DNA from: Agreia bicolorata
GTDB taxonomy: Bacteria; Actinomycetota; Actinomycetes; Actinomycetales; Microbacteriaceae
Direction: 5' to 3'
Assembly: GCF_000938265.1 (NCBI RefSeq)
Contig: NZ_JYFC01000008.1
Span: 62,001 to 126,000, forward strand
Length of the DNA: 64,000 nt
Made by a program: the position numbers and the translations under genes. Numbering within the stretch: the first letter of the stretch is position 1; every line of letters begins with the position of its first letter. The notes under the pieces are model-generated. The model ran no database searches. It worked only from the letters and a program-made list of their open reading frames with translations, and was not told the DNA's origin. This document shows positions 1 through 64,000 of this stretch, piece after piece.

Positions 1-341
1 AGATCGGTGTCAATCTCCGCGCGTTCAGCTACAACGTCGACGGTCGGATCGGGTACATCCTGAATCCCGAGATCATCGAGCTGTCGGGGGAGCCGCAACT
101 CGTCGATGAGGGATGCCTCTCCGTGCCCGGGCTCTGGTTTCCCACGCTCCGGCACCCGTTCGCACGGGCGACCGGCATCGACCTCGATGGCAACGCGATC
201 GAGGTATCGGGAACCGGAGTGATGGCGCAAGCTCTGCAGCACGAGACCGATCACCTCGATGGCCTGCTCTACCTCGATCGGCTCGACAAGCCGGCACGAC
301 GCGAGGCCATGAAGCAGGTGCGAGAGTCTGACTGGTTCTAG
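1..341 (+). CDS. def: Peptide deformylase, C-terminal part (5' end outside window)
   Basis: This enzyme removes the N-terminal formyl group from nascent proteins at the ribosome exit and uses a bound metal ion. The reading frame is already open at base 3 and ends at TAG 339-341, leaving about 112 residues. Visible family motifs are EGCLSVPG (Glu codon at base 108, metal-binding Cys codon at 114-116) and the HEXXH-type QHETDHLDG (first His codon at 240-242), in the expected order. The N-terminal motif with the GXGXAAXQ signature lies before the window. Its stop overlaps the stop of the convergent TetR gene in the tetranucleotide CTAG. The assignment is secure; only the start is missing. Confidence 0.96.
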
Positions 342-1000
342 GCTGCGGCAGGATCTGGTGCCGGGTGACCGGCCCCTGCTATGTCTATTGCGCTGACACT
401 CTGAACCCGTGACGATGCGTCTGCGATGCCCCAGGACTCGAACAGGGGAGCCCACAGAGACTTGAGTCGGATCTCCAATTCATCGGCGTTCACCGTCGTT
501 GATCCGCCCACCAGGCCGAACGTGGCGCTGAGGAGGAGTCCGACGGTTCGCTCGGGGAGCTCGTCGGGATTGCCGCCGGAGTCGCGCACAGCGATTTCGA
601 GCTGCTGCCTCACGGTCGTCGCCCAGTCGAAATCGCGGGGCACGTCGATTCCCGCATCGAGAAGCTCGTGCAGCAACCTCGTCGCGCCCCCCGCAAGAGG
701 GCAGGAACGGGCGTCGAGAGACGTCGTCAAAAGAAACGCGGTGAGTCGTTCGAGACCCGGCGGATGAGGCAGCCTCTCGTACAGGCTCGTCCACCGCAGC
801 TGCTGCTGCTCGATCACCGCAGTGGCGAGGGCCAGTTTCGACGGGAACAGGTGGTATCCGATGGCGGATTTCGGCTTGCCCATCGCCTCGGCAACGCGCG
901 AGAACGTTGTCGCCTCGTATCCATACGTGCCGAACTGTCGACCGGCGGCCTCGACGATGGCAGCCTTCGACGCTTCCATCGCTTGCACTCGTCGATTCAT
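338..1000 (-). CDS. TetR/AcrR family transcriptional regulator
   Basis: A 220-residue one-component repressor-type protein. An N-terminal helix-turn-helix lies at about residues 10-55 (start of helix 1 at [17 protein letters not shown], recognition region [15 protein letters not shown]), followed by a variable ligand-binding domain. The spacing and the [12 protein letters not shown] stretch resemble the gamma-butyrolactone receptor-like branch, but the ligand cannot be read from sequence. The ATG at 1000 is chosen because GAGGAGGG lies just upstream; a longer frame to 1042 has no such site. A TATAAT -10 element lies at 1044-1049, and a half-operator similar to the palindrome at 1886-1899 lies next to it, so autoregulation is likely. 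The neighbouring secreted chorismate mutase is the probable target. Confidence 0.9.
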
Positions 1001-1043
1001 TGCCCTCCTCGACCCGCTGATCCGGCACTGTGCGAGAGGCACA

Positions 1044-1068
1044 ATTATACGGAGGCCGATCGTCTGAG
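1044..1068 (-). promoter_or_regulatory. Promoter of the TetR gene with overlapping half-operator
   Basis: Read on the minus strand, a perfect TATAAT lies at 1049-1044, about 44 bases before the ATG at 1000. Directly upstream, 1057-1068 reads CTCAGACGATCG, which matches one arm and the centre of the perfect palindrome at 1886-1899 upstream of the chorismate mutase gene. The half-site lies in the -35/-10 spacer. That is a classical position for autorepression by the TetR protein; that it binds here is inference. Confidence 0.6.
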
Positions 1069-1099
1069 CTGCTCTATCGCGAGGCCGCGGCTTGTCGGG

Positions 1100-1777
1100 T
1101 CAGCCTGCGCAGAACGATGCCCAGGCCACCCGCACGGCCTTGCGCTCGAGCGAGTCCATTCCCGGATACGTTCGATCACGCTCGGTGTCGACGGCGTGCG
1201 AACAGCGCGAGTCGTTCGCCACGGCGGACGCATCACCGATCGCGGTCACGAGCGCGGTGTCGATGGAGTCGAGCTGAGGTCGGATGGCGGCGAGGTCGGG
1301 AGCGGTCGTCGGCGCCGCTTCGGGGTCGTGCTTCCACGTGGTGAAGAGACCCTTCTGAATCACCTTGCTAGCGCTGATCTGCGCACGAATCACGCGTTCC
1401 ACCAGGGCGGGGTCCACGCCATCCTTCGTCGCGAGCGCGACCGCCTCGTCGACGACGGCCTGCTCCCGTGCGGCGTCTGTGATGGGTTTTCCGCTCAGCC
1501 ACTTTGATTGGGCGACGGGGGTGGCGAGCGCGAGTCGTTGCGCGACGAGGGATCCGATCGGATCGAGTTCGCCCGCGCCATCCGTGTGAAGTTGTGCTGA
1601 GGCGCGTGTGACCGAGGACTGCTCGACTGCTGCGGACATGTCGGACGCGGTGGCGCTTTCCGTGGAGCCGATGATGCCCGTGAAAGCAACGCCGAGAATC
1701 ACCGCGCCGGCGAGAGCGCGAGAGACGCCGCCGCGCCGAGAAGTCTGAAACTGCGTCGTGGTGCGGATGCGTGGCAT
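1100..1777 (-). CDS. Secreted chorismate mutase (AroQ-gamma type)
   Basis: Converts chorismate to prephenate; the gamma class acts outside the cytoplasm. The protein has 225 residues. The first 45 form a Sec-type signal (RTTTQFQTSRRGG, hydrophobic SRALAGAVILGVAFTGIIG, then small residues near ATASD). The mature part aligns by eye with M. tuberculosis Rv1885c: LVAQRLALATPVAQSKW with the catalytic Arg/Lys pattern, then VIRAQISASKVIQ, FTTWKHDPEAAP and PDLAAIRPQLDSID. Two Cys near the C-terminus (SRCSH and SFCAG) match the family disulfide. The ATG at 1777 is preceded by AAGGGAG. It lies between the TetR gene and fadD, with a TetR-like operator upstream. The physiological role of secreted mutases is unclear. 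Confidence 0.9.
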   Translation of the reverse strand: MPRIRTTTQFQTSRRGGVSRALAGAVILGVAFTGIIGSTESATASDMSAAVEQSSVTRASAQLHTDGAGELDPIGSLVAQRLALATPVAQSKWLSGKPITDAAREQAVVDEAVALATKDGVDPALVERVIRAQISASKVIQKGLFTTWKHDPEAAPTTAPDLAAIRPQLDSIDTALVTAIGDASAVANDSRCSHAVDTERDRTYPGMDSLERKAVRVAWASFCAG

Positions 1778-2001
1778 GAATGTCTCCCTTGCTGATTGGT
1801 CGACTGCGTCGGCGGCGCGCCGCAACAGTTCGTCGGATGACGTCCGCCAGGGAGTGGGGCGGCACTGATCCGCTGTCCCTTTACCTAGACGATCGTCTAA
1901 GTAGATGATTCACGAGCGCGACGGTGCCCCGTGACCAACCCGGCAAGTTTTCAGTGAATCGGAAGCTGCTGGGGAGGCACGGCGACCGCGCATCAGCGGC
2001 G
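1778..2001. other. Intergenic region between fadD and the chorismate mutase gene
   Basis: This 224-base gap contains the chorismate mutase ribosome-binding site (AAGGGAG at its low-coordinate edge) and a perfect 14-bp palindrome at 1886-1899. I see no additional gene and no obvious terminator with a T-tract for the fadD transcript that ends at 2002. Confidence 0.5.
1886..1899. promoter_or_regulatory. Probable TetR operator, perfect palindrome
   Basis: TAGACGATCGTCTA is a perfect 14-bp dyad about 110 bases upstream of the chorismate mutase ATG. One arm plus the centre (CGATCGTCT.AG) recurs at 1057-1068 in the promoter of the adjacent TetR gene. Sharing the motif between the regulator's own promoter and the neighbouring gene is the usual signature of a local TetR operator. 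Binding is inferred, not shown. Confidence 0.6.
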
Positions 2002-3828
2002 CTACAGAATGAGCGATTGGCCCTCGGTCGACGGCGCCGCCTGGTAGATACGCTCTACATCGTCGGCGAAGTCTTTCATGATCACGTGCCGCTTGATCGT
2101 GAGCTTCGGAGTCAAGTGACCCGAATTCTCGGTGAGATCGTTGCTCAGCACCACGAATTTGCGAATGGACTCAGCGCGTGAGACGGTGCTGTTCGCCTCG
2201 TCGACGGCACGCTGGATTTCGGCGAGCACGGCCGGGTTCTGGGCCGCCTCGGCGAGCGAAAGAGTGGACGGTTGGCCGTTGTTGCCGAGCCAGACTGGCA
2301 GCATCTCGGGATCGAGCGTGATCAGCGCCGAGATGAACGGCTTCTGATCGCCGACCACGATGACCTGCCCCACAAGAGGATTCGCGCGGATCGGGTCCTC
2401 GAGCACAGCGGGCGCGACGTTCTTGCCCGCAGCCGTCACGATGATCTCCTTCTTGCGTCCCGTGATGGTGAGGAAGCCGTCGGAGTCGAATGCCCCGATG
2501 TCGCCCGTCTTGAACCAGGTGCCGTCCATGGCCTCCCTGGTCGCTTCCTCGTTGTTCCAATACCCCGCGAACACGTTGATGCCGGAGACCTGGATCTCGC
2601 CGTCGTCGGCGATTCTCACTCCCACACCGGGAAGCGCGGGGCCGACCGTGCCGATCTTGAACTTCGAGACGAGGTTGACGGTCGCGGGCGCTGTCGTCTC
2701 TGTGAGCCCGTATCCCTCGAGGATCTTGATGCCCAGGCTGCGGTAGAAGTGGCCGAGGCGGTGGCCGAGTGGGGCGGACCCCGACACCGCGTACTGCACA
2801 CGGCCGCCCATGGCCTGTCGGATCTTCGAGAGAACGAGACGGTCGAAGAGCGCGAACCTCAGTCGCAGTCCGAGGGGCACCTTTCCCGCGTCCAGAGCGA
2901 CCGAGTGCTCGATCGCGGTGGCGGCGGCCTTGCGGAAGATCGTCCCCTTTCCACCAGTCTCGGCCTTCTGCTCCGATGAGTTGTAGACCTTCTCGAAGAC
3001 ACGGGGCACTGCGAGCAGGAACGTGGGGCGGAAGCTTGCGAGCGAGGTCAGCAGCTTCTTTGTGTCTGGCTGGTGCCCGACCTTGACGCCGGCGTGCACG
3101 CAGAGCACCGAGATGAATCGGGCGAAGATGTGCGCCGTCGTGATGAACAGCAGGGTGGATGCTCCGGGCTCAAGCATCTCCTTCATTGCGACCCCGGCGT
3201 TGCGGCTGAGTTCAACGAAGTTGGAGTGCGTGAGCATGCAGCCCTTCGGTCTGCCCGTTGTCCCCGATGTGTAGATGAGAGTCGCGAGGTCGCTTCCTGA
3301 AGCACTCGACCGTGCGGCCTCAAGAGCCTCGTCGCTCACATCGGCTCCAGACGCCACGATCTTGTCGAGGTCGCCGAGGTCGATCTGCCAGACCTGGTTG
3401 ATCAGGGGCAGCTCTGGGTGCACCTCGTCGAATCTCGCGAAGTGATCCGCTGTCTCGAGGATCACGGCGACAGCGCCCGAGTCGCTCAAATTCCACTGAA
3501 CCTGACTGGGAGACGACGTCTCGTAGATCGGCACGAGAATGGCCCCCGCGAACCACGTGGCGAAGTCGACCACGGTCCACTCATAGCGGGTCTTGCACAT
3601 AAAGCCGATCTTGTCGCCCGGCTTGATGCCGCTGGCGATGAGCCCCTTCGCCGTCGCGCGCACCCGGTGCAGGAATTCGGCGACGGTGACCTCGCTCCAC
3701 GCATCGTCTCCGTCGGGAACGGCGAAAAGCGGCGCGTCTGGCGTGGCGGATGCCCGAGCGAGCAGCAGGTCGGTGGCGTTCGCGTCGGGGTCAGCCTTCA
3801 CAACGGCGGGTACAGAGAATTCTTCCAC
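2002..3828 (-). CDS. Long-chain fatty-acid--CoA ligase (FadD15-like AMP-dependent synthetase)
   Basis: Activates fatty acids to acyl-CoA through an acyl-adenylate. The 608-residue length is typical for the FadD15/FACL group. The AMP-binding P-loop TLIYTSGTTGRPKGCMLTHSN is near residue 190, the GYGLTETTAPATVN motif lies mid-protein, and GTWFKTGDIGAFDSDGF followed by ITGRKKEIIVTAAGKNVAP marks the hinge and C-terminal domain, including the ligase Lys region. The GTG at 3828 has AAAGGAG six bases upstream. It is divergent from the glucokinase gene. The chain length used cannot be judged. Confidence 0.93.
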   Translation of the reverse strand: MEEFSVPAVVKADPDANATDLLLARASATPDAPLFAVPDGDDAWSEVTVAEFLHRVRATAKGLIASGIKPGDKIGFMCKTRYEWTVVDFATWFAGAILVPIYETSSPSQVQWNLSDSGAVAVILETADHFARFDEVHPELPLINQVWQIDLGDLDKIVASGADVSDEALEAARSSASGSDLATLIYTSGTTGRPKGCMLTHSNFVELSRNAGVAMKEMLEPGASTLLFITTAHIFARFISVLCVHAGVKVGHQPDTKKLLTSLASFRPTFLLAVPRVFEKVYNSSEQKAETGGKGTIFRKAAATAIEHSVALDAGKVPLGLRLRFALFDRLVLSKIRQAMGGRVQYAVSGSAPLGHRLGHFYRSLGIKILEGYGLTETTAPATVNLVSKFKIGTVGPALPGVGVRIADDGEIQVSGINVFAGYWNNEEATREAMDGTWFKTGDIGAFDSDGFLTITGRKKEIIVTAAGKNVAPAVLEDPIRANPLVGQVIVVGDQKPFISALITLDPEMLPVWLGNNGQPSTLSLAEAAQNPAVLAEIQRAVDEANSTVSRAESIRKFVVLSNDLTENSGHLTPKLTIKRHVIMKDFADDVERIYQAAPSTEGQSLIL

Positions 3829-4011
3829 GTCAACTCCTTTGTCAACAGGTCAATGTGCTCGTCGGCGGGTGGGCCGATGCTCCGGCCAAATGGTGCTGCA
3901 TGGTGCCGGATAACTACACTCTACTTGGCGCATTCGATCCTTTGTCGGAACGCGCATCGCAAGTGACGTCCTTGCCTCACCCGGCCGGCGACGTGGAAGG
4001 ACACGGGTTTC
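3829..4011. promoter_or_regulatory. Divergent promoter region fadD / glucokinase
   Basis: 183 bases separate two divergent starts. It holds the fadD ribosome-binding site (AAAGGAG on the minus strand), a GGAAGGAC site before the glucokinase ATG, and -10-like hexamers such as TACACT at 3915-3920 on the plus strand. No convincing -35 partner or operator dyad was recognised. Confidence 0.35.
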
Positions 4012-4959
4012 ATGCACGCCATCGGCATCGACATCGGCGGAACCAAGATCGCCGGAGCGCTGGTCGACGACCTCGGGCAGATCGTGCGATTCGACCGACG
4101 GCCCACCCAGGCCGTCGACATCCAGAACATCGAGGACTCGGTCGTCGCGATGATCATCGAGCTGGCTGACGGCTACGACGTCGCTGCGGTCGGTGTGGCC
4201 GCCGCCGGGTTCATCGACGCGGCGCAGTCGACCGTGTATTACGCCCCGAACATCAGCTATCGCAATGAGCCGTTCCGCGAGAAGCTCGAGCGGCGTGTGC
4301 CGTACCGCGTCATCATCGAGAATGACGCGAATGCCGCGGGGTGGGCGGAGTTCCGATACGGAGCCGGGCGGCTCGTGAGCGACATGTGCATGCTCACCAT
4401 CGGCACGGGTGTCGGGGGCGCAATCGTCTCGACCGATCGTATGTTCCGCGGCGGCTTCGGTGCGGCCGCCGAACTCGGCCACATGCGTGTCGTTCCCGAT
4501 GGGCTGCCGTGCGGTTGTGGGGCACGCGGATGCATCGAGCAATACGGCTCGGGCCGAGCGCTGCTGCGCTATTCGAACGAATTGGCGGATGCCGGCGGCA
4601 TCGGCATCGGGTTGGCTGCCGCGCGGGCTCGCGTGGGCGTGCTCACGGGACACGAGGTGAGCGAGCTCATCCAGGCTGGAGACCCGGGGGCACTCGCTGC
4701 CCTGCGTGAACTCGGCCATTGGATCGGACAGGCGAGCGCCAGCCTTGCAGCGGTGCTCGATCCACAGCTTTTTGTGATCGGTGGGGGAGTCGCCCAGGCG
4801 GGAGACCTGCTGCTCGACCCCATCCGGCAGTCTTTTCTCGACAATCTGCCCGCCCGCGGCTATCACCCCGAACCGGAGTTCAGGATCGCCGAACTCGTCA
4901 ACGACGCGGGGGTCGTCGGCGCCGCCGATCTCGCACGTCTCTACGCCGCGCAGATCTGA
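4012..4959 (+). CDS. glk: ROK-family glucokinase
   Basis: Phosphorylates glucose to glucose-6-phosphate in the cytoplasm. The 315-residue protein begins with the ATP-binding signature IGIDIGGTKIAGALV. It carries the ROK sugar-binding stretch ENDANAAGWAEF with its catalytic Asp, the GTGVGGAIV phosphate loop, and the zinc-binding ELGHM...CGCGARGCIEQY motif, whose His and Cys residues define ROK kinases. The motif set fits actinobacterial GlkA-type glucokinase. Polyphosphate use or a different hexose specificity cannot be excluded. The acyltransferase gene starts 14 bases after its stop, so the two are probably co-transcribed. Confidence 0.87.
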   Translation: MHAIGIDIGGTKIAGALVDDLGQIVRFDRRPTQAVDIQNIEDSVVAMIIELADGYDVAAVGVAAAGFIDAAQSTVYYAPNISYRNEPFREKLERRVPYRVIIENDANAAGWAEFRYGAGRLVSDMCMLTIGTGVGGAIVSTDRMFRGGFGAAAELGHMRVVPDGLPCGCGARGCIEQYGSGRALLRYSNELADAGGIGIGLAAARARVGVLTGHEVSELIQAGDPGALAALRELGHWIGQASASLAAVLDPQLFVIGGGVAQAGDLLLDPIRQSFLDNLPARGYHPEPEFRIAELVNDAGVVGAADLARLYAAQI

Positions 4960-4973
4960 GCTGAAGGCACACG

Positions 4974-5663
4974 ATGTTCTACTGGATCATGAAGAACCTG
5001 ATCGCCGGACCGATCGTGCTCACGGTGTTCCGCCCATGGATCCGCGGACTCGAGAACGTGCCCCGCTCGGGCGGCGCCATCCTGGCGAGCAACCATCTGT
5101 CGTTCATCGATTCCGTGATCCTTCCACTTGTCCTCTCGCGCCGGGTATCCTTCCTCGCCAAGAGCGATTACTTCACCGGCAAGGGCATCAAGGGTGCACT
5201 CGTGCGAGGGTTCTTTCTCGCAACCGGGCAGCTGCCGATCGATCGCTCCGGCGGCAAGGCATCGGAGGCGTCGCTGAACACAGGGCTCGGCGTGCTGGGA
5301 CGGGGCGACCTTCTCGGCATCTACCCTGAGGGCACGCGGAGTCCCGACGCCAAGATGTACCGGGGACGCACCGGTGTCGCGAGGATGGTTCTCGAGGCCG
5401 GCGTTCCCGTCATCCCCGTGGCGATGATCGACACTCACAAGGTCATGGCCATCGGAACGAAGGTGCCGAAGATCAGGAGAGTTGGCGTCATCATCGGTGA
5501 GCCGCTAGATTTCTCTAGGTTCGAGGGGTTGGAATCCGACCGATTCATTCTTCGAAGCGTCACCGACGAGATCATGTACGAACTGCAGCGGCTCTCGGGC
5601 CAGGAATACGCAGACGTCTACGCGACTTCGGTAAAGGAGAAACGGACGAACGTCGTCCGTTGA
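4974..5663 (+). CDS. plsC: 1-acyl-sn-glycerol-3-phosphate acyltransferase (PlsC family)
   Basis: Adds the second acyl chain to lysophosphatidate in phospholipid synthesis at the inner face of the membrane. The 229-residue protein carries the NHXXXXD catalytic motif as NHLSFID (residues about 39-45) and the glycerophosphate-binding YPEGTRSPD motif about 75 residues later. Its N-terminus is hydrophobic and amphipathic. GAAGG lies six bases before the ATG. The order glucokinase, plsC, DAHP synthase recurs in other actinobacteria. Acyl acceptor specificity within the PlsC family is not certain. Confidence 0.9.
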   Translation: MFYWIMKNLIAGPIVLTVFRPWIRGLENVPRSGGAILASNHLSFIDSVILPLVLSRRVSFLAKSDYFTGKGIKGALVRGFFLATGQLPIDRSGGKASEASLNTGLGVLGRGDLLGIYPEGTRSPDAKMYRGRTGVARMVLEAGVPVIPVAMIDTHKVMAIGTKVPKIRRVGVIIGEPLDFSRFEGLESDRFILRSVTDEIMYELQRLSGQEYADVYATSVKEKRTNVVR

Positions 5664-5727
5664 CGCGGCCGGCCCTCAGGGCGCATGGTTCGCACACCCG
5701 AGTAGAAACAGATACGGAAACCCTCAC

Positions 5728-7107
5728 GTGGTAGATCCAACCGAACAGGTCGTTCAAGCAGATGAATCTGTGATCGCCGGGTTGGACTATTGGCGAGGAC
5801 TTCCGGTCAAGCAGCAGCCGACCTGGCCAGACAGCGTGGCCGTCGAATCGGCATCGGCCGAGATCGCCGGCCTGCCCCCTCTCGTCTTCGCGGGCGAGGT
5901 CGACAATCTGCGCGACAGACTGGCCGTGGCCGCTCGAGGAGAGGCCTTCCTTCTCCAGGGGGGCGACTGCGCCGAGACCTTCTCCGGCGCAACGGCCGAG
6001 CAGATCCGTAATCGTGTCAAGACCGTTCTGCAGATGGCCGTGGTGCTCACCTACGGCGCCTCGATGCCCGTCATCAAGATGGGACGCATGGCGGGGCAGT
6101 TCGCGAAGCCTCGGTCGAGTGATACCGAGACACGCGGATCCGTCACCCTGCCCGCCTACCGGGGCGACATCGTCAACGGCTACGACTTCACACCCGAGTC
6201 CCGCGAGGCGGACCCTCGTCGACTCGTGCAGGGTTACCACACAGCGGCGTCGACCCTCAATCTGATCCGCGCATTCACCCAGGGCGGCTTCGCCGACCTC
6301 AGGCAGGTGCACGACTGGAACAAGGGCTTCACGTCGAACCCGGCCAACGTCAGATACGAGCACCTCGCTCGCGAGATAGACCGCGCCGTCAAGTTCATGA
6401 TCGCGTGCGGGGCGGACTTCGAGGCGCTCAAGCGTACGGAGTTCTTCGTGAGCCACGAGGCTCTGCTCTTCGATTACGAGCGCCCGATGACCCGCATCGA
6501 CTCGCGCACGGGAACCCCGTACAACACGTCGAGCCATTTCTTGTGGATCGGGGAGCGCACCCGTGACCTCGACGGTGCCCACGTCGACTTCCTCAGTCGC
6601 GTGCGCAACCCGATCGGGGTCAAGCTCGGTCCCAGCACCACGGGCGACGACATGCTGCGTCTCATCGACAAGCTCGACCCGAATCGCGAGCCCGGTCGTC
6701 TCACCTTCATCACCCGTATGGGCGCCGGCAAGATCCGCGACGCCTTGCCTCCTCTGCTCGAGACGATCAAGTCGGCGGACGCCACTCCTCTGTGGGTGAC
6801 AGATCCGATGCACGGCAACGGATTGACTACTCCGACGGGATACAAGACGCGTCGTTTCGACGATGTGGTCGACGAGGTCAAGGGCTTCTTCGAGGCGCAC
6901 CGCGCGGCGGGCACCCACCCGGGAGGAATCCACGTGGAGCTCACGGGCGACGACGTCACCGAGTGCCTCGGCGGCTCGGAGCACATCGACGAGGCAGATC
7001 TGGCGACGCGGTACGAATCACTGTGCGACCCCCGCCTCAATCACATGCAGTCTCTCGAACTCGCGTTCCTCGTGGCCGAGGAGCTCGGCGAGGTTCGCAA
7101 GGCCTAG
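5728..7107 (+). CDS. aroG: Class II 3-deoxy-7-phosphoheptulonate (DAHP) synthase
   Basis: First committed enzyme of the shikimate pathway, joining phosphoenolpyruvate and erythrose-4-phosphate. At 459 residues it is the plant/actinobacterial class II form. Recognisable stretches are QQPTWPD near the N-terminus, FLLQGGDCAETF with the metal-binding Cys, GRMAGQFAKPRSSDTE, the conserved FFVSHEALLFDYE and WVTDPMHGNG. In mycobacteria this enzyme binds the partner chorismate mutase AroQ-delta; the mutase at 1100-1777 is instead the secreted class and is not that partner. The start is GTG with only a weak upstream GGAAA. A strong hairpin follows the stop. Confidence 0.95.
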   Translation: MVDPTEQVVQADESVIAGLDYWRGLPVKQQPTWPDSVAVESASAEIAGLPPLVFAGEVDNLRDRLAVAARGEAFLLQGGDCAETFSGATAEQIRNRVKTVLQMAVVLTYGASMPVIKMGRMAGQFAKPRSSDTETRGSVTLPAYRGDIVNGYDFTPESREADPRRLVQGYHTAASTLNLIRAFTQGGFADLRQVHDWNKGFTSNPANVRYEHLAREIDRAVKFMIACGADFEALKRTEFFVSHEALLFDYERPMTRIDSRTGTPYNTSSHFLWIGERTRDLDGAHVDFLSRVRNPIGVKLGPSTTGDDMLRLIDKLDPNREPGRLTFITRMGAGKIRDALPPLLETIKSADATPLWVTDPMHGNGLTTPTGYKTRRFDDVVDEVKGFFEAHRAAGTHPGGIHVELTGDDVTECLGGSEHIDEADLATRYESLCDPRLNHMQSLELAFLVAEELGEVRKA

Positions 7108-7128
7108 CGTCCGCCGATAGATTCAGGC

Positions 7129-7178
7129 GCGCTCGGCCTCGGATGCCTTACACATCCGAGGCCGAGCGCTTCGCTTTT
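7129..7178. terminator. Bidirectional transcription terminator, 17-bp perfect hairpin
   Basis: GCGCTCGGCCTCGGATG at 7129-7145 is the exact reverse complement of 7153-7169, with a 7-base loop, followed on the plus strand by TTCGCTTTT. It lies between the convergent aroG and pknL genes, so it probably ends both transcripts. Confidence 0.85.
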
Positions 7179-7209
7179 CGAGGGGCGGTGCCGGGAGGCG
7201 GCACGGTGC

Positions 7210-9198
7210 CTAGAAGCTGACGCTGACGGTGAGCTTGGAGCCGCGCGGGACGCTCGTTCCGGCCGCCGGATTCGTCGCTGTGACCGTGACGAGCGCGGGC
7301 ACGATGTCGGCGCCGGCGGGGTAGCTGAGGTCGAAACCGGCCGCAACCAGAATCGACTTGGCGTCGATCCAGGTCTTGCCGACGACATCCGGAACAGTGA
7401 CCGGTTCGGGGCCGCGCGAGATCTGAAGCGACATCGTGTCACCAGGATGGACGGTGTCAGCAGGCGCGATCGCCTGGATCACCCTGCCTTCTTTGATCGA
7501 ATCGCTGTAGACCTGTTCGCCGGCAGCGGCAGACAAGCCGACAGACTGCAGCGTGGCCGTGGCGTCGTCGACCGTCTTGTCGGAGACATCTGGGACGGGG
7601 CCGGCAGAGACCAGCAGGGAGACAGGTTGAGCCTCACTGTAGAGGACTCCTTCGGTCGACCCGTTGCTGGCGAGGCTCGCGCCCTCGGCGTTGTAGGCAT
7701 CGAGCACGATCCCCGCTGCAGCATCGCTGGAGAACACCTGCGATTCGCTGCCGAGAGTGAACTTCGCGTTTTCGATCGCCTGCTGCGCCGAGGCCTTGTC
7801 TGCGCCGATCAGCTGGGGGAGTGGCAATTGCGCCGGCCCTGTCGACACGAGGAGATTGACGGCGGAGTCGCGTGCGACGTGAGTGCCGGATGACGGATCT
7901 GTTCCGATTACGGTGCCCGCGGGTACAGTCACGCTCGATTGATCTGCCCGGGTGACTACGACGCCGAGTTCTTCGAGAGCTGCCTGTGCGGCGTCTGGCG
8001 CCTGCCCGGCGACCTCGGGGATGGTCAGCTGGGCCCCTGGTCCGATGCCGAAGTACCACCCGGTGCCACCGGCCAGCGCGACGAGAAGGATGATGACGCC
8101 GGCAAGCCAGAACCCTCGTCGTCGACGAACTGCGGCTGAGGTTTTGAGACGCTCGGCCGGCGCTGCAACTGCAGAGGTGTGAGCGGCGGTCGCCTGGGGT
8201 GTTCTCTGTGGCGCCGGTGCGCGTGTCGGAGCGGTCAGCGCCGAGGTCAGGCCGGTCTTCTGAAACGCCTGGGTCTGCGCCGATGCGATGTCGGGGCTGA
8301 GTGCCGCGGGCATCACGACAGTGCGCTGGATGCCGGTTGTCGCTGCCTGGGTGGCCGTCATGCTCTGCTCGGTGAGTCGCAGCTGTTCGAGCATGGCCCG
8401 GCCGTCTGTCGGACGGTCGACCGGGTCTTTCGCCGTCGCCCACAGCACGAGCTCGTCGAGATCGCGCGGCACTGATGGATTCACCGCGCTCGGGCGTGGC
8501 ACCTGGTCGTTGGCGTGCTGGAACGCGATCTGCATGGGCTGGTCGCCGACGAAAGGCTGTGCGCCCGTGAGCATCTCGTACATCATGATGCCGGCGGCGT
8601 AGATGTCGCTTCGGGCGTCGGCCGTGCCGCGCGTCAAGAGTTCGGGGGAGAGGTAGGCGATGGTTCCGAGCAGCGCCTGACCGGTGGCCGTGTTCGCCGA
8701 CGTCGCTCGCGACAGCCCGAAGTCGCCGATCTTGATGCGTCCGTCATCGGCGAGCAGCACGTTCTCCGGTTTGAGGTCGCGGTGCACGATGCCCGCCTTG
8801 TGCGCCGCAGCCAGGCCGCCGAGCACGGCGTCCATGATGTCGAGTGTCTGCTCGGTCGTGAGGGTTCCGTAGTCTTTGAGCAGGTCGCGCAGGGTCATGC
8901 CCGGCAGGTATTCCATGACGAGGTACGCCATGTCCGAGTCCTGGCCCTGATCGAAGACGTTGACGACATTGGGGTGCGCGAGACGCGCTGCGGAGCGGGC
9001 CTCCTGCACGAAGCGTTCTTTGAAATTCGACTCGTCGGCGAGGTGTCCGTGCATGATCTTGATGGCGACACGACGCTCGAGTCGGAGATCGGTGGCCAGG
9101 TAGACAGTGGCCATTCCACCACGCGCGATCCGCGACCGCACCTGATACCGACCGTCGATGAGACGTCCGATCATAGGGTCAGTGGGCGCGGTGGTCAC
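7210..9198 (-). CDS. pknL: Membrane serine/threonine protein kinase with PASTA domains (PknL type)
   Basis: A 662-residue receptor kinase. The kinase domain spans about residues 14-275: glycine loop ARGGMATVY, ATP-binding Lys47 (VAIK), catalytic HRDLKPEN with Asp141, and DFG at 159-161, followed by a Ser/Thr-rich activation loop. A proline/alanine-rich juxtamembrane segment leads to one transmembrane helix at about 362-384 and an extracellular part with four PASTA-like repeats (about 390-662), expected to sense muropeptides. It is called PknL because the Rv2175c homologue, class II DAHP synthase and prenyl synthase are the neighbours. The GTG start has no Shine-Dalgarno but a TAAACT -10 six bases upstream, so the message is probably leaderless. 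Confidence 0.9.
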   Translation of the reverse strand: MTTAPTDPMIGRLIDGRYQVRSRIARGGMATVYLATDLRLERRVAIKIMHGHLADESNFKERFVQEARSAARLAHPNVVNVFDQGQDSDMAYLVMEYLPGMTLRDLLKDYGTLTTEQTLDIMDAVLGGLAAAHKAGIVHRDLKPENVLLADDGRIKIGDFGLSRATSANTATGQALLGTIAYLSPELLTRGTADARSDIYAAGIMMYEMLTGAQPFVGDQPMQIAFQHANDQVPRPSAVNPSVPRDLDELVLWATAKDPVDRPTDGRAMLEQLRLTEQSMTATQAATTGIQRTVVMPAALSPDIASAQTQAFQKTGLTSALTAPTRAPAPQRTPQATAAHTSAVAAPAERLKTSAAVRRRRGFWLAGVIILLVALAGGTGWYFGIGPGAQLTIPEVAGQAPDAAQAALEELGVVVTRADQSSVTVPAGTVIGTDPSSGTHVARDSAVNLLVSTGPAQLPLPQLIGADKASAQQAIENAKFTLGSESQVFSSDAAAGIVLDAYNAEGASLASNGSTEGVLYSEAQPVSLLVSAGPVPDVSDKTVDDATATLQSVGLSAAAGEQVYSDSIKEGRVIQAIAPADTVHPGDTMSLQISRGPEPVTVPDVVGKTWIDAKSILVAAGFDLSYPAGADIVPALVTVTATNPAAGTSVPRGSKLTVSVSF

Positions 9199-9204
9199 GA
9201 ATGA

Positions 9205-9210
9205 AGTTTA
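9205..9210 (-). promoter_or_regulatory. -10 element giving a leaderless pknL message
   Basis: On the minus strand TAAACT ends six bases before the GTG start codon at 9198, and no ribosome-binding site is visible between them. With the usual -10 to +1 spacing, transcription would begin at the start codon itself. Confidence 0.45.
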
Positions 9211-9281
9211 GAGAGCAGTGACCGAGGAAGTCGGGATAGACACCACGAAGATCGAGACGCGCCGCGCCTCACCCGCCGCGT

Positions 9282-9662
9282 TCAGCCGGCGCGCCTGTCT
9301 AATCTGTCGGCAGTCTCGGCCGCGGGCCATTCGAGATCGTCGGGGATCGGGTCGAGCCGAAGCATCTGCCCCGGAAAAATGGGAGTTTTCCAACTCAGAC
9401 CGTTCTGGGCCAGTACATGGGCGGTCGGAAGGCCGTGACGGATGGCGATCTCGCTGACGGTGTCGCCCAATTCGACGCGGTACAGCGCCACATCCGATTT
9501 TGCGCCGTCTACCGGAGCCCGGTTTCGTCTGCGCTTCGACGAAGCCGCGAGCTTCGACGCCACGATTCCCACCAGAACGAAGGGGAGAGCGGCCAGCGCG
9601 ATCAGGGAACGAGATTGGTGGGGCCGCGCTCGTCGGCCTGCGCGGCTCGGCGACCTGGTCAT
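9282..9662 (-). CDS. LysM-domain membrane-anchored protein
   Basis: A 126-residue small protein. A very basic N-terminus (MTRSPSRAGRRARPHQSR) precedes one hydrophobic segment (SLIALAALPFVLVGIVASKLA, residues about 18-38). A single LysM peptidoglycan-binding module follows at about residues 59-103 (YRVELGDTVSEIAIRHGLP through IFPGQMLRL). It is therefore probably a single-pass protein displaying LysM toward the cell wall. It sits between the PASTA kinase gene and the Rv2175c-like gene, so a wall-sensing role is a reasonable guess only. The ribosome-binding site before the ATG is weak. Confidence 0.8.
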   Translation of the reverse strand: MTRSPSRAGRRARPHQSRSLIALAALPFVLVGIVASKLAASSKRRRNRAPVDGAKSDVALYRVELGDTVSEIAIRHGLPTAHVLAQNGLSWKTPIFPGQMLRLDPIPDDLEWPAAETADRLDRRAG

Positions 9663-9825
9663 AGCGGCCGTGCACCTCGCAATTCTCGTTTCACCCGTGC
9701 GACAACAGTTCCACGGATGCCGGTGCTCGTCAACGCCTCGACGTCACCGCGGACCCGGTGCGGATAACGATGCGATATCGGTGGCGGGGTGCCAGGCGCG
9801 GCCCTGATCGTGGCAGGCTTGGCAT

Positions 9826-10167
9826 GTGAGTGAAAACACCCCCGCTAGAACCTGGTTGACCATCCCCGACGTTGCCGAGATGCTCGGATCCACACCGGGT
9901 CGAGTTCGCAAGATGATCGAGGAGCATTCCCTGCTCGCGATTCGTCGAGACAAGGTTCTCGTCGTGCCCGATGTCTTCATCCGCGACGGTGAGCCTCTTC
10001 CTGAGCTGAAGGGCACCGTCATCGTGCTCTTCGACTCGGGCTTCGCCACTGAGGAAGCGATGCAGTGGCTGCTCGACGAAGAGGAATCGCTCGGGGTCGC
10101 TCCGATCGATGCATTGCTCGCCGGCCGAAAGGCCGAGGTTCGCCGCGTGGCCCAGGCGCTCGCCTGA
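9826..10167 (+). CDS. Rv2175c-like winged-helix DNA-binding protein
   Basis: A 113-residue protein with an N-terminal helix-turn-helix (TWLTIPDVAEMLGSTPGRVRKM, about residues 9-30) and a C-terminal stretch (LFDSGFATEEAMQWLL then APIDALLAGRKAEVRRVAQAL) characteristic of the Rv2175c family. In mycobacteria Rv2175c is a substrate of the adjacent kinase PknL, whose phosphorylation abolishes DNA binding. Here the kinase gene is also nearby and divergent, so the same pairing is likely. The mycobacterial phosphoacceptor Thr near the N-terminus may correspond to a Thr at residue 5 or 9, which I cannot settle by eye. The start is GTG. Confidence 0.85.
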   Translation: MSENTPARTWLTIPDVAEMLGSTPGRVRKMIEEHSLLAIRRDKVLVVPDVFIRDGEPLPELKGTVIVLFDSGFATEEAMQWLLDEEESLGVAPIDALLAGRKAEVRRVAQALA

Positions 10168-10179
10168 CCAGGTGACTGC

Positions 10180-11271
10180 TTAGAACGAGCGCTTTGTGAG
10201 GAGCTGGGCGAGCTCCTCTAGCTCCGCCACGGCGTGGGGATCGAGATCCGCGGCGTGCAGTGCATTGAGTGCGTCGGCGGTGTACGACGATATCGACCGC
10301 TCAGTGCTCTCGAGTGCGCCGCTGAATTCGATCTGCCTCTGCAGATCGGCTACGGCGGCGGCGTCGAGGTCGCCGCGACCGAGTGCATCATCGAACGCTC
10401 CCCGTTGGGAGTGAGGCATACCCTGGCGCGCAAGCGCCACCAGAACGGTGCGCTTGCCTTCGCGCAGATCGTCGCCCGCCGGCTTACCGGTGATGGTCGC
10501 GTCGCCGAACACTCCCAGCACATCGTCTCGCAGCTGAAAGGCGAGTCCGAGCGGCAGTCCGAACCGACGCAGCGAATCGACCTGCGCGGCGGAGGCGCCG
10601 CCGATGAGGGCGCCCAGAGCGAGTGGAGCCTCGACGCTGTACTTGGCCGACTTGAAGGTCATCACGCGTTCCGCCCGACGGATCGTGTCGGCGTCGGGCA
10701 CGGTGGGCCAGGCGTTCTCTTCGAGGATGTCGAGATACTGGCCGACAGTGACCTCGGTGCGCATGCGGTTGAACTCCGCTCGTGTCGACCGGGCGTTGTC
10801 TTGATCGGGCAGCAGAGCCAGTGCCGCATCGACGAGCTCGTCGCTCCAGCCGAGAAGGAGGTCGCCGTGAAGAATGGCGCTGGCACGGCCGAACGCACCC
10901 GCGGCGCCGGCGAAGTGCTCATCACGATGCAGCGCGGCGAATCGAATGTGGGCGGCGGGCATGCCCCGGCGCGTGTCTGAGTTGTCGATGATGTCGTCGT
11001 GCACCAACGCTGCAGCATGAAAGATCTCGAGCGCAGCCGCGAGGGTGATCACGGCCCGTTCTTCCGCAGAATGAGCCCCCGAAGACGTTGCCTGCCATCC
11101 GGCGATGCAGAACCTGGCCCGGAACCGTTTGCCGCCGCTGAGAAGATCCCGGGAGAAGTCGGTGAACGAGGACAGTTCGTCTGCCACAGCGACGAGAATA
11201 GGTTCACGAGACGCGAGAAATTCAGCGATTTCGGTGTCGACCTGGCCTACCAGGTGCGTGCTTTGTGTCAC
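10180..11271 (-). CDS. Polyprenyl (geranylgeranyl-type) diphosphate synthase
   Basis: Chain-elongating trans-prenyltransferase that condenses isopentenyl diphosphate onto allylic diphosphates. The 363-residue protein carries GGKRFRARFC, the first aspartate-rich motif DDIIDNSDTRRG (Asp92, Asp93, Asp96) and the second motif QLRDDVLGVFGD, with KPAGDDLREGKRT downstream. Product length (C15 to C20 or longer) is not readable with confidence. Synteny matches mycobacterial idsA2. The GTG start has TAGGCT six bases upstream (11278-11283, minus strand), suggesting a leaderless message. It may supply prenyl precursors for carotenoids or menaquinone. Confidence 0.88.
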   Translation of the reverse strand: MTQSTHLVGQVDTEIAEFLASREPILVAVADELSSFTDFSRDLLSGGKRFRARFCIAGWQATSSGAHSAEERAVITLAAALEIFHAAALVHDDIIDNSDTRRGMPAAHIRFAALHRDEHFAGAAGAFGRASAILHGDLLLGWSDELVDAALALLPDQDNARSTRAEFNRMRTEVTVGQYLDILEENAWPTVPDADTIRRAERVMTFKSAKYSVEAPLALGALIGGASAAQVDSLRRFGLPLGLAFQLRDDVLGVFGDATITGKPAGDDLREGKRTVLVALARQGMPHSQRGAFDDALGRGDLDAAAVADLQRQIEFSGALESTERSISSYTADALNALHAADLDPHAVAELEELAQLLTKRSF

Positions 11272-11348
11272 GTACCTAGCCTAGCCAGATGCTGGGCACT
11301 ACAATCGCTTCAAGTACGACGCGTGTGACAGAGCCTGAGGTGAATAGG

Positions 11349-11729
11349 ATGCCGCTTTCCGAGCAGGAGCAGAAGCTTCTAGATGAGATGGAGCGCAGTC
11401 TCTATCACAACGATGCCGATTTCGTTTCGGCGGTCAACGCCACTAGAGGAAGACTCAACTACGGGGCTCTCGTTCTCGGCATTCTTCTCGCCGTTGCCGG
11501 ACTCGTCGTAGTCATCGTCGGTGTCATCACGCACCTCCTCATCGTCGGCCTCGTCGGTTTCGTCGGAATGTTCGCGGGGGTTCTTCTGGCCCTTCGTCCT
11601 TCGTCGTCGCCTGCGCGTCCGGCTTCGGGCCCGCGTACCGGATCATCGGCCAGCGCCGCCGCATCCAAGACCAATCTGATGGACAAGCTCAACGATCGTT
11701 GGGACAAGCGCCAGGATCGCGAGGAGTAG
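11349..11729 (+). CDS. DUF3040 family membrane protein
   Basis: A 126-residue protein of unknown function. The cytoplasmic N-terminus PLSEQEQKLLDEMERSLYHND is the hallmark of DUF3040. Two hydrophobic helices follow (about 37-60 and 62-80), then a Ser/Pro/Ala-rich tail ending in charged NDRWDKRQDREE. The ATG at 11349 is preferred over an upstream in-frame ATG at 11289 because GAGGTGAATAGG immediately precedes it. The gene lies just before the division cluster, as the DUF3040 gene Rv2169c does in mycobacteria. A strong terminator follows. Confidence 0.85.
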   Translation: MPLSEQEQKLLDEMERSLYHNDADFVSAVNATRGRLNYGALVLGILLAVAGLVVVIVGVITHLLIVGLVGFVGMFAGVLLALRPSSSPARPASGPRTGSSASAAASKTNLMDKLNDRWDKRQDREE

Positions 11730-11765
11730 GCCAGGCGCCCACTCCCTCCACCCACCTCCACTTCA

Positions 11766-11797
11766 GGGGTCGACCTTCGGGTCGGCCCCTTTTTTTT
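11766..11797 (+). terminator. Rho-independent terminator with TTCG tetraloop
   Basis: GGGGTCGACC (11766-11775), loop TTCG, then GGTCGGCCCC (11780-11789) forms a 10-bp stem with one G-U pair, followed by eight T residues at 11790-11797. It insulates the DUF3040 gene from the mraZ operon and is the best canonical terminator in the window. Confidence 0.95.
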
Positions 11798-11834
11798 GCG
11801 TTTAGTGGCCTGTATTCATCGCTGATACGAAATA

Positions 11835-11853
11835 TCCCTCCATTTCCCTCCAC
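11835..11853 (-). promoter_or_regulatory. Inverted pair of MraZ-box-like repeats
   Basis: On the minus strand GTGGAG (11853-11848) and ATGGAG (11843-11838) occur in the identical context TGGAGGGA, exactly 10 bases apart. They match the motif and period of the forward boxes at 11925-11950 but face the other way, about 70 bases upstream. Function is inferred only from similarity. Confidence 0.4.
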
Positions 11854-11917
11854 CAACAAGATCGCCGAAATCTAGACGATTTGAGAGGAGAAAAATAAAC
11901 ACGCGTCCGCAATATCG

Positions 11918-11950
11918 TTGTTTGGTGGTGCGAAGTGGAGTAATGTGGAG
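11918..11950 (+). promoter_or_regulatory. Division-cluster promoter with three MraZ boxes
   Basis: TTGTTT (11918-11923) and TAATGT (11941-11946) are separated by 17 bases and form a plausible promoter about 45 bases before mraZ. Overlapping it are GTGGTG (11925-11930), GTGGAG (11935-11940) and GTGGAG (11945-11950), with an exact 10-bp period. Direct GTGG-type repeats on one helical face are the known binding pattern of MraZ, so autoregulation of the cluster is likely. Confidence 0.75.
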
Positions 11951-11992
11951 GAATACCCAGCACCTGGCCGGATTCGAGGGGGAGAAAGGACG

Positions 11993-12424
11993 ATGTTCCT
12001 TGGCACGTACGCTCCCAAACTCGACGACAAAGGCCGAATCATCCTTCCGGCGAAATTCCGAGACGAACTCGAAGGCGGAGTCGTGCTGACGCGTGGTCAG
12101 GAGCACTGCGTCTACGTGTTCAGCTCGTCTGAGTTCGAAGAGCTCCACAACAAGATTCGGCAGGCTCCTGTCACCAGCAAGCAGGCCCGCGACTACATGC
12201 GCGTCTTCCTCTCCGGTGCCGATGCATCCGTGCCCGACAAGCAGAACCGCGTCAGCATTCCTGCCCACCTGCGCAGCTACGCCGGACTCGAACGCGAACT
12301 GGTCGTCATTGGCGCCGGATCGCGCGCCGAGATCTGGGACGCCGAAGCCTGGAACACCTATCTGGCCGCCCAGGAGGCCGCGTTCTCCGAGACCGACGAG
12401 GAGGTGATTCCCGGCCTCTTCTGA
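11993..12424 (+). CDS. mraZ: Transcriptional regulator MraZ
   Basis: DNA-binding regulator that heads the division and cell-wall cluster; it forms ring oligomers of AbrB/SpoVT-type folds. The 143-residue length is typical. Two copies of the family half-motif are visible: [22 protein letters not shown] at the N-terminus and [22 protein letters not shown] in the second half, each with the diagnostic D..(G/N)R pattern. The ATG at 11993 follows GGGGGAGAAAGGACG; a longer frame from 11918 would cover the operator and is rejected. Repeats at 11925-11950 are its presumed target. Confidence 0.96.
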
Positions 12425-12524
12425 TCGTTCCGCGTGACTCCCAGCCGTTCCTCGCCCTGACACACTTCCCCGGTGCCAGGTCGGAATGGATGGGGATCAG
12501 GCAGAACGAACAGGTCGATACACC

Positions 12525-13481
12525 ATGGACGACGTCACACGAATTCATACTCCCGTTATGCTCGAGCGCTGCATCAGCGTGCTGGAGCCGGCACTCGAAC
12601 GCCCCGGTGCCGTTCTCGTCGACGCCACCCTCGGCCTCGGCGGTCACGCAGAGGCGTTTCTCAGCCGCTTTCCCGAACTGACGCTTGTCGGTCTCGATCG
12701 CGATCTCCAGGCCTTGGCGTTGGCCGAGGGCAGACTGAAACCCTTCGGCGATCGCGTGCATCTCGTGCACTGCGTCTACGACGAGATCAACGCAGGGCTG
12801 CAGAAGCTCGGCATCCAAGCGGTCGACGGCGTGCTCTTCGACCTCGGTGTCTCGAGCATGCAACTCGATCGCGCTGAGCGCGGATTCGCGTACTCCAAAG
12901 ACGCGCCACTCGACATGCGCATGGATCAGGAGGCGCCTCTGACGGCCGAGATGATCCTGGCCGAATACTCCGAGTTCGACCTTCGCCGCATCTTCCGGGA
13001 CTACGGCGAGGAGAAACTTGCCGACCGCTATGCGCGACGAATCGTGCAACGGCGCGCAGAGCAACCGCTTGTGCGATCCGCCGATCTGGTCGACCTGCTT
13101 CAGCAGGCCACGCCAGCAGCGCTGTCTCGCGCGGGCCACCCAGCAAAGCGCGTCTTCCAGGCTTTGCGCATCGAGGTCAATCAGGAGCTGAGCGTGCTGG
13201 AACGGGCTGTCCCCGCCGCGATCGGTGCGCTTCGTGTTGGCGGCCGCATCGTCGTGATGTCGTACCAGTCTCTCGAAGACCGCATCGTCAAACGCGCGCT
13301 CCAGGCCCTGAGCGTGTCTACCGCCCCTCCCGGACTTCCGGTCGAGCTGCCCCAGCACAAGCCGGAGCTGTCGCTCCTCGTGCGAGGCGCGGAGCGCGCA
13401 ACCGATGAGGAGAAGGCAGAGAACCCCCGAGCCACCCCTGTCCGTTTTCGAGCTGCCGAACGCATCAGGAGCGCCTCATGA
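12525..13481 (+). CDS. rsmH: 16S rRNA (cytosine-1402-N4)-methyltransferase RsmH
   Basis: S-adenosylmethionine-dependent methylation of C1402 in the ribosomal decoding centre. The 318-residue protein shows RIHTPVMLE at its start, the SAM-binding [14 protein letters not shown] loop, [24 protein letters not shown] and the [17 protein letters not shown] motif near the end, all standard for RsmH/MraW. The start at 12525 matches the family N-terminus; an in-frame ATG at 12486 would add 13 residues and cannot be excluded. The stop overlaps the next start in ATGA, indicating coupled translation. Confidence 0.94.
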
Positions 13482-14062
13482 CGAATCTCGCCACCGTCCC
13501 ACTTTCGCGACTCGGTGCGCCCGCATCCGCTCCCCAGGTGGAGCCGCGGCGTCGTTGGCTGAGGCCCGCGCCGGACAGCATGCCTCGGCAGCGGCAGCGG
13601 CCGAGGATCGTCTACGCGGCGGTCGCCATCGGCGGCATCGCGATCATCGCGCTCGCCCAGCTCCTGCTGAGTATCGGACTCTCCGACGGGGCTTACCAGG
13701 TCTCAGCGCAGCAGGCGACGCTGAAAGATCTGTCGCGAACGAATCAGGCGTTGAGCGAGCAAGTGACGGCCTTCTCGTCGCCGCAGAACTTGGTGCAGAA
13801 TGCGCAAGCTCTCGGCATGGTCGCCAACGGCAACACGGTCTACCTGAGACTCTCCGACGGCGCCGTCCTCGGTTCGCCCGCGCCCGCCAGTGCTGCCAGC
13901 GCGCCCATCGCCGCCGACCAGGCGCTCGTTCCGAACTCGCTGCTGCAGCCGGATCCAGTCGTGGCCGCGCCCATTCCCGACGCGTCGAGCGCGCCTCCGA
14001 CTGCTGCACCCGACCCGACAGTACCGTGGCAGGGTGCTCTCCCATCCCCGCAGACGCACTGA
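13478..14062 (+). CDS. FtsL-like bitopic cell division protein
   Basis: A 194-residue protein in the position of ftsL in other clusters. It has a Pro/Arg-rich cytoplasmic N-terminus and one transmembrane segment (about 44-68, [21 protein letters not shown]). A short helical stretch of coiled-coil character follows ([20 protein letters not shown], about 77-96), then [19 protein letters not shown], a pattern seen in FtsL/DivIC proteins. The C-terminal third is Ala/Pro/Ser-rich and low complexity. FtsL sequences diverge strongly, so the name rests on topology and context. It overlaps rsmH by four bases. Confidence 0.7.
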
Positions 14063-14103
14063 CCGACAGATGATCTGCTCACCAGCCGAATGAAAGGCCG
14101 CGC

Positions 14104-15891
14104 GTGACCCCGACGACAGTCAGAACAACTCGAGGGCGCGTGACCATCGCGGTGCTCATCATCGTCGCAGTGGTCTCGGTATTCTGCGTCAGACTCATCG
14201 ACATCCAGGTCGTGCAGGCGGACAGCCTGAATGCGAGTTCGCTCGCCAGCCGTTCCGACAGCACGGTCACTCTCGGCACACGCGGAGATATCGTCGACGC
14301 CAACGGGGTCGTGCTGGCCACCAGCATCCTTCGCTATGCGATTGAGGCCGACCCGTCGGCCGTCGCTGAGTTCGATCGCCCGGCCGCAGACGGCTCCGGC
14401 GACGTCACCGTCAGTGCTGAGCAGGCGATCGGCGAACTCGCGTCTGTTATGAAGTTGGACCCGGCCGTGATCACGGCCATCGTCACCGCCGACCCGACGT
14501 CGCGTTACGCGCTCATCTCGAAGTCGGTCGACGTGACCACGTACAACGCCATTCGTGCACTCGACATCCCGTGGCTCTACTACAAGGCCGACCAGACGCG
14601 CACCTATCCCGATGGAAGCGTCGCAGGCAACCTCGTCGGCTTCGTCGGGGCAGACGGCTCCGCCCTGGCTGGCACCGAACTCACGCAGAACTCGTGCCTC
14701 GCCGGCACCGACGGCAGTGAGGTGACGGAGACCGGCGAAGACGGCGTGGCGATTCCCGGGTCGACCGTAACCCTCAAGAAAGCGGTTGACGGCGGCAAAG
14801 TGAAATTGACGATCAACAGCGACCTGCAGTATTTCGCGCAGGAGGCGCTGGCTCAACGCGTGACCGAGGTCGGCGCCGAATCGGGAACCGTCGTCGTGAC
14901 AGAAGCCAAGACAGGCAAGATCCTCACGGCGGCCGAGTATCCTACCGTCGATCCGAACAACATCGACGCCACCGATCCGGCCTATCGTGGCGCCAAGGTC
15001 TTCAGCGACCCCTTCGAGCCCGGGTCGACTTTCAAATCGATCACGGCGGCGTCACTGATCGACGCCGGCGCGGCGACTCCGGCCAGCCAGGTACTCGCGC
15101 CCTATGAATACAAGTCCGGCAACGCCGTCATCCACGATTCGTTCTATCACGCGCCCATGCCGTGGACCCTGACCGGTGTCATCGAGCAGTCGTCGAACAC
15201 CGGAATCTCCATGCTCAGCAACAACATGTCCGTCGATCAGCGCTGGGACTACATGAACAAGTTCCACCTGGGCAAGCCCACCGAGGTCGGCTTCGTCGGT
15301 GAAGACTCGGGCGACATCCTGCCCGGCGGTGTCTCTGGCCCCACCCAGCTCGACGACCAGACGATCTACAACACCACCTTCGGGCAGGGTCTCACGGTGA
15401 CCGCCGTGCAGATGGCCAGCGCCTACCAGACGATCGCGAACAACGGCGTGCGGATGCCCGTGCAACTCTTCGAGGGATGTCAACACGAAGACGGCACTGT
15501 CACAGATGCCCCGCCGGCATCGACGGGAGAGCAGGTGATCTCTCCTCAGGCCGCACAGGACACGGTGCACATGATGGAGTCGGTCGCGACGACCGGTTAC
15601 GCCGCCGACGCCTTGAAGATTCCCGGCTACCGAGTCTCTGCGAAGACGGGCACGGCTGAGATGAGCAATGGTGACGGAGCCTACGGTGGGGCGTATCTCA
15701 CGTCGATGGCGGGTATGGCACCATCGGACGATCCGCAGTACGTCGTTTCGGTCACCATCCGGAAGCCCGTTACCATTACATCTGGACTGGCGGCAGCGCC
15801 GGTCTTCCAGAAGGTACTGTCACAGGTGCTGAAGACGTATCGGGTGCAGCCGTCCACGGTTCCCGCGCCCGATCTGCCCACTACTTACTGA
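14104..15891 (+). CDS. ftsI: Septal peptidoglycan transpeptidase FtsI (class B PBP)
   Basis: Cross-links septal peptidoglycan with FtsW. The 595-residue protein has an N-terminal transmembrane helix (about 15-38), a PBP dimerisation region, and a transpeptidase domain with all three penicillin-binding motifs in order: S308TFK311, S363SN365 and K514TGT517. No PASTA repeat is visible at the C-terminus. The GTG start follows GAAAGG. The upstream gene is FtsL-like, murE starts immediately after the stop, and the gene is clearly part of the dcw transcript. Confidence 0.93.
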   Translation: MTPTTVRTTRGRVTIAVLIIVAVVSVFCVRLIDIQVVQADSLNASSLASRSDSTVTLGTRGDIVDANGVVLATSILRYAIEADPSAVAEFDRPAADGSGDVTVSAEQAIGELASVMKLDPAVITAIVTADPTSRYALISKSVDVTTYNAIRALDIPWLYYKADQTRTYPDGSVAGNLVGFVGADGSALAGTELTQNSCLAGTDGSEVTETGEDGVAIPGSTVTLKKAVDGGKVKLTINSDLQYFAQEALAQRVTEVGAESGTVVVTEAKTGKILTAAEYPTVDPNNIDATDPAYRGAKVFSDPFEPGSTFKSITAASLIDAGAATPASQVLAPYEYKSGNAVIHDSFYHAPMPWTLTGVIEQSSNTGISMLSNNMSVDQRWDYMNKFHLGKPTEVGFVGEDSGDILPGGVSGPTQLDDQTIYNTTFGQGLTVTAVQMASAYQTIANNGVRMPVQLFEGCQHEDGTVTDAPPASTGEQVISPQAAQDTVHMMESVATTGYAADALKIPGYRVSAKTGTAEMSNGDGAYGGAYLTSMAGMAPSDDPQYVVSVTIRKPVTITSGLAAAPVFQKVLSQVLKTYRVQPSTVPAPDLPTTY

Positions 15892-15906
15892 ATGAAGGAG
15901 TCATCT

Positions 15907-17451
15907 GTGCCGGATCGGGTTTCGCAGGGACTGCGCCCGGAACATCCGATCGCACGATCGCTCTCTCAGCTCGTCGCCGACTTCGAGCTCGAGCAGATCG
16001 GCGAATTCGCACCCGACTCCGTCACCGGAATAAGTCTGACGTCGAAAGACATCGTGCCCGGTGACCTCTACGTCGGTCTACCCGGACGCAACATGCACGG
16101 TGCCACGTTCGCGACCGCCGCTGCGGAGAGCGGCGCTGTGGCGATCCTCACCGATTCGCGGGGCGCCGAGCTCGCGGCTGACAGCGGGCTGCCGGTGATC
16201 GTCACCCCGCAGCCCCGTGAGGCTCTGGGCGCGGTATCGGCATGGATTTATCGCACTCTTGAAGACCCGCCCACTCTCTTCGGTGTGACCGGAACCAACG
16301 GCAAGACGTCTGTCACCTACATCCTCGATGCGATCCTCTCGCAGCTCGGCATCGTCGCGGGCTTCAGCACCACGGCGGAGCGCGGCATCGGCGAGCTCCG
16401 TATCGCCAGCACCCTGACGACGCCGGAGGCGACCGAGGTGCATGCCCTGCTCGCACGCATGCGCGAAGCAGAGGTGCGTTCGGTGATCATCGAGGTCTCG
16501 GCTCAGGCGTTGACTCGCCACCGCGTCGACGGCATCGTCTTCGATATCGTCGGATTCACGAATCTCACTCACGACCACCTCGACGACTACGGCCGCATGG
16601 AGGACTACTTCGAGGCGAAGCGAGCCCTGTTCGACCCTGATCGTGCCCGTCGCGGAGTGGTGCTGGTCGACGGTGAGTGGGGTGCCCGGCTCGCCGACGA
16701 GTCGAGGATTCCCATCGCGACGGTCTCGACGAAGCCCGGCGTCCCCGCCGACTGGCAGGTGACGATTCTCGAGGAGACCGTTGATTTCACGCGGTTCACC
16801 ATCGAGGGTCCGGATCACCGTTCCATCACCACGAGCATCCCGCTTCTCGGTCGTTTCATGGCGGAGAACGCGGCTCTCGCGATCGTGATGCTCGTCGAAT
16901 CGGGCTACGACCTCGAAGCCATCGCTCACGTGCTCGACCGAGACGGTGGCATCGACGCCTTCGTGCCGGGTCGCGCCGAGAAGGTGTCCGCCGATGCGGG
17001 TCCACGGGTATACATCGACTACGGTCACAGTCCGGATGCGTTCCAGAGCGCACTCGAGGCGCTCCGGCGTGTCACCGACGGCCGGGTGATCATGGTCTTC
17101 GGCGCCGATGGAGACAGGGACACGACCAAGAGGGTCGACATGGCATCGATCGCGGCCCGCCTCGCAGACATCGTGGTCATCACCGACTACAACCCGCGTT
17201 TCGAAGACCCGACTTCGATCCGCACCGTGCTTCTGGATGCCGCACGAGCGGCCCGAGAGGACGTCGAGCTCTACGAGGTTCCCGATCCCAGACTCGCGTT
17301 CCGGAAGGCCCTTTCGCTCGCCGGCGAGGGTGACGTCATCTTGCACGCCGGTCCGGGCCACGAGGACTATCAGGAAGTCGCGGGCGAGAAGATTCCCTAC
17401 TCCGCGCGCGACGAGGCACGGCTCGCCCTGCAGGAATACGGATGGCTCTGA
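15907..17451 (+). CDS. murE: UDP-N-acetylmuramoyl-tripeptide synthetase MurE
   Basis: Adds the third residue, a diamino acid, to UDP-MurNAc-L-Ala/Gly-D-Glu using ATP. The 514-residue protein shows the ATP loop G129TNGKTS, the carbamylated-lysine region, and DYNPR at 427-431 in the substrate-specificity loop. Enzymes that add meso-diaminopimelate usually carry D(D)NPR. Here the Arg is kept but the second Asp is Tyr, so the diamino acid may not be meso-DAP; Microbacteriaceae commonly use ornithine, lysine or diaminobutyrate. The GTG at 15907 is chosen because AAGGAG lies seven bases upstream, rather than the ATG touching the ftsI stop. Confidence 0.92.
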   Translation: MPDRVSQGLRPEHPIARSLSQLVADFELEQIGEFAPDSVTGISLTSKDIVPGDLYVGLPGRNMHGATFATAAAESGAVAILTDSRGAELAADSGLPVIVTPQPREALGAVSAWIYRTLEDPPTLFGVTGTNGKTSVTYILDAILSQLGIVAGFSTTAERGIGELRIASTLTTPEATEVHALLARMREAEVRSVIIEVSAQALTRHRVDGIVFDIVGFTNLTHDHLDDYGRMEDYFEAKRALFDPDRARRGVVLVDGEWGARLADESRIPIATVSTKPGVPADWQVTILEETVDFTRFTIEGPDHRSITTSIPLLGRFMAENAALAIVMLVESGYDLEAIAHVLDRDGGIDAFVPGRAEKVSADAGPRVYIDYGHSPDAFQSALEALRRVTDGRVIMVFGADGDRDTTKRVDMASIAARLADIVVITDYNPRFEDPTSIRTVLLDAARAAREDVELYEVPDPRLAFRKALSLAGEGDVILHAGPGHEDYQEVAGEKIPYSARDEARLALQEYGWL

Positions 17452-17454
17452 CGC

Positions 17455-18879
17455 ATGCTACAACTCACACTTCACGACATCGCCGACATCACTGGTGGCC
17501 GACTCGTGATCCCCGACGCCGTCGATGCGGCGGGCGTCTCACCTGAGACGGTCATCTCCGGAGCCGTCGACACCGATTCGCGAGAGATCCGAGACGGTGG
17601 CATCTTCGTAGCCAAGCCCGGCGAGTTCAGCGACGGCTTCCTGTTCATCGACAAGGCGGTCTCTGCCGGCGCGGCCCTGGTGATCGCCGAGCGGCCATCC
17701 GAAGCTCTCGTCGCTCAGATCATCGTCGACGACGCGGTGCTGGCGCTGGGTGCCCTGGCGACCGAGGTCGTGCGCCGCGTGAGAGAGCACGGGCTTCTGC
17801 GGATCGTCGGCATCACGGGATCGAACGGCAAGACGACGACGAAGAACCTCCTCCGGTCGATCCTCGATGCCGAGGGCGAAACGGTCGCGCCGCGAGACTC
17901 GTTCAACAACGAGGTGGGTGCCCCGCTCACCATGCTCAAGTTGACGCCCTCGACCAGATACCTCGTCGCCGAGATGGGCGCATCCGGCCCGGGTGAGATC
18001 ACCCGGCTGATACGCATGGCGAAGCCTGATGTCGGCGTGGTTCTCACGGTAGGGCTCGCCCATGCCGGCGAATTCGGCGGCATCGCCACGACGTTGGCGA
18101 CGAAGACCGAGATGGTCGCCGACCTCGACCAGACGGATGTGGCGGTGCTGAACCTCGATGACGCGCGGGTCGCAGGGATGGCCGACAAGACCGCGGCGCG
18201 AGTCGTGTGGTTCGGCCTCGACGAGCGGGCCGCGGTTCGTGCGCACGATGTGTCGGCCCACGCTGGCGGCACGGACTTCATCTTGACCCTCGTCTCGGGC
18301 GACAGCAGGCCGGTGCGATTCAAGGTTCTCGGCGAACATCACGTGATGAACGCGCTGGCCGCTGCTGCCGCAGCAGAGAGCCTCGGTGTCGGAATCGATC
18401 GCATCGTCGACGCGCTGCAGGCGGTCACGCGTGCGGAACGCTGGCGCATGGAGGTGCTCGGAGGACGCGACAACGTGACCGTCATCAACGACGCCTACAA
18501 CGCGAGCCCCGATTCGATGGTCGCCGGGCTCAAGACCCTCGCGCAGATAGCGACGCCGTCGTCGCGAAAGATCGCGGTGCTCGGCGAGATGAGTGAGCTC
18601 GGCGAGTTCTCGCTCGAGGAGCACGATCGGATCGGTCGAATGATCGTGCGACTCGGCATCGAGAAGCTGATCGTCGTGGGTGAGGGGGCGCGTGCGCTCC
18701 ACCTCGCTGCGACGCATGAAGGATCGTGGGACGGCGAGTCGCAATTCGTCGATACCGCCGACGAGGCGTATGACGCGCTTGCGCCTGAGCTGCGGTCGGG
18801 CGACATCGTGTTCGTCAAATCGTCGAACTCCGCCGGGCTGAGGTTTCTCGGCGACCGACTGGGGGAGCTCTTCGCATGA
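17455..18879 (+). CDS. murF: UDP-N-acetylmuramoyl-tripeptide--D-alanyl-D-alanine ligase MurF
   Basis: Completes the muramyl pentapeptide by attaching D-Ala-D-Ala. At 474 residues it has family-normal length. The N-terminal domain has [17 protein letters not shown]. The ATP loop G122SNGKTTTK is followed by [12 protein letters not shown] and [12 protein letters not shown], and [13 protein letters not shown] marks the C-terminal ligase domain. It begins three bases after the murE stop and its end overlaps the mraY start (ATGA), so translation is coupled across the cluster. Confidence 0.95.
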
Positions 18880-19973
18880 TCACCCTTCTTGCTGCCGGCT
18901 CGCTGTCGATGGTCTTCACGCTTTTTATGACGCCCGTCTTCATCCGACTCTTCAAACGACTGGCCTGGGGCCAGTTCATCAACATGGACGGCCCCGAGAC
19001 GCACCACGTCAAACGTGGAACGCCGACCATGGGCGGAATCGTCATCGTGCTCGCCACGCTGTTCGGCTACTTCGTCGCGCTCCTCCTCACCCAACGCGGC
19101 ATTTCGATCTCTGCACTTCTTGTGCTCTTCCTGATGGTTGGTCTCGGCGTCGTCGGCTTCATCGATGACTTCATCAAGACGCATCGAAAGCGGAGCCTGG
19201 GGCTCGGCCCTGTGGCCAAGCTCGTCGGTCAGATCGTGGTGGGCGTCGCGTTCGCGATCCTCGCGCTGAACTTTCCCGACAAAAACGGCGTGACCCCGGC
19301 ATCGACGGCGATCTCGATCGTGCGTGATACGCATATCGACTTCGACATGCTCGTCGTTCCTGCCATCATCGTCATCGCCTTCGTCGTATGGGTCTGCGTG
19401 ATCGTCATGGGCACGTCGAACGGCGTGAACCTCACAGACGGTCTCGACGGCTTGGCGCCCGGGTCGAGCATCCTCGCAATCGGTGCCTTCGTCTTCATCG
19501 GCTTCTGGCAGGACAGCCAGAACTGCTTCAACCCGCATCTCAATGCCGAGGTCGCGAGCAAGTGCTACGAGGTGCGCGATCCCATGGATCTGGCGATCAT
19601 CGCGGCCGCGATCGTGGGCGCCCTCATCGGGTTCCTGTGGTGGAATACCAACCCTGCGAAGATCTTCCTCGGCGATACCGGTTCGCTCGCCCTGGGCGGG
19701 GCCCTCGCAGCACTCGCCATCCTGAGCCGCACGGAGCTGCTGCTGGTCGTCATCGGCGGTATCTTCGTGATCGTCGCCGGTCAGGTCGTCATCCAGCTCA
19801 CCTACTTCAAGCTCACTCGAGGCAAGCGCATCTGGCTGGCGAGCCCGCTCCATCACCACTTCGAGGTCAAAGGCTGGGCAGAGGTCACCATTGTGGTGCG
19901 GTTCTGGATCATTGCGGGCCTTCTCGTCGCCGCCGGTGTCGGGTCGTTCTATCTCGAGTGGATTTCGCGATGA
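18876..19973 (+). CDS. mraY: Phospho-N-acetylmuramoyl-pentapeptide-transferase MraY
   Basis: Integral membrane enzyme that transfers phospho-MurNAc-pentapeptide to undecaprenyl phosphate, giving lipid I. The 365-residue protein has about ten hydrophobic segments. It carries the conserved [13 protein letters not shown] stretch near residue 45, the Asp-rich [16 protein letters not shown] loop, [16 protein letters not shown], and the HHHFEVKGW signature near the C-terminus. The start overlaps murF by four bases and its stop overlaps the murD start. Confidence 0.96.
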
Positions 19974-21523
19974 CCGATGCCGTCACCGGCAGGGCGCTCG
20001 GTCTCACGAGCTGGCACGACGACTGGTCTGGCCTCCGCGTCGGCGTGCTCGGCCTCGGCGTCACAGGATTCTCCGTGGCCGACACACTCGCCGAGCTCGG
20101 CTCACGCGTGCTCGTGGTCGCAGAGAAGGTCGATGACCGCTACCGGCTGATGCTCGAGGTGATCGGCGCCGAGCTCGCGCAGGCGCAGCCCTTGAGCTCC
20201 GTTCCACCAGAGCTCGAATCGCTCGATCCCGAGTTGCTGATCGTCTCCCCGGGATTCCACCCGGACCATCCGGTGATCACCTGGGCGCTTGAGAAGGGCA
20301 TTCCTGTCTGGGGCGACGTCGAACTCGCCTGGAGGCTGCGCGACAAGGTCGGCGTCTCCGGCGCCGGCAGCGCTCCGGCCGAGTGGATCGCCGTGACCGG
20401 AACGAATGGAAAGACGACGACCGTTCAGCTCACGGCCGCCATGCTCGCTGCGGGGGGTCTGCGGGCCGCGCCGTGCGGCAACATCGGAGTACCCGTGCTC
20501 GATGCCGTGCGTGATCCGCAGGGCTTCGACGTCTTTGTGGTCGAACTCTCGAGCTATCAGCTGCATTCGACGTCGAGCATGTCGCCGTGGGCTGCCGTGT
20601 GTCTCAACGTCGCGGAAGACCATCTCGACTGGCACGGATCGATGGATGCATACGTGGCGGCCAAGGCGCGGGTCTACGCAAACACACGCAGGGCCTGCGT
20701 CTACAACCGCGCCGACGAGCTCACCCTGAAGATGGTCGAAGATGCAGAGGTCGTCGACGGAGCCCGTGCCATCGGATTCGATCTCGGTGTACCCGGCCCG
20801 AGCGATCTAGGAATTGTCGACGGCATCCTCGTCGACCGGGCATTCCACGACGACAGACATAGCTCGGCTCTCGAGGTCACGACGGTGGCTCGGCTGGCCG
20901 CCGTCGGCCTGGGTGCTCCGCACACGGTGGCCGATGTCCTGGCGGCGACGGCGCTTGCGCGCAGCATAGGCGTCACGATTCCCGCCATCCGGTCGGCCCT
21001 CGAAACGTTCCATCTCGACCGGCACCGCATCGAGGTCGTCGAGATCCGCGATGAGATCACATGGGTCGACGATTCGAAGGCCACGAACCCGCATGCCGCC
21101 GCCGCGTCACTCTCGGCCTATTCGTCGGTGGTCTGGATTGCGGGAGGGCTGTTGAAGGGCGTCGATATCGAACCGCTGGTTCGGGCACGCGCGTCCAAGC
21201 TGCGAGGAGTCGTGCTTCTCGGCGAGGATCGTACGGCGCTTCGGGAGGCATTCCAGCGACACGCGCCGCACCTTCCCGTGCGAGAGGTGACGGGCACGGA
21301 GACTAAGGGTGTCATGTCGGTCGCTGTCGAACTGGCTGCCGCTCTCGCGGTTCCCGGTGACGTCGTGCTTCTGGCACCGGCGGCCGCGTCGATGGATCAA
21401 TTCACCGACTACTCCGACCGAGGCGATCGCTTCGCCTCCGCCGTTCGCAACTACCTGGGAAGTGATCCGACTGACGACAACACGCCCGACGGTGCGGCAC
21501 CCGCTGGGGCTTCCGGGATCTAA
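19970..21523 (+). CDS. murD: UDP-N-acetylmuramoylalanine--D-glutamate ligase MurD
   Basis: Adds D-glutamate to the UDP-muramyl precursor. The 517-residue protein has an N-terminal Rossmann motif [21 protein letters not shown], the ATP loop G144TNGKTTT, and then [27 protein letters not shown] and [16 protein letters not shown], all diagnostic of MurD. The ATG at 19970 sits inside the mraY stop (ATGA). The same frame is open far upstream within mraY, but no family homology lies there. The C-terminus overlaps the proposed ftsW start. Confidence 0.95.
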
Positions 21524-22730
21524 CCCGAAGAATCCAGCGAAGTCGACATCCGCCAGTCCCGCGGCTCGCACAGCCCGCATCTCGCTCGGACGCGCATTTC
21601 AGCCTGAATCTCGCAGCTATTTTCTGCTGCTCGGCACAACCATGTTCCTCATGCTATTCGGGCTGGTCATGGTGCTGTCAGCGAGTTCGGTTTCGTCGTA
21701 CGCCGGATCGCAGGGAGCGTTTGGTGTTTTCTGGCGACAAGCCATCTTCGCCGCCTTCGGCGTTCCTTTGATGCTGATAATGGCCCAGACGCCGGTGAGG
21801 GTCTGGCGCCGCTTCGCGTGGGTTCCGCTGGTCGCAGGAATATTTCTGCAGATATTGGTGCTCTACACGCCCCTGGGAATCGAGTCCGGGGGTAACCGCA
21901 ACTGGATCGGGATCGGCGGATTCAATGCCCAGCCCTCTGAACTCATCAAGCTTGGGCTCGTGGCATGGCTGGCAGTCATTCTGTCGAAAAAGGAGCCCTA
22001 CCTCAATCGTTTCAGTCACGTCTTGATTCCCGCACTCCCCGTGGCCGCCCTCGGCATTTTTGTCGTGCTGCTCGGAGGCGACATGGGAACAGCGATGATC
22101 ATGGCCGCACTGGTTTTCGGGGCGCTTTTCTTCGCGGGCATCAAGGTGCGGATGCTTGCGATCCCGGTGGTGATCGCCCTCGTTCTGACCGTCGTCATCG
22201 TTCTGACACGGTCGTCGCGTATCGAGCGCATCCAGAACTTCCTGGGCATCGGTGGTGGAGACCAGACCGGTCTGAGCTATCAAAATCAGCACGCTGACTG
22301 GGCGATGGCAGCCGGCGGGGTCTTCGGTGTCGGTCTCGGCAACAGCAAGGCCAAGTGGCTATGGCTCCCCGCTGCGGACAACGACTTCATCTTCGCCATC
22401 ATCGGCGAGGAACTCGGCCTCGTCGGCGCTGTTGTGGTGCTTGCACTCTTCGTCGTTTTGGCGATTTCCTTCTTGCGAATCGTGAGGTCGTCGACGGAAC
22501 TCTTTTCGAGGGTCGTGACAGGCTCCGTGATGGTCTGGATCATCGGCCAGGCGTTTGTCAACATTGCCGTTGTTCTGCAGGTCCTCCCGGTTCTCGGTGT
22601 GCCCTTGCCGCTTATATCCTCCGGTGGCTCGGCTCTCGTGACCAGCCTCTTGGCGGTCGGCATGGTGCTTTCGATCGCGAGACACAACAGCCGGTCGGTC
22701 GACGACCTCTCGAAGAGTTCCATTCGATGA
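21492..22730 (+). CDS. ftsW: Peptidoglycan glycosyltransferase FtsW (SEDS family)
   Basis: Polymerises lipid II at the septum as partner of FtsI. About 412 residues with ten predicted membrane helices. SEDS hallmarks are visible: SGGNRNWIGIGGFNAQPSEL with the conserved loop, GGDMGTAMIMA, DNDFIFAIIGEELGLVGA and VLGVPLPLISSGGSAL. The start is uncertain. The GTG at 21492 lies in the end of murD and has no clear ribosome-binding site, and the first hydrophobic helix begins only near base 21620. It ends on ATGA shared with murG. Confidence 0.9.
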   Translation: MRHPLGLPGSNPKNPAKSTSASPAARTARISLGRAFQPESRSYFLLLGTTMFLMLFGLVMVLSASSVSSYAGSQGAFGVFWRQAIFAAFGVPLMLIMAQTPVRVWRRFAWVPLVAGIFLQILVLYTPLGIESGGNRNWIGIGGFNAQPSELIKLGLVAWLAVILSKKEPYLNRFSHVLIPALPVAALGIFVVLLGGDMGTAMIMAALVFGALFFAGIKVRMLAIPVVIALVLTVVIVLTRSSRIERIQNFLGIGGGDQTGLSYQNQHADWAMAAGGVFGVGLGNSKAKWLWLPAADNDFIFAIIGEELGLVGAVVVLALFVVLAISFLRIVRSSTELFSRVVTGSVMVWIIGQAFVNIAVVLQVLPVLGVPLPLISSGGSALVTSLLAVGMVLSIARHNSRSVDDLSKSSIR

Positions 22731-23803
22731 CCACCTATCTGCTTGCGGGTGGCGGCACGGCCGGGCACGTTAATCCCCTTCTCGCGACCGCCGATGAGTT
22801 GAGACGCCGTGAACCCGACGCGTCGATCATCGTGGTCGGCACCGCAGAGGGGCTCGAAGCGCGCCTCGTGCCCCTGCGGGGTTATGAACTCGTGGTCATT
22901 CCGAGGCTTCCGTTCCCGCGCAGGCCGGGCAAAGCCGCGGTCGCATTCCTTCCGCGCCTTCGCGGCGTCATCGCGCAGTTGCGCTCGCTCATTGCAGAGC
23001 GGTCGGTCGATGTGGTGGTCGGATTCGGCGGGTACGCGGCCGCACCCGCCTATCTCGCGGCCCGTCGCTCTCACGTACCCATCGTCATCCACGAGGCCAA
23101 TGCCCGGCCGGGGTTGGCTAACAGGCTTGGTGCGCGATTCACGCCCTATGTGGGCGTCGTTTTCGCCGGAACCCCGCTGCCGCACGCCGTGCTCACCGGC
23201 CTGCCCCTGCGCAGTGAGATCGCCACGCTCGATATGAGCGCGGCATCCGGCCCGGCCCGGCAGAATTTCGGGCTCGACAGCGCCGCGCCCGTGCTCCTCG
23301 TCACCGGCGGATCGCTGGGCGCGCAGAGGCTCAACCACACGATTCGGGATGCCTTCGGCGTGATTCTCGACGCCGGGTGGCAGATCCTGCACATCTGGGG
23401 GGACAAGCCCGACATCGTCGACCCCGGTGTAGACGGTTACGTGGTCGTGAAGTACTCCGATCGCATGGACCTCGCGTTCGCTTCTGCTGACCTCGTGGTC
23501 GCCAGGGCAGGGGCAGCGACCGTCTCGGAGTTGGCCGTGCTTGGTCTCCCGAGCATTCTCGTGCCCTATCCGGTCGGCAACGGCGAGCAGAAAGTCAACG
23601 CTCACGACCTCGTCGAGGCCGGTGCGGCCGTGCTGGTCGACGATGCCCGCTTCACGTCGAGCTTCGTCGCCGGCGAGCTGAGCCAGCTTCTCGCCGACCG
23701 CTCGCGCATCGATGCGATGGCGCACGCCGCCCGCCAGGTCGGCATCGCCGACGGCGATGCGCGGCTGGCCGATCTGATCCAGCGTGCAGTGGCGAGAGCG
23801 TAA
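22727..23803 (+). CDS. murG: UDP-GlcNAc:lipid I N-acetylglucosaminyltransferase MurG
   Basis: Forms lipid II by adding GlcNAc to lipid I at the cytoplasmic membrane face. The 358-residue GT28 enzyme starts with the glycine-rich loop LLAGGGTAGHVNPLLA and has GFGGYAAAPAYLA. The C-terminal donor-binding lobe shows TGGSLGAQRLN and VARAGAATVSELAVLGLPSILVPYP, with the conserved Glu. It overlaps ftsW by four bases. A small hairpin (23818-23834) separates it from murC. Confidence 0.95.
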   Translation: MTTYLLAGGGTAGHVNPLLATADELRRREPDASIIVVGTAEGLEARLVPLRGYELVVIPRLPFPRRPGKAAVAFLPRLRGVIAQLRSLIAERSVDVVVGFGGYAAAPAYLAARRSHVPIVIHEANARPGLANRLGARFTPYVGVVFAGTPLPHAVLTGLPLRSEIATLDMSAASGPARQNFGLDSAAPVLLVTGGSLGAQRLNHTIRDAFGVILDAGWQILHIWGDKPDIVDPGVDGYVVVKYSDRMDLAFASADLVVARAGAATVSELAVLGLPSILVPYPVGNGEQKVNAHDLVEAGAAVLVDDARFTSSFVAGELSQLLADRSRIDAMAHAARQVGIADGDARLADLIQRAVARA

Positions 23804-23817
23804 TCTTGATCACTGGT

Positions 23818-23834
23818 CCGGCGCATTGCGCCGG
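23818..23834 (+). terminator. Short GC hairpin between murG and murC
   Basis: CCGGCGC and GCGCCGG flank a 3-base loop; no T-tract follows. This 60-base gap is the only one between genes from mraZ to murC, apart from short spacers. The hairpin could be a weak pause or processing site rather than a true terminator, because murC has no obvious promoter of its own. Confidence 0.35.
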
Positions 23835-23863
23835 GTTCCGTTCGAAGAAATGAGTCGTACCCC

Positions 23864-25276
23864 GTGATCAAGCCAGATCTCAGTCAGCAGATACCAGCCG
23901 AGCTCGGTGCGGTGCACTTCGTCGGCATCGGCGGCTCGGGCATGAGCGGCATTGCGCGTCTGATGATCGATGCCGGCATCCCGGTTTCAGGATCGGATGC
24001 GAAGGAGTCGAAGGGCACGAAGGCGCTCCGCGAACGCGGTGCGCGCATCAGCATCGGACACGCAGCCGAGAACCTCGGCGACGCAGACACGCTCGTCGTG
24101 ACGAGCGCCCTCTGGCCCGACAACCCCGAGTATCTCCTCGCGAAAGAACGAGGCATCCCCATCCTCCACCGATCGCAGGCGTTGGCCTGGGTCGCCGGCC
24201 GTCATCGCCTCGTCGCGGTCGCCGGAGCGCACGGCAAGACCACCTCGACAGGCATGATCGTGACAGGGCTCATCGAGCTCGGTCAGAAGCCCGGCTTCGT
24301 CAACGGCGGAGTTATCTCGGCCCTCGGCACGAGCTCCGCGAGCGGCGAGGGCGAGATCTTCGTGCTCGAGGCCGACGAATCCGACGGATCGTTCCTGCTG
24401 TACGACAAGGCCGTCGCGCTCATCACGAACGTCGACCCCGACCATCTCGACCACTACGGGTCTGTGAAGGCCGTTGAAGACGCCTTCGTCACGTTCGCCG
24501 ACGAGGCATCGGAACTCGTTGTCATCTCGGCCGACGATGCCGGCGCGATCCGGGTGTCCGAGCGGCTCGGCGCCGACCGCGTGCTGACCTTCGGAGAAAA
24601 CGAGAACGCCGACGTGCGCCTCCACTCCGTCGAGACCGGTGACAACGTCACCTTCCAGGTGCGCTACCTCGGCAACGACTACGCGGGCTCGCTGCTCGTT
24701 CCCGGTCGGCACAACGCCCTCAACGCGGCGGGCGCCTTCGCCGTTCTGGTGGGCATGGGCTTCGCCCCGGCCGAAACACTGGATGCCATCGCCCGTTTCG
24801 GCGGAACAGGTCGCCGCTTCGAGTTGCACGACACGGTCAGGGGAGTCAGCGTCTACGACGACTACGCCCACCACCCCACGGAGGTCGCAGCCGCTCTCAC
24901 GGCCGCTCGCACCGTTGTGGGCGAGGGTCGCATCATCGCGGTGCACCAGCCTCACCTGTACTCGCGCACCCAGTTGATGGCGGGCGAGTTCGCCGAGACT
25001 CTGGAGCGCACGGCCGACTTCACGATCGTCCTCGACGTCTGCGGCGCACGCGAAGATCCGGTGCCCGGCGTGACCGGCGCGCTGGTGTCTGAAAAGTTCG
25101 CGAACGCCGAAGCCGTGCGTTACATCGACGACTGGCAGAAAGCGGCCGACTTCATGGCGTCGATCGCCCGGCCCGGCGACTTTGTTGTGACACTCGGATG
25201 CGGAGACGTCAACCTGATCGTGCCGCAGCTGCTCGACGCGCTCGCCCGTGAGACGCAGGCGCCGCCGGCGGCATGA
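23864..25276 (+). CDS. murC: UDP-N-acetylmuramate--L-alanine ligase MurC
   Basis: Attaches the first amino acid to UDP-MurNAc. The 470-residue protein shows [18 protein letters not shown] at the N-terminus, the ATP loop G121[31 protein letters not shown] and [15 protein letters not shown]. In organisms with B-type peptidoglycan, MurC may add glycine or serine instead of alanine; this cannot be read here. The start is GTG with a weak ribosome-binding site. The stop overlaps the ftsQ ATG. Confidence 0.95.
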
Positions 25277-26379
25277 AACGACCTCCTGGCGTCACGCCGC
25301 CATCCGCCGGGCCACCGGATGCGGAGCAACCGGCCGGCCCCCGCGGCACTGAATCTGGCCGACGCGCACCGGGGCGCATCCGGCGTTCGAAGAAGGCGTC
25401 GACGTCTGATGTCGAGGCGGTCACCGAGCCGATCGATATCATTCCGATTGCAGCGGCTTCAGTGCCGGAGGCGTCGACCGGCTACCGTCCCCTCCCTCCT
25501 CTGCCAGAAGTATCGCTCGGCGACGAGCGCGATTCTGTGCGCGACGACGCAGACGATTCAAGTCCCAAACCGTGGTGGCTCACCCGTCGCACCGATCCCA
25601 CCGTCGAGAAGGCGGCTGAAGCCGAGAAGAACCTCGCTCACGCCGAGAAGCGCCGCCGCAGATACGAGCGTGCCGAGGCTCGACGGTTCACGCAGGCCAC
25701 TCGCAGCCGTCGCCGCAAGTACCTGGTGGGTCTCGGCGCCGCCGTCGTTCTGGTGCTCGTTGTGGTTCTGACCGCGTATTCGCCCCTGCTCGCCGTGCGC
25801 ACGATCACCGTCGAGGGCGCGTCCCGCGTCGATGCGTCAGCGGTGTCGGCAGCGCTCGGCGACCAGCTCGGTAGACCGCTGACGCTGGTCGATTTCGGCG
25901 AGGTCAAACGAACCCTCGAAACCTTCCCTCTGATTCAGAGTTACGTCACAGAGGCCCGGCCGCCGGACACGCTCGTGATCCGCATCGTCGAGCGGCGCCC
26001 GGTCGTGACAGTCGCCGCTGATGGCGCTTTCAACCTAGTGGATGCCGCCGGCGTCGTCGTCGAGACCACTCCGGCTCGCGCGCCCGGCTACCCGACCATC
26101 GATGTCGCGGCCACCCCGGTCGACTCGGCCGGTTTCGCTGCGGCCAGTCAGGTGCTGCTCTCGCTTAGCCCCGAGTTCCTCGCCCAGGTCGACTCGGTGA
26201 GCGCGCCAACGCCGGATTCCGTGACGCTCGCTCTGACGAACGGCCAACGCGTGGTCTGGGGGAGTGCGGAGGACTCCGCGCTGAAGGCGCGCATCATCGC
26301 GAGCATGATCTCGAACCCCGGCATCCCGAACGTCACTGAATACGACGTGTCCTCTCCCGAGGCTCCGATCACGCACTGA
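25273..26379 (+). CDS. ftsQ: Cell division protein FtsQ/DivIB
   Basis: Bitopic divisome scaffold. The 368-residue protein has an unusually long charged and proline-rich cytoplasmic arm of about 155 residues containing an Arg/Lys/Glu-rich helix ([19 protein letters not shown]). One transmembrane helix follows (about 157-176). The POTRA domain begins at [20 protein letters not shown], and the beta domain ends near [18 protein letters not shown]. It is coupled to murC through ATGA and is the last gene before the ftsZ promoter region. Confidence 0.9.
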
Positions 26380-26544
26380 CGCGCCGGTCTCCGTCTGCCC
26401 CCTCATTGCGCCCTCAGTTCGCGACACGCGGGGTGCGTGGAGTGGAAGGACCCGGCCGCGCCCTTAGGTTCGAAACAAAGAAATGCATACTCGATATAAC
26501 TTTAAGTCTCAGCTAGAGGTTTAGGGTTCCAGCGGAGGCCGGAC
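26380..26544 (+). promoter_or_regulatory. ftsZ: ftsZ upstream region with probable promoter
   Basis: This 165-base gap is A+T-richer near 26470-26520 than the surrounding genes. TATAAC at 26495-26500 resembles a -10 element, with GAAACA at 26472-26477 as a weak -35 at 17-base spacing. AGCGGAGG provides the ftsZ ribosome-binding site seven bases before its GTG. A separate ftsZ promoter is common in actinobacteria; this particular assignment is inferred. Confidence 0.5.
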
Positions 26545-27726
26545 GTGACAACCAACCAGAACTATCTCGCAGTCATCAAAGTTGTCGGAATCGGCGGCGG
26601 CGGCGTGAACGCCGTCAACCGCATGATCGAACTCGGACTGCGGGGTGTCGAGTTCATCGCCATCAACACCGACGCCCAGGCGCTGCTGATGAGCGATGCC
26701 GACGTCAAGCTCGACGTCGGTCGTGAACTCACCCGTGGACTCGGCGCAGGCGCCGACCCCGAGGTGGGTCGTCGAGCCGCCGAAGACCACGCCGAAGAGA
26801 TCGAAGAGGCCCTGTCCGGCGCCGACATGGTCTTCGTCACCGCGGGCGAGGGTGGAGGCACGGGAACGGGTGGCGCGCCCGTCGTCGCACGCATCGCGAA
26901 GTCGATCGGCGCCCTGACCATCGGTGTCGTCACGAAGCCCTTCGGATTCGAAGGCAAGCGCCGCGCTGCGCAGGCCGAAGACGGTGTCGCGACTCTCAAG
27001 AACGAGGTCGACACCCTCATCGTCGTGCCGAACGACCGCCTGCTCGAGATCAGCGACCGCGGCATCAGCATGCTCGAGGCCTTCTCTACGGCCGATCAGG
27101 TACTGCTCGCCGGTGTTCAGGGCATCACCGACCTCATTACGACACCCGGGCTCATCAACCTCGACTTCGCCGACGTCAAGAGCGTTATGCAGGGTGCAGG
27201 CTCGGCTCTTATGGGGATCGGTTCCTCTCGTGGGGCCGACAGGGCCATCAAGGCGGCCGAACTCGCTGTCGCGTCGCCGCTTCTCGAGGCGAGCATCGAG
27301 GGTGCACACGGTGTGCTCCTCTCGATTCAGGGCGGATCGAACCTCGGAATTTTCGAGATCAACGATGCCGCGAAGCTGGTTCAGGACGCCGTGCACCCCG
27401 AGGCGAACATTATCTTCGGTGCAGTCATCGACGACACGCTCGGCGACGAGGTGCGTGTCACCGTCATCGCCGCCGGTTTCGACGGCGGCGACGCGACAGA
27501 TCAGAGGCGCGGAAGCTTTGTCGCGTCGGCAGACGAAAAAGACCCGTACGGCCCCGGCGGAACCGCCATTTCGACGCTCGCCCCCGTTCGTCACGCCGAG
27601 GAGCAGCCGGCCGAGACCCCGTCGTGGTCGCAGACCGGCGAGCACCACCTCACCGGTGCCGTCGCCTTCGATCCCGCGTCGGAAGACGACGATACCGACC
27701 TGGACGTTCCCGACTTCCTCAAGTGA
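26545..27726 (+). CDS. ftsZ: Cell division GTPase FtsZ
   Basis: Tubulin homologue that forms the cytokinetic ring. The 393-residue protein has a short N-terminal segment, [19 protein letters not shown], the tubulin signature GGGTGTGG at 103-110, NDRLLE, and the T7 loop region [11 protein letters not shown] with its catalytic Asp. A variable acidic linker ends in DLDVPDFLK, the conserved C-terminal peptide that binds SepF and other partners. GTG start with a strong AGCGGAGG site. Its stop overlaps the YggS-family start. Confidence 0.97.
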
Positions 27727-28394
27727 CACTCGAGCAACGCCTTTCGGAGGTCACAGCTCGGGCCGCAGCCGCTGCGACCCGAGCGGGGCGCACCCTTGAC
27801 GAACTCACGATCATTCCCGTGACCAAGTTCCATCCGGCGTCGCTCGTGCGCGAACTCTACGAGCTCGGCATACGTGACGTCGCTGAGAATCGTCACCAGG
27901 AGGCCCGCGAGAAAGCTCTCGAACTTGCCGATCTGACCGACCTCCGCTGGAATTTCGTGGGGCAGCTGCAGGGCAAGAAGGCCAGGCAGGTGCGTTCGTA
28001 TGCACGCATCATTCAGTCGATCGACAGGGCTTCGCTGATCGACTCGCTGTCGTCGGACGACACGGATACGTCGATCTTCCTGCAGGTCAATCTCACCGAC
28101 GATCCTGCACGCGGGGGAGCGGCCGCCGACCAGCTCGAGGAGTTGACCGAGCACGCGCTACGCGCCCAAGGCATCCGGCTCGAAGGTCTGATGGCTGTGG
28201 CGCCCCTCGGCGTAGACCCGGGAGCCGCCTTCGCTCGAGTTCGCCAGCTGTCCGAGCGCATCCGTCGCATCGCGCCCACGGCGTCGTCGATCTCGGCCGG
28301 TATGTCTGCCGATTTCGAGTCGGCCATCGCCGAAGGGGCGACACACCTACGAATTGGTACCGCAATCACTGGAAATCGCCCAACGGGCGGTTAA
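27723..28394 (+). CDS. YggS/PLPBP family pyridoxal phosphate homeostasis protein
   Basis: A 223-residue, single-domain PLP-binding barrel protein related to alanine racemase but without racemase function. Visible motifs are [30 protein letters not shown] (the Lys in VTKFHP is the expected PLP-linked residue), [28 protein letters not shown] and [25 protein letters not shown]. The GTG start lies within the ftsZ stop. The laccase-domain gene pgeF that often lies between ftsZ and yggS is absent. Confidence 0.92.
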
Positions 28395-28435
28395 TCTTGC
28401 GACTAGGCACCTGAATCACATACCGGAGGAACACA

Positions 28436-28924
28436 ATGGCCAACCCGCTTCGCAAGACGATGGTGTACCTGGGTCTGGCGGACGAAGAGCTGGAGTATGA
28501 AACTCCCGCCCCTGGTCCCGTCGCCCCGGTTCCCGCTCCCCAGTCCCACTCGGCGCAGGCGCACGCCGCACCGGCCGCAACGCGGGCACCAGTAACTCCG
28601 CTGCGCAAGACGCACATCCAGAAGAACGTGGCACCCACTGAAATGAACGAGATCCTCACGGTTCACCCCAAGCAGTACAAAGATGCTCAGGTCATCGCAG
28701 AGAACTTCCGCGAGGGTATCCCGGTCATCATCAACCTGTCGCAGATGACCGATGCCGACGCGCGTCGCCTCATCGACTTCGCCGGCGGGCTGTCGCAGGG
28801 CCTCTACGGAAAGATCGAGCGCGTCACCAGCAAGGTGTTCCTGCTTTCGCCGTCGCACGTTTCGGTCTCTGGCGACACATCGGCGGACACGCGCGCGGAG
28901 TCATCCTTCTTCGTCCAGTCATAA
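28436..28924 (+). CDS. sepF: Cell division protein SepF
   Basis: FtsZ-binding membrane anchor essential in actinobacteria that lack FtsA. The 162-residue protein starts with the amphipathic [19 protein letters not shown] Pro/Ala linker follows (about 22-57), then the globular SepF domain (about 72-150) with [43 protein letters not shown] and [25 protein letters not shown] precedes the ATG. The context between yggS and yggT is the standard order. Confidence 0.95.
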
Positions 28925-28931
28925 TTGACGA

Positions 28932-29240
28932 GTGGATCTACTCGTCATCATCGTCGCGTCAGTCGCGTATTACGCGCTGCTCGTCTACTTCTTTCTCATG
29001 TGGGGGCGCTTCGTCCTCGACCTGGTGCAGAGTTTCCAGCGTTCCTGGCGACCGGCAGGCGCTGTGCTGTTCATCGCCGAAGTCGCGTACACGGTGACCG
29101 ACCCTCCGATAAAGTTCTTCCGCCGAATCATCCCGCCGCTCCGTCTCGGGCCTGTGGCGTTCGATTTCGGCTGGAGCATTGTGATGCTGCTCGTCATCAT
29201 CGCCATGTTCATCCTGAACCTCGTCAGGTATTCGGCGTAG
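28932..29240 (+). CDS. YggT family membrane protein
   Basis: A 102-residue protein with two to three hydrophobic segments (about 2-24, 43-60 and 77-99). The family hallmark PIKFFRRIIPPLRLGPVAFDFGW lies between the helices. YggT/YlmG proteins are linked genetically to membrane-protein placement and division, but no biochemical role is settled. It begins seven bases after the sepF stop (GTG), so it is probably in the same transcript. Confidence 0.88.
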   Translation: MDLLVIIVASVAYYALLVYFFLMWGRFVLDLVQSFQRSWRPAGAVLFIAEVAYTVTDPPIKFFRRIIPPLRLGPVAFDFGWSIVMLLVIIAMFILNLVRYSA

Positions 29241-29367
29241 CTCGCTGTAGTGTGTGTCATGCACAATCGAGACACGTGCCCGTGGGCCTGAATGCCCGCC
29301 GCCGTGTTTATTGCTAGCGTTAGTTAGCGATATCCCCGTTCGTCGAATGTAATAAAGGTGGAAGAAC
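29241..29367 (+). other. Intergenic region upstream of wag31
   Basis: 127 bases. It contains the repeat TAGCGTTAGTTAGCG near 29316-29330 with several possible TA...T -10 hexamers, and AAAGGTGGAAG as the ribosome-binding site of wag31. A separate wag31 promoter is likely, since this gene is usually expressed strongly, but I cannot single out one -35/-10 pair. Confidence 0.35.
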
Positions 29368-30018
29368 ATGGCGTTAACTCCAGAAGACGTTGTTAACAAG
29401 CGCTTCGCGCAGACCAAGTTCCGCGAGGGCTACGACCAGGACGAGGTCGATGACTTCCTGGACGAGGTCGTCGTTGAACTCCGTCGACTGACCCAGGAGA
29501 ACGAGGAGCTTCGTGCTCAGCTCTCTTCGGGCGGCTCTGCTCCGTCGGCCGCCGCTGACGCACCCGTCGTCTCCGAGCCTGTTGCCGACGCTCCCGTCGC
29601 CGACCAGGTCGTCCCCGAGCCCGTCGCGGCCGCTCCGGCTCCGGTCGCCGCTGCTCCGGCGCCCGCCGCAGACGACGACGCGGCTTCGACCACGAACCTG
29701 CTGCAGCTGGCACGCCGCCTGCATGACGAGCACGTCAAGGAAGGCGCGGACAAGCGCGATGCACTCATCGCCGAGGGCCACGCCACCGCCGCACGCATCG
29801 TCGCCGAAGCAGAGACGAAGCAGCGCAACGACCTCGCCCGCCTCAACCAGGAGAAGGCTGCCATCGAGCACCGCATCGACGAGCTGCGCTCGTTCGAGAA
29901 GGACTACCGAGTGAAGCTGAAGAGCTACATCGAGGGCCAGCTCCGCGACCTCGACTCCTCGGGCACCGAAGGCGGATCGAACTCCTCCGCACCGAGCTAC
30001 ACCGGCTTTGGAGGCTAG
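29368..30018 (+). CDS. wag31: Polar growth and division protein DivIVA/Wag31
   Basis: Coiled-coil scaffold that binds curved membrane at poles and septum and directs actinobacterial tip growth. The 216-residue protein has the N-terminal lipid-binding domain MALTPEDVVNKRFAQTKFREGYDQDEVDDFLDEVV-type sequence (residues 1-50) and a low-complexity Ala/Pro/Val linker (about 52-108). A C-terminal coiled coil (about 115-195) contains repeated charged heptads. It ends YTGFGG. Its length is short compared with mycobacterial Wag31. It lies last in the division cluster; lspA overlaps its 3' end. Confidence 0.93.
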   Translation: MALTPEDVVNKRFAQTKFREGYDQDEVDDFLDEVVVELRRLTQENEELRAQLSSGGSAPSAAADAPVVSEPVADAPVADQVVPEPVAAAPAPVAAAPAPAADDDAASTTNLLQLARRLHDEHVKEGADKRDALIAEGHATAARIVAEAETKQRNDLARLNQEKAAIEHRIDELRSFEKDYRVKLKSYIEGQLRDLDSSGTEGGSNSSAPSYTGFGG

Positions 30019-30586
30019 GACTGCCGCGAAGGCCAGTCCCAGGGTCCTGATCGTCCTGGTTCTCGTTGCAATCGCTGCGTTTATCCTCGATCAAGGCTCC
30101 AAGTATCTCGTTGTCACAACGCTGAAACCGGATGAGGTCGTCCCCGTGCTGGGCGACCTCCTCCAGTTTCAGTTCGTCAAGAATCCAGGCGCCGCCTTCT
30201 CCATAGGCAACGCCTACACCTGGATCTTCTCGATCCTCGCGTCTGCGGTCACCGTGTTCATCGTGTGGTTCGCACGTCGCATCCGCTCGCTCGGCTGGGC
30301 GATCGTGTTCGGCCTCCTCCTCGGAGGTGTGCTCGGCAATCTGACCGATCGGCTGTTCCGCGAGCCGGGCTTCGGAGTCGGGCATGTGATCGACTTCCTC
30401 CGCATTCCGCTGCTGCCGGCCATCTTCAATATCGCCGACACCGCGATTGTCGTCAGCATGGGCCTTTTCCTCATCCTGACTCTGCGTGGCATCGGCCTCG
30501 ACGGCTCCCGGCCCGTCCGCACGGGCGACGGGGAGTCAGATGAACTCCAGGAGTCGTCGGCGACATCGCCGGGCGAGACCTCCTGA
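30008..30586 (+). CDS. lspA: Lipoprotein signal peptidase II
   Basis: Aspartic membrane protease that removes lipoprotein signal peptides. The 192-residue protein has four membrane helices. Conserved blocks are [38 protein letters not shown] with catalytic Asp129, and FNIADTAIV with catalytic Asp144. The reading frame starts with TTG inside the end of wag31; no better start is visible, so the N-terminus is uncertain. A Ser/Gly-rich hydrophilic C-terminal tail of about 30 residues follows the last helix. It overlaps rluD by one base. Confidence 0.92.
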
Positions 30587-31509
30587 TGGCAGAGAGCCGT
30601 TCCTTTCCGGTTCCTGACGGCCTAGACGGCACACGGGTCGACGCCGCGCTGGCGAAAATGCTCGGATTCTCGCGCACCTTCGCAGCAGAGATCCTCGATG
30701 CCGGCGGCGTAACGGTCGACGGTGTCGAGGTCGGCAAGTCCGACAGACTCCGGGCCGACTCGTGGCTCGAGGTCACGTGGAGCCCTAAGACCGAAGTGCA
30801 GATCGTGCCGATCGACGTGCCCGATCTGGGAATCGTGTACGACGATGACGACATCGTCGTCATCGACAAGCCCGTCGGTGTTGCAGCGCATCCTTCCGTC
30901 GGCTGGACCGGGCCGACGGTTCTCGGGGCGCTGGCGGGGGCGGGCTTCCGCATCTCCACGAGTGGCGCCGCAGAGCGCGCCGGCATTGTGCATCGACTCG
31001 ACGCCGGCACCAGCGGTCTTATGGTCGTCGCGAAGAGCGAAGACGCCTATACGTGGCTCAAGAGCGCCTTTCACGACCGCGAGGTCGACAAGATCTATCA
31101 CGCCGTCGTACAGGGTCATCCCGACCCTCTCGCGGGCACCATCGACGCGCCCATCGGACGCCATCCGCGTTCCGACTGGAAGTTCGCGGTGACCGCCGCC
31201 GGTAAACCGAGCGTGACGCACTACGAGACGCTCGAGGCTTTTCCCTCGGCGTCGCTGCTCGAGGTGCATCTCGAGACGGGGCGCACGCATCAGATCCGCG
31301 TGCACATGGCTGCACAGCGGCATCCCTGCGTCGGAGATGCGATGTACGGTGCAGACCCGACGATCTCGACGCGTCTCGGCCTCACGAGGCAATGGCTGCA
31401 CGCGAAACGCCTCGGATTCATCCACCCGAGAAGCCGAGAGTACGTGTCGTTCGAATCGCCGTACTCGCTCGATCTGCAGCACGCGCTCGATATTCTTCGC
31501 CGCGACTGA
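30586..31509 (+). CDS. RluD-type 23S rRNA pseudouridine synthase
   Basis: Isomerises uridines in large-subunit rRNA. The 307-residue protein has an N-terminal S4 RNA-binding domain (about 14-65, [20 protein letters not shown]...[10 protein letters not shown]). A catalytic domain follows with [17 protein letters not shown] and [15 protein letters not shown], where Asp139 is the nucleophile. [11 protein letters not shown] occurs later. The exact target uridines are not predictable by eye. The ATG overlaps the lspA stop (TGATG), so translation is coupled. Confidence 0.92.
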
Positions 31510-31575
31510 GGTCGCGTGTCGGGGGAGCCGACGTAAACTTGAGACCTCTCAGCCCAGCATTAGTCGGAGTCATCT

Positions 31576-34500
31576 GTGCCTTCTCAGGATTCATTCGTTC
31601 ACCTCCACGTGCACAGCGAGTACTCGATGCTCGACGGTGCCGCGCGGGTGAAACCCTTGATCGAGGCAGCGGTCGAGCAGGGCATGCCTGCCGTCGCCGT
31701 GACCGACCACGGCAACGTCTTCGGAGCGTTCGACTTCTGGAAGACGGCCACCGACGCGGGCATCAAGCCGATCATCGGAACCGAGGCGTACATCACGCCC
31801 GGCACTGCCCGAGGCGATAAGACAAGGGTCAAGTGGGGCGGCCCCAACTCCGGTCGAGACGATGTCTCGGGTTCCGGTGCCTACACCCACATGACCCTGC
31901 TCTCCGAGACGACGGAGGGCATGCACAACCTCTTCCGGCTCTCGTCGCGGGCCTCTATCGAGGGCTACTACTTCAAACCGCGCATGGACCGCGAGCTTCT
32001 GAGCATGTACTCGACAGGGCTCATCGCGACCACCGGATGCCCGAGCGGCGAGATCCAGACCCGCCTGCGGCTGGGGCAGTACGACGAGGCGCTCAAGGCA
32101 GCCAGCGACTATCGCGACATCTTCGGCAAAGAGAACTACTTCGCCGAGATCATGGATCACGGGCTCGGCATCGAGCGGCAGATCATGCCCGACCTGCTGC
32201 GGCTGGCCAAAGAACTCGACTTGCGGCTGGTCGCAACCAACGACTTGCACTACACGCACGCACACGATGCGACGAGCCACGCCGCCCTGCTGTGCGTCCA
32301 GTCGGGTTCGACACTGTCCGACCCCAACCGGTTCAAGTTCGACGCCGACGAGTTCTACCTCAAGTCCGCAGCCGAGATGCGGCACCTGTTCCGCGATCAC
32401 CCCGAGGCGTGCGACAACACGCTGCTCATCGCCGAGCGGTGCGAAACGGTCTTCAACACCTCGGCCAACTACATGCCCCGGTTCCCTGTCCCGGAAGGCG
32501 AGACCGAAGATTCCTGGCTGGTCAAGGAGGTCGAGGCGGGCCTGATCGCCCGCTACCCGAACGGCATCCCCGACGATGTGCGTGCGCGTGCCGAGTACGA
32601 GACCGGCGTCATCCTTCAGATGGGGTTCCCCGGCTACTTCCTCGTTGTGGCCGACTTCATCAACTGGTCGAAGAAGAACGGAATCCGCGTCGGTCCCGGT
32701 CGTGGCTCGGGCGCAGGCTCGATGGTGGCCTACGCCATGAACATCACCGACCTCGACCCGATCAGGCACGGCCTGATCTTCGAGCGGTTCCTCAACCCCG
32801 ACCGCGTCTCCATGCCCGACTTCGACGTCGACTTCGACGACCGTCGCCGTGGCGAGGTCATCAAGTACGTCACCGAGAAGTACGGCGACGAGCGCGTGGC
32901 CCAGATCGTGACCTACGGAACGATCAAGGCGAAGCAGGCGCTAAAAGACTCGTCTCGCGTTCTGGGCTTCCCCTTCGGCATGGGCGACAAGCTGACCAAG
33001 GCAATGCCGCCGCCCATCATGGGAAAAGACATCCCGCTCTCGGGCATCTTCGATACGAAGCACCCGCGCTACAAAGAGGCATCCGACATCCGCGCGGTCA
33101 TCGAGAGCGATCCCGAGGCGCGCACCGTCTTCGACACCGCCGTCGGAATCGAGAACCTCAAGAGACAGTGGGGCGTGCACGCGGCCGGCGTCATCATGTC
33201 GAGCGAGCCGCTGATCGACATCATCCCGATCATGAAGCGCGAGCAAGACGGGCAGATCGTCACGCAGTTCGACTACCCGGCGGCTGAGGCGCTCGGCCTC
33301 ATCAAGATGGACTTCCTGGGTCTTCGCAACCTGACGATCATCGACGACGCGCTCGACAACATCCAATCGAACCGAGGGCACCGCCCCGTTCTCGAGGATC
33401 TCGAACTCGATGACGTGCCGTCGTACGAGCTCCTGGCCCGCGGAGACACCCTTGGGGTCTTCCAGCTCGATGGTGGGGCCATGCGCTCGCTCCTGCGTCT
33501 GATGAAGCCCGACAACTTCGAAGACATCTCGGCCGTGCTCGCGCTCTACCGGCCCGGCCCCATGGGCGCCGACTCGCACACCAACTACGCCCTGCGCAAG
33601 AACGGTCTGCAGCCGATCACCCCGATTCACCCCGAGCTCGAAGAGCCTCTTCAGGAGGTGCTGGGCACAACCCACGGCCTGATCGTGTACCAAGAGCAGG
33701 TCATGTCGATCGCTCAGAAGCTCGCCGGCTTCACGCTCGCCCAGGCCGACCTGCTGCGCCGCGCGATGGGAAAGAAGAAGAAGTCCGAGCTCGACAAGCA
33801 GTTCGAGGGCTTCTCCGCCGGTATGAAGGCCAACGGATACTCGATGGCGGCCGTTCAGACCCTCTGGGACATCCTTCTTCCCTTCTCCGACTACGCCTTC
33901 AATAAGGCCCACTCCGCGGCATACGGTGTGGTGTCGTATTGGACCGCGTACCTCAAGGCCCACTATCCGGCCGAGTACATGGCCGCCCTGCTGACCAGCG
34001 TCGGCGACTCCAAAGACAAGATGGCTCTCTACCTCAACGAGTGTCGGCGCATGAACATCAAGGTGCTTCCGCCCGACGTCAACGAATCGATCGGCTTCTT
34101 CGCGGCCGTGGGGGAGGACATCCGATTCGGACTCGGCGCCGTGCGCAACGTCGGGTTCAACGTCGTCGACGGCATCAAGAATTCTCGCGAGGAGAAGGGC
34201 CGCTTCGAGACTTTCCATGACTTCCTGCGCAAGGTTCCTCTGCCCGTCACCAACAAGCGGGCAATCGAGTCTCTGATCAAGGCCGGCGCGTTCGACTCCC
34301 TGGGCTCGTCGCGTCGCGCGTTGATGGAGATTCACGAGGATGCGGTCGAGAGCGCGGTGAGCGACAAGAGGGCCGAGGCGAACGGCCAGGTCGGATTCGA
34401 CTTCGACAGCCTGTGGGACGAGCCCCAGACCGAGAGCCAGGTTCCCGAACGGCCGGAGTGGACGAAGCGAGACAAGCTCGCGTTCGAACGGGAGATGCTC

Positions 34501-35094
34501 GGACTGTACGTGTCGGACCACCCGTTGGCCGGTCTCGAGATCCCCCTGGCGAAGCACGCGTCGACATCGATCACCGACCTGCTCGCCAGCGAGCACACCC
34601 AAGACGGCGATCAGGTCACCGTCGCGGGTTTGATCACCAGCGTGCAGCATCGCACGGCACGCAACAGCGGCAACCAATACGGCATGATCCAGATCGAGGA
34701 CTTCGGCGGCGAAGTCACGGCCATGTTCATGGGCAAGTCGTATCAGGAGTTCGCACCGGCACTGACCAACGACGCCATCGTCGTGGTTCGCGGGCGGGTC
34801 AGCATGCGCGACGACGGCCTGAATCTTCACGCGTTCAGTCTGTTCTCACCCGATCTGGGCCAGGCCGGAGGCTTCGGCCCTGTCGAGATTTCTCTGACCG
34901 AGGCGCGGGCGACCACTGACACAGTTCAGGCGCTGAACGACGTGCTCATCCGGCACTCCGGCGACACAGAAGTTCGGTTGAAGCTCGTCAAGGGTCAGAC
35001 CGCGCGGGTCTTCGAAATTCCCTATCCGGTGAGGGTCTCGGCCGACCTCTACGGTGAGCTGAAGTCGCTTCTCGGGCCGAACTGCCTGGCGTGA
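31576..35094 (+). CDS. dnaE: DNA polymerase III subunit alpha DnaE
   Basis: Replicative polymerase catalytic subunit. The 1172-residue protein opens with a PHP domain (FVHLHVHSEYSMLDGAARVK, AVTDHGNVFGAF). The catalytic palm has GPGRGSGAGSMVAYAM and PDFDVDFDD at about 414-422 with the metal-binding Asp pair. YNFNKAHS-like YAFNKAHSAAYG follows, then a helix-hairpin-helix region and an OB-fold (QVTVAGLITSVQHRTARNSG). The GTG start is preceded by CGGAG. TAAACT upstream, near 31531-31540, could be the -10 of its own promoter. Confidence 0.97.
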   Translation: MPSQDSFVHLHVHSEYSMLDGAARVKPLIEAAVEQGMPAVAVTDHGNVFGAFDFWKTATDAGIKPIIGTEAYITPGTARGDKTRVKWGGPNSGRDDVSGSGAYTHMTLLSETTEGMHNLFRLSSRASIEGYYFKPRMDRELLSMYSTGLIATTGCPSGEIQTRLRLGQYDEALKAASDYRDIFGKENYFAEIMDHGLGIERQIMPDLLRLAKELDLRLVATNDLHYTHAHDATSHAALLCVQSGSTLSDPNRFKFDADEFYLKSAAEMRHLFRDHPEACDNTLLIAERCETVFNTSANYMPRFPVPEGETEDSWLVKEVEAGLIARYPNGIPDDVRARAEYETGVILQMGFPGYFLVVADFINWSKKNGIRVGPGRGSGAGSMVAYAMNITDLDPIRHGLIFERFLNPDRVSMPDFDVDFDDRRRGEVIKYVTEKYGDERVAQIVTYGTIKAKQALKDSSRVLGFPFGMGDKLTKAMPPPIMGKDIPLSGIFDTKHPRYKEASDIRAVIESDPEARTVFDTAVGIENLKRQWGVHAAGVIMSSEPLIDIIPIMKREQDGQIVTQFDYPAAEALGLIKMDFLGLRNLTIIDDALDNIQSNRGHRPVLEDLELDDVPSYELLARGDTLGVFQLDGGAMRSLLRLMKPDNFEDISAVLALYRPGPMGADSHTNYALRKNGLQPITPIHPELEEPLQEVLGTTHGLIVYQEQVMSIAQKLAGFTLAQADLLRRAMGKKKKSELDKQFEGFSAGMKANGYSMAAVQTLWDILLPFSDYAFNKAHSAAYGVVSYWTAYLKAHYPAEYMAALLTSVGDSKDKMALYLNECRRMNIKVLPPDVNESIGFFAAVGEDIRFGLGAVRNVGFNVVDGIKNSREEKGRFETFHDFLRKVPLPVTNKRAIESLIKAGAFDSLGSSRRALMEIHEDAVESAVSDKRAEANGQVGFDFDSLWDEPQTESQVPERPEWTKRDKLAFEREMLGLYVSDHPLAGLEIPLAKHASTSITDLLASEHTQDGDQVTVAGLITSVQHRTARNSGNQYGMIQIEDFGGEVTAMFMGKSYQEFAPALTNDAIVVVRGRVSMRDDGLNLHAFSLFSPDLGQAGGFGPVEISLTEARATTDTVQALNDVLIRHSGDTEVRLKLVKGQTARVFEIPYPVRVSADLYGELKSLLGPNCLA

Positions 35095-35113
35095 TCGCGG
35101 AAGGTCGCTTCGG

Positions 35114-35653
35114 CTAGGCGTGATCGCCGAGCAGCCGGTATGCGCGCTCGTGGTAAAGCAGGGCATCGTCGTCTTCGCCGAGCGCGCCTTGCTCGATCTG
35201 CACCGCTACGACGGCGTTGTTGTGCAGGGGCATGCGCCCGATGATGCGTCCCACCATCCATGCGGTCACATCGTTCAGGATGGGCAGGCCGTGCGGGCCG
35301 GTATGCCAGTGATCGCCCTCGAAGCGAAGCGCATGGTCGCCCGACATGATCTCGGCAACGGGCCTGTTGCGCGACCCGAGCATGTGGATGGCCACATGAT
35401 CGGTCTCGGCGATCGCCCGCCAGGCGCTGGCCGAGCGTGCCATGTTGAACGTTGCCATCGGCGGCACGGCGGAGAGCGACGACAACGACGTTGCGGTGAA
35501 GCCGACCGGTGCGCCCTCGGGCGAGAGCGCGGTGACGACCGCGACCCCAGCGGCGTGGCGCCGGAAAGCCTGTTTGAAGGCGAGGAGATCGTCGGGGGTC
35601 TGCGGCTGGCTGGACGTGCTCTCGGGTGCGTCGGGCTGGGATGTATCGGTCAC
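35114..35653 (-). CDS. Flavin reductase-like FMN-binding protein
   Basis: A 179-residue NAD(P)H:flavin oxidoreductase-type protein. After a low-complexity Ser/Pro N-terminus it shows FKQAFRRHAAGVAVVTALSPEGAPVGFTATSLSSLS, the standard FMN-binding entry of the flavin reductase family. FNMARSASAWRAI, FAVHML-like VAIHMLGSRN and the conserved GDHWHTGPHGLP follow. It may supply reduced flavin to a monooxygenase not present here. The GTG at 35653 follows GGAGGA; a TTG four codons earlier is less likely. It is divergent from hisD with an 82-base gap. Confidence 0.88.
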   Translation of the reverse strand: MTDTSQPDAPESTSSQPQTPDDLLAFKQAFRRHAAGVAVVTALSPEGAPVGFTATSLSSLSAVPPMATFNMARSASAWRAIAETDHVAIHMLGSRNRPVAEIMSGDHALRFEGDHWHTGPHGLPILNDVTAWMVGRIIGRMPLHNNAVVAVQIEQGALGEDDDALLYHERAYRLLGDHA

Positions 35654-35735
35654 ACTGTCCTCCAACTCGACGCAGCGTGTGAGCTATTCCCGACGGCGGC
35701 CACTGACCGGTATCGGCCAATACAATGGACAGGCC

Positions 35736-37052
35736 ATGATTCAGACGATCGACCTTCGGGGTCACAAGCCTAGTCCTTCAGAACTCATCGACCTCGTGCC
35801 TCGATCGCTCACCGACGTGTCGGTGGCGCAGGCTGCAGCTCAGCAGCTGATCGATGACGTCATCGATGGGGGAGAGCAGGCGATCCTCGACCAGGCCCTG
35901 CGCTTCGATGGGGTGACACCGCAGTCGATCCGTGTCTCCCAGAGTGACATCGATGAGGCCGTGGCACATCTCGATCCAGACGTTCGCACTGCTCTCGAGT
36001 CGGCGATTGAACGTGTACGCCAGGCGACGCGTGCTCAAGTCCCCCCGGCCATGACAACGACGCTAGGCGACGGCGCGCTCGTCGAGCAGCGGTGGCACCC
36101 GGTCGAAAGAGTCGGTCTCTATGTGCCTGGAGGCAAGGCCGTCTACCCGTCGAGCGTGGTGATGAATGTCGTGCCTGCCCAGGTGGCCGGGGTCGCTTCG
36201 ATCGCCCTCGTATCGCCCGCGCAGAAGGAATTCGGCGGATCGGTGCACCCGACGATTCTCGGCGCCGCCGGGCTTCTGGGAATCACCGAGGTCTACGCCA
36301 TGGGCGGAGCGGGCGCGATCGGAGCACTCGCCTACGGCATCCCGTCTCTCGGCCTGCACCCCGTGCAGGTCATCACAGGCCCGGGCAACGTCTACGTCGC
36401 CGCCGCGAAGCGTATCGTCGGCGCACGAACCGGAATCGACTCCGAAGCCGGCCCGACGGAGATTCTCATCATCGCCGACGCGAGTGCCGATGCCTCCTTC
36501 GTCACCGCCGACCTGGTGAGCCAGGCCGAACACGACGAGCTCGCAGCGGCTGTACTTGTCACCGATTCGCCGAAGCTTGCCGATCAGGTGCGCTCGCTTC
36601 TCGAGCACACCGCGCGCTCGACTCGTCACGCCGAGAGGGTCGCGATCGCACTCGACGGCGTGCAGTCGGCCATCGTGCTCGTCGACGATCTTGCGGCGGC
36701 GGCCGAGTTCAGCAACGCCTACGGTCCGGAACACCTCGAGATTCAGACGATCGATCCAGACGCGATCGTGTCATCGATCCACAACGCCGGGGCGATCTTT
36801 CTCGGCGCGTATTCTCCCGTGAGTCTCGGCGACTACCTGGCAGGCTCAAACCACGTGCTTCCGACGGGGGGCCAGTCGCGGTTCTCCTCCGGCCTCGGTG
36901 CCTATACCTTCCTGCGCCCGCAGCAGATCATCCGCTACGACCGCGCCGCCCTCCACGAGGTTAAAGACCGTATCCACGCTCTCGCCGAGTCGGAGAATCT
37001 TCCGGCGCACGCCGAGGCCGTGGCAGTACGCTTCGACTCTCCCGACCGTTAG
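35736..37052 (+). CDS. hisD: Histidinol dehydrogenase
   Basis: Zinc enzyme that oxidises L-histidinol to L-histidine in two NAD-dependent steps. The 438-residue length is typical. Motifs include [78 protein letters not shown] and YGPEHLEI, then [18 protein letters not shown]. No other his gene is adjacent. TACAAT at 35721-35726 lies nine bases before the ATG, so the 5' leader may be only a few bases long. Confidence 0.96.
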
Positions 37053-37062
37053 GCTCCGCGAC

Positions 37063-37551
37063 ATGTTCTGCCCCTATTGCCGCTATCCAGACTCGAGAGT
37101 CGTCGATTCCCGAACGACCGACGACGGCCTCGCCATCAGGCGACGACGCCAGTGCCCCGAGTGCGGTCGGCGCTTCAGCACCACTGAGACCGCAAGCCTC
37201 AACGTGATCAAGCGCAGCGGTGTCGTCGTGCCGTTCAGCCGCGACAAGATCGTGAGCGGAGTGCGAAAGGCATGCCAGGGGCGACCCGTCACCGATTCCG
37301 ACCTGGCGATCCTCGCCCAGCGCGTCGAAGAGACCGTCCGGCTCAGCGGCGCGGCCCAGATCGAGGCCAACGACATCGGTCTCGCCATCCTGCAGCCTCT
37401 TCGCGAGCTCGACGAGGTGGCCTATCTGCGCTTTGCCAGTGTCTATCAGGGCTTCGATTCGCTCGATGACTTCGAAGAGGCGATCATGCTTCTGCGAGTC
37501 GAGCACGCGGCATCCCGATCGAGCGACGACAGCGAAGCAACGGTCGAGTGA
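37063..37551 (+). CDS. nrdR: Transcriptional repressor NrdR
   Basis: Senses dATP/ATP and represses ribonucleotide reductase genes. The 162-residue protein has an N-terminal zinc ribbon (CPYC...CPEC, with [11 protein letters not shown] and [17 protein letters not shown] between and after) and an ATP-cone domain (about 49-139, [24 protein letters not shown]). No nrd gene is in the window. It starts 10 bases after the hisD stop and its own stop overlaps the pyrD GTG, so the three are probably one transcript. Confidence 0.96.
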
Positions 37552-38594
37552 GCATGTATGGTCTCCTCTTCTCCCACGTCCTGACCCGTATCGATCCGGA
37601 GCGGGCGCATCACCTTGCGTTCACGGTGATCCGCCTTATACCTCGTCTCGGCCTCGGCGGCCTCGTTCGCCGTTTCACCGCGTCCCGGTCGTCGCACGCG
37701 GTGCGCACGCTGGGGCTCGAATTCGCGACCCCGTTCGGTCTTGCCGCCGGTTTCGACAAGGATGCCCGTGGCATCCACGGGTTGGGCGCGCTCGGGTTCG
37801 GGCATGTGGAGGTGGGCACGATCACGGCTCATCCGCAGCCGGGCAACGACAGGCCGCGCCTCTTCCGCCTCATCGCCGACCGGGCTGTTGTGAATCGCAT
37901 GGGCTTCAACAACGGGGGAGCGGCCGAGGCATCGCTTCGAGTGGCGAAGGCCACCGGGCTTCGGAGTCGGCCGGTGATCGGCGTCAACATTGGAAAGAGC
38001 CGGGTTGTCTCTGTCGATGATGCGATCGGCGACTACATCTCGAGCACCCGCGCCCTTGCGCCGGTGGCCGACTACCTCGTTGTGAACGTCAGCTCCCCGA
38101 ATACTCCGGGTCTGCGTGGCCTGCAGGAGATCGACAAGCTCGAGCCGCTTCTCAGGGCTGTGAAGACCGAGGCCGGTTCGACTCCACTGCTGGTGAAGAT
38201 CGCGCCGGACCTCACCGACGACGCCATCGAGCGGGTGTCCAGACTCGCTGTGGACCTGGGTCTCGACGGCATCATCGCCACGAACACGACGCTGTCCCGC
38301 GAGGGGCTCCGTACTGCCGAGGAGACGGTCATCGCGGCCGGAGCCGGAGGGCTGTCGGGGGCGCCTCTCGCGGCGAGATCGCTCGACGTTCTGCGCATCA
38401 TTCGCTCAGTGGTGCCTGCAGAACTCTGCGTGATCTCTGTCGGCGGCGTGGAGACGGCTCACGACGTGGTGGAACGCCTGCGCTCCGGTGCCACGCTGGT
38501 GCAGGGCTACACGGCGTTCCTCTATCGTGGCCCACTGTGGGCGCGCCAGATCAACCGCGGATTGGACCGACTTCTCTCAGCTGATCCGGTCTAG
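37548..38594 (+). CDS. pyrD: Dihydroorotate dehydrogenase (quinone, class 2)
   Basis: Membrane-associated flavoenzyme of pyrimidine synthesis that passes electrons to quinone. The 348-residue protein has the N-terminal helical extension that marks class 2 ([22 protein letters not shown]...). [51 protein letters not shown] with the catalytic Ser, and ATNTTLSR and TGGCT-type GGLSGAPL follow. GTG start inside the nrdR stop. Its TAG overlaps the stop of the convergent DUF1905 gene. Confidence 0.95.
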
Positions 38595-39022
38595 CGCAGT
38601 TCGGACAGGGCGGCGTCGACGCGCCGTGCTCGAGTGACGTCGGTCTTGGCGGACTCGATCGACAGTGCGATGCGATTCTGATTTGTGTATGAGAATGCCT
38701 CGAAACGGGCCTTCGCGTCGGGTTCGTCGACGAACGCACGTGCGAGCTCGGCGGGAATGGTGACCGTTCTAGAGCCGGTATCCCGCTCGATCTCGACCTC
38801 GACCTCGTCTCCTCCCGCTACGTTCGCCGCCGTTCGGTTGGCGGCGCTCAGCGAGATCATCAGCCGACCTTTGTAGGTCGCGACGCTGCTGCGGTAGCTG
38901 TGAGACCCGATCGTGACGACGACCGGAATCCGTTTCTCTGCGCCAAGCGCCGACATGATCTCGGCCGGCACCTCGATGCCCGTGTTGTTGCCGTCGAGCA
39001 CGATGGTTGTGGTGAATCTCAT
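38591..39022 (-). CDS. DUF1905 and YdeI-like domain protein
   Basis: A 143-residue protein. The N-terminal half (TTTIVLDGNNTGIEVPAEIMSALGAEKRIPVVVTIG through YKGRLMISLSAANR) is the DUF1905 beta-fold. The C-terminal half (ARAFVDEPDAKARFEAFSYTNQNRIALSIESAKTDVTRARRV) matches the YdeI/OmpD-associated helical module. No enzymatic activity is established for the family. It converges on pyrD with both stop codons in one CTAG tetranucleotide, so each gene ends inside the other. Confidence 0.82.
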   Translation of the reverse strand: MRFTTTIVLDGNNTGIEVPAEIMSALGAEKRIPVVVTIGSHSYRSSVATYKGRLMISLSAANRTAANVAGGDEVEVEIERDTGSRTVTIPAELARAFVDEPDAKARFEAFSYTNQNRIALSIESAKTDVTRARRVDAALSELR

Positions 39023-39061
39023 GGGCGCTGACTTTCGGTGTCGGCTCGAAGCGGTCGAGGA

Positions 39062-39631
39062 TCAGACCGGGTACTTGCCACGCTTCACCTGCGGCTTGGG
39101 CAGACGAAGAGGGCGCAGCTGCAGAGCGCGCATCGCCGCATACCAGCGGACGCCCTTCTCGACCTTGCCGTCGCCGAACTTCGCCTTGAGCTTGCGTGTC
39201 ACGAGCCAGCCCAGCAGCAGGCTGTCGACGATGACCAGAATGACGAACGCATAGAGAGCGAGCATCAGAGCCGTCTGCACGGTGGGGTTCGGGACGAGTG
39301 TTGCCAGGATTACGGCGAACATCACCGGAATCATGACCTCGCCGAGGCTGAACCGGGCGTCGACGTAGTCACGAACGTAGCGGCGCTGCGGGCCCTTGTC
39401 ACGGAGCGGAAGAAACTTCTCCTCGCCGTTCGCCATGCCGATACGTGCCCGATCACGGGACTCCTGCAGTTTCGCCCGCGAAGCCTTGCGAGCCTCTTTG
39501 TTGTCGCCGGCGACGAGCGGCCGTTTGTTGGCCGCCTCGCGTTCCTTGCGAGTCGGAGTCGCGTGGCCTTTGCCGCTGAGGGGCGCGTCGTCGAGCGGTG
39601 CGTCGAGAGCGGGGGCTTTGTCTTTGGCCAC
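39062..39631 (-). CDS. DUF3043 family membrane protein
   Basis: A 189-residue actinobacterial protein of unknown function. It has a highly charged cytoplasmic N-terminus (about 1-90; SGKGHATPTRKEREAANKRP and DRARIGMANGEEKFLPLRDKGPQRRYVRDYVDAR are family hallmarks), two hydrophobic helices (about 96-116 and 121-141) and a basic C-terminal tail. The GTG at 39631 is preferred because AAGGAC lies seven bases upstream; the longer antisense frame to 39982 covers the divergent M20 gene. It shares a compact divergent promoter with the peptidase. Confidence 0.83.
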   Translation of the reverse strand: MAKDKAPALDAPLDDAPLSGKGHATPTRKEREAANKRPLVAGDNKEARKASRAKLQESRDRARIGMANGEEKFLPLRDKGPQRRYVRDYVDARFSLGEVMIPVMFAVILATLVPNPTVQTALMLALYAFVILVIVDSLLLGWLVTRKLKAKFGDGKVEKGVRWYAAMRALQLRPLRLPKPQVKRGKYPV

Positions 39632-39659
39632 GATGTACGTCCTTGCCGAGAAGTGCAGA

Positions 39660-39667
39660 AGTATAAA
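39660..39667. promoter_or_regulatory. Overlapping divergent -10 elements (DUF3043 / M20 peptidase)
   Basis: Only 46 bases separate the two start codons. TATAAA on the plus strand (39662-39667) and TATACT on the minus strand (39665-39660) share four bases, so one AT-rich core would serve both directions. Plus-strand transcripts would begin about four bases before the peptidase ATG; TTCTCA (39688-39683) is a possible minus-strand -35. Confidence 0.5.
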
Positions 39668-39677
39668 GTTTACCTCT

Positions 39678-41108
39678 ATGACTGAGAACACGGGCGCGAT
39701 ACCTTCCACCGAGAGCGAGCTGCAGGGGACGGTTCGCCGCATCGTCGAACAGAACATGCCGGGGTCCGTCTCGACTCTCACCGATCTCGTGCGCATCCCC
39801 TCGGTGTCGTGGGACGCGTTCGATCGTGCTTTTGTGGCGCAGAGTGCCGACGCTGTCGCATCGTTGCTCGAGCAGACCGGCGCCTTCGACTCGGTGATCG
39901 TCTCGCAGGCCGAGACTCCCGAGGGCTCCCTCGGCCAGCCCGCGGTGCTGGCATCACGCGCCGCGAAGAACGGCCGCCCCACCGTGCTGCTCTACGCGCA
40001 CCACGACGTTCAGCCTCCCGGTGATGATGCCGACTGGGAGTCCGCCCCGTATGAGCCCACCATTCGCGGCGACCGTCTCTATGGCCGTGGGGCATCCGAC
40101 GACAAAGCGGGCGTCGTCTCGCACATCGCCTCCGTGCGCGCCCTGGTCGAGGCGACGTCGAACGAGTTCGATCTGGGACTGGTCGTGTTCATCGAGGGCG
40201 AAGAGGAATTCGGTTCGCGTTCTTTCTCCGCCTTCCTCGACAAGCATCGCGACCAGCTCGAGGCCGACGTCATCGTCGTCGCGGATTCCGACAACTGGAA
40301 CGTCGACACACCGGCCCTCACCATCAGTCTTCGCGGCAACGTCACCTTCAAGCTCACCGTGCGCACGCTCGAGCACGCCTCGCATTCGGGCATGTTCGGC
40401 GGCGCGGCCCCGGATGCGATGCTGGCGGCCGTTCGGCTCCTCGCCTCACTGCATGGTGACGACGGATCCGTGGCGGTTGAAGGACTCGTCGGCTCCGATG
40501 GGGCGACGCCGGACTATCCCGAGAGCCAGCTGGCGAACGAAGCGGGATTCGTCGGGGGAGTGACGAGCATCGGTCGCGGTTCGATCCTGTCGCGTCTCTG
40601 GTTTCAGCCGGCCATCACGGTAACGGGAATCGATGCACCCAGCGTGGCCAATGCATCCAACACTCTTCTGCCCCAGGTGGCCGTCCGGATCAGCTCGCGC
40701 ATCGCACCCGGCCAGAAGGCGAGCGACGCTTTCGAGGCGATCGAGAGCCACCTTCGGCAACACGCGCCTTTCGGAGCGACGATCGAGATCAGCGACGTCG
40801 ACCTCGGCGACGCCTTCCTCGTCGACACGACGGGCTGGGCCGTGCGCGAGGCCAAGACGGCCATGAAGGACGGATGGGGCGTCGACCCGGTCGACACGGG
40901 AATCGGTGGGTCCATTCCGTTCATCTCGGATCTCGCTCGTGTCTTCCCGTCCGCGCAAATTCTCGTGACCGGCGTAGAGGACCCCGATACCCGCGCCCAC
41001 AGCCCTAACGAATCGCAGCACCTGGGTGTTCTCAAGCGTGCGATTCTGAGCGAGGCATTCCTTCTCGCCCGACTCAACGGCAGAACTCTCGCGGAGCTGT
41101 CGGAATGA
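39678..41108 (+). CDS. M20 family metallodipeptidase
   Basis: A 476-residue zinc exopeptidase of the M20/M25/M40 group. Metal-site blocks are VLLYAHHDVQPPGD (first His and Asp), GRGASDDKAGVVSHI with the bridging Asp, and VFIEGEEEFGSRSF with the catalytic and metal-binding Glu pair. A dimerisation lid domain then begins near SLRGNVTFKLTVRTLEHASHSG. The late His occurs in DPDTRAHSPNESQHLG. A dipeptidase acting on short peptides is most likely; the substrate is not known. There is no strong ribosome-binding site, in keeping with a near-leaderless message. Confidence 0.9.
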   Translation: MTENTGAIPSTESELQGTVRRIVEQNMPGSVSTLTDLVRIPSVSWDAFDRAFVAQSADAVASLLEQTGAFDSVIVSQAETPEGSLGQPAVLASRAAKNGRPTVLLYAHHDVQPPGDDADWESAPYEPTIRGDRLYGRGASDDKAGVVSHIASVRALVEATSNEFDLGLVVFIEGEEEFGSRSFSAFLDKHRDQLEADVIVVADSDNWNVDTPALTISLRGNVTFKLTVRTLEHASHSGMFGGAAPDAMLAAVRLLASLHGDDGSVAVEGLVGSDGATPDYPESQLANEAGFVGGVTSIGRGSILSRLWFQPAITVTGIDAPSVANASNTLLPQVAVRISSRIAPGQKASDAFEAIESHLRQHAPFGATIEISDVDLGDAFLVDTTGWAVREAKTAMKDGWGVDPVDTGIGGSIPFISDLARVFPSAQILVTGVEDPDTRAHSPNESQHLGVLKRAILSEAFLLARLNGRTLAELSE

Positions 41109-41152
41109 AATCCGCCCACGCACGGTTTGCGTGTTTAGACTGACGAGTAGCT

Positions 41153-41190
41153 ACGTGCATGTGCGAACGATCGCACATCACGGTGCACGT
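41153..41190 (+). repeat. Nested inverted repeat upstream of erpA
   Basis: ACGTGCA (41153-41159) pairs with TGCACGT (41184-41190), and directly inside it TGTGCGA (41160-41166) pairs with TCGCACA (41171-41177) around a 4-base loop. The 3' side carries a 6-base bulge. It ends 27 bases before the erpA ATG, so it could be a 5' leader structure, an operator, or the terminator of the M20 gene (no T-tract follows). Confidence 0.5.
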
Positions 41191-41216
41191 GCTTTCCCGA
41201 CTTACTAGGAGCAGCC

Positions 41217-41579
41217 ATGAGCGACACCGTATTGACCCAGACCGAGGCTCCCAGCCACCGCGTGGGCGTCACCGACGCCGCAGCCGAGAAGGTGCGCAGC
41301 CTGCTCATCCAGGAGGGCCGTGAAGATCTCCGCCTGCGCGTTGCCGTGCAGCCGGGTGGATGCTCGGGTCTGATCTATCAGCTGTACTTCGACGAGCGTC
41401 AGCTCGATGGCGACGCTGTCGTCGACTACAACGGCGTCGAGGTCATCGTCGATGAGATGAGCGTGCCCTACCTCGACGGCGCCACCATCGACTTCGAAGA
41501 CACCATCCAGAAGCAGGGGTTCACGATCGACAACCCCAACGCCGGCGGAAGCTGCGCCTGCGGCGATTCGTTCCACTGA
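41217..41579 (+). CDS. erpA: A-type iron-sulfur cluster insertion protein
   Basis: Carrier that delivers Fe-S clusters to apo-proteins. The 120-residue protein has the three invariant cysteines of A-type carriers: Cys49 in QPGGCSGL, and Cys113 and Cys115 in GGSCACGDSF. It also has the conserved YQLYFDE and FTIDNPNA stretches. AGGAG lies before the ATG. The gene stands beside the cytochrome oxidase operon, as its homologue Rv2204c does in mycobacteria. It may mature the Rieske protein encoded at 47739-48815, but this is inference. Confidence 0.93.
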   Translation: MSDTVLTQTEAPSHRVGVTDAAAEKVRSLLIQEGREDLRLRVAVQPGGCSGLIYQLYFDERQLDGDAVVDYNGVEVIVDEMSVPYLDGATIDFEDTIQKQGFTIDNPNAGGSCACGDSFH

Positions 41580-41616
41580 TTCTTCGGGCCCGACCAGGCC
41601 CGGAATTCCGCTGTTC

Positions 41617-41653
41617 CACAAGGGAGTCGCTGTCAAGCGGCTCCCTTTGTGGA
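41617..41653 (+). terminator. Probable terminator after erpA
   Basis: CCACAAGGGAGTCGC (41617-41631) and GCGGCTCCCTTTGTGG (41638-41653) form a long stem with one bulged base and one mismatch or wobble around a 6-base loop. There is no run of T after it, but the position between erpA and ctaC suits transcription termination. Confidence 0.65.
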
Positions 41654-41742
41654 TTCAGGCGGGCGTGTTATGTCGAGTAGGCTAGACCTCGGTTCTCTAC
41701 ACTTGTCGGTAGTTCCTCCGACAGTCTTCCGAAAGGTCACTG

Positions 41743-42609
41743 GTGCGCTCTCGACGTCTCCGCCTGGCTGCAATTCCCATTGCCGCCACCCTTGCACTTC
41801 TTCTCGCGGGCTGCACTCAGCAGCAGCTCCAGGGATGGCTGCCCACCGAACCTGGAACGACGAACAACGTCGACCGCGTGATCGGGCTTTGGGTCACGTC
41901 GTGGATCGTGCTCCTCATCGTCGGAATCATCACCTGGGGCCTCACGCTCTGGGCTGTGATCGTCTACCGTCGTCGCCGCGGCCAGACCGGGCTCCCCGCT
42001 CAGCTGCGCTACAACATGCCGATCGAGATCTTCTACACCGTGGTCCCGCTGATCCTGGTGCTGGGCTTCTTCGCCTTCACCGCCCGTGACCAGTCGGCCA
42101 TCGAAGCGAAGTACGACGACCCCGACGTGACGATCGCCGTCTACGGCAAGCAGTGGGCATGGGACTTCAACTACGTCGACGAAGACGTGTACTCCGCCGG
42201 CATCCAGGGCCAGCCCAATCCCGACGACGCCAAGGGCAGCCTTGTCGAGTCCGAGATCCCCACCCTCTACCTGCCCGTAGGCAAGAAGGTCGAGATCCAG
42301 CTCGAGGCTCGCGACGTCATCCACTCTTTCTGGGTCATCGACTTCCTCTACAAGAAAGACATGATTCCCGGCAAGACGAACTACATGTACGTCACACCAG
42401 AGCGCGAGGGAACGTACAGCGGAAAGTGTGCCGAGCTGTGCGGTGAATATCACTCGCTCATGCTCTTCAACGTCAAGGTCGTTTCGCAGGATGAATACGA
42501 CGCGTATATCAAGTCTCTGAAGGACGCCGGATTCAACGGCCAGCTCGGGCACGAATACGACAGAAATCAGAACCTCCCCGGCACGACGTCGCCCCGGGTA
42601 GCGGAGTAG
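41743..42609 (+). CDS. ctaC: Cytochrome c oxidase subunit II
   Basis: Carries the CuA centre that takes electrons from cytochrome cc in the aa3 oxidase. The 288-residue protein has a lipoprotein signal with lipobox LLAGC (Cys24) and two transmembrane helices (about 48-72 and 92-112). A periplasmic cupredoxin domain follows with AWDFNY and the copper ligands C229, C233, H237 and M240 (CAELCGEYHSLM). GAAAGG precedes the GTG start. A TGTCGG/CCGACA inverted repeat lies at 41704-41722 in its leader. ctaD and ctaF follow in the same direction. Confidence 0.95.
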   Translation: MRSRRLRLAAIPIAATLALLLAGCTQQQLQGWLPTEPGTTNNVDRVIGLWVTSWIVLLIVGIITWGLTLWAVIVYRRRRGQTGLPAQLRYNMPIEIFYTVVPLILVLGFFAFTARDQSAIEAKYDDPDVTIAVYGKQWAWDFNYVDEDVYSAGIQGQPNPDDAKGSLVESEIPTLYLPVGKKVEIQLEARDVIHSFWVIDFLYKKDMIPGKTNYMYVTPEREGTYSGKCAELCGEYHSLMLFNVKVVSQDEYDAYIKSLKDAGFNGQLGHEYDRNQNLPGTTSPRVAE

Positions 42610-42621
42610 GGGAACGCGCAC

Positions 42622-44358
42622 ATGACGACTACAGCCGTAGCACCGACCATGGGTCAGGCACTCAAAGACGGACAATCCCGCAGCGCCGAGCGCAAGGGCA
42701 ATGTTCTGGTCAAGTGGATCACCTCCACTGACCACAAGACCATCGGATACATGTATCTGATCTCGTCGTTCATCTACTTCTGCCTCGGCGGCGTGATGGC
42801 GCTGGTCATCAGGGCGCAGCTCTTCGAGCCCGGGCTTGAGATCCTGCAGACAAAAGATCAGTACAACCAGCTCTTCACGATGCACGGCACGATCATGCTG
42901 CTGATGTTCGCCACCCCGCTCTTCGCGGGCTTTGCGAACGTCCTTATGCCGCTGCAGATCGGCGCTCCCGACGTCGCCTTCCCGAGACTCAATGCGTTCG
43001 CCTACTGGCTCTACAGCTTCGGCAGTCTCATCGCCGTCGCGGGATTCCTGACCCCTCAGGGCGCGGCATCCTTCGGATGGTTCGCCTATGCTCCGCTCTC
43101 GAGCGAAACCTTCACCCCGGGAGACGGTGGCAACCTCTGGGTGATCGGTCTCGGAATCTCCGGCTTTGGAACCATCCTCGGCGCGGTGAACTTCATCACC
43201 ACCATCATCACCATGCGCGCACCGGGCATGACCATGTTCCGTATGCCGATCTTCACCTGGAACATCCTGGTGACCTCGATCCTCGTCCTGATGGCGTTCC
43301 CCGTTCTGGCGGCCGCCCTCTTCGCCCTTGGGGCAGATCGAATTCTCGGTGCCCACGTGTACGACGCGGCCAATGGGGGAGTGCTCCTCTGGCAGCACCT
43401 CTTCTGGTTCTTCGGTCACCCCGAGGTCTACATCATCGCTCTGCCGTTCTTCGGAATCATCTCTGAAGTGCTGCCCGTGTTCAGCCGCAAGCCGATCTTC
43501 GGCTACAAGACCCTGATCTATGCAACGATCTCGATCGCTGCGCTCTCGGTTACCGTGTGGGCTCACCACATGTACGTCACCGGCTCGGTGCTGCTGCCAT
43601 TCTTCGCCCTGATGACCATGCTCATCGCGGTGCCGACGGGCGTGAAGATCTTCAACTGGATCGGCACGATGTGGCGCGGCTCCGTGACCTTCGAGACTCC
43701 GATGCTCTGGGCGATCGGCTTCCTGATCACGTTCACGTTCGGCGGGCTCACGGGCGTCATCCTGGCGTCGCCCCCGCTCGACTTCCACGTCTCCGACTCC
43801 TACTTCGTCGTGGCGCATTTCCACTATGTGGTCTTCGGCACCGTCGTCTTCGCGATGTTCAGTGGGTTCTACTTCTGGTGGCCCAAGTGGACAGGCAAGA
43901 TGCTCAACGAGACTCTGGGCAAGTGGCACTTCTGGATGCTGTTCATCGGGTTCCACACCACCTTCCTCATCCAGCACTGGCTCGGCGTCATCGGCATGCC
44001 CCGTCGGTACGCCACGTACTCGCCGCAGGACGGATTCACGTCGATGAACCAGGTGTCCACGGTCGGAGCGTTCCTGCTGGCCGCATCCCTGGTGCCGTTC
44101 TTCCTGAACGTATACATCACGGCTCGACGTGCGCCGAAGGTCACAGTGAACGACCCGTGGGGCTACTCGAGGTCACTCGAGTGGGCCACGTCGTGCCCGC
44201 CCCCGAGGCACAACTTCACGTCGATTCCGCGCATCCGCAGCGAGTCTCCGGCTTTCGACCTCAACCACCCCGAGGCCGGCATCCCTTTCGGCGTGGGGCC
44301 GGCGAAAGACGCGCCTGACGCTGCCACGTACGACACAGCATCCGAGAAAGTGAAGTAG
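42622..44358 (+). CDS. ctaD: Cytochrome c oxidase subunit I
   Basis: Catalytic haem-copper subunit of the aa3 oxidase, pumping protons across the membrane. The 578-residue protein has twelve hydrophobic helices. The haem a ligand is in [10 protein letters not shown]. The CuB and crosslink region [15 protein letters not shown] carries the His-Tyr motif, [13 protein letters not shown] lies in between, and [12 protein letters not shown] carries the last His ligands. [15 protein letters not shown] marks the N-terminus. It begins 12 bases after ctaC. Confidence 0.97.
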
Positions 44359-44361
44359 GCC

Positions 44362-44778
44362 ATGAGAGCGAATAAGAATCTCTTCTGGATCCTCGCGGTC
44401 TTCTGCCTCCTGCTCGCAGGGGTATACATCTTCTGGCACGTCCTCGACCAGGGAACGGTCGAATGGGTGGGCGCCCTCGGCATCGGCCTCGCCGGCGTTC
44501 TTTCTGCCTTCCTTGCCTTCTACCTGGGTCGCGTCTTCAGTGCCCAGGGTGGCGATCTGCCCGAAGATCGGCTTGACTCCGACATCGACGACGGCGACCC
44601 CGAGATGGGCTTCTACAGCCCATGGAGCTGGTGGCCCGTCATCCTTGCCGGGTCGGCCTCGCTGATGCTGCTGGGGTTCGCCGTCGGAACCTGGATCACC
44701 TTCATCGGCGTCGCACTAGTTCTGGTCGCGATCGTCGGCTGGACCTACGAGTACTACCGCGGGTACTTCGCCCGGTAG
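44362..44778 (+). CDS. ctaF: Cytochrome c oxidase subunit IV (actinobacterial CtaF)
   Basis: Small accessory subunit found in actinobacterial bc1-aa3 supercomplexes. The 138-residue protein has four hydrophobic helices (about 7-25, 35-53, 88-106 and 109-128), an acidic loop LPEDRLDSDIDDGDPEMGFYSPWSWWP-type segment between the second and third, and a basic C-terminus YEYYRGYFAR. It starts three bases after the ctaD stop. It probably stabilises the oxidase rather than carrying a redox centre. Confidence 0.92.
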   Translation: MRANKNLFWILAVFCLLLAGVYIFWHVLDQGTVEWVGALGIGLAGVLSAFLAFYLGRVFSAQGGDLPEDRLDSDIDDGDPEMGFYSPWSWWPVILAGSASLMLLGFAVGTWITFIGVALVLVAIVGWTYEYYRGYFAR

Positions 44779-44795
44779 ATTCGACTCCTGCACCA

Positions 44796-44825
44796 GGGCC
44801 CGTCTCGTTCGCTCGAGGCGGGCCC
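44796..44825. terminator. Bidirectional terminator between ctaF and trpS
   Basis: GGGCCCGTCTCG (44796-44807), 6-base loop, CGAGGCGGGCCC (44814-44825): a 12-bp stem with one G-U pair, between convergent genes. No T-tract longer than two follows, so efficiency is uncertain. Confidence 0.7.
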
Positions 44826-44853
44826 TTCGTGGTTGCAGGCTTCATCCGGCCGC

Positions 44854-45894
44854 TCAGTAGATTGTTCCCATCACCTCACGCACCTCCGCGAGCGTGACCT
44901 CGGCCGCCATGTTCGCAAGCCGATTGCCGTGATCGAGGATCGCGCGTGGCAGTTCGGCGTCTGCTGCGAACGTCTGCCGCCTCTTCCTCAGGGGCGCCAG
45001 GTAGTCGTTCACTGCTGTCGCTGTCGCGTCTTTCAGAGCGCTGCTGCCCCGGTCGCCGATCTCCTCGGCGAGCTCGACCTGGTCGATGCCCAGGCACAAA
45101 GACGCTGTCGTGAGCAGTGCTGAGACGCCGGGTCGATGCTCGGGGTCGAAACTGATCCGCCGGTCTTGATCTGTCTTTGTCCGGCGAATCGCGTCGACCG
45201 TCTCATCCGCTGTCATCGACAATGAGATCGCGTTGCCGTAGCTCTTCGACATCTTCCGGCCGTCGAGCCCAGGAACCTCGGGCGCCGAGGTGATGAGGGC
45301 ATCCGGCACGGGGAACACTTTGCCGTAGCGCTCGTTGAACCTGCGGGCGATCGAGCGGGTCATCTCCACGTGCGGAAGGTTGTCTTTGCCGACAGGCACA
45401 AGGTTGCCCTTGCAGAACAGGATGTCTGCAGCCTGGTGCACCGGATACGTCAGGAGCAGACCGCTCAAGGCACGCCCGGACGCGGCGAGCTCGGCCTTCA
45501 CCGTTGGATTGCGATGCAGTTCAGCTTCCGTGACCAGACTGAGAAATGGCAACACGAGCTGGTTCAGCGCGGGTACGGATGAGTGCGTGAAGATCGTGGT
45601 GCGCTCGGGGTCTATGCCCGCGGCGAGATAGTCGAGCACGGCACTGTACACGTTTTCGCGAACATGGGCCGTCGTTTCTCGATCGGTGATCACCTGGTAG
45701 TCGGCGAGCACAAGAAACATCTCGACGCCGGCTTGTTGCAGCCGCACCCGTTCCCTGATGGTGCCGAAGTAGTGCCCCAGGTGCAGCGGTCCGGTGGGCC
45801 GCTCGCCGGTCAGCACGCGAAAGCGCTCCGGATGCTTGGCCACGGCGGCCGAGATCTCCATCGAGCGTTCTGCGGTTGCGCTAAAGGAATCCAT
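44854..45894 (-). CDS. trpS: Tryptophanyl-tRNA synthetase, attenuator-controlled
   Basis: Charges tRNA-Trp. The 346-residue class I synthetase has the HIGH-type motif PLHLGHYFG (36-44) and K214MSKS218. Position 67, in DYQVIT, aligns with His43 of the Bacillus stearothermophilus enzyme (DQHAIT) and is Gln. It resembles the second bacterial TrpRS type, which includes Streptomyces auxiliary, indolmycin-resistant TrpRS1, more than the common type. The ATG at 45894 follows GGGAG by seven bases. Upstream lie a Trp-rich leader peptide and alternative hairpins (45938-46021), so expression should respond to tRNA-Trp charging. Whether another trpS exists elsewhere is unknown. Confidence 0.95.
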   Translation of the reverse strand: MDSFSATAERSMEISAAVAKHPERFRVLTGERPTGPLHLGHYFGTIRERVRLQQAGVEMFLVLADYQVITDRETTAHVRENVYSAVLDYLAAGIDPERTTIFTHSSVPALNQLVLPFLSLVTEAELHRNPTVKAELAASGRALSGLLLTYPVHQAADILFCKGNLVPVGKDNLPHVEMTRSIARRFNERYGKVFPVPDALITSAPEVPGLDGRKMSKSYGNAISLSMTADETVDAIRRTKTDQDRRISFDPEHRPGVSALLTTASLCLGIDQVELAEEIGDRGSSALKDATATAVNDYLAPLRKRRQTFAADAELPRAILDHGNRLANMAAEVTLAEVREVMGTIY

Positions 45895-45900
45895 GTGTAT

Positions 45901-45917
45901 CTCCCGATTTGTGGGAG
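45901..45917 (-). promoter_or_regulatory. trpS: Small hairpin covering the trpS ribosome-binding site
   Basis: On the minus strand CTCCC (45917-45913) can pair with GGGAG (45905-45901), the Shine-Dalgarno of trpS, across a 7-base loop. The stem is only five pairs, so this is at most a modest translational control added to the attenuator. Confidence 0.35.
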
Positions 45918-45937
45918 CCGCACGGAGTACTCGGGTC

Positions 45938-45966
45938 GTTCACGAGCTGCCGCGCAGCCCGTGAAC
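45938..45966 (-). terminator. trpS: Attenuator terminator hairpin (segments 3:4) of trpS
   Basis: On the minus strand GTTCACGGGCTGC (45966-45954) pairs with GCAGCTCGTGAAC (45950-45938) across the loop GCG, a 13-bp stem with one G-U pair. It lies between the leader peptide stop and the trpS ribosome-binding site. The 5' arm ends in GGCTGC, which can pair instead with the free GCAGCC at 45983-45978, so the terminator and antiterminator are mutually exclusive. No T-tract follows, as is common in actinobacteria. Confidence 0.75.
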
Positions 45967-45969
45967 ATG

Positions 45970-46016
45970 CTTCAACCGGCTGCTATCGCAGCCACCACCA
46001 TGCGGATTGGTTGAAG
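45970..46016 (-). promoter_or_regulatory. trpS: Attenuator pause hairpin (segments 1:2) of trpS
   Basis: On the minus strand CTTCAACC (46016-46009) is the exact complement of GGTTGAAG (45977-45970), and GGCTGC (45993-45988) of GCAGCC (45983-45978) around a GATA loop. The Trp codons lie inside segment 1, so a ribosome stalled there would block this pairing and free segment 2 for segment 3. Confidence 0.7.
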
Positions 46017-46021
46017 TGCAT
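45983..46021 (-). CDS. Trp-rich leader peptide of the trpS attenuator
   Basis: Thirteen codons read MHFNQSAWWWLR followed by TAG. Three consecutive TGG codons occupy 46000-45992. Three adjacent Trp codons in a 12-residue frame directly ahead of a tryptophanyl-tRNA synthetase gene, and overlapping complementary RNA segments, is the classic form of a ribosome-mediated attenuation leader. There is no Shine-Dalgarno; TATTCT at 46034-46029 ends seven bases before the ATG, so the transcript probably starts at the ATG and the peptide is translated from a leaderless message. In Streptomyces coelicolor the auxiliary trpRS1 gene is known to be controlled this way. Confidence 0.85.
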   Translation of the reverse strand: MHFNQSAWWWLR

Positions 46022-46028
46022 AGAGGGG

Positions 46029-46034
46029 AGAATA
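46029..46034 (-). promoter_or_regulatory. trpS: -10 element of the trpS leader promoter
   Basis: TATTCT on the minus strand lies seven bases before the leader peptide ATG. The corresponding -35 position falls inside the qcrB terminator stem (46040-46081), and no good -35 hexamer is visible there. Confidence 0.5.
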
Positions 46035-46039
46035 CCAAA

Positions 46040-46081
46040 AGATCCGCCGGGCGGTCTCGTTGGAGAGAGCCCGACGGATCT
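46040..46081 (-). terminator. Terminator of the qcrCAB operon
   Basis: On the minus strand AGATCCGTCGGGC (46081-46069) pairs with GCCCGGCGGATCT (46052-46040) with one G-U pair, the intervening loop can form a further TCTC/GAGA pair, and TTT follows directly. It begins 20 bases after the qcrB stop and separates the operon from the trpS attenuator promoter. Confidence 0.85.
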
Positions 46082-46101
46082 GTATGCCGCGCGTACTGGG
46101 G

Positions 46102-47742
46102 TTAGTGGTGACCGCCGCGCTCGATCTCCTTCGGGCTGACCGGCGCGATGCGGTCCTCGAAGAACCACCGCGACATTCCTGCACGGAAGCGCTGCACGGC
46201 GGTGATCTTGCCCTGTGCGTTCGGACGGATCATCAGAGGCTGGTAGTCGTTGTAGTCGACCAGCTTCCAGCGCTCGTACTCGTCGACAGGCTGGTGCACC
46301 TCGATGTACTCACCGCCCGGGAGTCGCACGATGCGTCCTGATTCGAAGCCGTGAAGGGCGATCTCGCGATCCTTCTTCTGCAGGGCGAGGCAGACGCGCT
46401 TCGTCACGAGATATCCGATGATCGGGCCGAGGACGAGCAGAGCCTGGTTCACGTGGATCACGCCCTCGATCGACAGCTGGAAGTGCGTGGCGATGAGGTC
46501 GGAGCTCGCCGCCCCCCAGAGGGCGGCGTAGAACAGAACTCCGGCGACACCGATCGCTGTGCGGGTCGGCGCGTTACGCGGACGGTCGAGCAGGTGGTGC
46601 TCGCGCTTGTCACCGGTGATCCAGGCCTCGATGAACGGGTACACGAGGACTGCAACGATCAGGCCGGTCAGGATGAGCACCGGGATGATGATGTTGAACG
46701 ACCAGGTGCGGTTCCACAGTTCGAATTCGAGTCCCGGCGGAATCAGTCGCAAAGCGCCGTCGGCGAATCCGATGTACCAGTCGGGCTGCGTTCCTGCAGA
46801 GACCGGGGACGGGTCATAGGGCCCATAGTTCCAGATGGGGTTGATCGTGAAGAACGTGCCCATCAGGGCGATGACGCCGAAGACGATGAAGAAGAAGCCG
46901 CCAGCCTTGGCAGCGAACATCGGCAGGATGGGGGAGCCGACCACGTTGTCCTTGGTCTGGCCGGGGCCGGACCACTGAGTGTGCTTGTGCACGACGACGA
47001 AGACGAGGTGCAGAGCGAGCATAACGGCGAGGATCGCGGGAAGCAGCAGAATGTGCAGCGAATACAGTCGGCCGACGATGTCTGTTCCGGGGAACTCGCC
47101 GCCGAAGAGCAGGAACGAGATCCAGGTTCCGACGACTGGAAGACCCTTGATGAGGCCGTCGATGATGCGAAGGCCGTTACCCGAGAGGAGATCGTCGGGA
47201 AGCGAATATCCCGTGAATCCCTCGGCGAGAGCGAGGATGAACAGGATGAAACCGATGACCCAGTTCAACTCACGCGGCTTGCGGAACGCGCCGGTGAAGT
47301 AGATGCGCAGCATGTGGATGCCGATGGCCGCGATGAACGTCAGAGCCGCCCAGTGGTGGATCTGGCGGATGAGAAGACCACCGCGAACGTCGAATGAGAT
47401 GTTGAGCGTCGACGACATGGCGGTGGACATCTCGACGCCCTTGAGGGGAACGTACGAGCCGTTGTAGACGACCTCGGCCATGGACGCCTGGAAGAAGAAC
47501 GTGAGGAACGTGCCCGTCAAGAGGATGACGACGAAGCTGTAGAGAGCGACCTCACCGAGCATGAATGACCAGTGGTCGGGGAAGATCTTTCGGCCGAACT
47601 CTTTGACGACGCCCGAGATGCTGGTGCGCTCGTCGATGTAGTTGGCGGCAGCCTCGGTGAAGCGGCTCGTGCTGCTGCGCTGCGAAGACGACTGTGTCGG
47701 GGCCGGTGCGGGCGCTGTGTCCGGCGTGGTCACTGTACTCAT
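46102..47742 (-). CDS. qcrB: Cytochrome bc1 complex cytochrome b subunit
   Basis: Quinol-oxidising membrane subunit of complex III. The 546-residue protein carries a low-complexity N-terminus, then eight or more helices. b-type haem ligands lie in RQIHHWAALTFIAAIGIHMLRIYF and SLHILLLPAILAVMLALHLVFVVVHKH. The quinol-site region is GYSLPDDLLSG, and an extended C-terminal cytoplasmic tail (about 130 residues with RVCLALQKKDREIALHGFE) is typical of actinobacteria. It overlaps qcrA by four bases and ends the operon. Confidence 0.96.
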   Translation of the reverse strand: MSTVTTPDTAPAPAPTQSSSQRSSTSRFTEAAANYIDERTSISGVVKEFGRKIFPDHWSFMLGEVALYSFVVILLTGTFLTFFFQASMAEVVYNGSYVPLKGVEMSTAMSSTLNISFDVRGGLLIRQIHHWAALTFIAAIGIHMLRIYFTGAFRKPRELNWVIGFILFILALAEGFTGYSLPDDLLSGNGLRIIDGLIKGLPVVGTWISFLLFGGEFPGTDIVGRLYSLHILLLPAILAVMLALHLVFVVVHKHTQWSGPGQTKDNVVGSPILPMFAAKAGGFFFIVFGVIALMGTFFTINPIWNYGPYDPSPVSAGTQPDWYIGFADGALRLIPPGLEFELWNRTWSFNIIIPVLILTGLIVAVLVYPFIEAWITGDKREHHLLDRPRNAPTRTAIGVAGVLFYAALWGAASSDLIATHFQLSIEGVIHVNQALLVLGPIIGYLVTKRVCLALQKKDREIALHGFESGRIVRLPGGEYIEVHQPVDEYERWKLVDYNDYQPLMIRPNAQGKITAVQRFRAGMSRWFFEDRIAPVSPKEIERGGHH

Positions 47743-48815
47743 GATGAAGATCGCTCCCAGAAGCTCGGGCCGACAGGTTCGTGGAAATCGCTCTGGGCGA
47801 TCAAGTAGCCTTCGCCGTCAACGGCGATGGGGAGCTGCGGGAGTGCGCGCTTTGCCGGCCCGAAGATGACCTTGCACTCTTCGGTGACATCGAACGTCGA
47901 CTGGTGGCAGGGGCACAGCAGGTGGTGCGTCTGCTGCTCGTAGAGGGCGACGGGGCAACCCACGTGGGTGCAGATCTTGGAGTATGCGACGATGCCGTCG
48001 TACGACCATCCTCTGCGCTCCGGGCTCTCTTTCAGCTTGGCGGGGTCGAGGCGCATAAGAAGGACGGCAGCTTTCGCCTTCTCTTCAAGGCGGTGCTCCG
48101 ACTCGTTCAGGCCTTCAGGAATCACGTGGAATGCAGACCCGAGGGTGACGTCGGATGCTTTGATCGGCAGACCGGAGGGGTCGAGGGTGAGACGGGCACC
48201 CTTCTTCCACATGGTGTGCTCGAGCAGCTCGACGGGGTTTTCGTTCTGGGGGCCCCAGCCGCGGAAGAGGACGACCGCGGGAAGGGGGAAGGCGACGAGC
48301 GCACCCAGGAGTGTGTTGCGAACAAGTGTGCGGCGTCCGAAACCCGACTCCTCATTCGCCTGCTTGAAGATCTCGACAGCGCGGGCGCGGGTCTCGTCGC
48401 TGCCACGGACGGGGTGCCGCAGGTCGATTCCCTCGTGGTTGGCCATGAGGCTCTTGGACCAGTGCACTGCACCGAATCCCAACCCGAAGAGGGCGAGAAC
48501 GATTCCGATGCCAAGCATCATCGTGTGAAGGCGCAGAGCGCCCGTGTCACCGTCTTCGATGGGGAACGCCATGTACGAGGCGATGGCGAAGATACTGCCG
48601 ACGATTGACAGATAGAAGAAGGTGTAGACCTGTCGCTCGGCCTTCTTCTCGGCCTTCGGATCGGTGTCGGTCACGCGCGGACGGTGAGGCGGGAAGCCCG
48701 GGTTCTCGAACGTCTCGGACGGGATGACGGCCGTGCCAGGAGCTGCCGTCTCGTGGGAGACGCCAGCCGACGAAACAGCGGTGATGTCCTTGCCGCTCAG
48801 ATCGTCATGTGCCAT
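47739..48815 (-). CDS. qcrA: Cytochrome bc1 complex Rieske iron-sulfur subunit
   Basis: Carries the 2Fe-2S centre between quinol and cytochrome cc. The 358-residue protein has the three-helix N-terminal region special to actinobacteria (about 65-83, 98-117 and 166-185). The cluster-binding motifs are C282TH284VGC287 and C301PC303H304, with Cys287 and Cys303 as the disulfide pair. It lies between qcrC and qcrB, with 88 bases to qcrC and coupled translation to qcrB. Confidence 0.96.
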   Translation of the reverse strand: MAHDDLSGKDITAVSSAGVSHETAAPGTAVIPSETFENPGFPPHRPRVTDTDPKAEKKAERQVYTFFYLSIVGSIFAIASYMAFPIEDGDTGALRLHTMMLGIGIVLALFGLGFGAVHWSKSLMANHEGIDLRHPVRGSDETRARAVEIFKQANEESGFGRRTLVRNTLLGALVAFPLPAVVLFRGWGPQNENPVELLEHTMWKKGARLTLDPSGLPIKASDVTLGSAFHVIPEGLNESEHRLEEKAKAAVLLMRLDPAKLKESPERRGWSYDGIVAYSKICTHVGCPVALYEQQTHHLLCPCHQSTFDVTEECKVIFGPAKRALPQLPIAVDGEGYLIAQSDFHEPVGPSFWERSSS

Positions 48816-48903
48816 GTGATTGCCTTTCGAGCTTTTCTTCGAGGAAGTCCCTTACGGGTCGTCCTCGCCTCGGTGAAGAATGTGTGCGCAGCTGGGCGCT
48901 GGT

Positions 48904-49710
48904 CTAGTTCGACTTCGCAGTGAGCCAGACGGTCAAGGCGACGATGGCGCCGAGTCCGAAGATCCACACGAAGAGTCCCTCGGCTACGGGGCCCAGGCTG
49001 CCGAGTTCGTATCCGCCCGGCGACGGGTTCTTCTCGATGTACTTGAGGTACGTGATGACGTCGCGCTTGTCTTCGGGCGAGAGATTCTTGTCGTTGAAGA
49101 CGGGCATGTTCTGCGGGCCGGTGACCATGGCCTCGTAGATGTGCACCGCAGCGACTCCGGTGAGTGCGGGCGCGAACTTGCCCTCGGTCAGAGCCCCGCC
49201 GGCACCTGCGACGTTGTGGCACATGGCGCAGTTGATGCGGAAGAGCTCGGCGCCGTTGCTGGCATCGCCTTTGCCATCGAGCAGGCTGTCGTCGGGAACC
49301 GCCGGGCCGGGTGACAGGGACGCGACGTAGGCTGCGAGCGCCTTGGTGTCGTCTGCGGTGAACTGGGGCGTCTTCTGCATGGCCTGCGGGCCCTGCATGG
49401 CCATCGGCATACGACCGGTTCCGACCTGGAAGTCGACAGAGGCGGCGCCGACACCGAGGAGGCTGGGCCCCGCGCCCGTTCCCTGGAGGTCGAGTCCGTG
49501 ACAGCTGGCGCAGTTGGCGGCGAAGAGCTTCTTGCCCTCGTCGATGGTGGTCTGCGACGCCGTGTTGGTCTCAGCGGTGGCGGTGCTGCTGAAGAGCGCA
49601 TAGCCACCGCCGGTGAACATCAGTCCGATTGCGATCAGGGCAACAGTCGCCAAGGGGTGACGTCTGTTTGCCGCGCTGCCTTTTCGGGCCATTCTCTTCA
49701 CTCTTTTCAC
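48904..49710 (-). CDS. qcrC: Di-haem cytochrome cc subunit of complex III
   Basis: Replaces soluble cytochrome c by passing electrons directly from the bc1 complex to aa3 oxidase. The 268-residue protein has an N-terminal membrane helix (about 21-40). It carries two CXXCH haem sites, C67ASCH71 and C161AMCH165, each with a later Met ligand candidate (MPMAM, NMPVF), and a C-terminal helix (about 244-264). The start is probably GTG 49710 or GTG/ATG a few codons later (49701, 49692); the choice does not affect the domain. It follows ctaE by about 40 bases. Confidence 0.95.
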   Translation of the reverse strand: MKRVKRMARKGSAANRRHPLATVALIAIGLMFTGGGYALFSSTATAETNTASQTTIDEGKKLFAANCASCHGLDLQGTGAGPSLLGVGAASVDFQVGTGRMPMAMQGPQAMQKTPQFTADDTKALAAYVASLSPGPAVPDDSLLDGKGDASNGAELFRINCAMCHNVAGAGGALTEGKFAPALTGVAAVHIYEAMVTGPQNMPVFNDKNLSPEDKRDVITYLKYIEKNPSPGGYELGSLGPVAEGLFVWIFGLGAIVALTVWLTAKSN

Positions 49711-49750
49711 AACTCTCTTCGTTCGACCAGTGCTCGGGTGTGCCGGTCGA

Positions 49751-50380
49751 TTATTTCAGCACGTAGATAACGAGGAACAGGCCGATCCAGACCACGTCGA
49801 CGAAGTGCCAGTAGTACGAAACAACGATGGCGCTGGTCGCCTCGCGATGCCCCATGTTCTTGACGGCGAAGATTCGGCCGATCACAAGCAGGAAGGCGAT
49901 GAGTCCGCCGGTCACGTGAAGACCGTGGAAGCCTGTCGTGAGGTAGAACGCCGAACCGTACGCGCTCGAACTCATCGAGATGCCTTCGGAGACGAGGGTC
50001 GCGTACTCGAAGATCTGGCCGGAGACGAAGATCGCCCCCAGGAGATAGGTGAGGAAGAACCACTCGGTCGTGCCCCACTGGGTCGGCTTCCAGCCGGTGG
50101 CGCGTGCCTGAAGACGCTCGGCAGCGAACACGCCGAACTGGCACGTGAACGAACTCGCGACGAGGATGAGGGTGTTCACCAGGGAGAAGGGAACGTTGAG
50201 AACGCTCGACTCGCTCTCCCACAATGGCCCGGACGTGCTGCGTAGGGTGAAGTAGATGGCGAAGAGGCCGGCGAAGAACATCACCTCGCTTCCGAGCCAC
50301 ACGATTGTGCCCACTGCCACGACGTTCGGTCGTTGAATCAGGGGGGCACTCGAAGTCTGGGTCAGGGAGCTGCTCGTCAC
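49751..50380 (-). CDS. ctaE: Cytochrome c oxidase subunit III
   Basis: Non-redox structural subunit of the aa3 oxidase. The 209-residue protein has five hydrophobic helices and hallmarks [34 protein letters not shown] and [20 protein letters not shown], ending [19 protein letters not shown]. The GTG at 50380, with GGAG just upstream, gives the usual length; a longer frame to 50449 is not needed. It begins the ctaE-qcrC-qcrA-qcrB transcript and is divergent from trpD. CATAAT six bases before the GTG may be its -10. Confidence 0.95.
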
Positions 50381-50472
50381 TTCTCCATTATGTCCGATAT
50401 CAGCACAGGGTTTTTGCATTTGGGTGTGAGTGGCGGAGCCCATTGACACCGGTCGGGCGGTCGTCCGGCCTT

Positions 50473-50478
50473 TAGAAT
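50473..50478 (+). promoter_or_regulatory. trpD: -10 element of a probably leaderless trpD message
   Basis: TAGAAT ends six bases before the trpD ATG and no ribosome-binding site lies between them. TTGACA occurs upstream near 50439, but at 24 or more bases the spacing is too long for a standard -35. Confidence 0.5.
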
Positions 50479-50484
50479 CGGCCT

Positions 50485-51537
50485 ATGGCGTACTCAGAGT
50501 CCTGGTCCGAAATTCTCTCCACTCTTCTAGCTCGAGACGATCTCTCGGTATCGGACTCCTCGTGGGCCATGGATCAGATCATGTCGGGGGCTGCATCCGA
50601 TGCTCAGCTCGCCGCCTTTCTCATTGCACTACGCGCCAAAGGCGAAACTGTCGACGAGATCGTGGGTTTTCGGGATGCCGTGCTCGATCACGCCGTCAGC
50701 CTCGATGTCGACCCGCGTGCTCTCGACATCGTCGGCACCGGGGGAGATAGGCACGGAACCGTGAATGTCTCGACGATGGCCTCGATTGTGGCCGCGGCGA
50801 CCGGTGTGCCTGTGGTCAAACATGGAAACAGGGCAGCCAGTTCGAAGTCCGGCTCCTCTGACGTACTGCAGGCGCTGGGCGTTGATCTCGACATCTCGAA
50901 TCTGCGCACCGCTCAGGTGCTCGACGAGGCCGGAATCACCTTCGCTTTCGCTGCCAAATTCCATCCTGGATTCGGCAATGTCGCGAACGTCCGGCGCGAG
51001 CTGGGCGTGCCGACCGTCTTCAACTATCTCGGCCCGCTGTGCAATCCGGCCAGGCCCGAGGCATCCGCCGTCGGTGTGGCACAACTCGACAGAGTGCCGA
51101 TCTTCGTGGGTGTCTTTCAGACACGGGGCGCCACTGCGCTCGTGTTCCGGGGAGACGACGGCCTCGACGAGTTGACCACCACGGGCCACAGTCACATCTG
51201 GGAAGTGTCGCTCGGGGCCGTTGTCGAGCACGATCTCGATCCTCGAGATCTCGGTCTAGCCCGAGCGAAGATCAGCGATCTGCTCGGCGGTGACGCCCAG
51301 TACAACGCCGACATCGCACGCCGCGTGCTGCAGGGAGAGTCGGGCCCGGTTCGCGACATCGTTCTGTTGAACGCCGCCGCCGGACTCGTGGCGTTCGACC
51401 TGGCGTCGGATCCTGAACAGGGGCGGCGGCCGATCGTCGATCGTCTGCGCGAAAAAATGGCCGTGGCCGCCCGGACGATCGATTCCGGTGCGGCGACGGC
51501 CACTCTCGACGCGTGGGCCGAAGCCACGCGTCACTGA
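50485..51537 (+). CDS. trpD: Anthranilate phosphoribosyltransferase
   Basis: Second enzyme of tryptophan synthesis, joining anthranilate and PRPP. The 350-residue protein shows DIVGTGGDRHGTVNVSTMASIVAAA (PRPP loop), VVKHGNRAASSKSGSSDVLQALG, FAAKFHPGF, FNYLGPLCNPARP and the metal-binding DGLDEL, followed by a C-terminal helical region. It is alone here, without other trp genes, as in mycobacteria where it also neighbours ctaE. A TAGAAT -10 six bases upstream suggests a leaderless transcript. Its stop is two bases from the stop of convergent glpK. Confidence 0.95.
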   Translation: MAYSESWSEILSTLLARDDLSVSDSSWAMDQIMSGAASDAQLAAFLIALRAKGETVDEIVGFRDAVLDHAVSLDVDPRALDIVGTGGDRHGTVNVSTMASIVAAATGVPVVKHGNRAASSKSGSSDVLQALGVDLDISNLRTAQVLDEAGITFAFAAKFHPGFGNVANVRRELGVPTVFNYLGPLCNPARPEASAVGVAQLDRVPIFVGVFQTRGATALVFRGDDGLDELTTTGHSHIWEVSLGAVVEHDLDPRDLGLARAKISDLLGGDAQYNADIARRVLQGESGPVRDIVLLNAAAGLVAFDLASDPEQGRRPIVDRLREKMAVAARTIDSGAATATLDAWAEATRH

Positions 51538-51538
51538 C

Positions 51539-53053
51539 TCACTGCGTGTCTTCGTCGACCCAGTCGAGGGTCTTCGTGACCGCCTTCTTCCAATTGCGCA
51601 GCAGACGCTCGCGTTCGGCGTCGTCCATGCTCGGCGTCCAGCGCCTGTCTTCCTGCCAGTTGTCGCGCAGTTCGTCGAGGGTCGACCAGAAGCCGACGGC
51701 GAGGCCGGCGGCGTAGGCCGCGCCGAGGGCGGTGGTCTCTGCAACGACGGGGCGCACGACCGGCACATCGAGGATGTCGGCCTGGAACTGCATGAGGCGG
51801 TCGTTTGCGGATGCTCCGCCGTCGACCTTCAGTTCGGTCAGCGGAACGCCGGAATCGGCGTTGACGGCATCCAGAACCTCGCGCGTCTGGAATGCGATCG
51901 CCTCGATCGCGGCGCGGGCGATGTGGCCCTTGTTCACGTACCGGGTGAGGCCGACCAGCGCGCCACGGGCATCCGATCGCCAGTGCGGCGCGAAGAGGCC
52001 GGAGAACGCCGGCACGAAGTAGGCGCCTCCGTTGTCGTCGACCGTGTCGGCGAGCGCCTCAACCTCGGGTGCCGACGAGATGATGCCGAGATTGTCGCGC
52101 AGCCACTGGATGAGTGAGCCTGTGACGGCGATGGAGCCTTCGAGGGCGTAGTGGGTCTCGCCGTCGCCGAGTTTGTAGCCGATGGTGGTGAGGAGGCCGT
52201 TCTCGCTTTTGACGATGTCGGTGCCGGTGTTGAAGATCAGGAAGTTTCCGGTGCCGTAGGTGTTCTTGGCCTCGCCCTTGTCGAACGCCGCCTGACCGAA
52301 TGTGGCCGCCTGCTGGTCGCCCAGGATTCCGGCGACCGGAACCTCGCGCAGAAGGCTCGAGTCGTGCACCAGGCCATAGACCTCCGAGGAGCTCTTGACC
52401 TCCGGCAGCATCGATCTCGGCACATTGAAGACGGCGAGAATGTCGTCGTCCCACTCGAGCGTTTCGAGATTCAGGAAGAGGGTGCGGCTGGCATTCGTGA
52501 CGTCGGTGATGTGCACACCGCCGTCTACCCCGCCGGTCAGATTCCAGGTGACCCAGCTGTCGGTCGTGCCGAACAGCAGGTCTCCCGCCTCGGCCCGTTC
52601 GCGGGCTCCTTCGACGTTCTCGAGAATCCAGACGATCTTGGTTCCGGCGAAGTACGTCGACAGTGGGAGACCGACGATGTCTTTGAACCGGTCGCCGCCG
52701 CCGTCCGCAGACAGCCGGTCGACGATCTCTTGGGTGCGGGTGTCCTGCCAGACGATGGCGTTGTAGACGGGCTCGCCCGTGTTCTTGTCCCAGACCACCG
52801 CAGTCTCGCGCTGGTTGGTGATGCCCACAGCCTTGATGTTGTGGCGCGTGATGTTCGCCTTCGACAGGGCCTGTCCGATGACCTCGCGAGTGTTGTCCCA
52901 GATCTCTTTGGGGTTGTGCTCGACCCAGCCCGCTTTGGGGAAGATCTGCTCGTGCTCGAGCTGGCCTGTCGACACGATCGAGCCCGAGTGATCGAAGACG
53001 ATCGCCCGTGTGCTGGTCGTACCCTGATCGATCGCGAGAATGTAGTCCGTCAT
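51539..53053 (-). CDS. glpK: Glycerol kinase
   Basis: Phosphorylates glycerol to glycerol-3-phosphate. The 504-residue FGGY-family kinase starts with [21 protein letters not shown] and has [31 protein letters not shown] and [35 protein letters not shown] and the C-terminal [17 protein letters not shown] follow. AAGGAG lies seven bases before the ATG. It is downstream of glpF with a hairpin between them (53100-53132). It uses the same substrate family as the dihydroxyacetone kinase genes beyond. Confidence 0.96.
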
Positions 53054-53099
53054 TGTCTAACTCCTTCGTTGAATCCTGAGGTTCGTCGGTGAAATGAAG

Positions 53100-53132
53100 A
53101 GCGGGCCCGACACGATCATGTGCGGGCCCGCT
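53100..53132 (-). terminator. Hairpin between glpF and glpK
   Basis: AGCGGGCCCG (53100-53109) and CGGGCCCGCT (53123-53132) are exact inverted repeats, with a further CAC/GTG inside. The hairpin follows the glpF stop at once and precedes the glpK start by about 50 bases. Without a T-tract it may reduce rather than stop read-through into glpK. Confidence 0.6.
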
Positions 53133-53137
53133 GTGTT

Positions 53138-53896
53138 TCAGGTGAGGATGGGGAGGAGGGGGACGGCGGCGAGGCCGGCGAGGACACCACCGATGATGGG
53201 TCCGACGACGGGGACCCAGGAGTAGGACCAGTCGGATCCTCCCTTGCCCTTGATGGGCAGCAGGGCGTGGGCGATGCGGGGTCCGAGGTCACGGGCCGGG
53301 TTGATCGCGTATCCGGTCGGGCCACCGAGGGATGCGCCGATCGCGATCACGAGAATCGCCACGGGAAGAGCACCCAACGCGGCAAGACCCCCACCGGGCT
53401 CCTGACGTCCGAAGCCGATCACCACGAACACGAGAACGAAGGTGCCGATGATCTCGGTGACCAGGTTCCAGCCGTAGGAGCGGATCGCGGGACCGGTCGA
53501 GAACACGCCGAGCTTGTTCGCGGCATCCGGTTCTTCATCGAAGTGCTGCTTGTACGCGAGCCACACGAACACGGCGCCGATGATCGCACCGAGCAGTTGG
53601 GCTGCGATGTAGGTGAGGATCGACACGATATTCACCGGGACCCCGGAACCGAACTCGGTCGCACCATTCGCGACCAGCCCCAGAGTGACGGCCGGGTTCA
53701 GGTGAGCGCCGCTGTTGTACGACACGATGACACCGGAGAAGACCGCGAAGCCCCACCCGATGTTCACCATCAGAAACCCGCCATTGAAGCCCTTGTTCTT
53801 CACCAGAGCCACGTTCGCGACCACACCACAGCCGAGCAGAACCAGCAGCGCAGTGCCTACCAATTCAGAGAGAAATACAACCCCAAGATTGTCCAC
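53138..53896 (-). CDS. glpF: Glycerol uptake facilitator (aquaglyceroporin)
   Basis: Membrane channel for glycerol. The 252-residue MIP-family protein has six helices and two NPA half-helix motifs, N67PAV and N199PARD. The Asp after the second motif and GYAINPARDLGPR favour the glycerol-conducting branch over strict aquaporins. The GTG at 53896 follows GAAGG; the longer frame to 54130 is not supported. It is located with glpK and divergent from dhaKLM. Confidence 0.92.
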   Translation of the reverse strand: MDNLGVVFLSELVGTALLVLLGCGVVANVALVKNKGFNGGFLMVNIGWGFAVFSGVIVSYNSGAHLNPAVTLGLVANGATEFGSGVPVNIVSILTYIAAQLLGAIIGAVFVWLAYKQHFDEEPDAANKLGVFSTGPAIRSYGWNLVTEIIGTFVLVFVVIGFGRQEPGGGLAALGALPVAILVIAIGASLGGPTGYAINPARDLGPRIAHALLPIKGKGGSDWSYSWVPVVGPIIGGVLAGLAAVPLLPILT

Positions 53897-54132
53897 GTTG
53901 ACCTTCTTTCGTGTGACGTCTATGTCACCTTGTGCAGAACCCCACATCAAGCGGTTGACTACACCATATCCGCGCGGATCGTTGGCGCATATGGTCTTGA
54001 GCGAAATGGTCGGACTCTTCCACGGAACTGGAGCGGACGAGTACATTTGACACTGCGAGCTCCGCTCCCGCGCAGCTCCCTGTTCGCAGAGACGCGTCCA
54101 GGTCGCACGGCCATCACAGAGGATTGCCACCC
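53897..54132. promoter_or_regulatory. Divergent control region glpF / dhaKLM
   Basis: 236 bases between two polyol operons. It contains the inverted repeat ACCATAT (53963-53969) / ATATGGT (53989-53995) with a 19-base spacer, a TTGACT hexamer at 53955-53960, and AGAGGA ahead of dhaK. The inverted repeat could be an operator for a shared regulator, but no regulator gene adjoins. Confidence 0.4.
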
Positions 54133-55134
54133 ATGAAGAAACTCATCAATGACCCGCGTCGAGTGGTCGAAGAAGCAGTCGCCGGATTCGAAGCGGCCCA
54201 CGGAGACGTGGTCGCCGTGTCGCACGACCCGATCTACATCACCCGCAAGGATGCGCCGAAACAGGGCAAGGTAGCCCTCGTCAGCGGCGGCGGCAGCGGC
54301 CATGAGCCGCTGCACGGCGGATTCGTCGGTTTCGGCATGCTCGATGCGGCTGTGCCCGGTCCCGTCTTCACCTCTCCGACCCCAGACCCGATCCTCGCAG
54401 CGACCAAAGCCGTCGATGGGGGAGCGGGGGTGCTGCACATCGTCAAGAACTACACGGGCGACGTGCTCAACTTCGAGACCGCCGCTGACCTTGCAGCTGC
54501 CGACGGCATCGACGTGCAGACCGTGATCGTCGACGACGATGTCGCCGTCAAAGACTCTCTCTACACGGCCGGGCGTCGCGGAGTTGCGGGCACGGTTCTC
54601 GTTGAGAAGATCGCGGGCGCGGCGGCGGAGCGAGGCGATGACCTCGCCGCAGTCGCGGCGATCGCGACCAGAGTCAATGCTGTGACCCGATCCATGGGGG
54701 TCGCCCTGACGCCGTGCGTCGTTCCACATGCGGGGGAGCCGAGCTTCATTCTCGCCGACGACGAGATCGAGATCGGCATAGGCATCCATGGCGAACCAGG
54801 CCGCGAGCGCATCAAGATCGAGCCGGCAGACGCGATCGTCGATCGGATACTCGCACCGATCGTCGATGACCTTCCTTTTGCATCCGGCGACAGAGTTCTG
54901 CTCTTTGTGAACGGCTTGGGTGGCACGCCGCAGGTTGAGCTGTACATCGTTTTCCGACGCGCAGCGGAGGCTCTCGCCGAGCGTGGCATCACCGTGTCGC
55001 GCACCCTGGTCGGCAATTTCGTGACGTCGCTAGAGATGCAAGGAATGAGCATTACCGTGATGAAACTCGACGACGAACTAGAACAGCTGTGGGACGCGCC
55101 CGTCGAGACGGCCGCTCTGCGGTGGGGACGGTAG
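54133..55134 (+). CDS. dhaK: PTS-dependent dihydroxyacetone kinase, substrate-binding subunit DhaK
   Basis: Binds dihydroxyacetone covalently and presents it to DhaL. The 333-residue protein has [17 protein letters not shown] (51-66), [12 protein letters not shown] and GIHGEPG, where His219 is the expected hemiaminal-forming residue. The ATG at 54133 gives the usual length, and AGAGGA lies upstream. dhaL follows after five bases and dhaM after that, so this is a full DhaKLM set. Confidence 0.95.
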
Positions 55135-55139
55135 GCGGC

Positions 55140-55778
55140 ATGACGTTGAACACGGACTGGGCGGTCCGCTGGATCAAGGGGAGCGCGGCGGTCGTCTCGG
55201 AGCATCGGGTCGAACTGATCACACTGGATCGCGAGATCGGCGACGGTGACCATGGCGAGAATCTCGATCGCGGCTTCTCCGCCGTTCTGCCGAAGCTCGA
55301 CGATCTCCCGGCTGATGCGACGCCGGGCGATGCTCTGAAGCTCGTTGCGACGACTCTGATCTCGACCGTCGGCGGCGCGGCCGGGCCGCTCTACGGAACC
55401 GCCTATCTGAAAGCCGCGGGAGCGGTAGCCGGTCATGCGGAGCTCGACGGCGAGGCCGTCGTCGCCATGCTCACGGCTGCCCGTGACGGTATCGTGCTTC
55501 GGGGCAAGGCCGAGGCGGGCGACAAGACGATGGTGGACGCCTGGACTCCTGCCGTCGACGCCGCCTCGTCGGCGTTGGCCGACGGGCTCGGCGAGGCAGC
55601 GATTCTGGATGCCGCGGCGACGGCCGCCGAAGCCGGCGCGCGTGCCACGGAGCCGCTCGTCGCGCGTAAGGGACGTGCGAGCTATCTGGGGGAGCGGGCC
55701 ATCGGACACCGAGACCCCGGCGCTCAGTCCTCAGCTCTTCTGCTTCGTGTCGCCGCCGACGCAGCGGCGGGCGTCTGA
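55140..55778 (+). CDS. dhaL: PTS-dependent dihydroxyacetone kinase, ADP-binding subunit DhaL
   Basis: Holds tightly bound ADP that is rephosphorylated by DhaM and used to phosphorylate dihydroxyacetone on DhaK. The 212-residue protein carries the nucleotide and magnesium site LDREIGDGDHGENLDRGF, with Asp30, Asp35 and Asp37 at the same positions as in E. coli DhaL. GGAAGPLYGTAYL, GDKTMVDAWTPA and RKGRASYLGERAIGHRDPGAQSS also occur. The dhaM GTG begins one base after its stop. Confidence 0.95.
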   Translation: MTLNTDWAVRWIKGSAAVVSEHRVELITLDREIGDGDHGENLDRGFSAVLPKLDDLPADATPGDALKLVATTLISTVGGAAGPLYGTAYLKAAGAVAGHAELDGEAVVAMLTAARDGIVLRGKAEAGDKTMVDAWTPAVDAASSALADGLGEAAILDAAATAAEAGARATEPLVARKGRASYLGERAIGHRDPGAQSSALLLRVAADAAAGV

Positions 55779-55779
55779 C

Positions 55780-56502
55780 GTGGCAGGAGTCGCTGGCAGA
55801 GTCGGTCTCGTTTTCGTCTCGCACAGTTCGAAGATCGCAGAGGGCCTCGTCGAGCTGGCCGGCCAGATGGCACAGGGAACAGCGCTGGCGGCGGCCGGCG
55901 GAATGGACGACGGCGGAATAGGGACGAGTTTCGACCGGGTCGGAGAGGCGATCGCTGCAGTCGATTCCGGATCGGGTGTCGTGGTGTTGTGCGATCTGGG
56001 TTCTGCGATCTTGACGGCCGAGACGGCGAGGGATTTCCTCGACGACGACGACGTTCGTGATCGGGTCGTCATCGTGGATGCGCCGCTCGTCGAGGGCGCC
56101 GTCGCTGCGGCCGTCGAGGCGGAGGGCGGGGGAGACCTGGCAGCGGTCGTGTCGGCCGCCCGCTCGGCCATAGGTGCATTCTCGTTGCCAGGGGAGGACG
56201 CACCGAACGAGGAGGAAGCGGCGACCGTCGGCGCAGAAGCGTCATCCGGTTACTCGCGCAGCGTGACGATCGTCAACCGCGACGGCCTGCACGCGCGTCC
56301 GGCGGCGGAGTTCGTGAAGATGGCGAACGGACTGGACGTGCCCGTGACGGTCAATGGAAAAGACGCGAGGAGTCTTCTTGGCATCATGTCGATGGGTCTC
56401 GTGAAAGGCAGCAAGGTTGAGCTGGCGACTCCGTCGGCGGACGGCCGGTCCGCAGTCGACTCACTGGCCGAACTCATAGAGTCGGGGCTCGGGGAGAATT
56501 GA
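55780..56502 (+). CDS. dhaM: PTS-dependent dihydroxyacetone kinase, phosphotransferase subunit DhaM (EIIA plus HPr)
   Basis: Passes phosphate from the PTS to ADP on DhaL. The 240-residue protein has an N-terminal mannose-type EIIA domain (about 7-135; VFVSHSSKIAEG with active His15, GTS, DLGSAILTAE), an acidic linker, and an HPr domain (about 160-240; NRDGLHARPAAEFVK with His171, and SLLGIMSMG with Ser198 at the regulatory position). E. coli DhaM has a third, EI-like domain, which is absent here, so an external EI must supply phosphate, perhaps through the fused HPr. Confidence 0.93.
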   Translation: MAGVAGRVGLVFVSHSSKIAEGLVELAGQMAQGTALAAAGGMDDGGIGTSFDRVGEAIAAVDSGSGVVVLCDLGSAILTAETARDFLDDDDVRDRVVIVDAPLVEGAVAAAVEAEGGGDLAAVVSAARSAIGAFSLPGEDAPNEEEAATVGAEASSGYSRSVTIVNRDGLHARPAAEFVKMANGLDVPVTVNGKDARSLLGIMSMGLVKGSKVELATPSADGRSAVDSLAELIESGLGEN

Positions 56503-56634
56503 CGGCGCCCGAGCGCACCGATGGCCGGCGGATTGTCATGGACTTCCTGCGCTCGCTTTCGCCACGCGAGACAGAACATCACGATGTGCTCGTGCGCTGA
56601 ATGTGGGTCGCGATCCAGACTCGCGTTCTGACGC

Positions 56635-57543
56635 TCAGCGGTTGAAGTAGTGCCCGTCGGCGATGTCGGCAACCAGAGTCGGGTGGGTGGGCTCCCAATC
56701 GAATCGCTCACGGGTAAGTGCATTCGAGACGGGACTATCGAGAGTGACGAGAAGCGCGAGGATACTGAAGTGCTCGGCTGCCTCGGCCGCCCCGCCGATG
56801 CTTTCGACGGGAAGATCGAGGTGTTGTCCGATCGCCTGCGCAAGGTCGCGGAATGGTACGCCCTCTTCCCCGACTGCGTGTAGGCGCGTTCCAGCGGGTG
56901 CCGATTCAATTGCGAGCCGGAAGAGTCGGGCCGCGTCGAGACGGTGCACGGAAGGCCACCGGTTGGACCCGTCACCGACGTACGCGGAAACGCCTTTCTC
57001 CCTCGCAATGGCGATGAGCATCGAGACGAAGCCGCGAGTATCCCCGACGCCGTGCACGGTCGGAGTCAGAGCCACAGACGATGACCGAACGCCCCTGTCC
57101 GCGAGAGCCAGGACGGACGCCTCCACGGGCAGCCGAAGCGCGGTGAGCGGACTCATGTCGGCTTCGTCGTCTTCGGTGAGTAGCCGACCGGGAGTACGCC
57201 CGATGACTCCCGACGTAACGACGAACGGTTTGCCGGTCCCTTCGAGCTCGAGACCGATCGCTTCGACCGCGTTACGTTCTGCCTTGGCGCGCGCGGCTGA
57301 ATCGGTTGTCTCAGAGATGTGCTGGTTGGCCGCGTAGATGACGCCATCCGCAGCCGCGGCGCCGGATCGGAGGCTGTCGAGGTCGCTCACGTCGCCGCGA
57401 TGCACGTCGACGTCGAGTGCTGCCAACGCGGCTGCCGAGCTGTCAGAGCGGGCGAGCCCCACGACGTCGTGTCCGCTGGCCATAAGTTCGGCGACGACGG
57501 CGGAGCCGACATAGCCGGTGGCTCCTGTAACAAAAATGCGCAT
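56635..57543 (-). CDS. NAD(P)-dependent epimerase/reductase (extended/atypical SDR)
   Basis: A 302-residue Rossmann-fold protein beginning MRIFVTGATGYVGSAVVAEL, the dinucleotide-binding loop. VHRGDVSDLDSL and VIYAANQHISE follow, then VTSGVIGRT and WPSVHRLDAARLFRLAIESAPAG near the substrate end. The canonical YXXXK pair is not evident, in keeping with atypical NmrA- or DFR-like SDRs of unknown substrate. AGAGGG precedes the ATG. It is divergent from the LysR gene, its probable regulator. Confidence 0.8.
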   Translation of the reverse strand: MRIFVTGATGYVGSAVVAELMASGHDVVGLARSDSSAAALAALDVDVHRGDVSDLDSLRSGAAAADGVIYAANQHISETTDSAARAKAERNAVEAIGLELEGTGKPFVVTSGVIGRTPGRLLTEDDEADMSPLTALRLPVEASVLALADRGVRSSSVALTPTVHGVGDTRGFVSMLIAIAREKGVSAYVGDGSNRWPSVHRLDAARLFRLAIESAPAGTRLHAVGEEGVPFRDLAQAIGQHLDLPVESIGGAAEAAEHFSILALLVTLDSPVSNALTRERFDWEPTHPTLVADIADGHYFNR

Positions 57544-57705
57544 GAAAAGGCCCTCTGATTCGAGTGTCTGCGCCGGTTGCATCATTGGGCCGGCTTGTCC
57601 TTCGACTTTATGAATCACGGGCCCATACGTCTAAGACCGGTTCTGCACGACGCCATACGAAAAATGAATGATGCCTAGACTGAACCCGACAGAGGAAGCA
57701 TCCCC
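57544..57705. promoter_or_regulatory. Divergent region SDR / LysR
   Basis: 162 bases hold the repeat CCATACG at 57623-57629 and again at 57653-57659 (30-base period). Between them lies GTCTAAGAC (57629-57637), an odd-length palindrome of the kind that could serve as a LysR contact. Operator function is inferred from position only. Confidence 0.35.
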
Positions 57706-58590
57706 ATGGATCTTGACCTGCGATTCGTCAGGTACTTCACGGTGGTCGCCCGGCACGAGAACTTCGGACGGGCCGCCGCCGAACTCCGGCTCGCGCAGCC
57801 GACGCTCAGCCGCTACATCCGACGGCTCGAGCAGGATCTCGGCGTCCAGCTGTTCGAACGGTCTTCCCGCGGAACGCAGCTCACCGAAGCGGGCGTGAGC
57901 TTTCGACCGCTCGCCGAAACTCTCCTCGACGACGCAGCACGAGCCGTGGCGCAGGTTCTCCAGGTAGCGACACCGCATCGCCTCACGGTTGGGTACGTGG
58001 GCGGCCTCATCATCACGCCGGCGGTTGCCCATCTGAAGCGGACGAATCCAGGTATTGACGTCCGCACTCTCCATCTTCACTGGAGCGACGCGCACGCGGC
58101 GCTTCTCGACCACCGGGCCGACGTTGTTGTGGCCCGCACTCCTTTCCCGACTGACGGACTCCGAACCACCGTCCTCTACGAGGAGCCCCGCGTTCTCCTC
58201 GTGCCCCTTGGCCATCGTCTCGCGAACCGACCCTCGGTCACACTCCAGGACTTCGCCGAAGAACCACTGGTCGGATACGATCGCGCCGACTATGACGCGT
58301 TCTGGAGGGTCACGCCCCGACCTGACGGAAGTCCAGCCCCTTACGGCCCCGTCGCCGACGTGTGGCACGACAAACTCGAGTCCGTCGCCAGCGGTGCGGC
58401 GCTTGCCGTCGCACCCTCCGGCCCGGGCAATGGCGCGCCCCGCCCCGACCTGATTGCTGTACCCGTTGAAGGCATCGCTTGGTCCACCATTGTCGTCGCG
58501 AGCAGGCTCGAGCACCGGAAGCCGCTCGTAGCCGCCTTCGAGAAGTCCGCCAAGGCGAAGCTCGTTCCTTCAGGATGCCCACCGAAGTAA
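57706..58590 (+). CDS. LysR family transcriptional regulator
   Basis: A 294-residue regulator. The winged HTH occupies about residues 1-60 (DLRFVRYFTVVARHENFGRAAAELRLAQPTLSRYIRRLEQDLG). A linker helix and a two-lobed effector domain follow (LTVGYVGGLIITPAVAHLK, VVVARTPFP, VLLVPLGHRLA). It starts at the family-normal MDLDLR with GAGGAAGC upstream. It is divergent from the SDR gene at 56635-57543, a common arrangement in which the LysR protein activates the neighbour. The inducer is unknown. Confidence 0.9.
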   Translation: MDLDLRFVRYFTVVARHENFGRAAAELRLAQPTLSRYIRRLEQDLGVQLFERSSRGTQLTEAGVSFRPLAETLLDDAARAVAQVLQVATPHRLTVGYVGGLIITPAVAHLKRTNPGIDVRTLHLHWSDAHAALLDHRADVVVARTPFPTDGLRTTVLYEEPRVLLVPLGHRLANRPSVTLQDFAEEPLVGYDRADYDAFWRVTPRPDGSPAPYGPVADVWHDKLESVASGAALAVAPSGPGNGAPRPDLIAVPVEGIAWSTIVVASRLEHRKPLVAAFEKSAKAKLVPSGCPPK

Positions 58591-58640
58591 TCACGTAGCG
58601 AGCACGTCACGACGTTCTTCATGTCGTTTCGCTATTCGGT

Positions 58641-58683
58641 GTTGCTACCTAGCAGTAGTCGGCGTTACTATCTAGTGGTAGTC
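58641..58683. promoter_or_regulatory. Tandem operator-like repeats upstream of the PadR operon
   Basis: GTTGCTACCTAGCAGTAGTC (58641-58660) and GTTACTATCTAGTGGTAGTC (58664-58683) agree at 16 of 20 positions. Each has inner dyad symmetry around CTAG (CTAC/GTAG and ACTA/TAGT). The 23-base period puts them on nearly the same helical face. They end about 30 bases before the PadR ATG. Confidence 0.65.
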
Positions 58684-58713
58684 AATATCACTGAGTAGTT
58701 GAGGCGAGTGTTC

Positions 58714-59070
58714 ATGAGTAAGCAACAGATGACCGAGATGCTGAAGGGCACGCTCGAGGGCGTCGTCCTCGCGATCGTGGCACTGCAGCCGGCATACGGC
58801 TATGAGATCACGGCGCGGCTGCGCGAGCAGGGGTTCTCCGACATCGTCGAAGGCACCGTGTACGCGCTGCTGATCAGGATCGAGCAACGTGGTCTCGTGG
58901 ATGTGGCAAAGGTCCCGTCTGAGAAGGGGCCACCTCGCAAGGTCTACTCGCTGAACCCCCTGGGCAGCGACTACCTCGAAGAGTTCTGGAGGACATGGAC
59001 GTCGCTCTCAGAGCGGATCGAACTCCTCCACCACCACATTGAACAACCGCACGACAAAGGAGAGAAGTAA
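58714..59070 (+). CDS. PadR family transcriptional regulator
   Basis: A 118-residue small PadR repressor. It begins MSKQQMTEMLKGTLEGVVLAI, with a winged helix carrying PAYGYEITARLREQGF, SDIVEGTVYALLIRIEQRGLVDV and KGPPRKVYSLNPLGSDYLEEF, and a short C-terminal dimerisation helix. Such regulators usually repress adjacent efflux genes and release on binding the drug. The ATG at 58714 is chosen because GAGGCG lies upstream and family members start here. A DUF1048 gene and an ABC-2 exporter follow. Confidence 0.92.
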   Translation: MSKQQMTEMLKGTLEGVVLAIVALQPAYGYEITARLREQGFSDIVEGTVYALLIRIEQRGLVDVAKVPSEKGPPRKVYSLNPLGSDYLEEFWRTWTSLSERIELLHHHIEQPHDKGEK

Positions 59071-59072
59071 TC

Positions 59073-59441
59073 ATGGCCGCAAAGTGGATCGAGACCCTCA
59101 CGGGGTCCCTCGAGCAGAAGAAACAGTACAAGCAGGACAAAGCTCGCATCGATGCCTTGCCCGAGCCGTACGGAACAGCAGCGAAGGCAGTACATCGGTA
59201 TTTCATCTACAACGGAGGCATCACCGACGGTGACGCCCTCACCAAGATGTTCGGCGACTTCGTCGACCTGTGGGAGCGCGCCGCCCTCGATGGGACACCG
59301 GTGCGCGAGATTGTCGGCGACGATCCGGTCGCTTTCGCCGAGTCCTTCACCGAGGCATACGGCGGCAAGCAGTGGATCGACAAGGAGCGTACCCGCCTGG
59401 CCAAAGCGATAGAGGATGCCGAACAGAGGGAACGGAAGTGA
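59073..59441 (+). CDS. DUF1048 family protein
   Basis: A 122-residue soluble helical protein. DUF1048 members sit next to PadR regulators and ABC exporters in many Gram-positive bacteria, but have no assigned function. Visible hallmarks are LTGSLEQKKQYKQDKARIDALPEPY, YFIYNGGITDGDALTKMFGDFVDLWE and GDDPVAFAESF, with a charged C-terminus. It starts two bases after the PadR stop and overlaps the ATPase start in GTGA. Confidence 0.85.
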   Translation: MAAKWIETLTGSLEQKKQYKQDKARIDALPEPYGTAAKAVHRYFIYNGGITDGDALTKMFGDFVDLWERAALDGTPVREIVGDDPVAFAESFTEAYGGKQWIDKERTRLAKAIEDAEQRERK

Positions 59442-60250
59442 CCGAGGAGCCTGCCATCCGCGTGCAGGGGTTGAAGAAGTCCTTCAAGAAGTTGCACGTG
59501 CTACGTGGGGTGGACTTCGAGGTTGAGCGGGGCAGCGTCTTCGCTCTTCTGGGCTCCAATGGGGCAGGCAAGACTACGGTCGTGAAGATCCTCGCCACAC
59601 TGCTGAAGTCGGACGCGGGTACCGCCACCGTCCACGGCTTCGACGTCGCCACGAGGGCCGGCGAAGTGCGCGAATCGATTAGCCTGACGGGCCAATTCGC
59701 CGCAGTCGATGAGATACTGACCGGCCGGGAGAATCTGATACTCGTCGCCAAGCTCCGCCACATGAAGGCCCCCGGTGCCATTGCCGACGAGCTACTTGTT
59801 CGCTTCTCGCTCACTGAAGCCGGAAACCGGAAAGCGGCTACGTACTCGGGTGGTATGCGACGCCGGCTTGATATCGCGATGAGTTTGATCGGGAAACCCC
59901 CGATCATCTTCCTTGATGAACCGACGACGGGCTTGGACCCCGAGGGGCGCATCGAGGTGTGGGAGACCGTGAAGCAACTCGCCGCACAGGGCACGACCGT
60001 GCTGCTCACCACGCAGTATCTCGACGAGGCCGAACAGCTCGCAGACCGCATCGCGATCCTGCACAAGGGCACCATCATTCAGACCGGCACTCTCGCCTAC
60101 CTCAAGCAACTCCTCCCGGTCGCCACAGTCGAGTACGTCGAGAAGCAGCCCTCACTTGAGGATGTCTTCCTCGCCCTCGTCGGCGACACCAGGGCGACCG
60201 GCAGTGAAGAAGTCTCCGACACGGCGTCTGACGGAAGGGCTGTCCGATGA
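59438..60250 (+). CDS. ABC transporter ATP-binding protein (ABC-2, DrrA-like)
   Basis: Energy subunit of an exporter. The 270-residue protein shows Walker A GSNGAGKTT, the Q-loop in SLTGQFAAVDEILTG, the signature YSGGMRRRLDIAMSL, Walker B IIFLDEPTTGLDPEGR and the H-loop region LLTTQYLDEAEQLADRIAIL. A C-terminal segment ends with LEDVFLALVGD, typical of the drug-exporting DrrA group. The GTG start overlaps the DUF1048 stop; the permease gene overlaps its end. Confidence 0.93.
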   Translation: MTEEPAIRVQGLKKSFKKLHVLRGVDFEVERGSVFALLGSNGAGKTTVVKILATLLKSDAGTATVHGFDVATRAGEVRESISLTGQFAAVDEILTGRENLILVAKLRHMKAPGAIADELLVRFSLTEAGNRKAATYSGGMRRRLDIAMSLIGKPPIIFLDEPTTGLDPEGRIEVWETVKQLAAQGTTVLLTTQYLDEAEQLADRIAILHKGTIIQTGTLAYLKQLLPVATVEYVEKQPSLEDVFLALVGDTRATGSEEVSDTASDGRAVR

Positions 60251-61011
60251 TCACCCATGCCCTTACCGACACCAGTACGCTGACAGGCCGGTCGTTGCGC
60301 CACATCCTCCGCAGCCCAGACACGATCATCACCACCGTCGTCACCCCGATCGCCCTCATGCTGCTTTTTGTGTTCGTCCTCGGCGGCGCGATCAAGACGG
60401 GATCCGAGGAGTCCTATGTCAACTACATGCTCCCCGGCATCTTGTTGATCACGATCGCCTCCGGCATCGCATACACCGCGTACCGGTTGTTCCTCGACAT
60501 GCAGGGAGGCATCTTCGACCGCTTCCAGTCGATGCCGATCGCGAGGTCGAGTGTGCTCTGGGCTCACGTGCTCACCTCCGTGGTGGCGAACCTGGTCTCG
60601 ATCTCGATCGTCATCGGCGTGGCGCTGATCCTGGGGTTCCGCACCGGCGCATCCTTCGGAGCGTGGCTCGCCGTCGCCGGCATCCTGGTGCTGTTCACGC
60701 TTGCCCTGACCTGGCTCGCTGTGATCGCCGGCCTCTCTGCGAAAACCGTCGATGGTGCGAGCGCCTTCAGCTACCCGTTGATCTTCCTGCCGTTCATCAG
60801 TTCGGCGTTCGTGCCTACTGACTCGATGCCCGGCCCGGTGGCGTGGTTCGCCGAGCACCAGCCGGTGACGTCGATCGTGGATACGATCAGGGCACTGTTT
60901 GCGCAGGAATCCGTCGGAAACGACATCTGGATGGCCCTCGCCTGGCTTGTCGGCATCCTGGTCGTCGCCTACGCTTTCGCAATCGTCCTCTATCGTCGCA
61001 AGATCAGTTGA
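60247..61011 (+). CDS. ABC-2 type transporter permease (DrrB-like)
   Basis: Membrane partner of the preceding ATPase. The 254-residue protein has six hydrophobic helices. GRSLRHILRSPDTIITTVVTPIALMLLFVFVLGG lies at the start, NYMLPGILLITIASGIAYTAYRLFLDMQGGIFDRFQSMPIARSSVL is the DrrB/NodJ hallmark, and FLPFISSAFVPTDSMPGPVAWFAEHQPVTSIVDTIRALF lies near the end. The substrate may be a drug or lipid. It is coupled to the ATPase through ATGA. Confidence 0.92.
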   Translation: MITHALTDTSTLTGRSLRHILRSPDTIITTVVTPIALMLLFVFVLGGAIKTGSEESYVNYMLPGILLITIASGIAYTAYRLFLDMQGGIFDRFQSMPIARSSVLWAHVLTSVVANLVSISIVIGVALILGFRTGASFGAWLAVAGILVLFTLALTWLAVIAGLSAKTVDGASAFSYPLIFLPFISSAFVPTDSMPGPVAWFAEHQPVTSIVDTIRALFAQESVGNDIWMALAWLVGILVVAYAFAIVLYRRKIS

Positions 61012-61233
61012 CGGCGAGTCCCGCTCCTGCTCGATGTGGCTCGCGAGAGCATGTTCTCTATCCGAGAAGAACCTGGTCAGCTAGAGATTCGGGGGAGTGG
61101 TGAACTTGTCCCCGTTTTCACAGTAGGGGTCCGCATGTCGATACGTCCGCGCCGGTGGACTACGTCACCGGGACATGATCCATTGAGTTGAGCGAGCCCA
61201 GTCTGCGTTTGGTCCGTCCAAGGTGACCGTGTC
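61012..61233. other. Intergenic region after the exporter operon
   Basis: 222 bases between the permease stop and the end of the convergent tyrosine phosphatase gene. A GCTCGCGAGAGC mini-hairpin occurs near 61040-61052, too short to call a terminator. I recognise no gene or repeat here. Confidence 0.4.
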
Positions 61234-61671
61234 TTATGGCTCGAAGTCAAAACGGGCGACGAAGCGTCGTTGCCACGGTGTCTCTATAGCTCGCTGACGA
61301 TAGTTCGCGCGCGCCCATCGAACCGCGTCTTCGCCCGACACTCCAGCGAGCCGCGCCAGAAGCGCAATTGCCACGCCCGTGCGACCCGTGCCGCCATCGC
61401 AAGCAATCTCGACCCTCGACGAGGCTGAACGTTCGTACGCGTCCGTTAGTGCAGCGATGGCTGCCCCGGGAGAGCGGGGCAGTCGAAAGTCGGGCCAGGA
61501 GATCCAGCTCGACTCCCACATCTCTTCTTGATGACGCCGAGCGGTTAGGTAGAGACCGAACTCTGGTAGTTCATCGTTAGCCGGTAGGCCTTCCCGTAGG
61601 CCTCGGCCACGAATTCGACGCCCGTCAGGCAGCGTCACGAGGCCCGTTGTCGAGTCGTTCCACAAACTCAT
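61234..61671 (-). CDS. Protein-tyrosine/dual-specificity phosphatase-like protein
   Basis: A 145-residue stand-alone phosphatase. The P-loop CX5R reads C91DGGTGR97T, and a W59PD61 loop lies 30 residues before it, giving nucleophile, phosphate-binding Arg and likely general acid. The residue before the Cys is Ala instead of the usual His. The end RWARANYRQRAIETPWQRRFVARF contains a Q-loop-like Gln. GGAGAG lies nine bases before the ATG. It has no operon partner; substrates are unknown. Confidence 0.8.
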   Translation of the reverse strand: MSLWNDSTTGLVTLPDGRRIRGRGLREGLPANDELPEFGLYLTARRHQEEMWESSWISWPDFRLPRSPGAAIAALTDAYERSASSRVEIACDGGTGRTGVAIALLARLAGVSGEDAVRWARANYRQRAIETPWQRRFVARFDFEP

Positions 61672-62015
61672 AGAGCCATTCTCTCCGACACGCTTGCGAC
61701 CTACCCGGCGATAATCCTTGTTCAGGAGTGAAGCCTTTGCAGAAAAGCGCGGCCAGGGTAGATGTGTGTTGACATAATGTGCATTATCGGCGTAATGATG
61801 AGTGGTGCGAAGCAGGGTCCTTAGGCGGTGTAATCGCCTCGAGAACTACGTCGTGATGTGAGCATGTGAGCGTGCATGTGCCGCTACCGGACGTGGTGAG
61901 ATGATCGGGTTGGGGATGCTGCGCGGCGCGTGCAGCTGCGAACCCATGCGGCCAGCGCGCATCCTGTCGCTCTAGCGCCGCCTGGCGAAATCTCTTGACA
62001 TAACGGATGCAACGG
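61672..62015. other. 344-base region without a gene, with promoter-like element
   Basis: I find no supported coding sequence here. TTGACA at 61769-61774 runs into the inverted repeat ATAATG-TG-CATTAT (61774-61787), with TAATGA at 61793-61798 as a possible -10. TTGACATAA recurs at 61995-62003. Any plus-strand transcript from here would run into the antisense strand of the UvrA-family gene. The short frame beginning at 61798 has only nine codons and is not called. Confidence 0.45.

Positions 62016-64000
<1,985 letters not shown>

Follow-up and report, generated by a model that had tools for sequence, protein, structure and literature searches.

A tryptophanyl-tRNA synthetase gene, trpS, is placed together with a short leader frame between qcrB and ctaF in the 64,000-nucleotide stretch of Agreia bicolorata DNA analysed here (the window). 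The leader frame carries three consecutive Trp codons, and the locus therefore raises the question of whether its translation governs the synthetase gene behind it and, if so, at which step. A first-pass annotation had seen in it a ribosome-mediated transcription attenuator of the trp operon kind. Our answer, in which we have considerable confidence, is a ribosome-mediated leader that senses Trp-tRNA and makes an auxiliary trpS inducible by shortage of charged tRNA-Trp; the step at which it acts is treated separately, and more tentatively.

The leader, its RNA segments and the gene that follows

The leader peptide frame, MHFNQSAWWWLR, is read on the minus strand (46021-45983), upstream of trpS (start 45894). 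Its codons are ATG (46021-46019), CAC TTC AAC CAA TCC GCA TGG TGG TGG CTG CGA and TAG (45985-45983), the three Trp codons, which would be the regulatory ones, occupying 45992-46000. This 12-residue frame is as first described, except that the spacing from its stop codon to the trpS ATG (45894) is 88 nt and not 90. Upstream, a -10 box (TATTCT, 46029-46034, minus strand) stands 7 nt before the leader ATG. The box is kept in the family: 78 of 89 members have a TANNNT sequence ending 5–9 nt upstream of their leader start, where shuffles would give 2.4, so that the leaders are probably translated from leaderless mRNA, with the transcript starting at the AUG. No ribosome binding site is visible before the window leader, and a Shine-Dalgarno-like 4-mer precedes 8 of the 89 leaders. 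Among the 11 leaders without a -10 box, at least one (L122) has a fitting upstream in-frame start.

Five RNA segments can be laid out along the minus strand. Segment 1 (45988-46016) is made up of CTTCAACC (46016-46009) and GGCTGC (45993-45988), and by folding and alignment it pairs with segment 2 (45970-45983), which consists of GCAGCC (45983-45978) and GGTTGAAG (45977-45970); helix 1:2 has 6 inner and 8 outer pairs. Segment 2 can pair instead with segment 3 (GTTCACGGGCTGC, 45954-45966) through GCAGCC and GGCTGC, and segment 3 in turn can form a terminator-like hairpin of 13 pairs, one of them G-U, with segment 4 (GCAGCTCGTGAAC, 45938-45950). The TGG-TGG-TGG leader and the alternatives 1:2, 2:3 and 3:4 were all located in the window as the first-pass annotation had described them. 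Folding, which it had suggested as a check, returned mutually exclusive helices; the 97-nt leader (45925-46021) folds at −48.1 kcal/mol versus −32.1 ± 3.2 kcal/mol for shuffled sequences (z = −5.04), and 0 of 200 shuffles were as stable. Further downstream, segment 5 (CCGTGCGGCTC, 45915-45925), recognized by alignment and shuffles, overlaps the anti-Shine-Dalgarno sequence and is complementary to GGGCTGCGCGG (45960-45950; part of segment 3, its loop and one base) over 11 pairs, of which 3 are G-U. The Shine-Dalgarno sequence of trpS itself is covered by a predicted hairpin (45901-45917) between CTCCC (45917-45913) and GGGAG (45905-45901).

Taken alone, TGGTGGTGG is not unusual (83 genome copies versus 81 of a reversed control pattern) and is uninformative, so the case for the leader rests on arrangement and conservation. 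Covariance models of the T-box (at the gathering threshold) and of the Rfam Trp leader family gave no match within the 64-kb window, and T-box identity and the Rfam leader families were rejected for lack of such a match. At E ≤ 1 the sole Rfam match in 45850-46110 was Histone3 (E = 0.003), which was put down to chance, being below the cut-off and on the opposite strand. The mraW RNA motif (RF01746) was recorded elsewhere in the window, at 12419-12519 on the plus strand (64.5 bits).

The gene behind the leader, trpS (44854-45894, minus strand), encodes a 346 amino acid protein that matches TIGR00233 (241.6 bits) and whose nearest solved-structure sequences are the tryptophanyl-tRNA synthetases 1yi8 and 2a4m (2a4m under the name TrpRS II). 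The genome holds another trpS (G000:C15:230552-231535), which is of housekeeping type; the two copies are 36–38% identical and fall in separate clades of the tree. A quick tree of 177 proteins puts the window copy in a clade of 30 members, 29 of them labelled as having a leader. Judged by the family match, the second copy and the tree, the window trpS is an auxiliary, TrpRS1-like copy beside a housekeeping-type trpS. At E ≤ 1e-80 this copy type is found in 17 of 398 genomes of the family, 164 of 396 of the order and 46 of 394 of the class. That trpS is an auxiliary copy, that the leader is probably leaderless and that the trpS Shine-Dalgarno sequence is predicted to be sequestered had all been missed in the first-pass annotation.

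Conservation, mobility and copy number

Auxiliary-type trpS loci were defined as those at least 45% identical to the window protein, and 222 of them have 200 nt or more of upstream DNA. A WW leader precedes the gene in 86 of the 222, versus 1 of 222 on the reverse strand. The 86 include one locus (L256) where WW lies inside a longer frame and was judged chance, count one gene twice (overlapping loci L011 and L040) and miss both L078, in which a MTHSGMWWWPIDGH frame is present, and single-Trp leaders. More distant trpS loci (15 from the same order and 22 from other phyla) had a WW frame in 1 of 37 cases, this one (L119) being among the 22; none of the 15 from the window's order had one.

Twenty-eight relatives, chosen as alignable from about 90 leader-bearing loci, were aligned. 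At least two Trp codons are kept in 28 of 28. In helix 1:2 the inner pairs are present in 100% of 168 cells (the outer ones, poorly conserved, in 67.9% and 62.9%), helix 2:3 pairs in 100% of 168 cells, and helix 3:4 in 86.0% of 363 cells, where 22 cells changed on both sides versus 11.6 in shuffles (0 of 500 as high). Loss of the Trp codons or of the pairing in close relatives, named at the outset as the finding that would speak against an attenuator, was looked for in these 28 and did not appear. In two relatives (L122 and L134) the third Trp codon is CGG and the GGCTGC of segment 1 is still kept, and in L131 the middle Trp codon is lost, which argues that codons and helix are constrained separately. 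When the window's own genome was searched with a covariance model built from the 28 leaders, one strong site came up, the window leader (E = 5.8e-46). Five weaker matches (E from 0.0014 to 0.72) were taken as chance; L268 to L270 were read and contain no Trp-run leader.

The place of the leader and gene in the chromosome is shared by few relatives. An inverted repeat, GATCCGTCGGGC/GCCCGGCGGATC, followed by TTTT (46037-46080, minus strand), lies upstream of the leader promoter and after qcrB, whose stop is at 46102. It is probably the terminator of qcrB and would then set trpS apart from the qcr operon; a similar repeat with a T-run is found at the equivalent place in L004, L005 and L011. Among 27 loci, the same three share the qcrB/ctaF place (qcrB 98.6–99.3% identical) and two more diverged ones (L008 and L125) share it as well; the other 22 have no qcrB/ctaF neighbours within the available flanking DNA. 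In one of the relatives at this place (L011/L040; G003:C3:731381-732289) the trpS matches residues 1–259 and 305–346 in one open frame; with about 45 residues missing it may be degenerate despite an intact leader. G005 contains an additional trpS fragment with two stop codons (C42:20606-20752).

Plasmids A and B of Microbacterium sp. No. 7 carry an identical 3911-bp unit, leader-trpS-istB-istA, between different flanks (L121:4903-8813 and L281:3775-7685). Its ends form imperfect terminal inverted repeats (by eye), one of its proteins matches the IstB family and no clear target-site duplication was seen at either plasmid unit; in L123 both element ends and trpS are present, with most of istB and istA missing. 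On these features the unit seems to be an IS21-family element with the attenuated trpS as a passenger. Window and plasmid copy are similar at the DNA level from the leader ATG (46021) through the end of trpS, so that leader and gene look like one cassette. A Trp leader is also present in 9 of 10 PLSDB records with a relative at E ≤ 1e-60 (some of the ten are chromosome-sized), the one without being from Collinsella. A protein encoded in the record of an unannotated fecal phage (H14, MT835538.1:17187-18233) is 58.5% identical to the window TrpRS, the closest among the matches listed (20 of 32 phage-record matches).

The leader is associated with the presence of a second trpS. With trpS copies counted in 160 genomes, a WW leader precedes 73 of the loci whose genome has two copies and 2 of those with one, and is missing from 16 and 70 loci, respectively (161 loci in all; Fisher P = 4e-27, a value that ignores ancestry). 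For this table L256 and L119 were removed, L160 was added by hand and 4 of 165 loci (L156-L159), lacking a copy count, were dropped. Read by eye, the 16 two-copy loci comprise 8 with fewer or interrupted Trp codons (L017, L131, L132, L162, L163, L219, L237 and L238), one with WW past the scanned range (L251), five with no leader in the upstream DNA (L015, L226, L229, L255 and L218) and two that are ambiguous (L171 and L227). The one-copy loci with a leader are L160, whose genome is in 190 contigs, and L167. On the tree the leader label requires 9 changes, 6 of them forced by starred branches, versus 51 in shuffles, and 5 independent pairs gave on average 3.3 with the trend and 0.1 against, which is not significant. 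For the label, single-Trp leaders were added by eye and L078 was entered as 'no' despite its leader frame; the tree and the comparison of independent pairs took only loci below L187 of suitable length, with seven loci omitted by name. It appears that the association of the leader with a second trpS comes largely from shared ancestry.

Two genomes are worth describing for their copies. In G100 (2.1 Mb) the sole trpS found (L128) is auxiliary-type, falls inside the leader clade and has no leader upstream of 2532; it lies close behind an upstream gene, and the attenuator was apparently lost when the auxiliary copy became the sole enzyme. G655 has two auxiliary-type trpS genes and no other trpS was found there: one (L134) has a leader with WWR and the other (L218) has none, as is the case for sole copies in related genomes.

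A proposed path from stalled ribosome to trpS expression

What has been observed so far is the layout of the leader and its conservation, together with the Trp codons, the mutually exclusive helices and a second trpS in the genome. The account that follows infers where transcription starts, that the ribosome stalls, which way trpS responds and at which step. The transcript would probably begin at the leader AUG. When Trp-tRNA is ample, the ribosome would pass UGG UGG UGG, reach the stop codon and cover segment 2, allowing 3:4 to form; trpS would be kept low by 3:4 acting as a U-less, weak or factor-assisted terminator, and perhaps also by the enclosure of its Shine-Dalgarno sequence in a hairpin of its own. 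When charged tRNA-Trp is scarce, through starvation or inhibition of the housekeeping TrpRS, a ribosome stalled on the Trp codons would mask segment 1, segment 2 would pair with segment 3, 3:4 would be pre-empted and trpS would be expressed.

The 13-bp stem of the proposed terminator is present in the window, whereas the U-tract expected of such a terminator is absent (the bases after the stem are GACCCGAGTACTCC), and a terminator scan of 44700-46400 returned 0 sites. Across the family, at least 4 U within 8 nt after the picked hairpin are found in 17 of 90 members and not in the other 73, a count in which the hairpin finder picked the wrong hairpin in at least L215, L221, L228, L084 and L087 (by eye). 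The trp-attenuator logic read on trpS in the first-pass annotation was thus borne out for the leader and for the exclusive helices, both conserved in relatives, but not for termination at 3:4. Without a U-tract and with 0 scan sites, membership of the strict transcriptional attenuator class is not claimed; the leader would work like such an attenuator.

The closed Shine-Dalgarno sequence raises a further point: since it is predicted to be sequestered, the output may be partly or wholly translational. It is possible, although short of likely, that the output is a dual switch in which segment 5 sets translation besides 3:4, stalling controlling both transcription and trpS initiation; no firmer is the detail that segment 5 either helps to close the start codon of trpS and its Shine-Dalgarno sequence, or opens both by pairing with segment 3 and its loop. 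In the window the predicted openness of the Shine-Dalgarno sequence is 0.003. Over 85 loci in 43 genus groups, median accessibility was 0.20 versus 0.33 for upstream-shuffled sequences (Wilcoxon P = 2.6e-9), and 16 of the 43 groups were less accessible than shuffles at P ≤ 0.05. Of 90 loci, 85 were used (L123 and L010 had no start, L236 had a bad start, and L221 and L167 were out of limits); 33 of the 43 groups are genus handles and the remaining 10 are named-record loci taken singly, some of which share a genus. Because trpS starts were chosen by their Shine-Dalgarno motif, the count of 88 of 90 loci with such a motif is circular and was not used.

Complementarity of segment 3 to segment 5 also exceeds chance. 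Among the 28 aligned relatives, 98.0% of 305 cells of 3:5 pair, loop columns included, versus at most 50.0% in slid controls. Segment 3 with its loop was complementary to the downstream region beyond shuffles (P ≤ 0.05) in 25 of 43 genus groups (at the same threshold, 3:5 had been seen in 46 of 90 loci and in 23 of 43 groups in earlier runs); among the controls, segment 4 exceeded shuffles in 3 groups, segment 2 in 5 and segment 1 in 7, and the 5' arm of segment 3 without the loop did so in 3. The partners vary by lineage, GGGCUGCACGG with CCGUGUAGCUC in one case and GGCCGCCGCG with CGCGGUGGCC in another. Segment 5 pairs with the Shine-Dalgarno and start region more than other windows do (0.45 versus 0.30, 41 groups, P = 0.011), and the Shine-Dalgarno sequence is on average more open with segment 5 masked than with other windows masked (Wilcoxon P = 0.010). 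With 3:5 forced, openness in the window rises to 0.33–0.58; with 3:4 forced it stays at 0.003. Rows with 3:4 forbidden were left out, as that constraint took every pair away from the bases concerned.

Other results weigh against two-level control. The rank test on masking did not reach significance (P = 0.07), swapping partners across lineages gave only modest support, with 8 of 43 groups in which the own partner outranked 95% of the foreign ones, the changes in 3:5 are mostly one-sided (3 cells changed on both sides), and some members (L165, L174 and L164) are without 3:5. With a ribosome on the Trp codons, moreover, the window energies are −41.0 kcal/mol for 3:4, −37.4 kcal/mol for 2:3 and −32.4 kcal/mol for 3:5, which makes 3:5 the least stable option, and the 2:3 state is computed to leave the Shine-Dalgarno sequence closed. 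Folding energies take account neither of the order in which the RNA is made nor of ribosomes in motion, so a translational layer is possible; the conserved extra pairings suggest that one has been added, even if the energies do not favour it.

Classical transcription attenuation, with 3:4 as the terminator and with no role for the Shine-Dalgarno hairpin or segment 5, is likewise a reading that we can entertain only with reserve. It has the complete 1:2, 2:3, 3:4 logic in its favour, it fits the 17 members with at least 4 U after the hairpin, and attenuation of trpRS1 in Streptomyces coelicolor is reportedly transcriptional, as the title of Vecchione and Sello 2010 has it. Against it, the U-tract is missing from the window and, by that count, from 73 of 90 members, and both Shine-Dalgarno sequestration and 3:5 complementarity go beyond chance.

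Purely translational, erm-like attenuation, where 3:4 would not terminate and the stall would only open the trpS start, is unlikely. The missing U-tract and the sequestered Shine-Dalgarno sequence would suit it, but with a ribosome placed on the Trp codons the computed 2:3 fold keeps that sequence closed, and termination without a U-rich stretch at the trpS leader of Streptomyces lividans is stated from RNA-seq in passages of PMC8079986. An erm-like 4:5 pairing found no support in the control count for segment 4 against the downstream region (3 of 43 groups). Chance, that is a short three-TGG frame in a GC-rich, hairpin-prone spacer, is highly improbable and was rejected: TGGTGGTGG is indeed common in the genome, but the reverse-strand control (1 of 222 versus 86 of 222), the folding z-score of −5.0 and conservation in plasmid copies and other families all speak against it.

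The fullest form of the reading that we prefer, a Trp-tRNA-sensing leader, is offered tentatively: a transferable, self-contained dual switch in which leader, five segments and trpS would travel as one cassette, also inside the plasmid IS21-family element, and in which the stall would control read-through of the U-less hairpin as well as trpS translation, the latter through segment 5 contesting segment 3 and the Shine-Dalgarno sequence.

Relation to known leaders and biological meaning

T-box leaders sense uncharged tRNA upstream of aminoacyl-tRNA synthetase genes; unlike them, the window leader would sense through translation of a leader peptide, and no T-box match was found at the site. In erm translational attenuators, leader stalling caused by a drug is tied to a sequestered downstream start site. 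The window resembles them in the predicted closure of the start site in the uninduced state (openness 0.003 and accessibility below shuffles over 43 groups), but the stall would depend on cognate Trp codons and not on a drug, and the Shine-Dalgarno sequence opens only with 3:5 forced.

The closest likeness is to Streptomyces. Candidate attenuators before trpS are described there in passages of PMC1262725, including that of trpS2 in S. avermitilis, and the window shares with them a short leader with one or more Trp codons before trpS and hairpins after it; such passages on those Streptomyces leaders make no mention of Shine-Dalgarno sequestration or of a segment 5. TrpL2 of S. lividans, according to portions of PMC8079986, is leaderless, has two hairpins, no U-rich stretch and one Trp codon. 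The probable leaderless start and the missing U-rich stretch are common to both, whereas the window leader has three Trp codons and belongs to another lineage and another locus. The trp operon attenuators of Corynebacterium and Streptomyces, which control biosynthesis and are said in PMC1262725, as excerpted, to have poly-U tracts, share the 1:2, 2:3, 3:4 logic and tandem UGG codons with the window; they differ from it in that the window leader would control a tRNA synthetase and has no poly-U. Among the matches listed in open-licence literature, none described the leader-trpS arrangement in Micrococcales, trpS under Shine-Dalgarno control or an IS21 element with a tRNA synthetase as passenger, which is weak evidence of absence.

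A trpS leader switch of the Streptomyces type is thus already known, and turns out here to be a widespread, transferable cassette with added conserved pairings. Peptide-leader control of auxiliary trpS genes accordingly extends from the few Streptomyces cases described to a broad actinobacterial design that crosses families and plasmids. For the organism, a spare TrpRS induced by just the shortage brought about when its housekeeping enzyme is inhibited would be an economical form of inducible tolerance, an expectation drawn from Streptomyces relatives of this enzyme type, whose TrpRS1 confers indolmycin resistance and is induced by indolmycin (PMC9437257, as excerpted). As the leader is absent from 70 of 72 loci of one-trpS genomes, genomes like G100 offer a natural experiment. 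Finally, segment 5 and the sequestered start provide a testable case of two-level attenuation without a U-tract, which bears on how attenuation may work in high-GC genomes.
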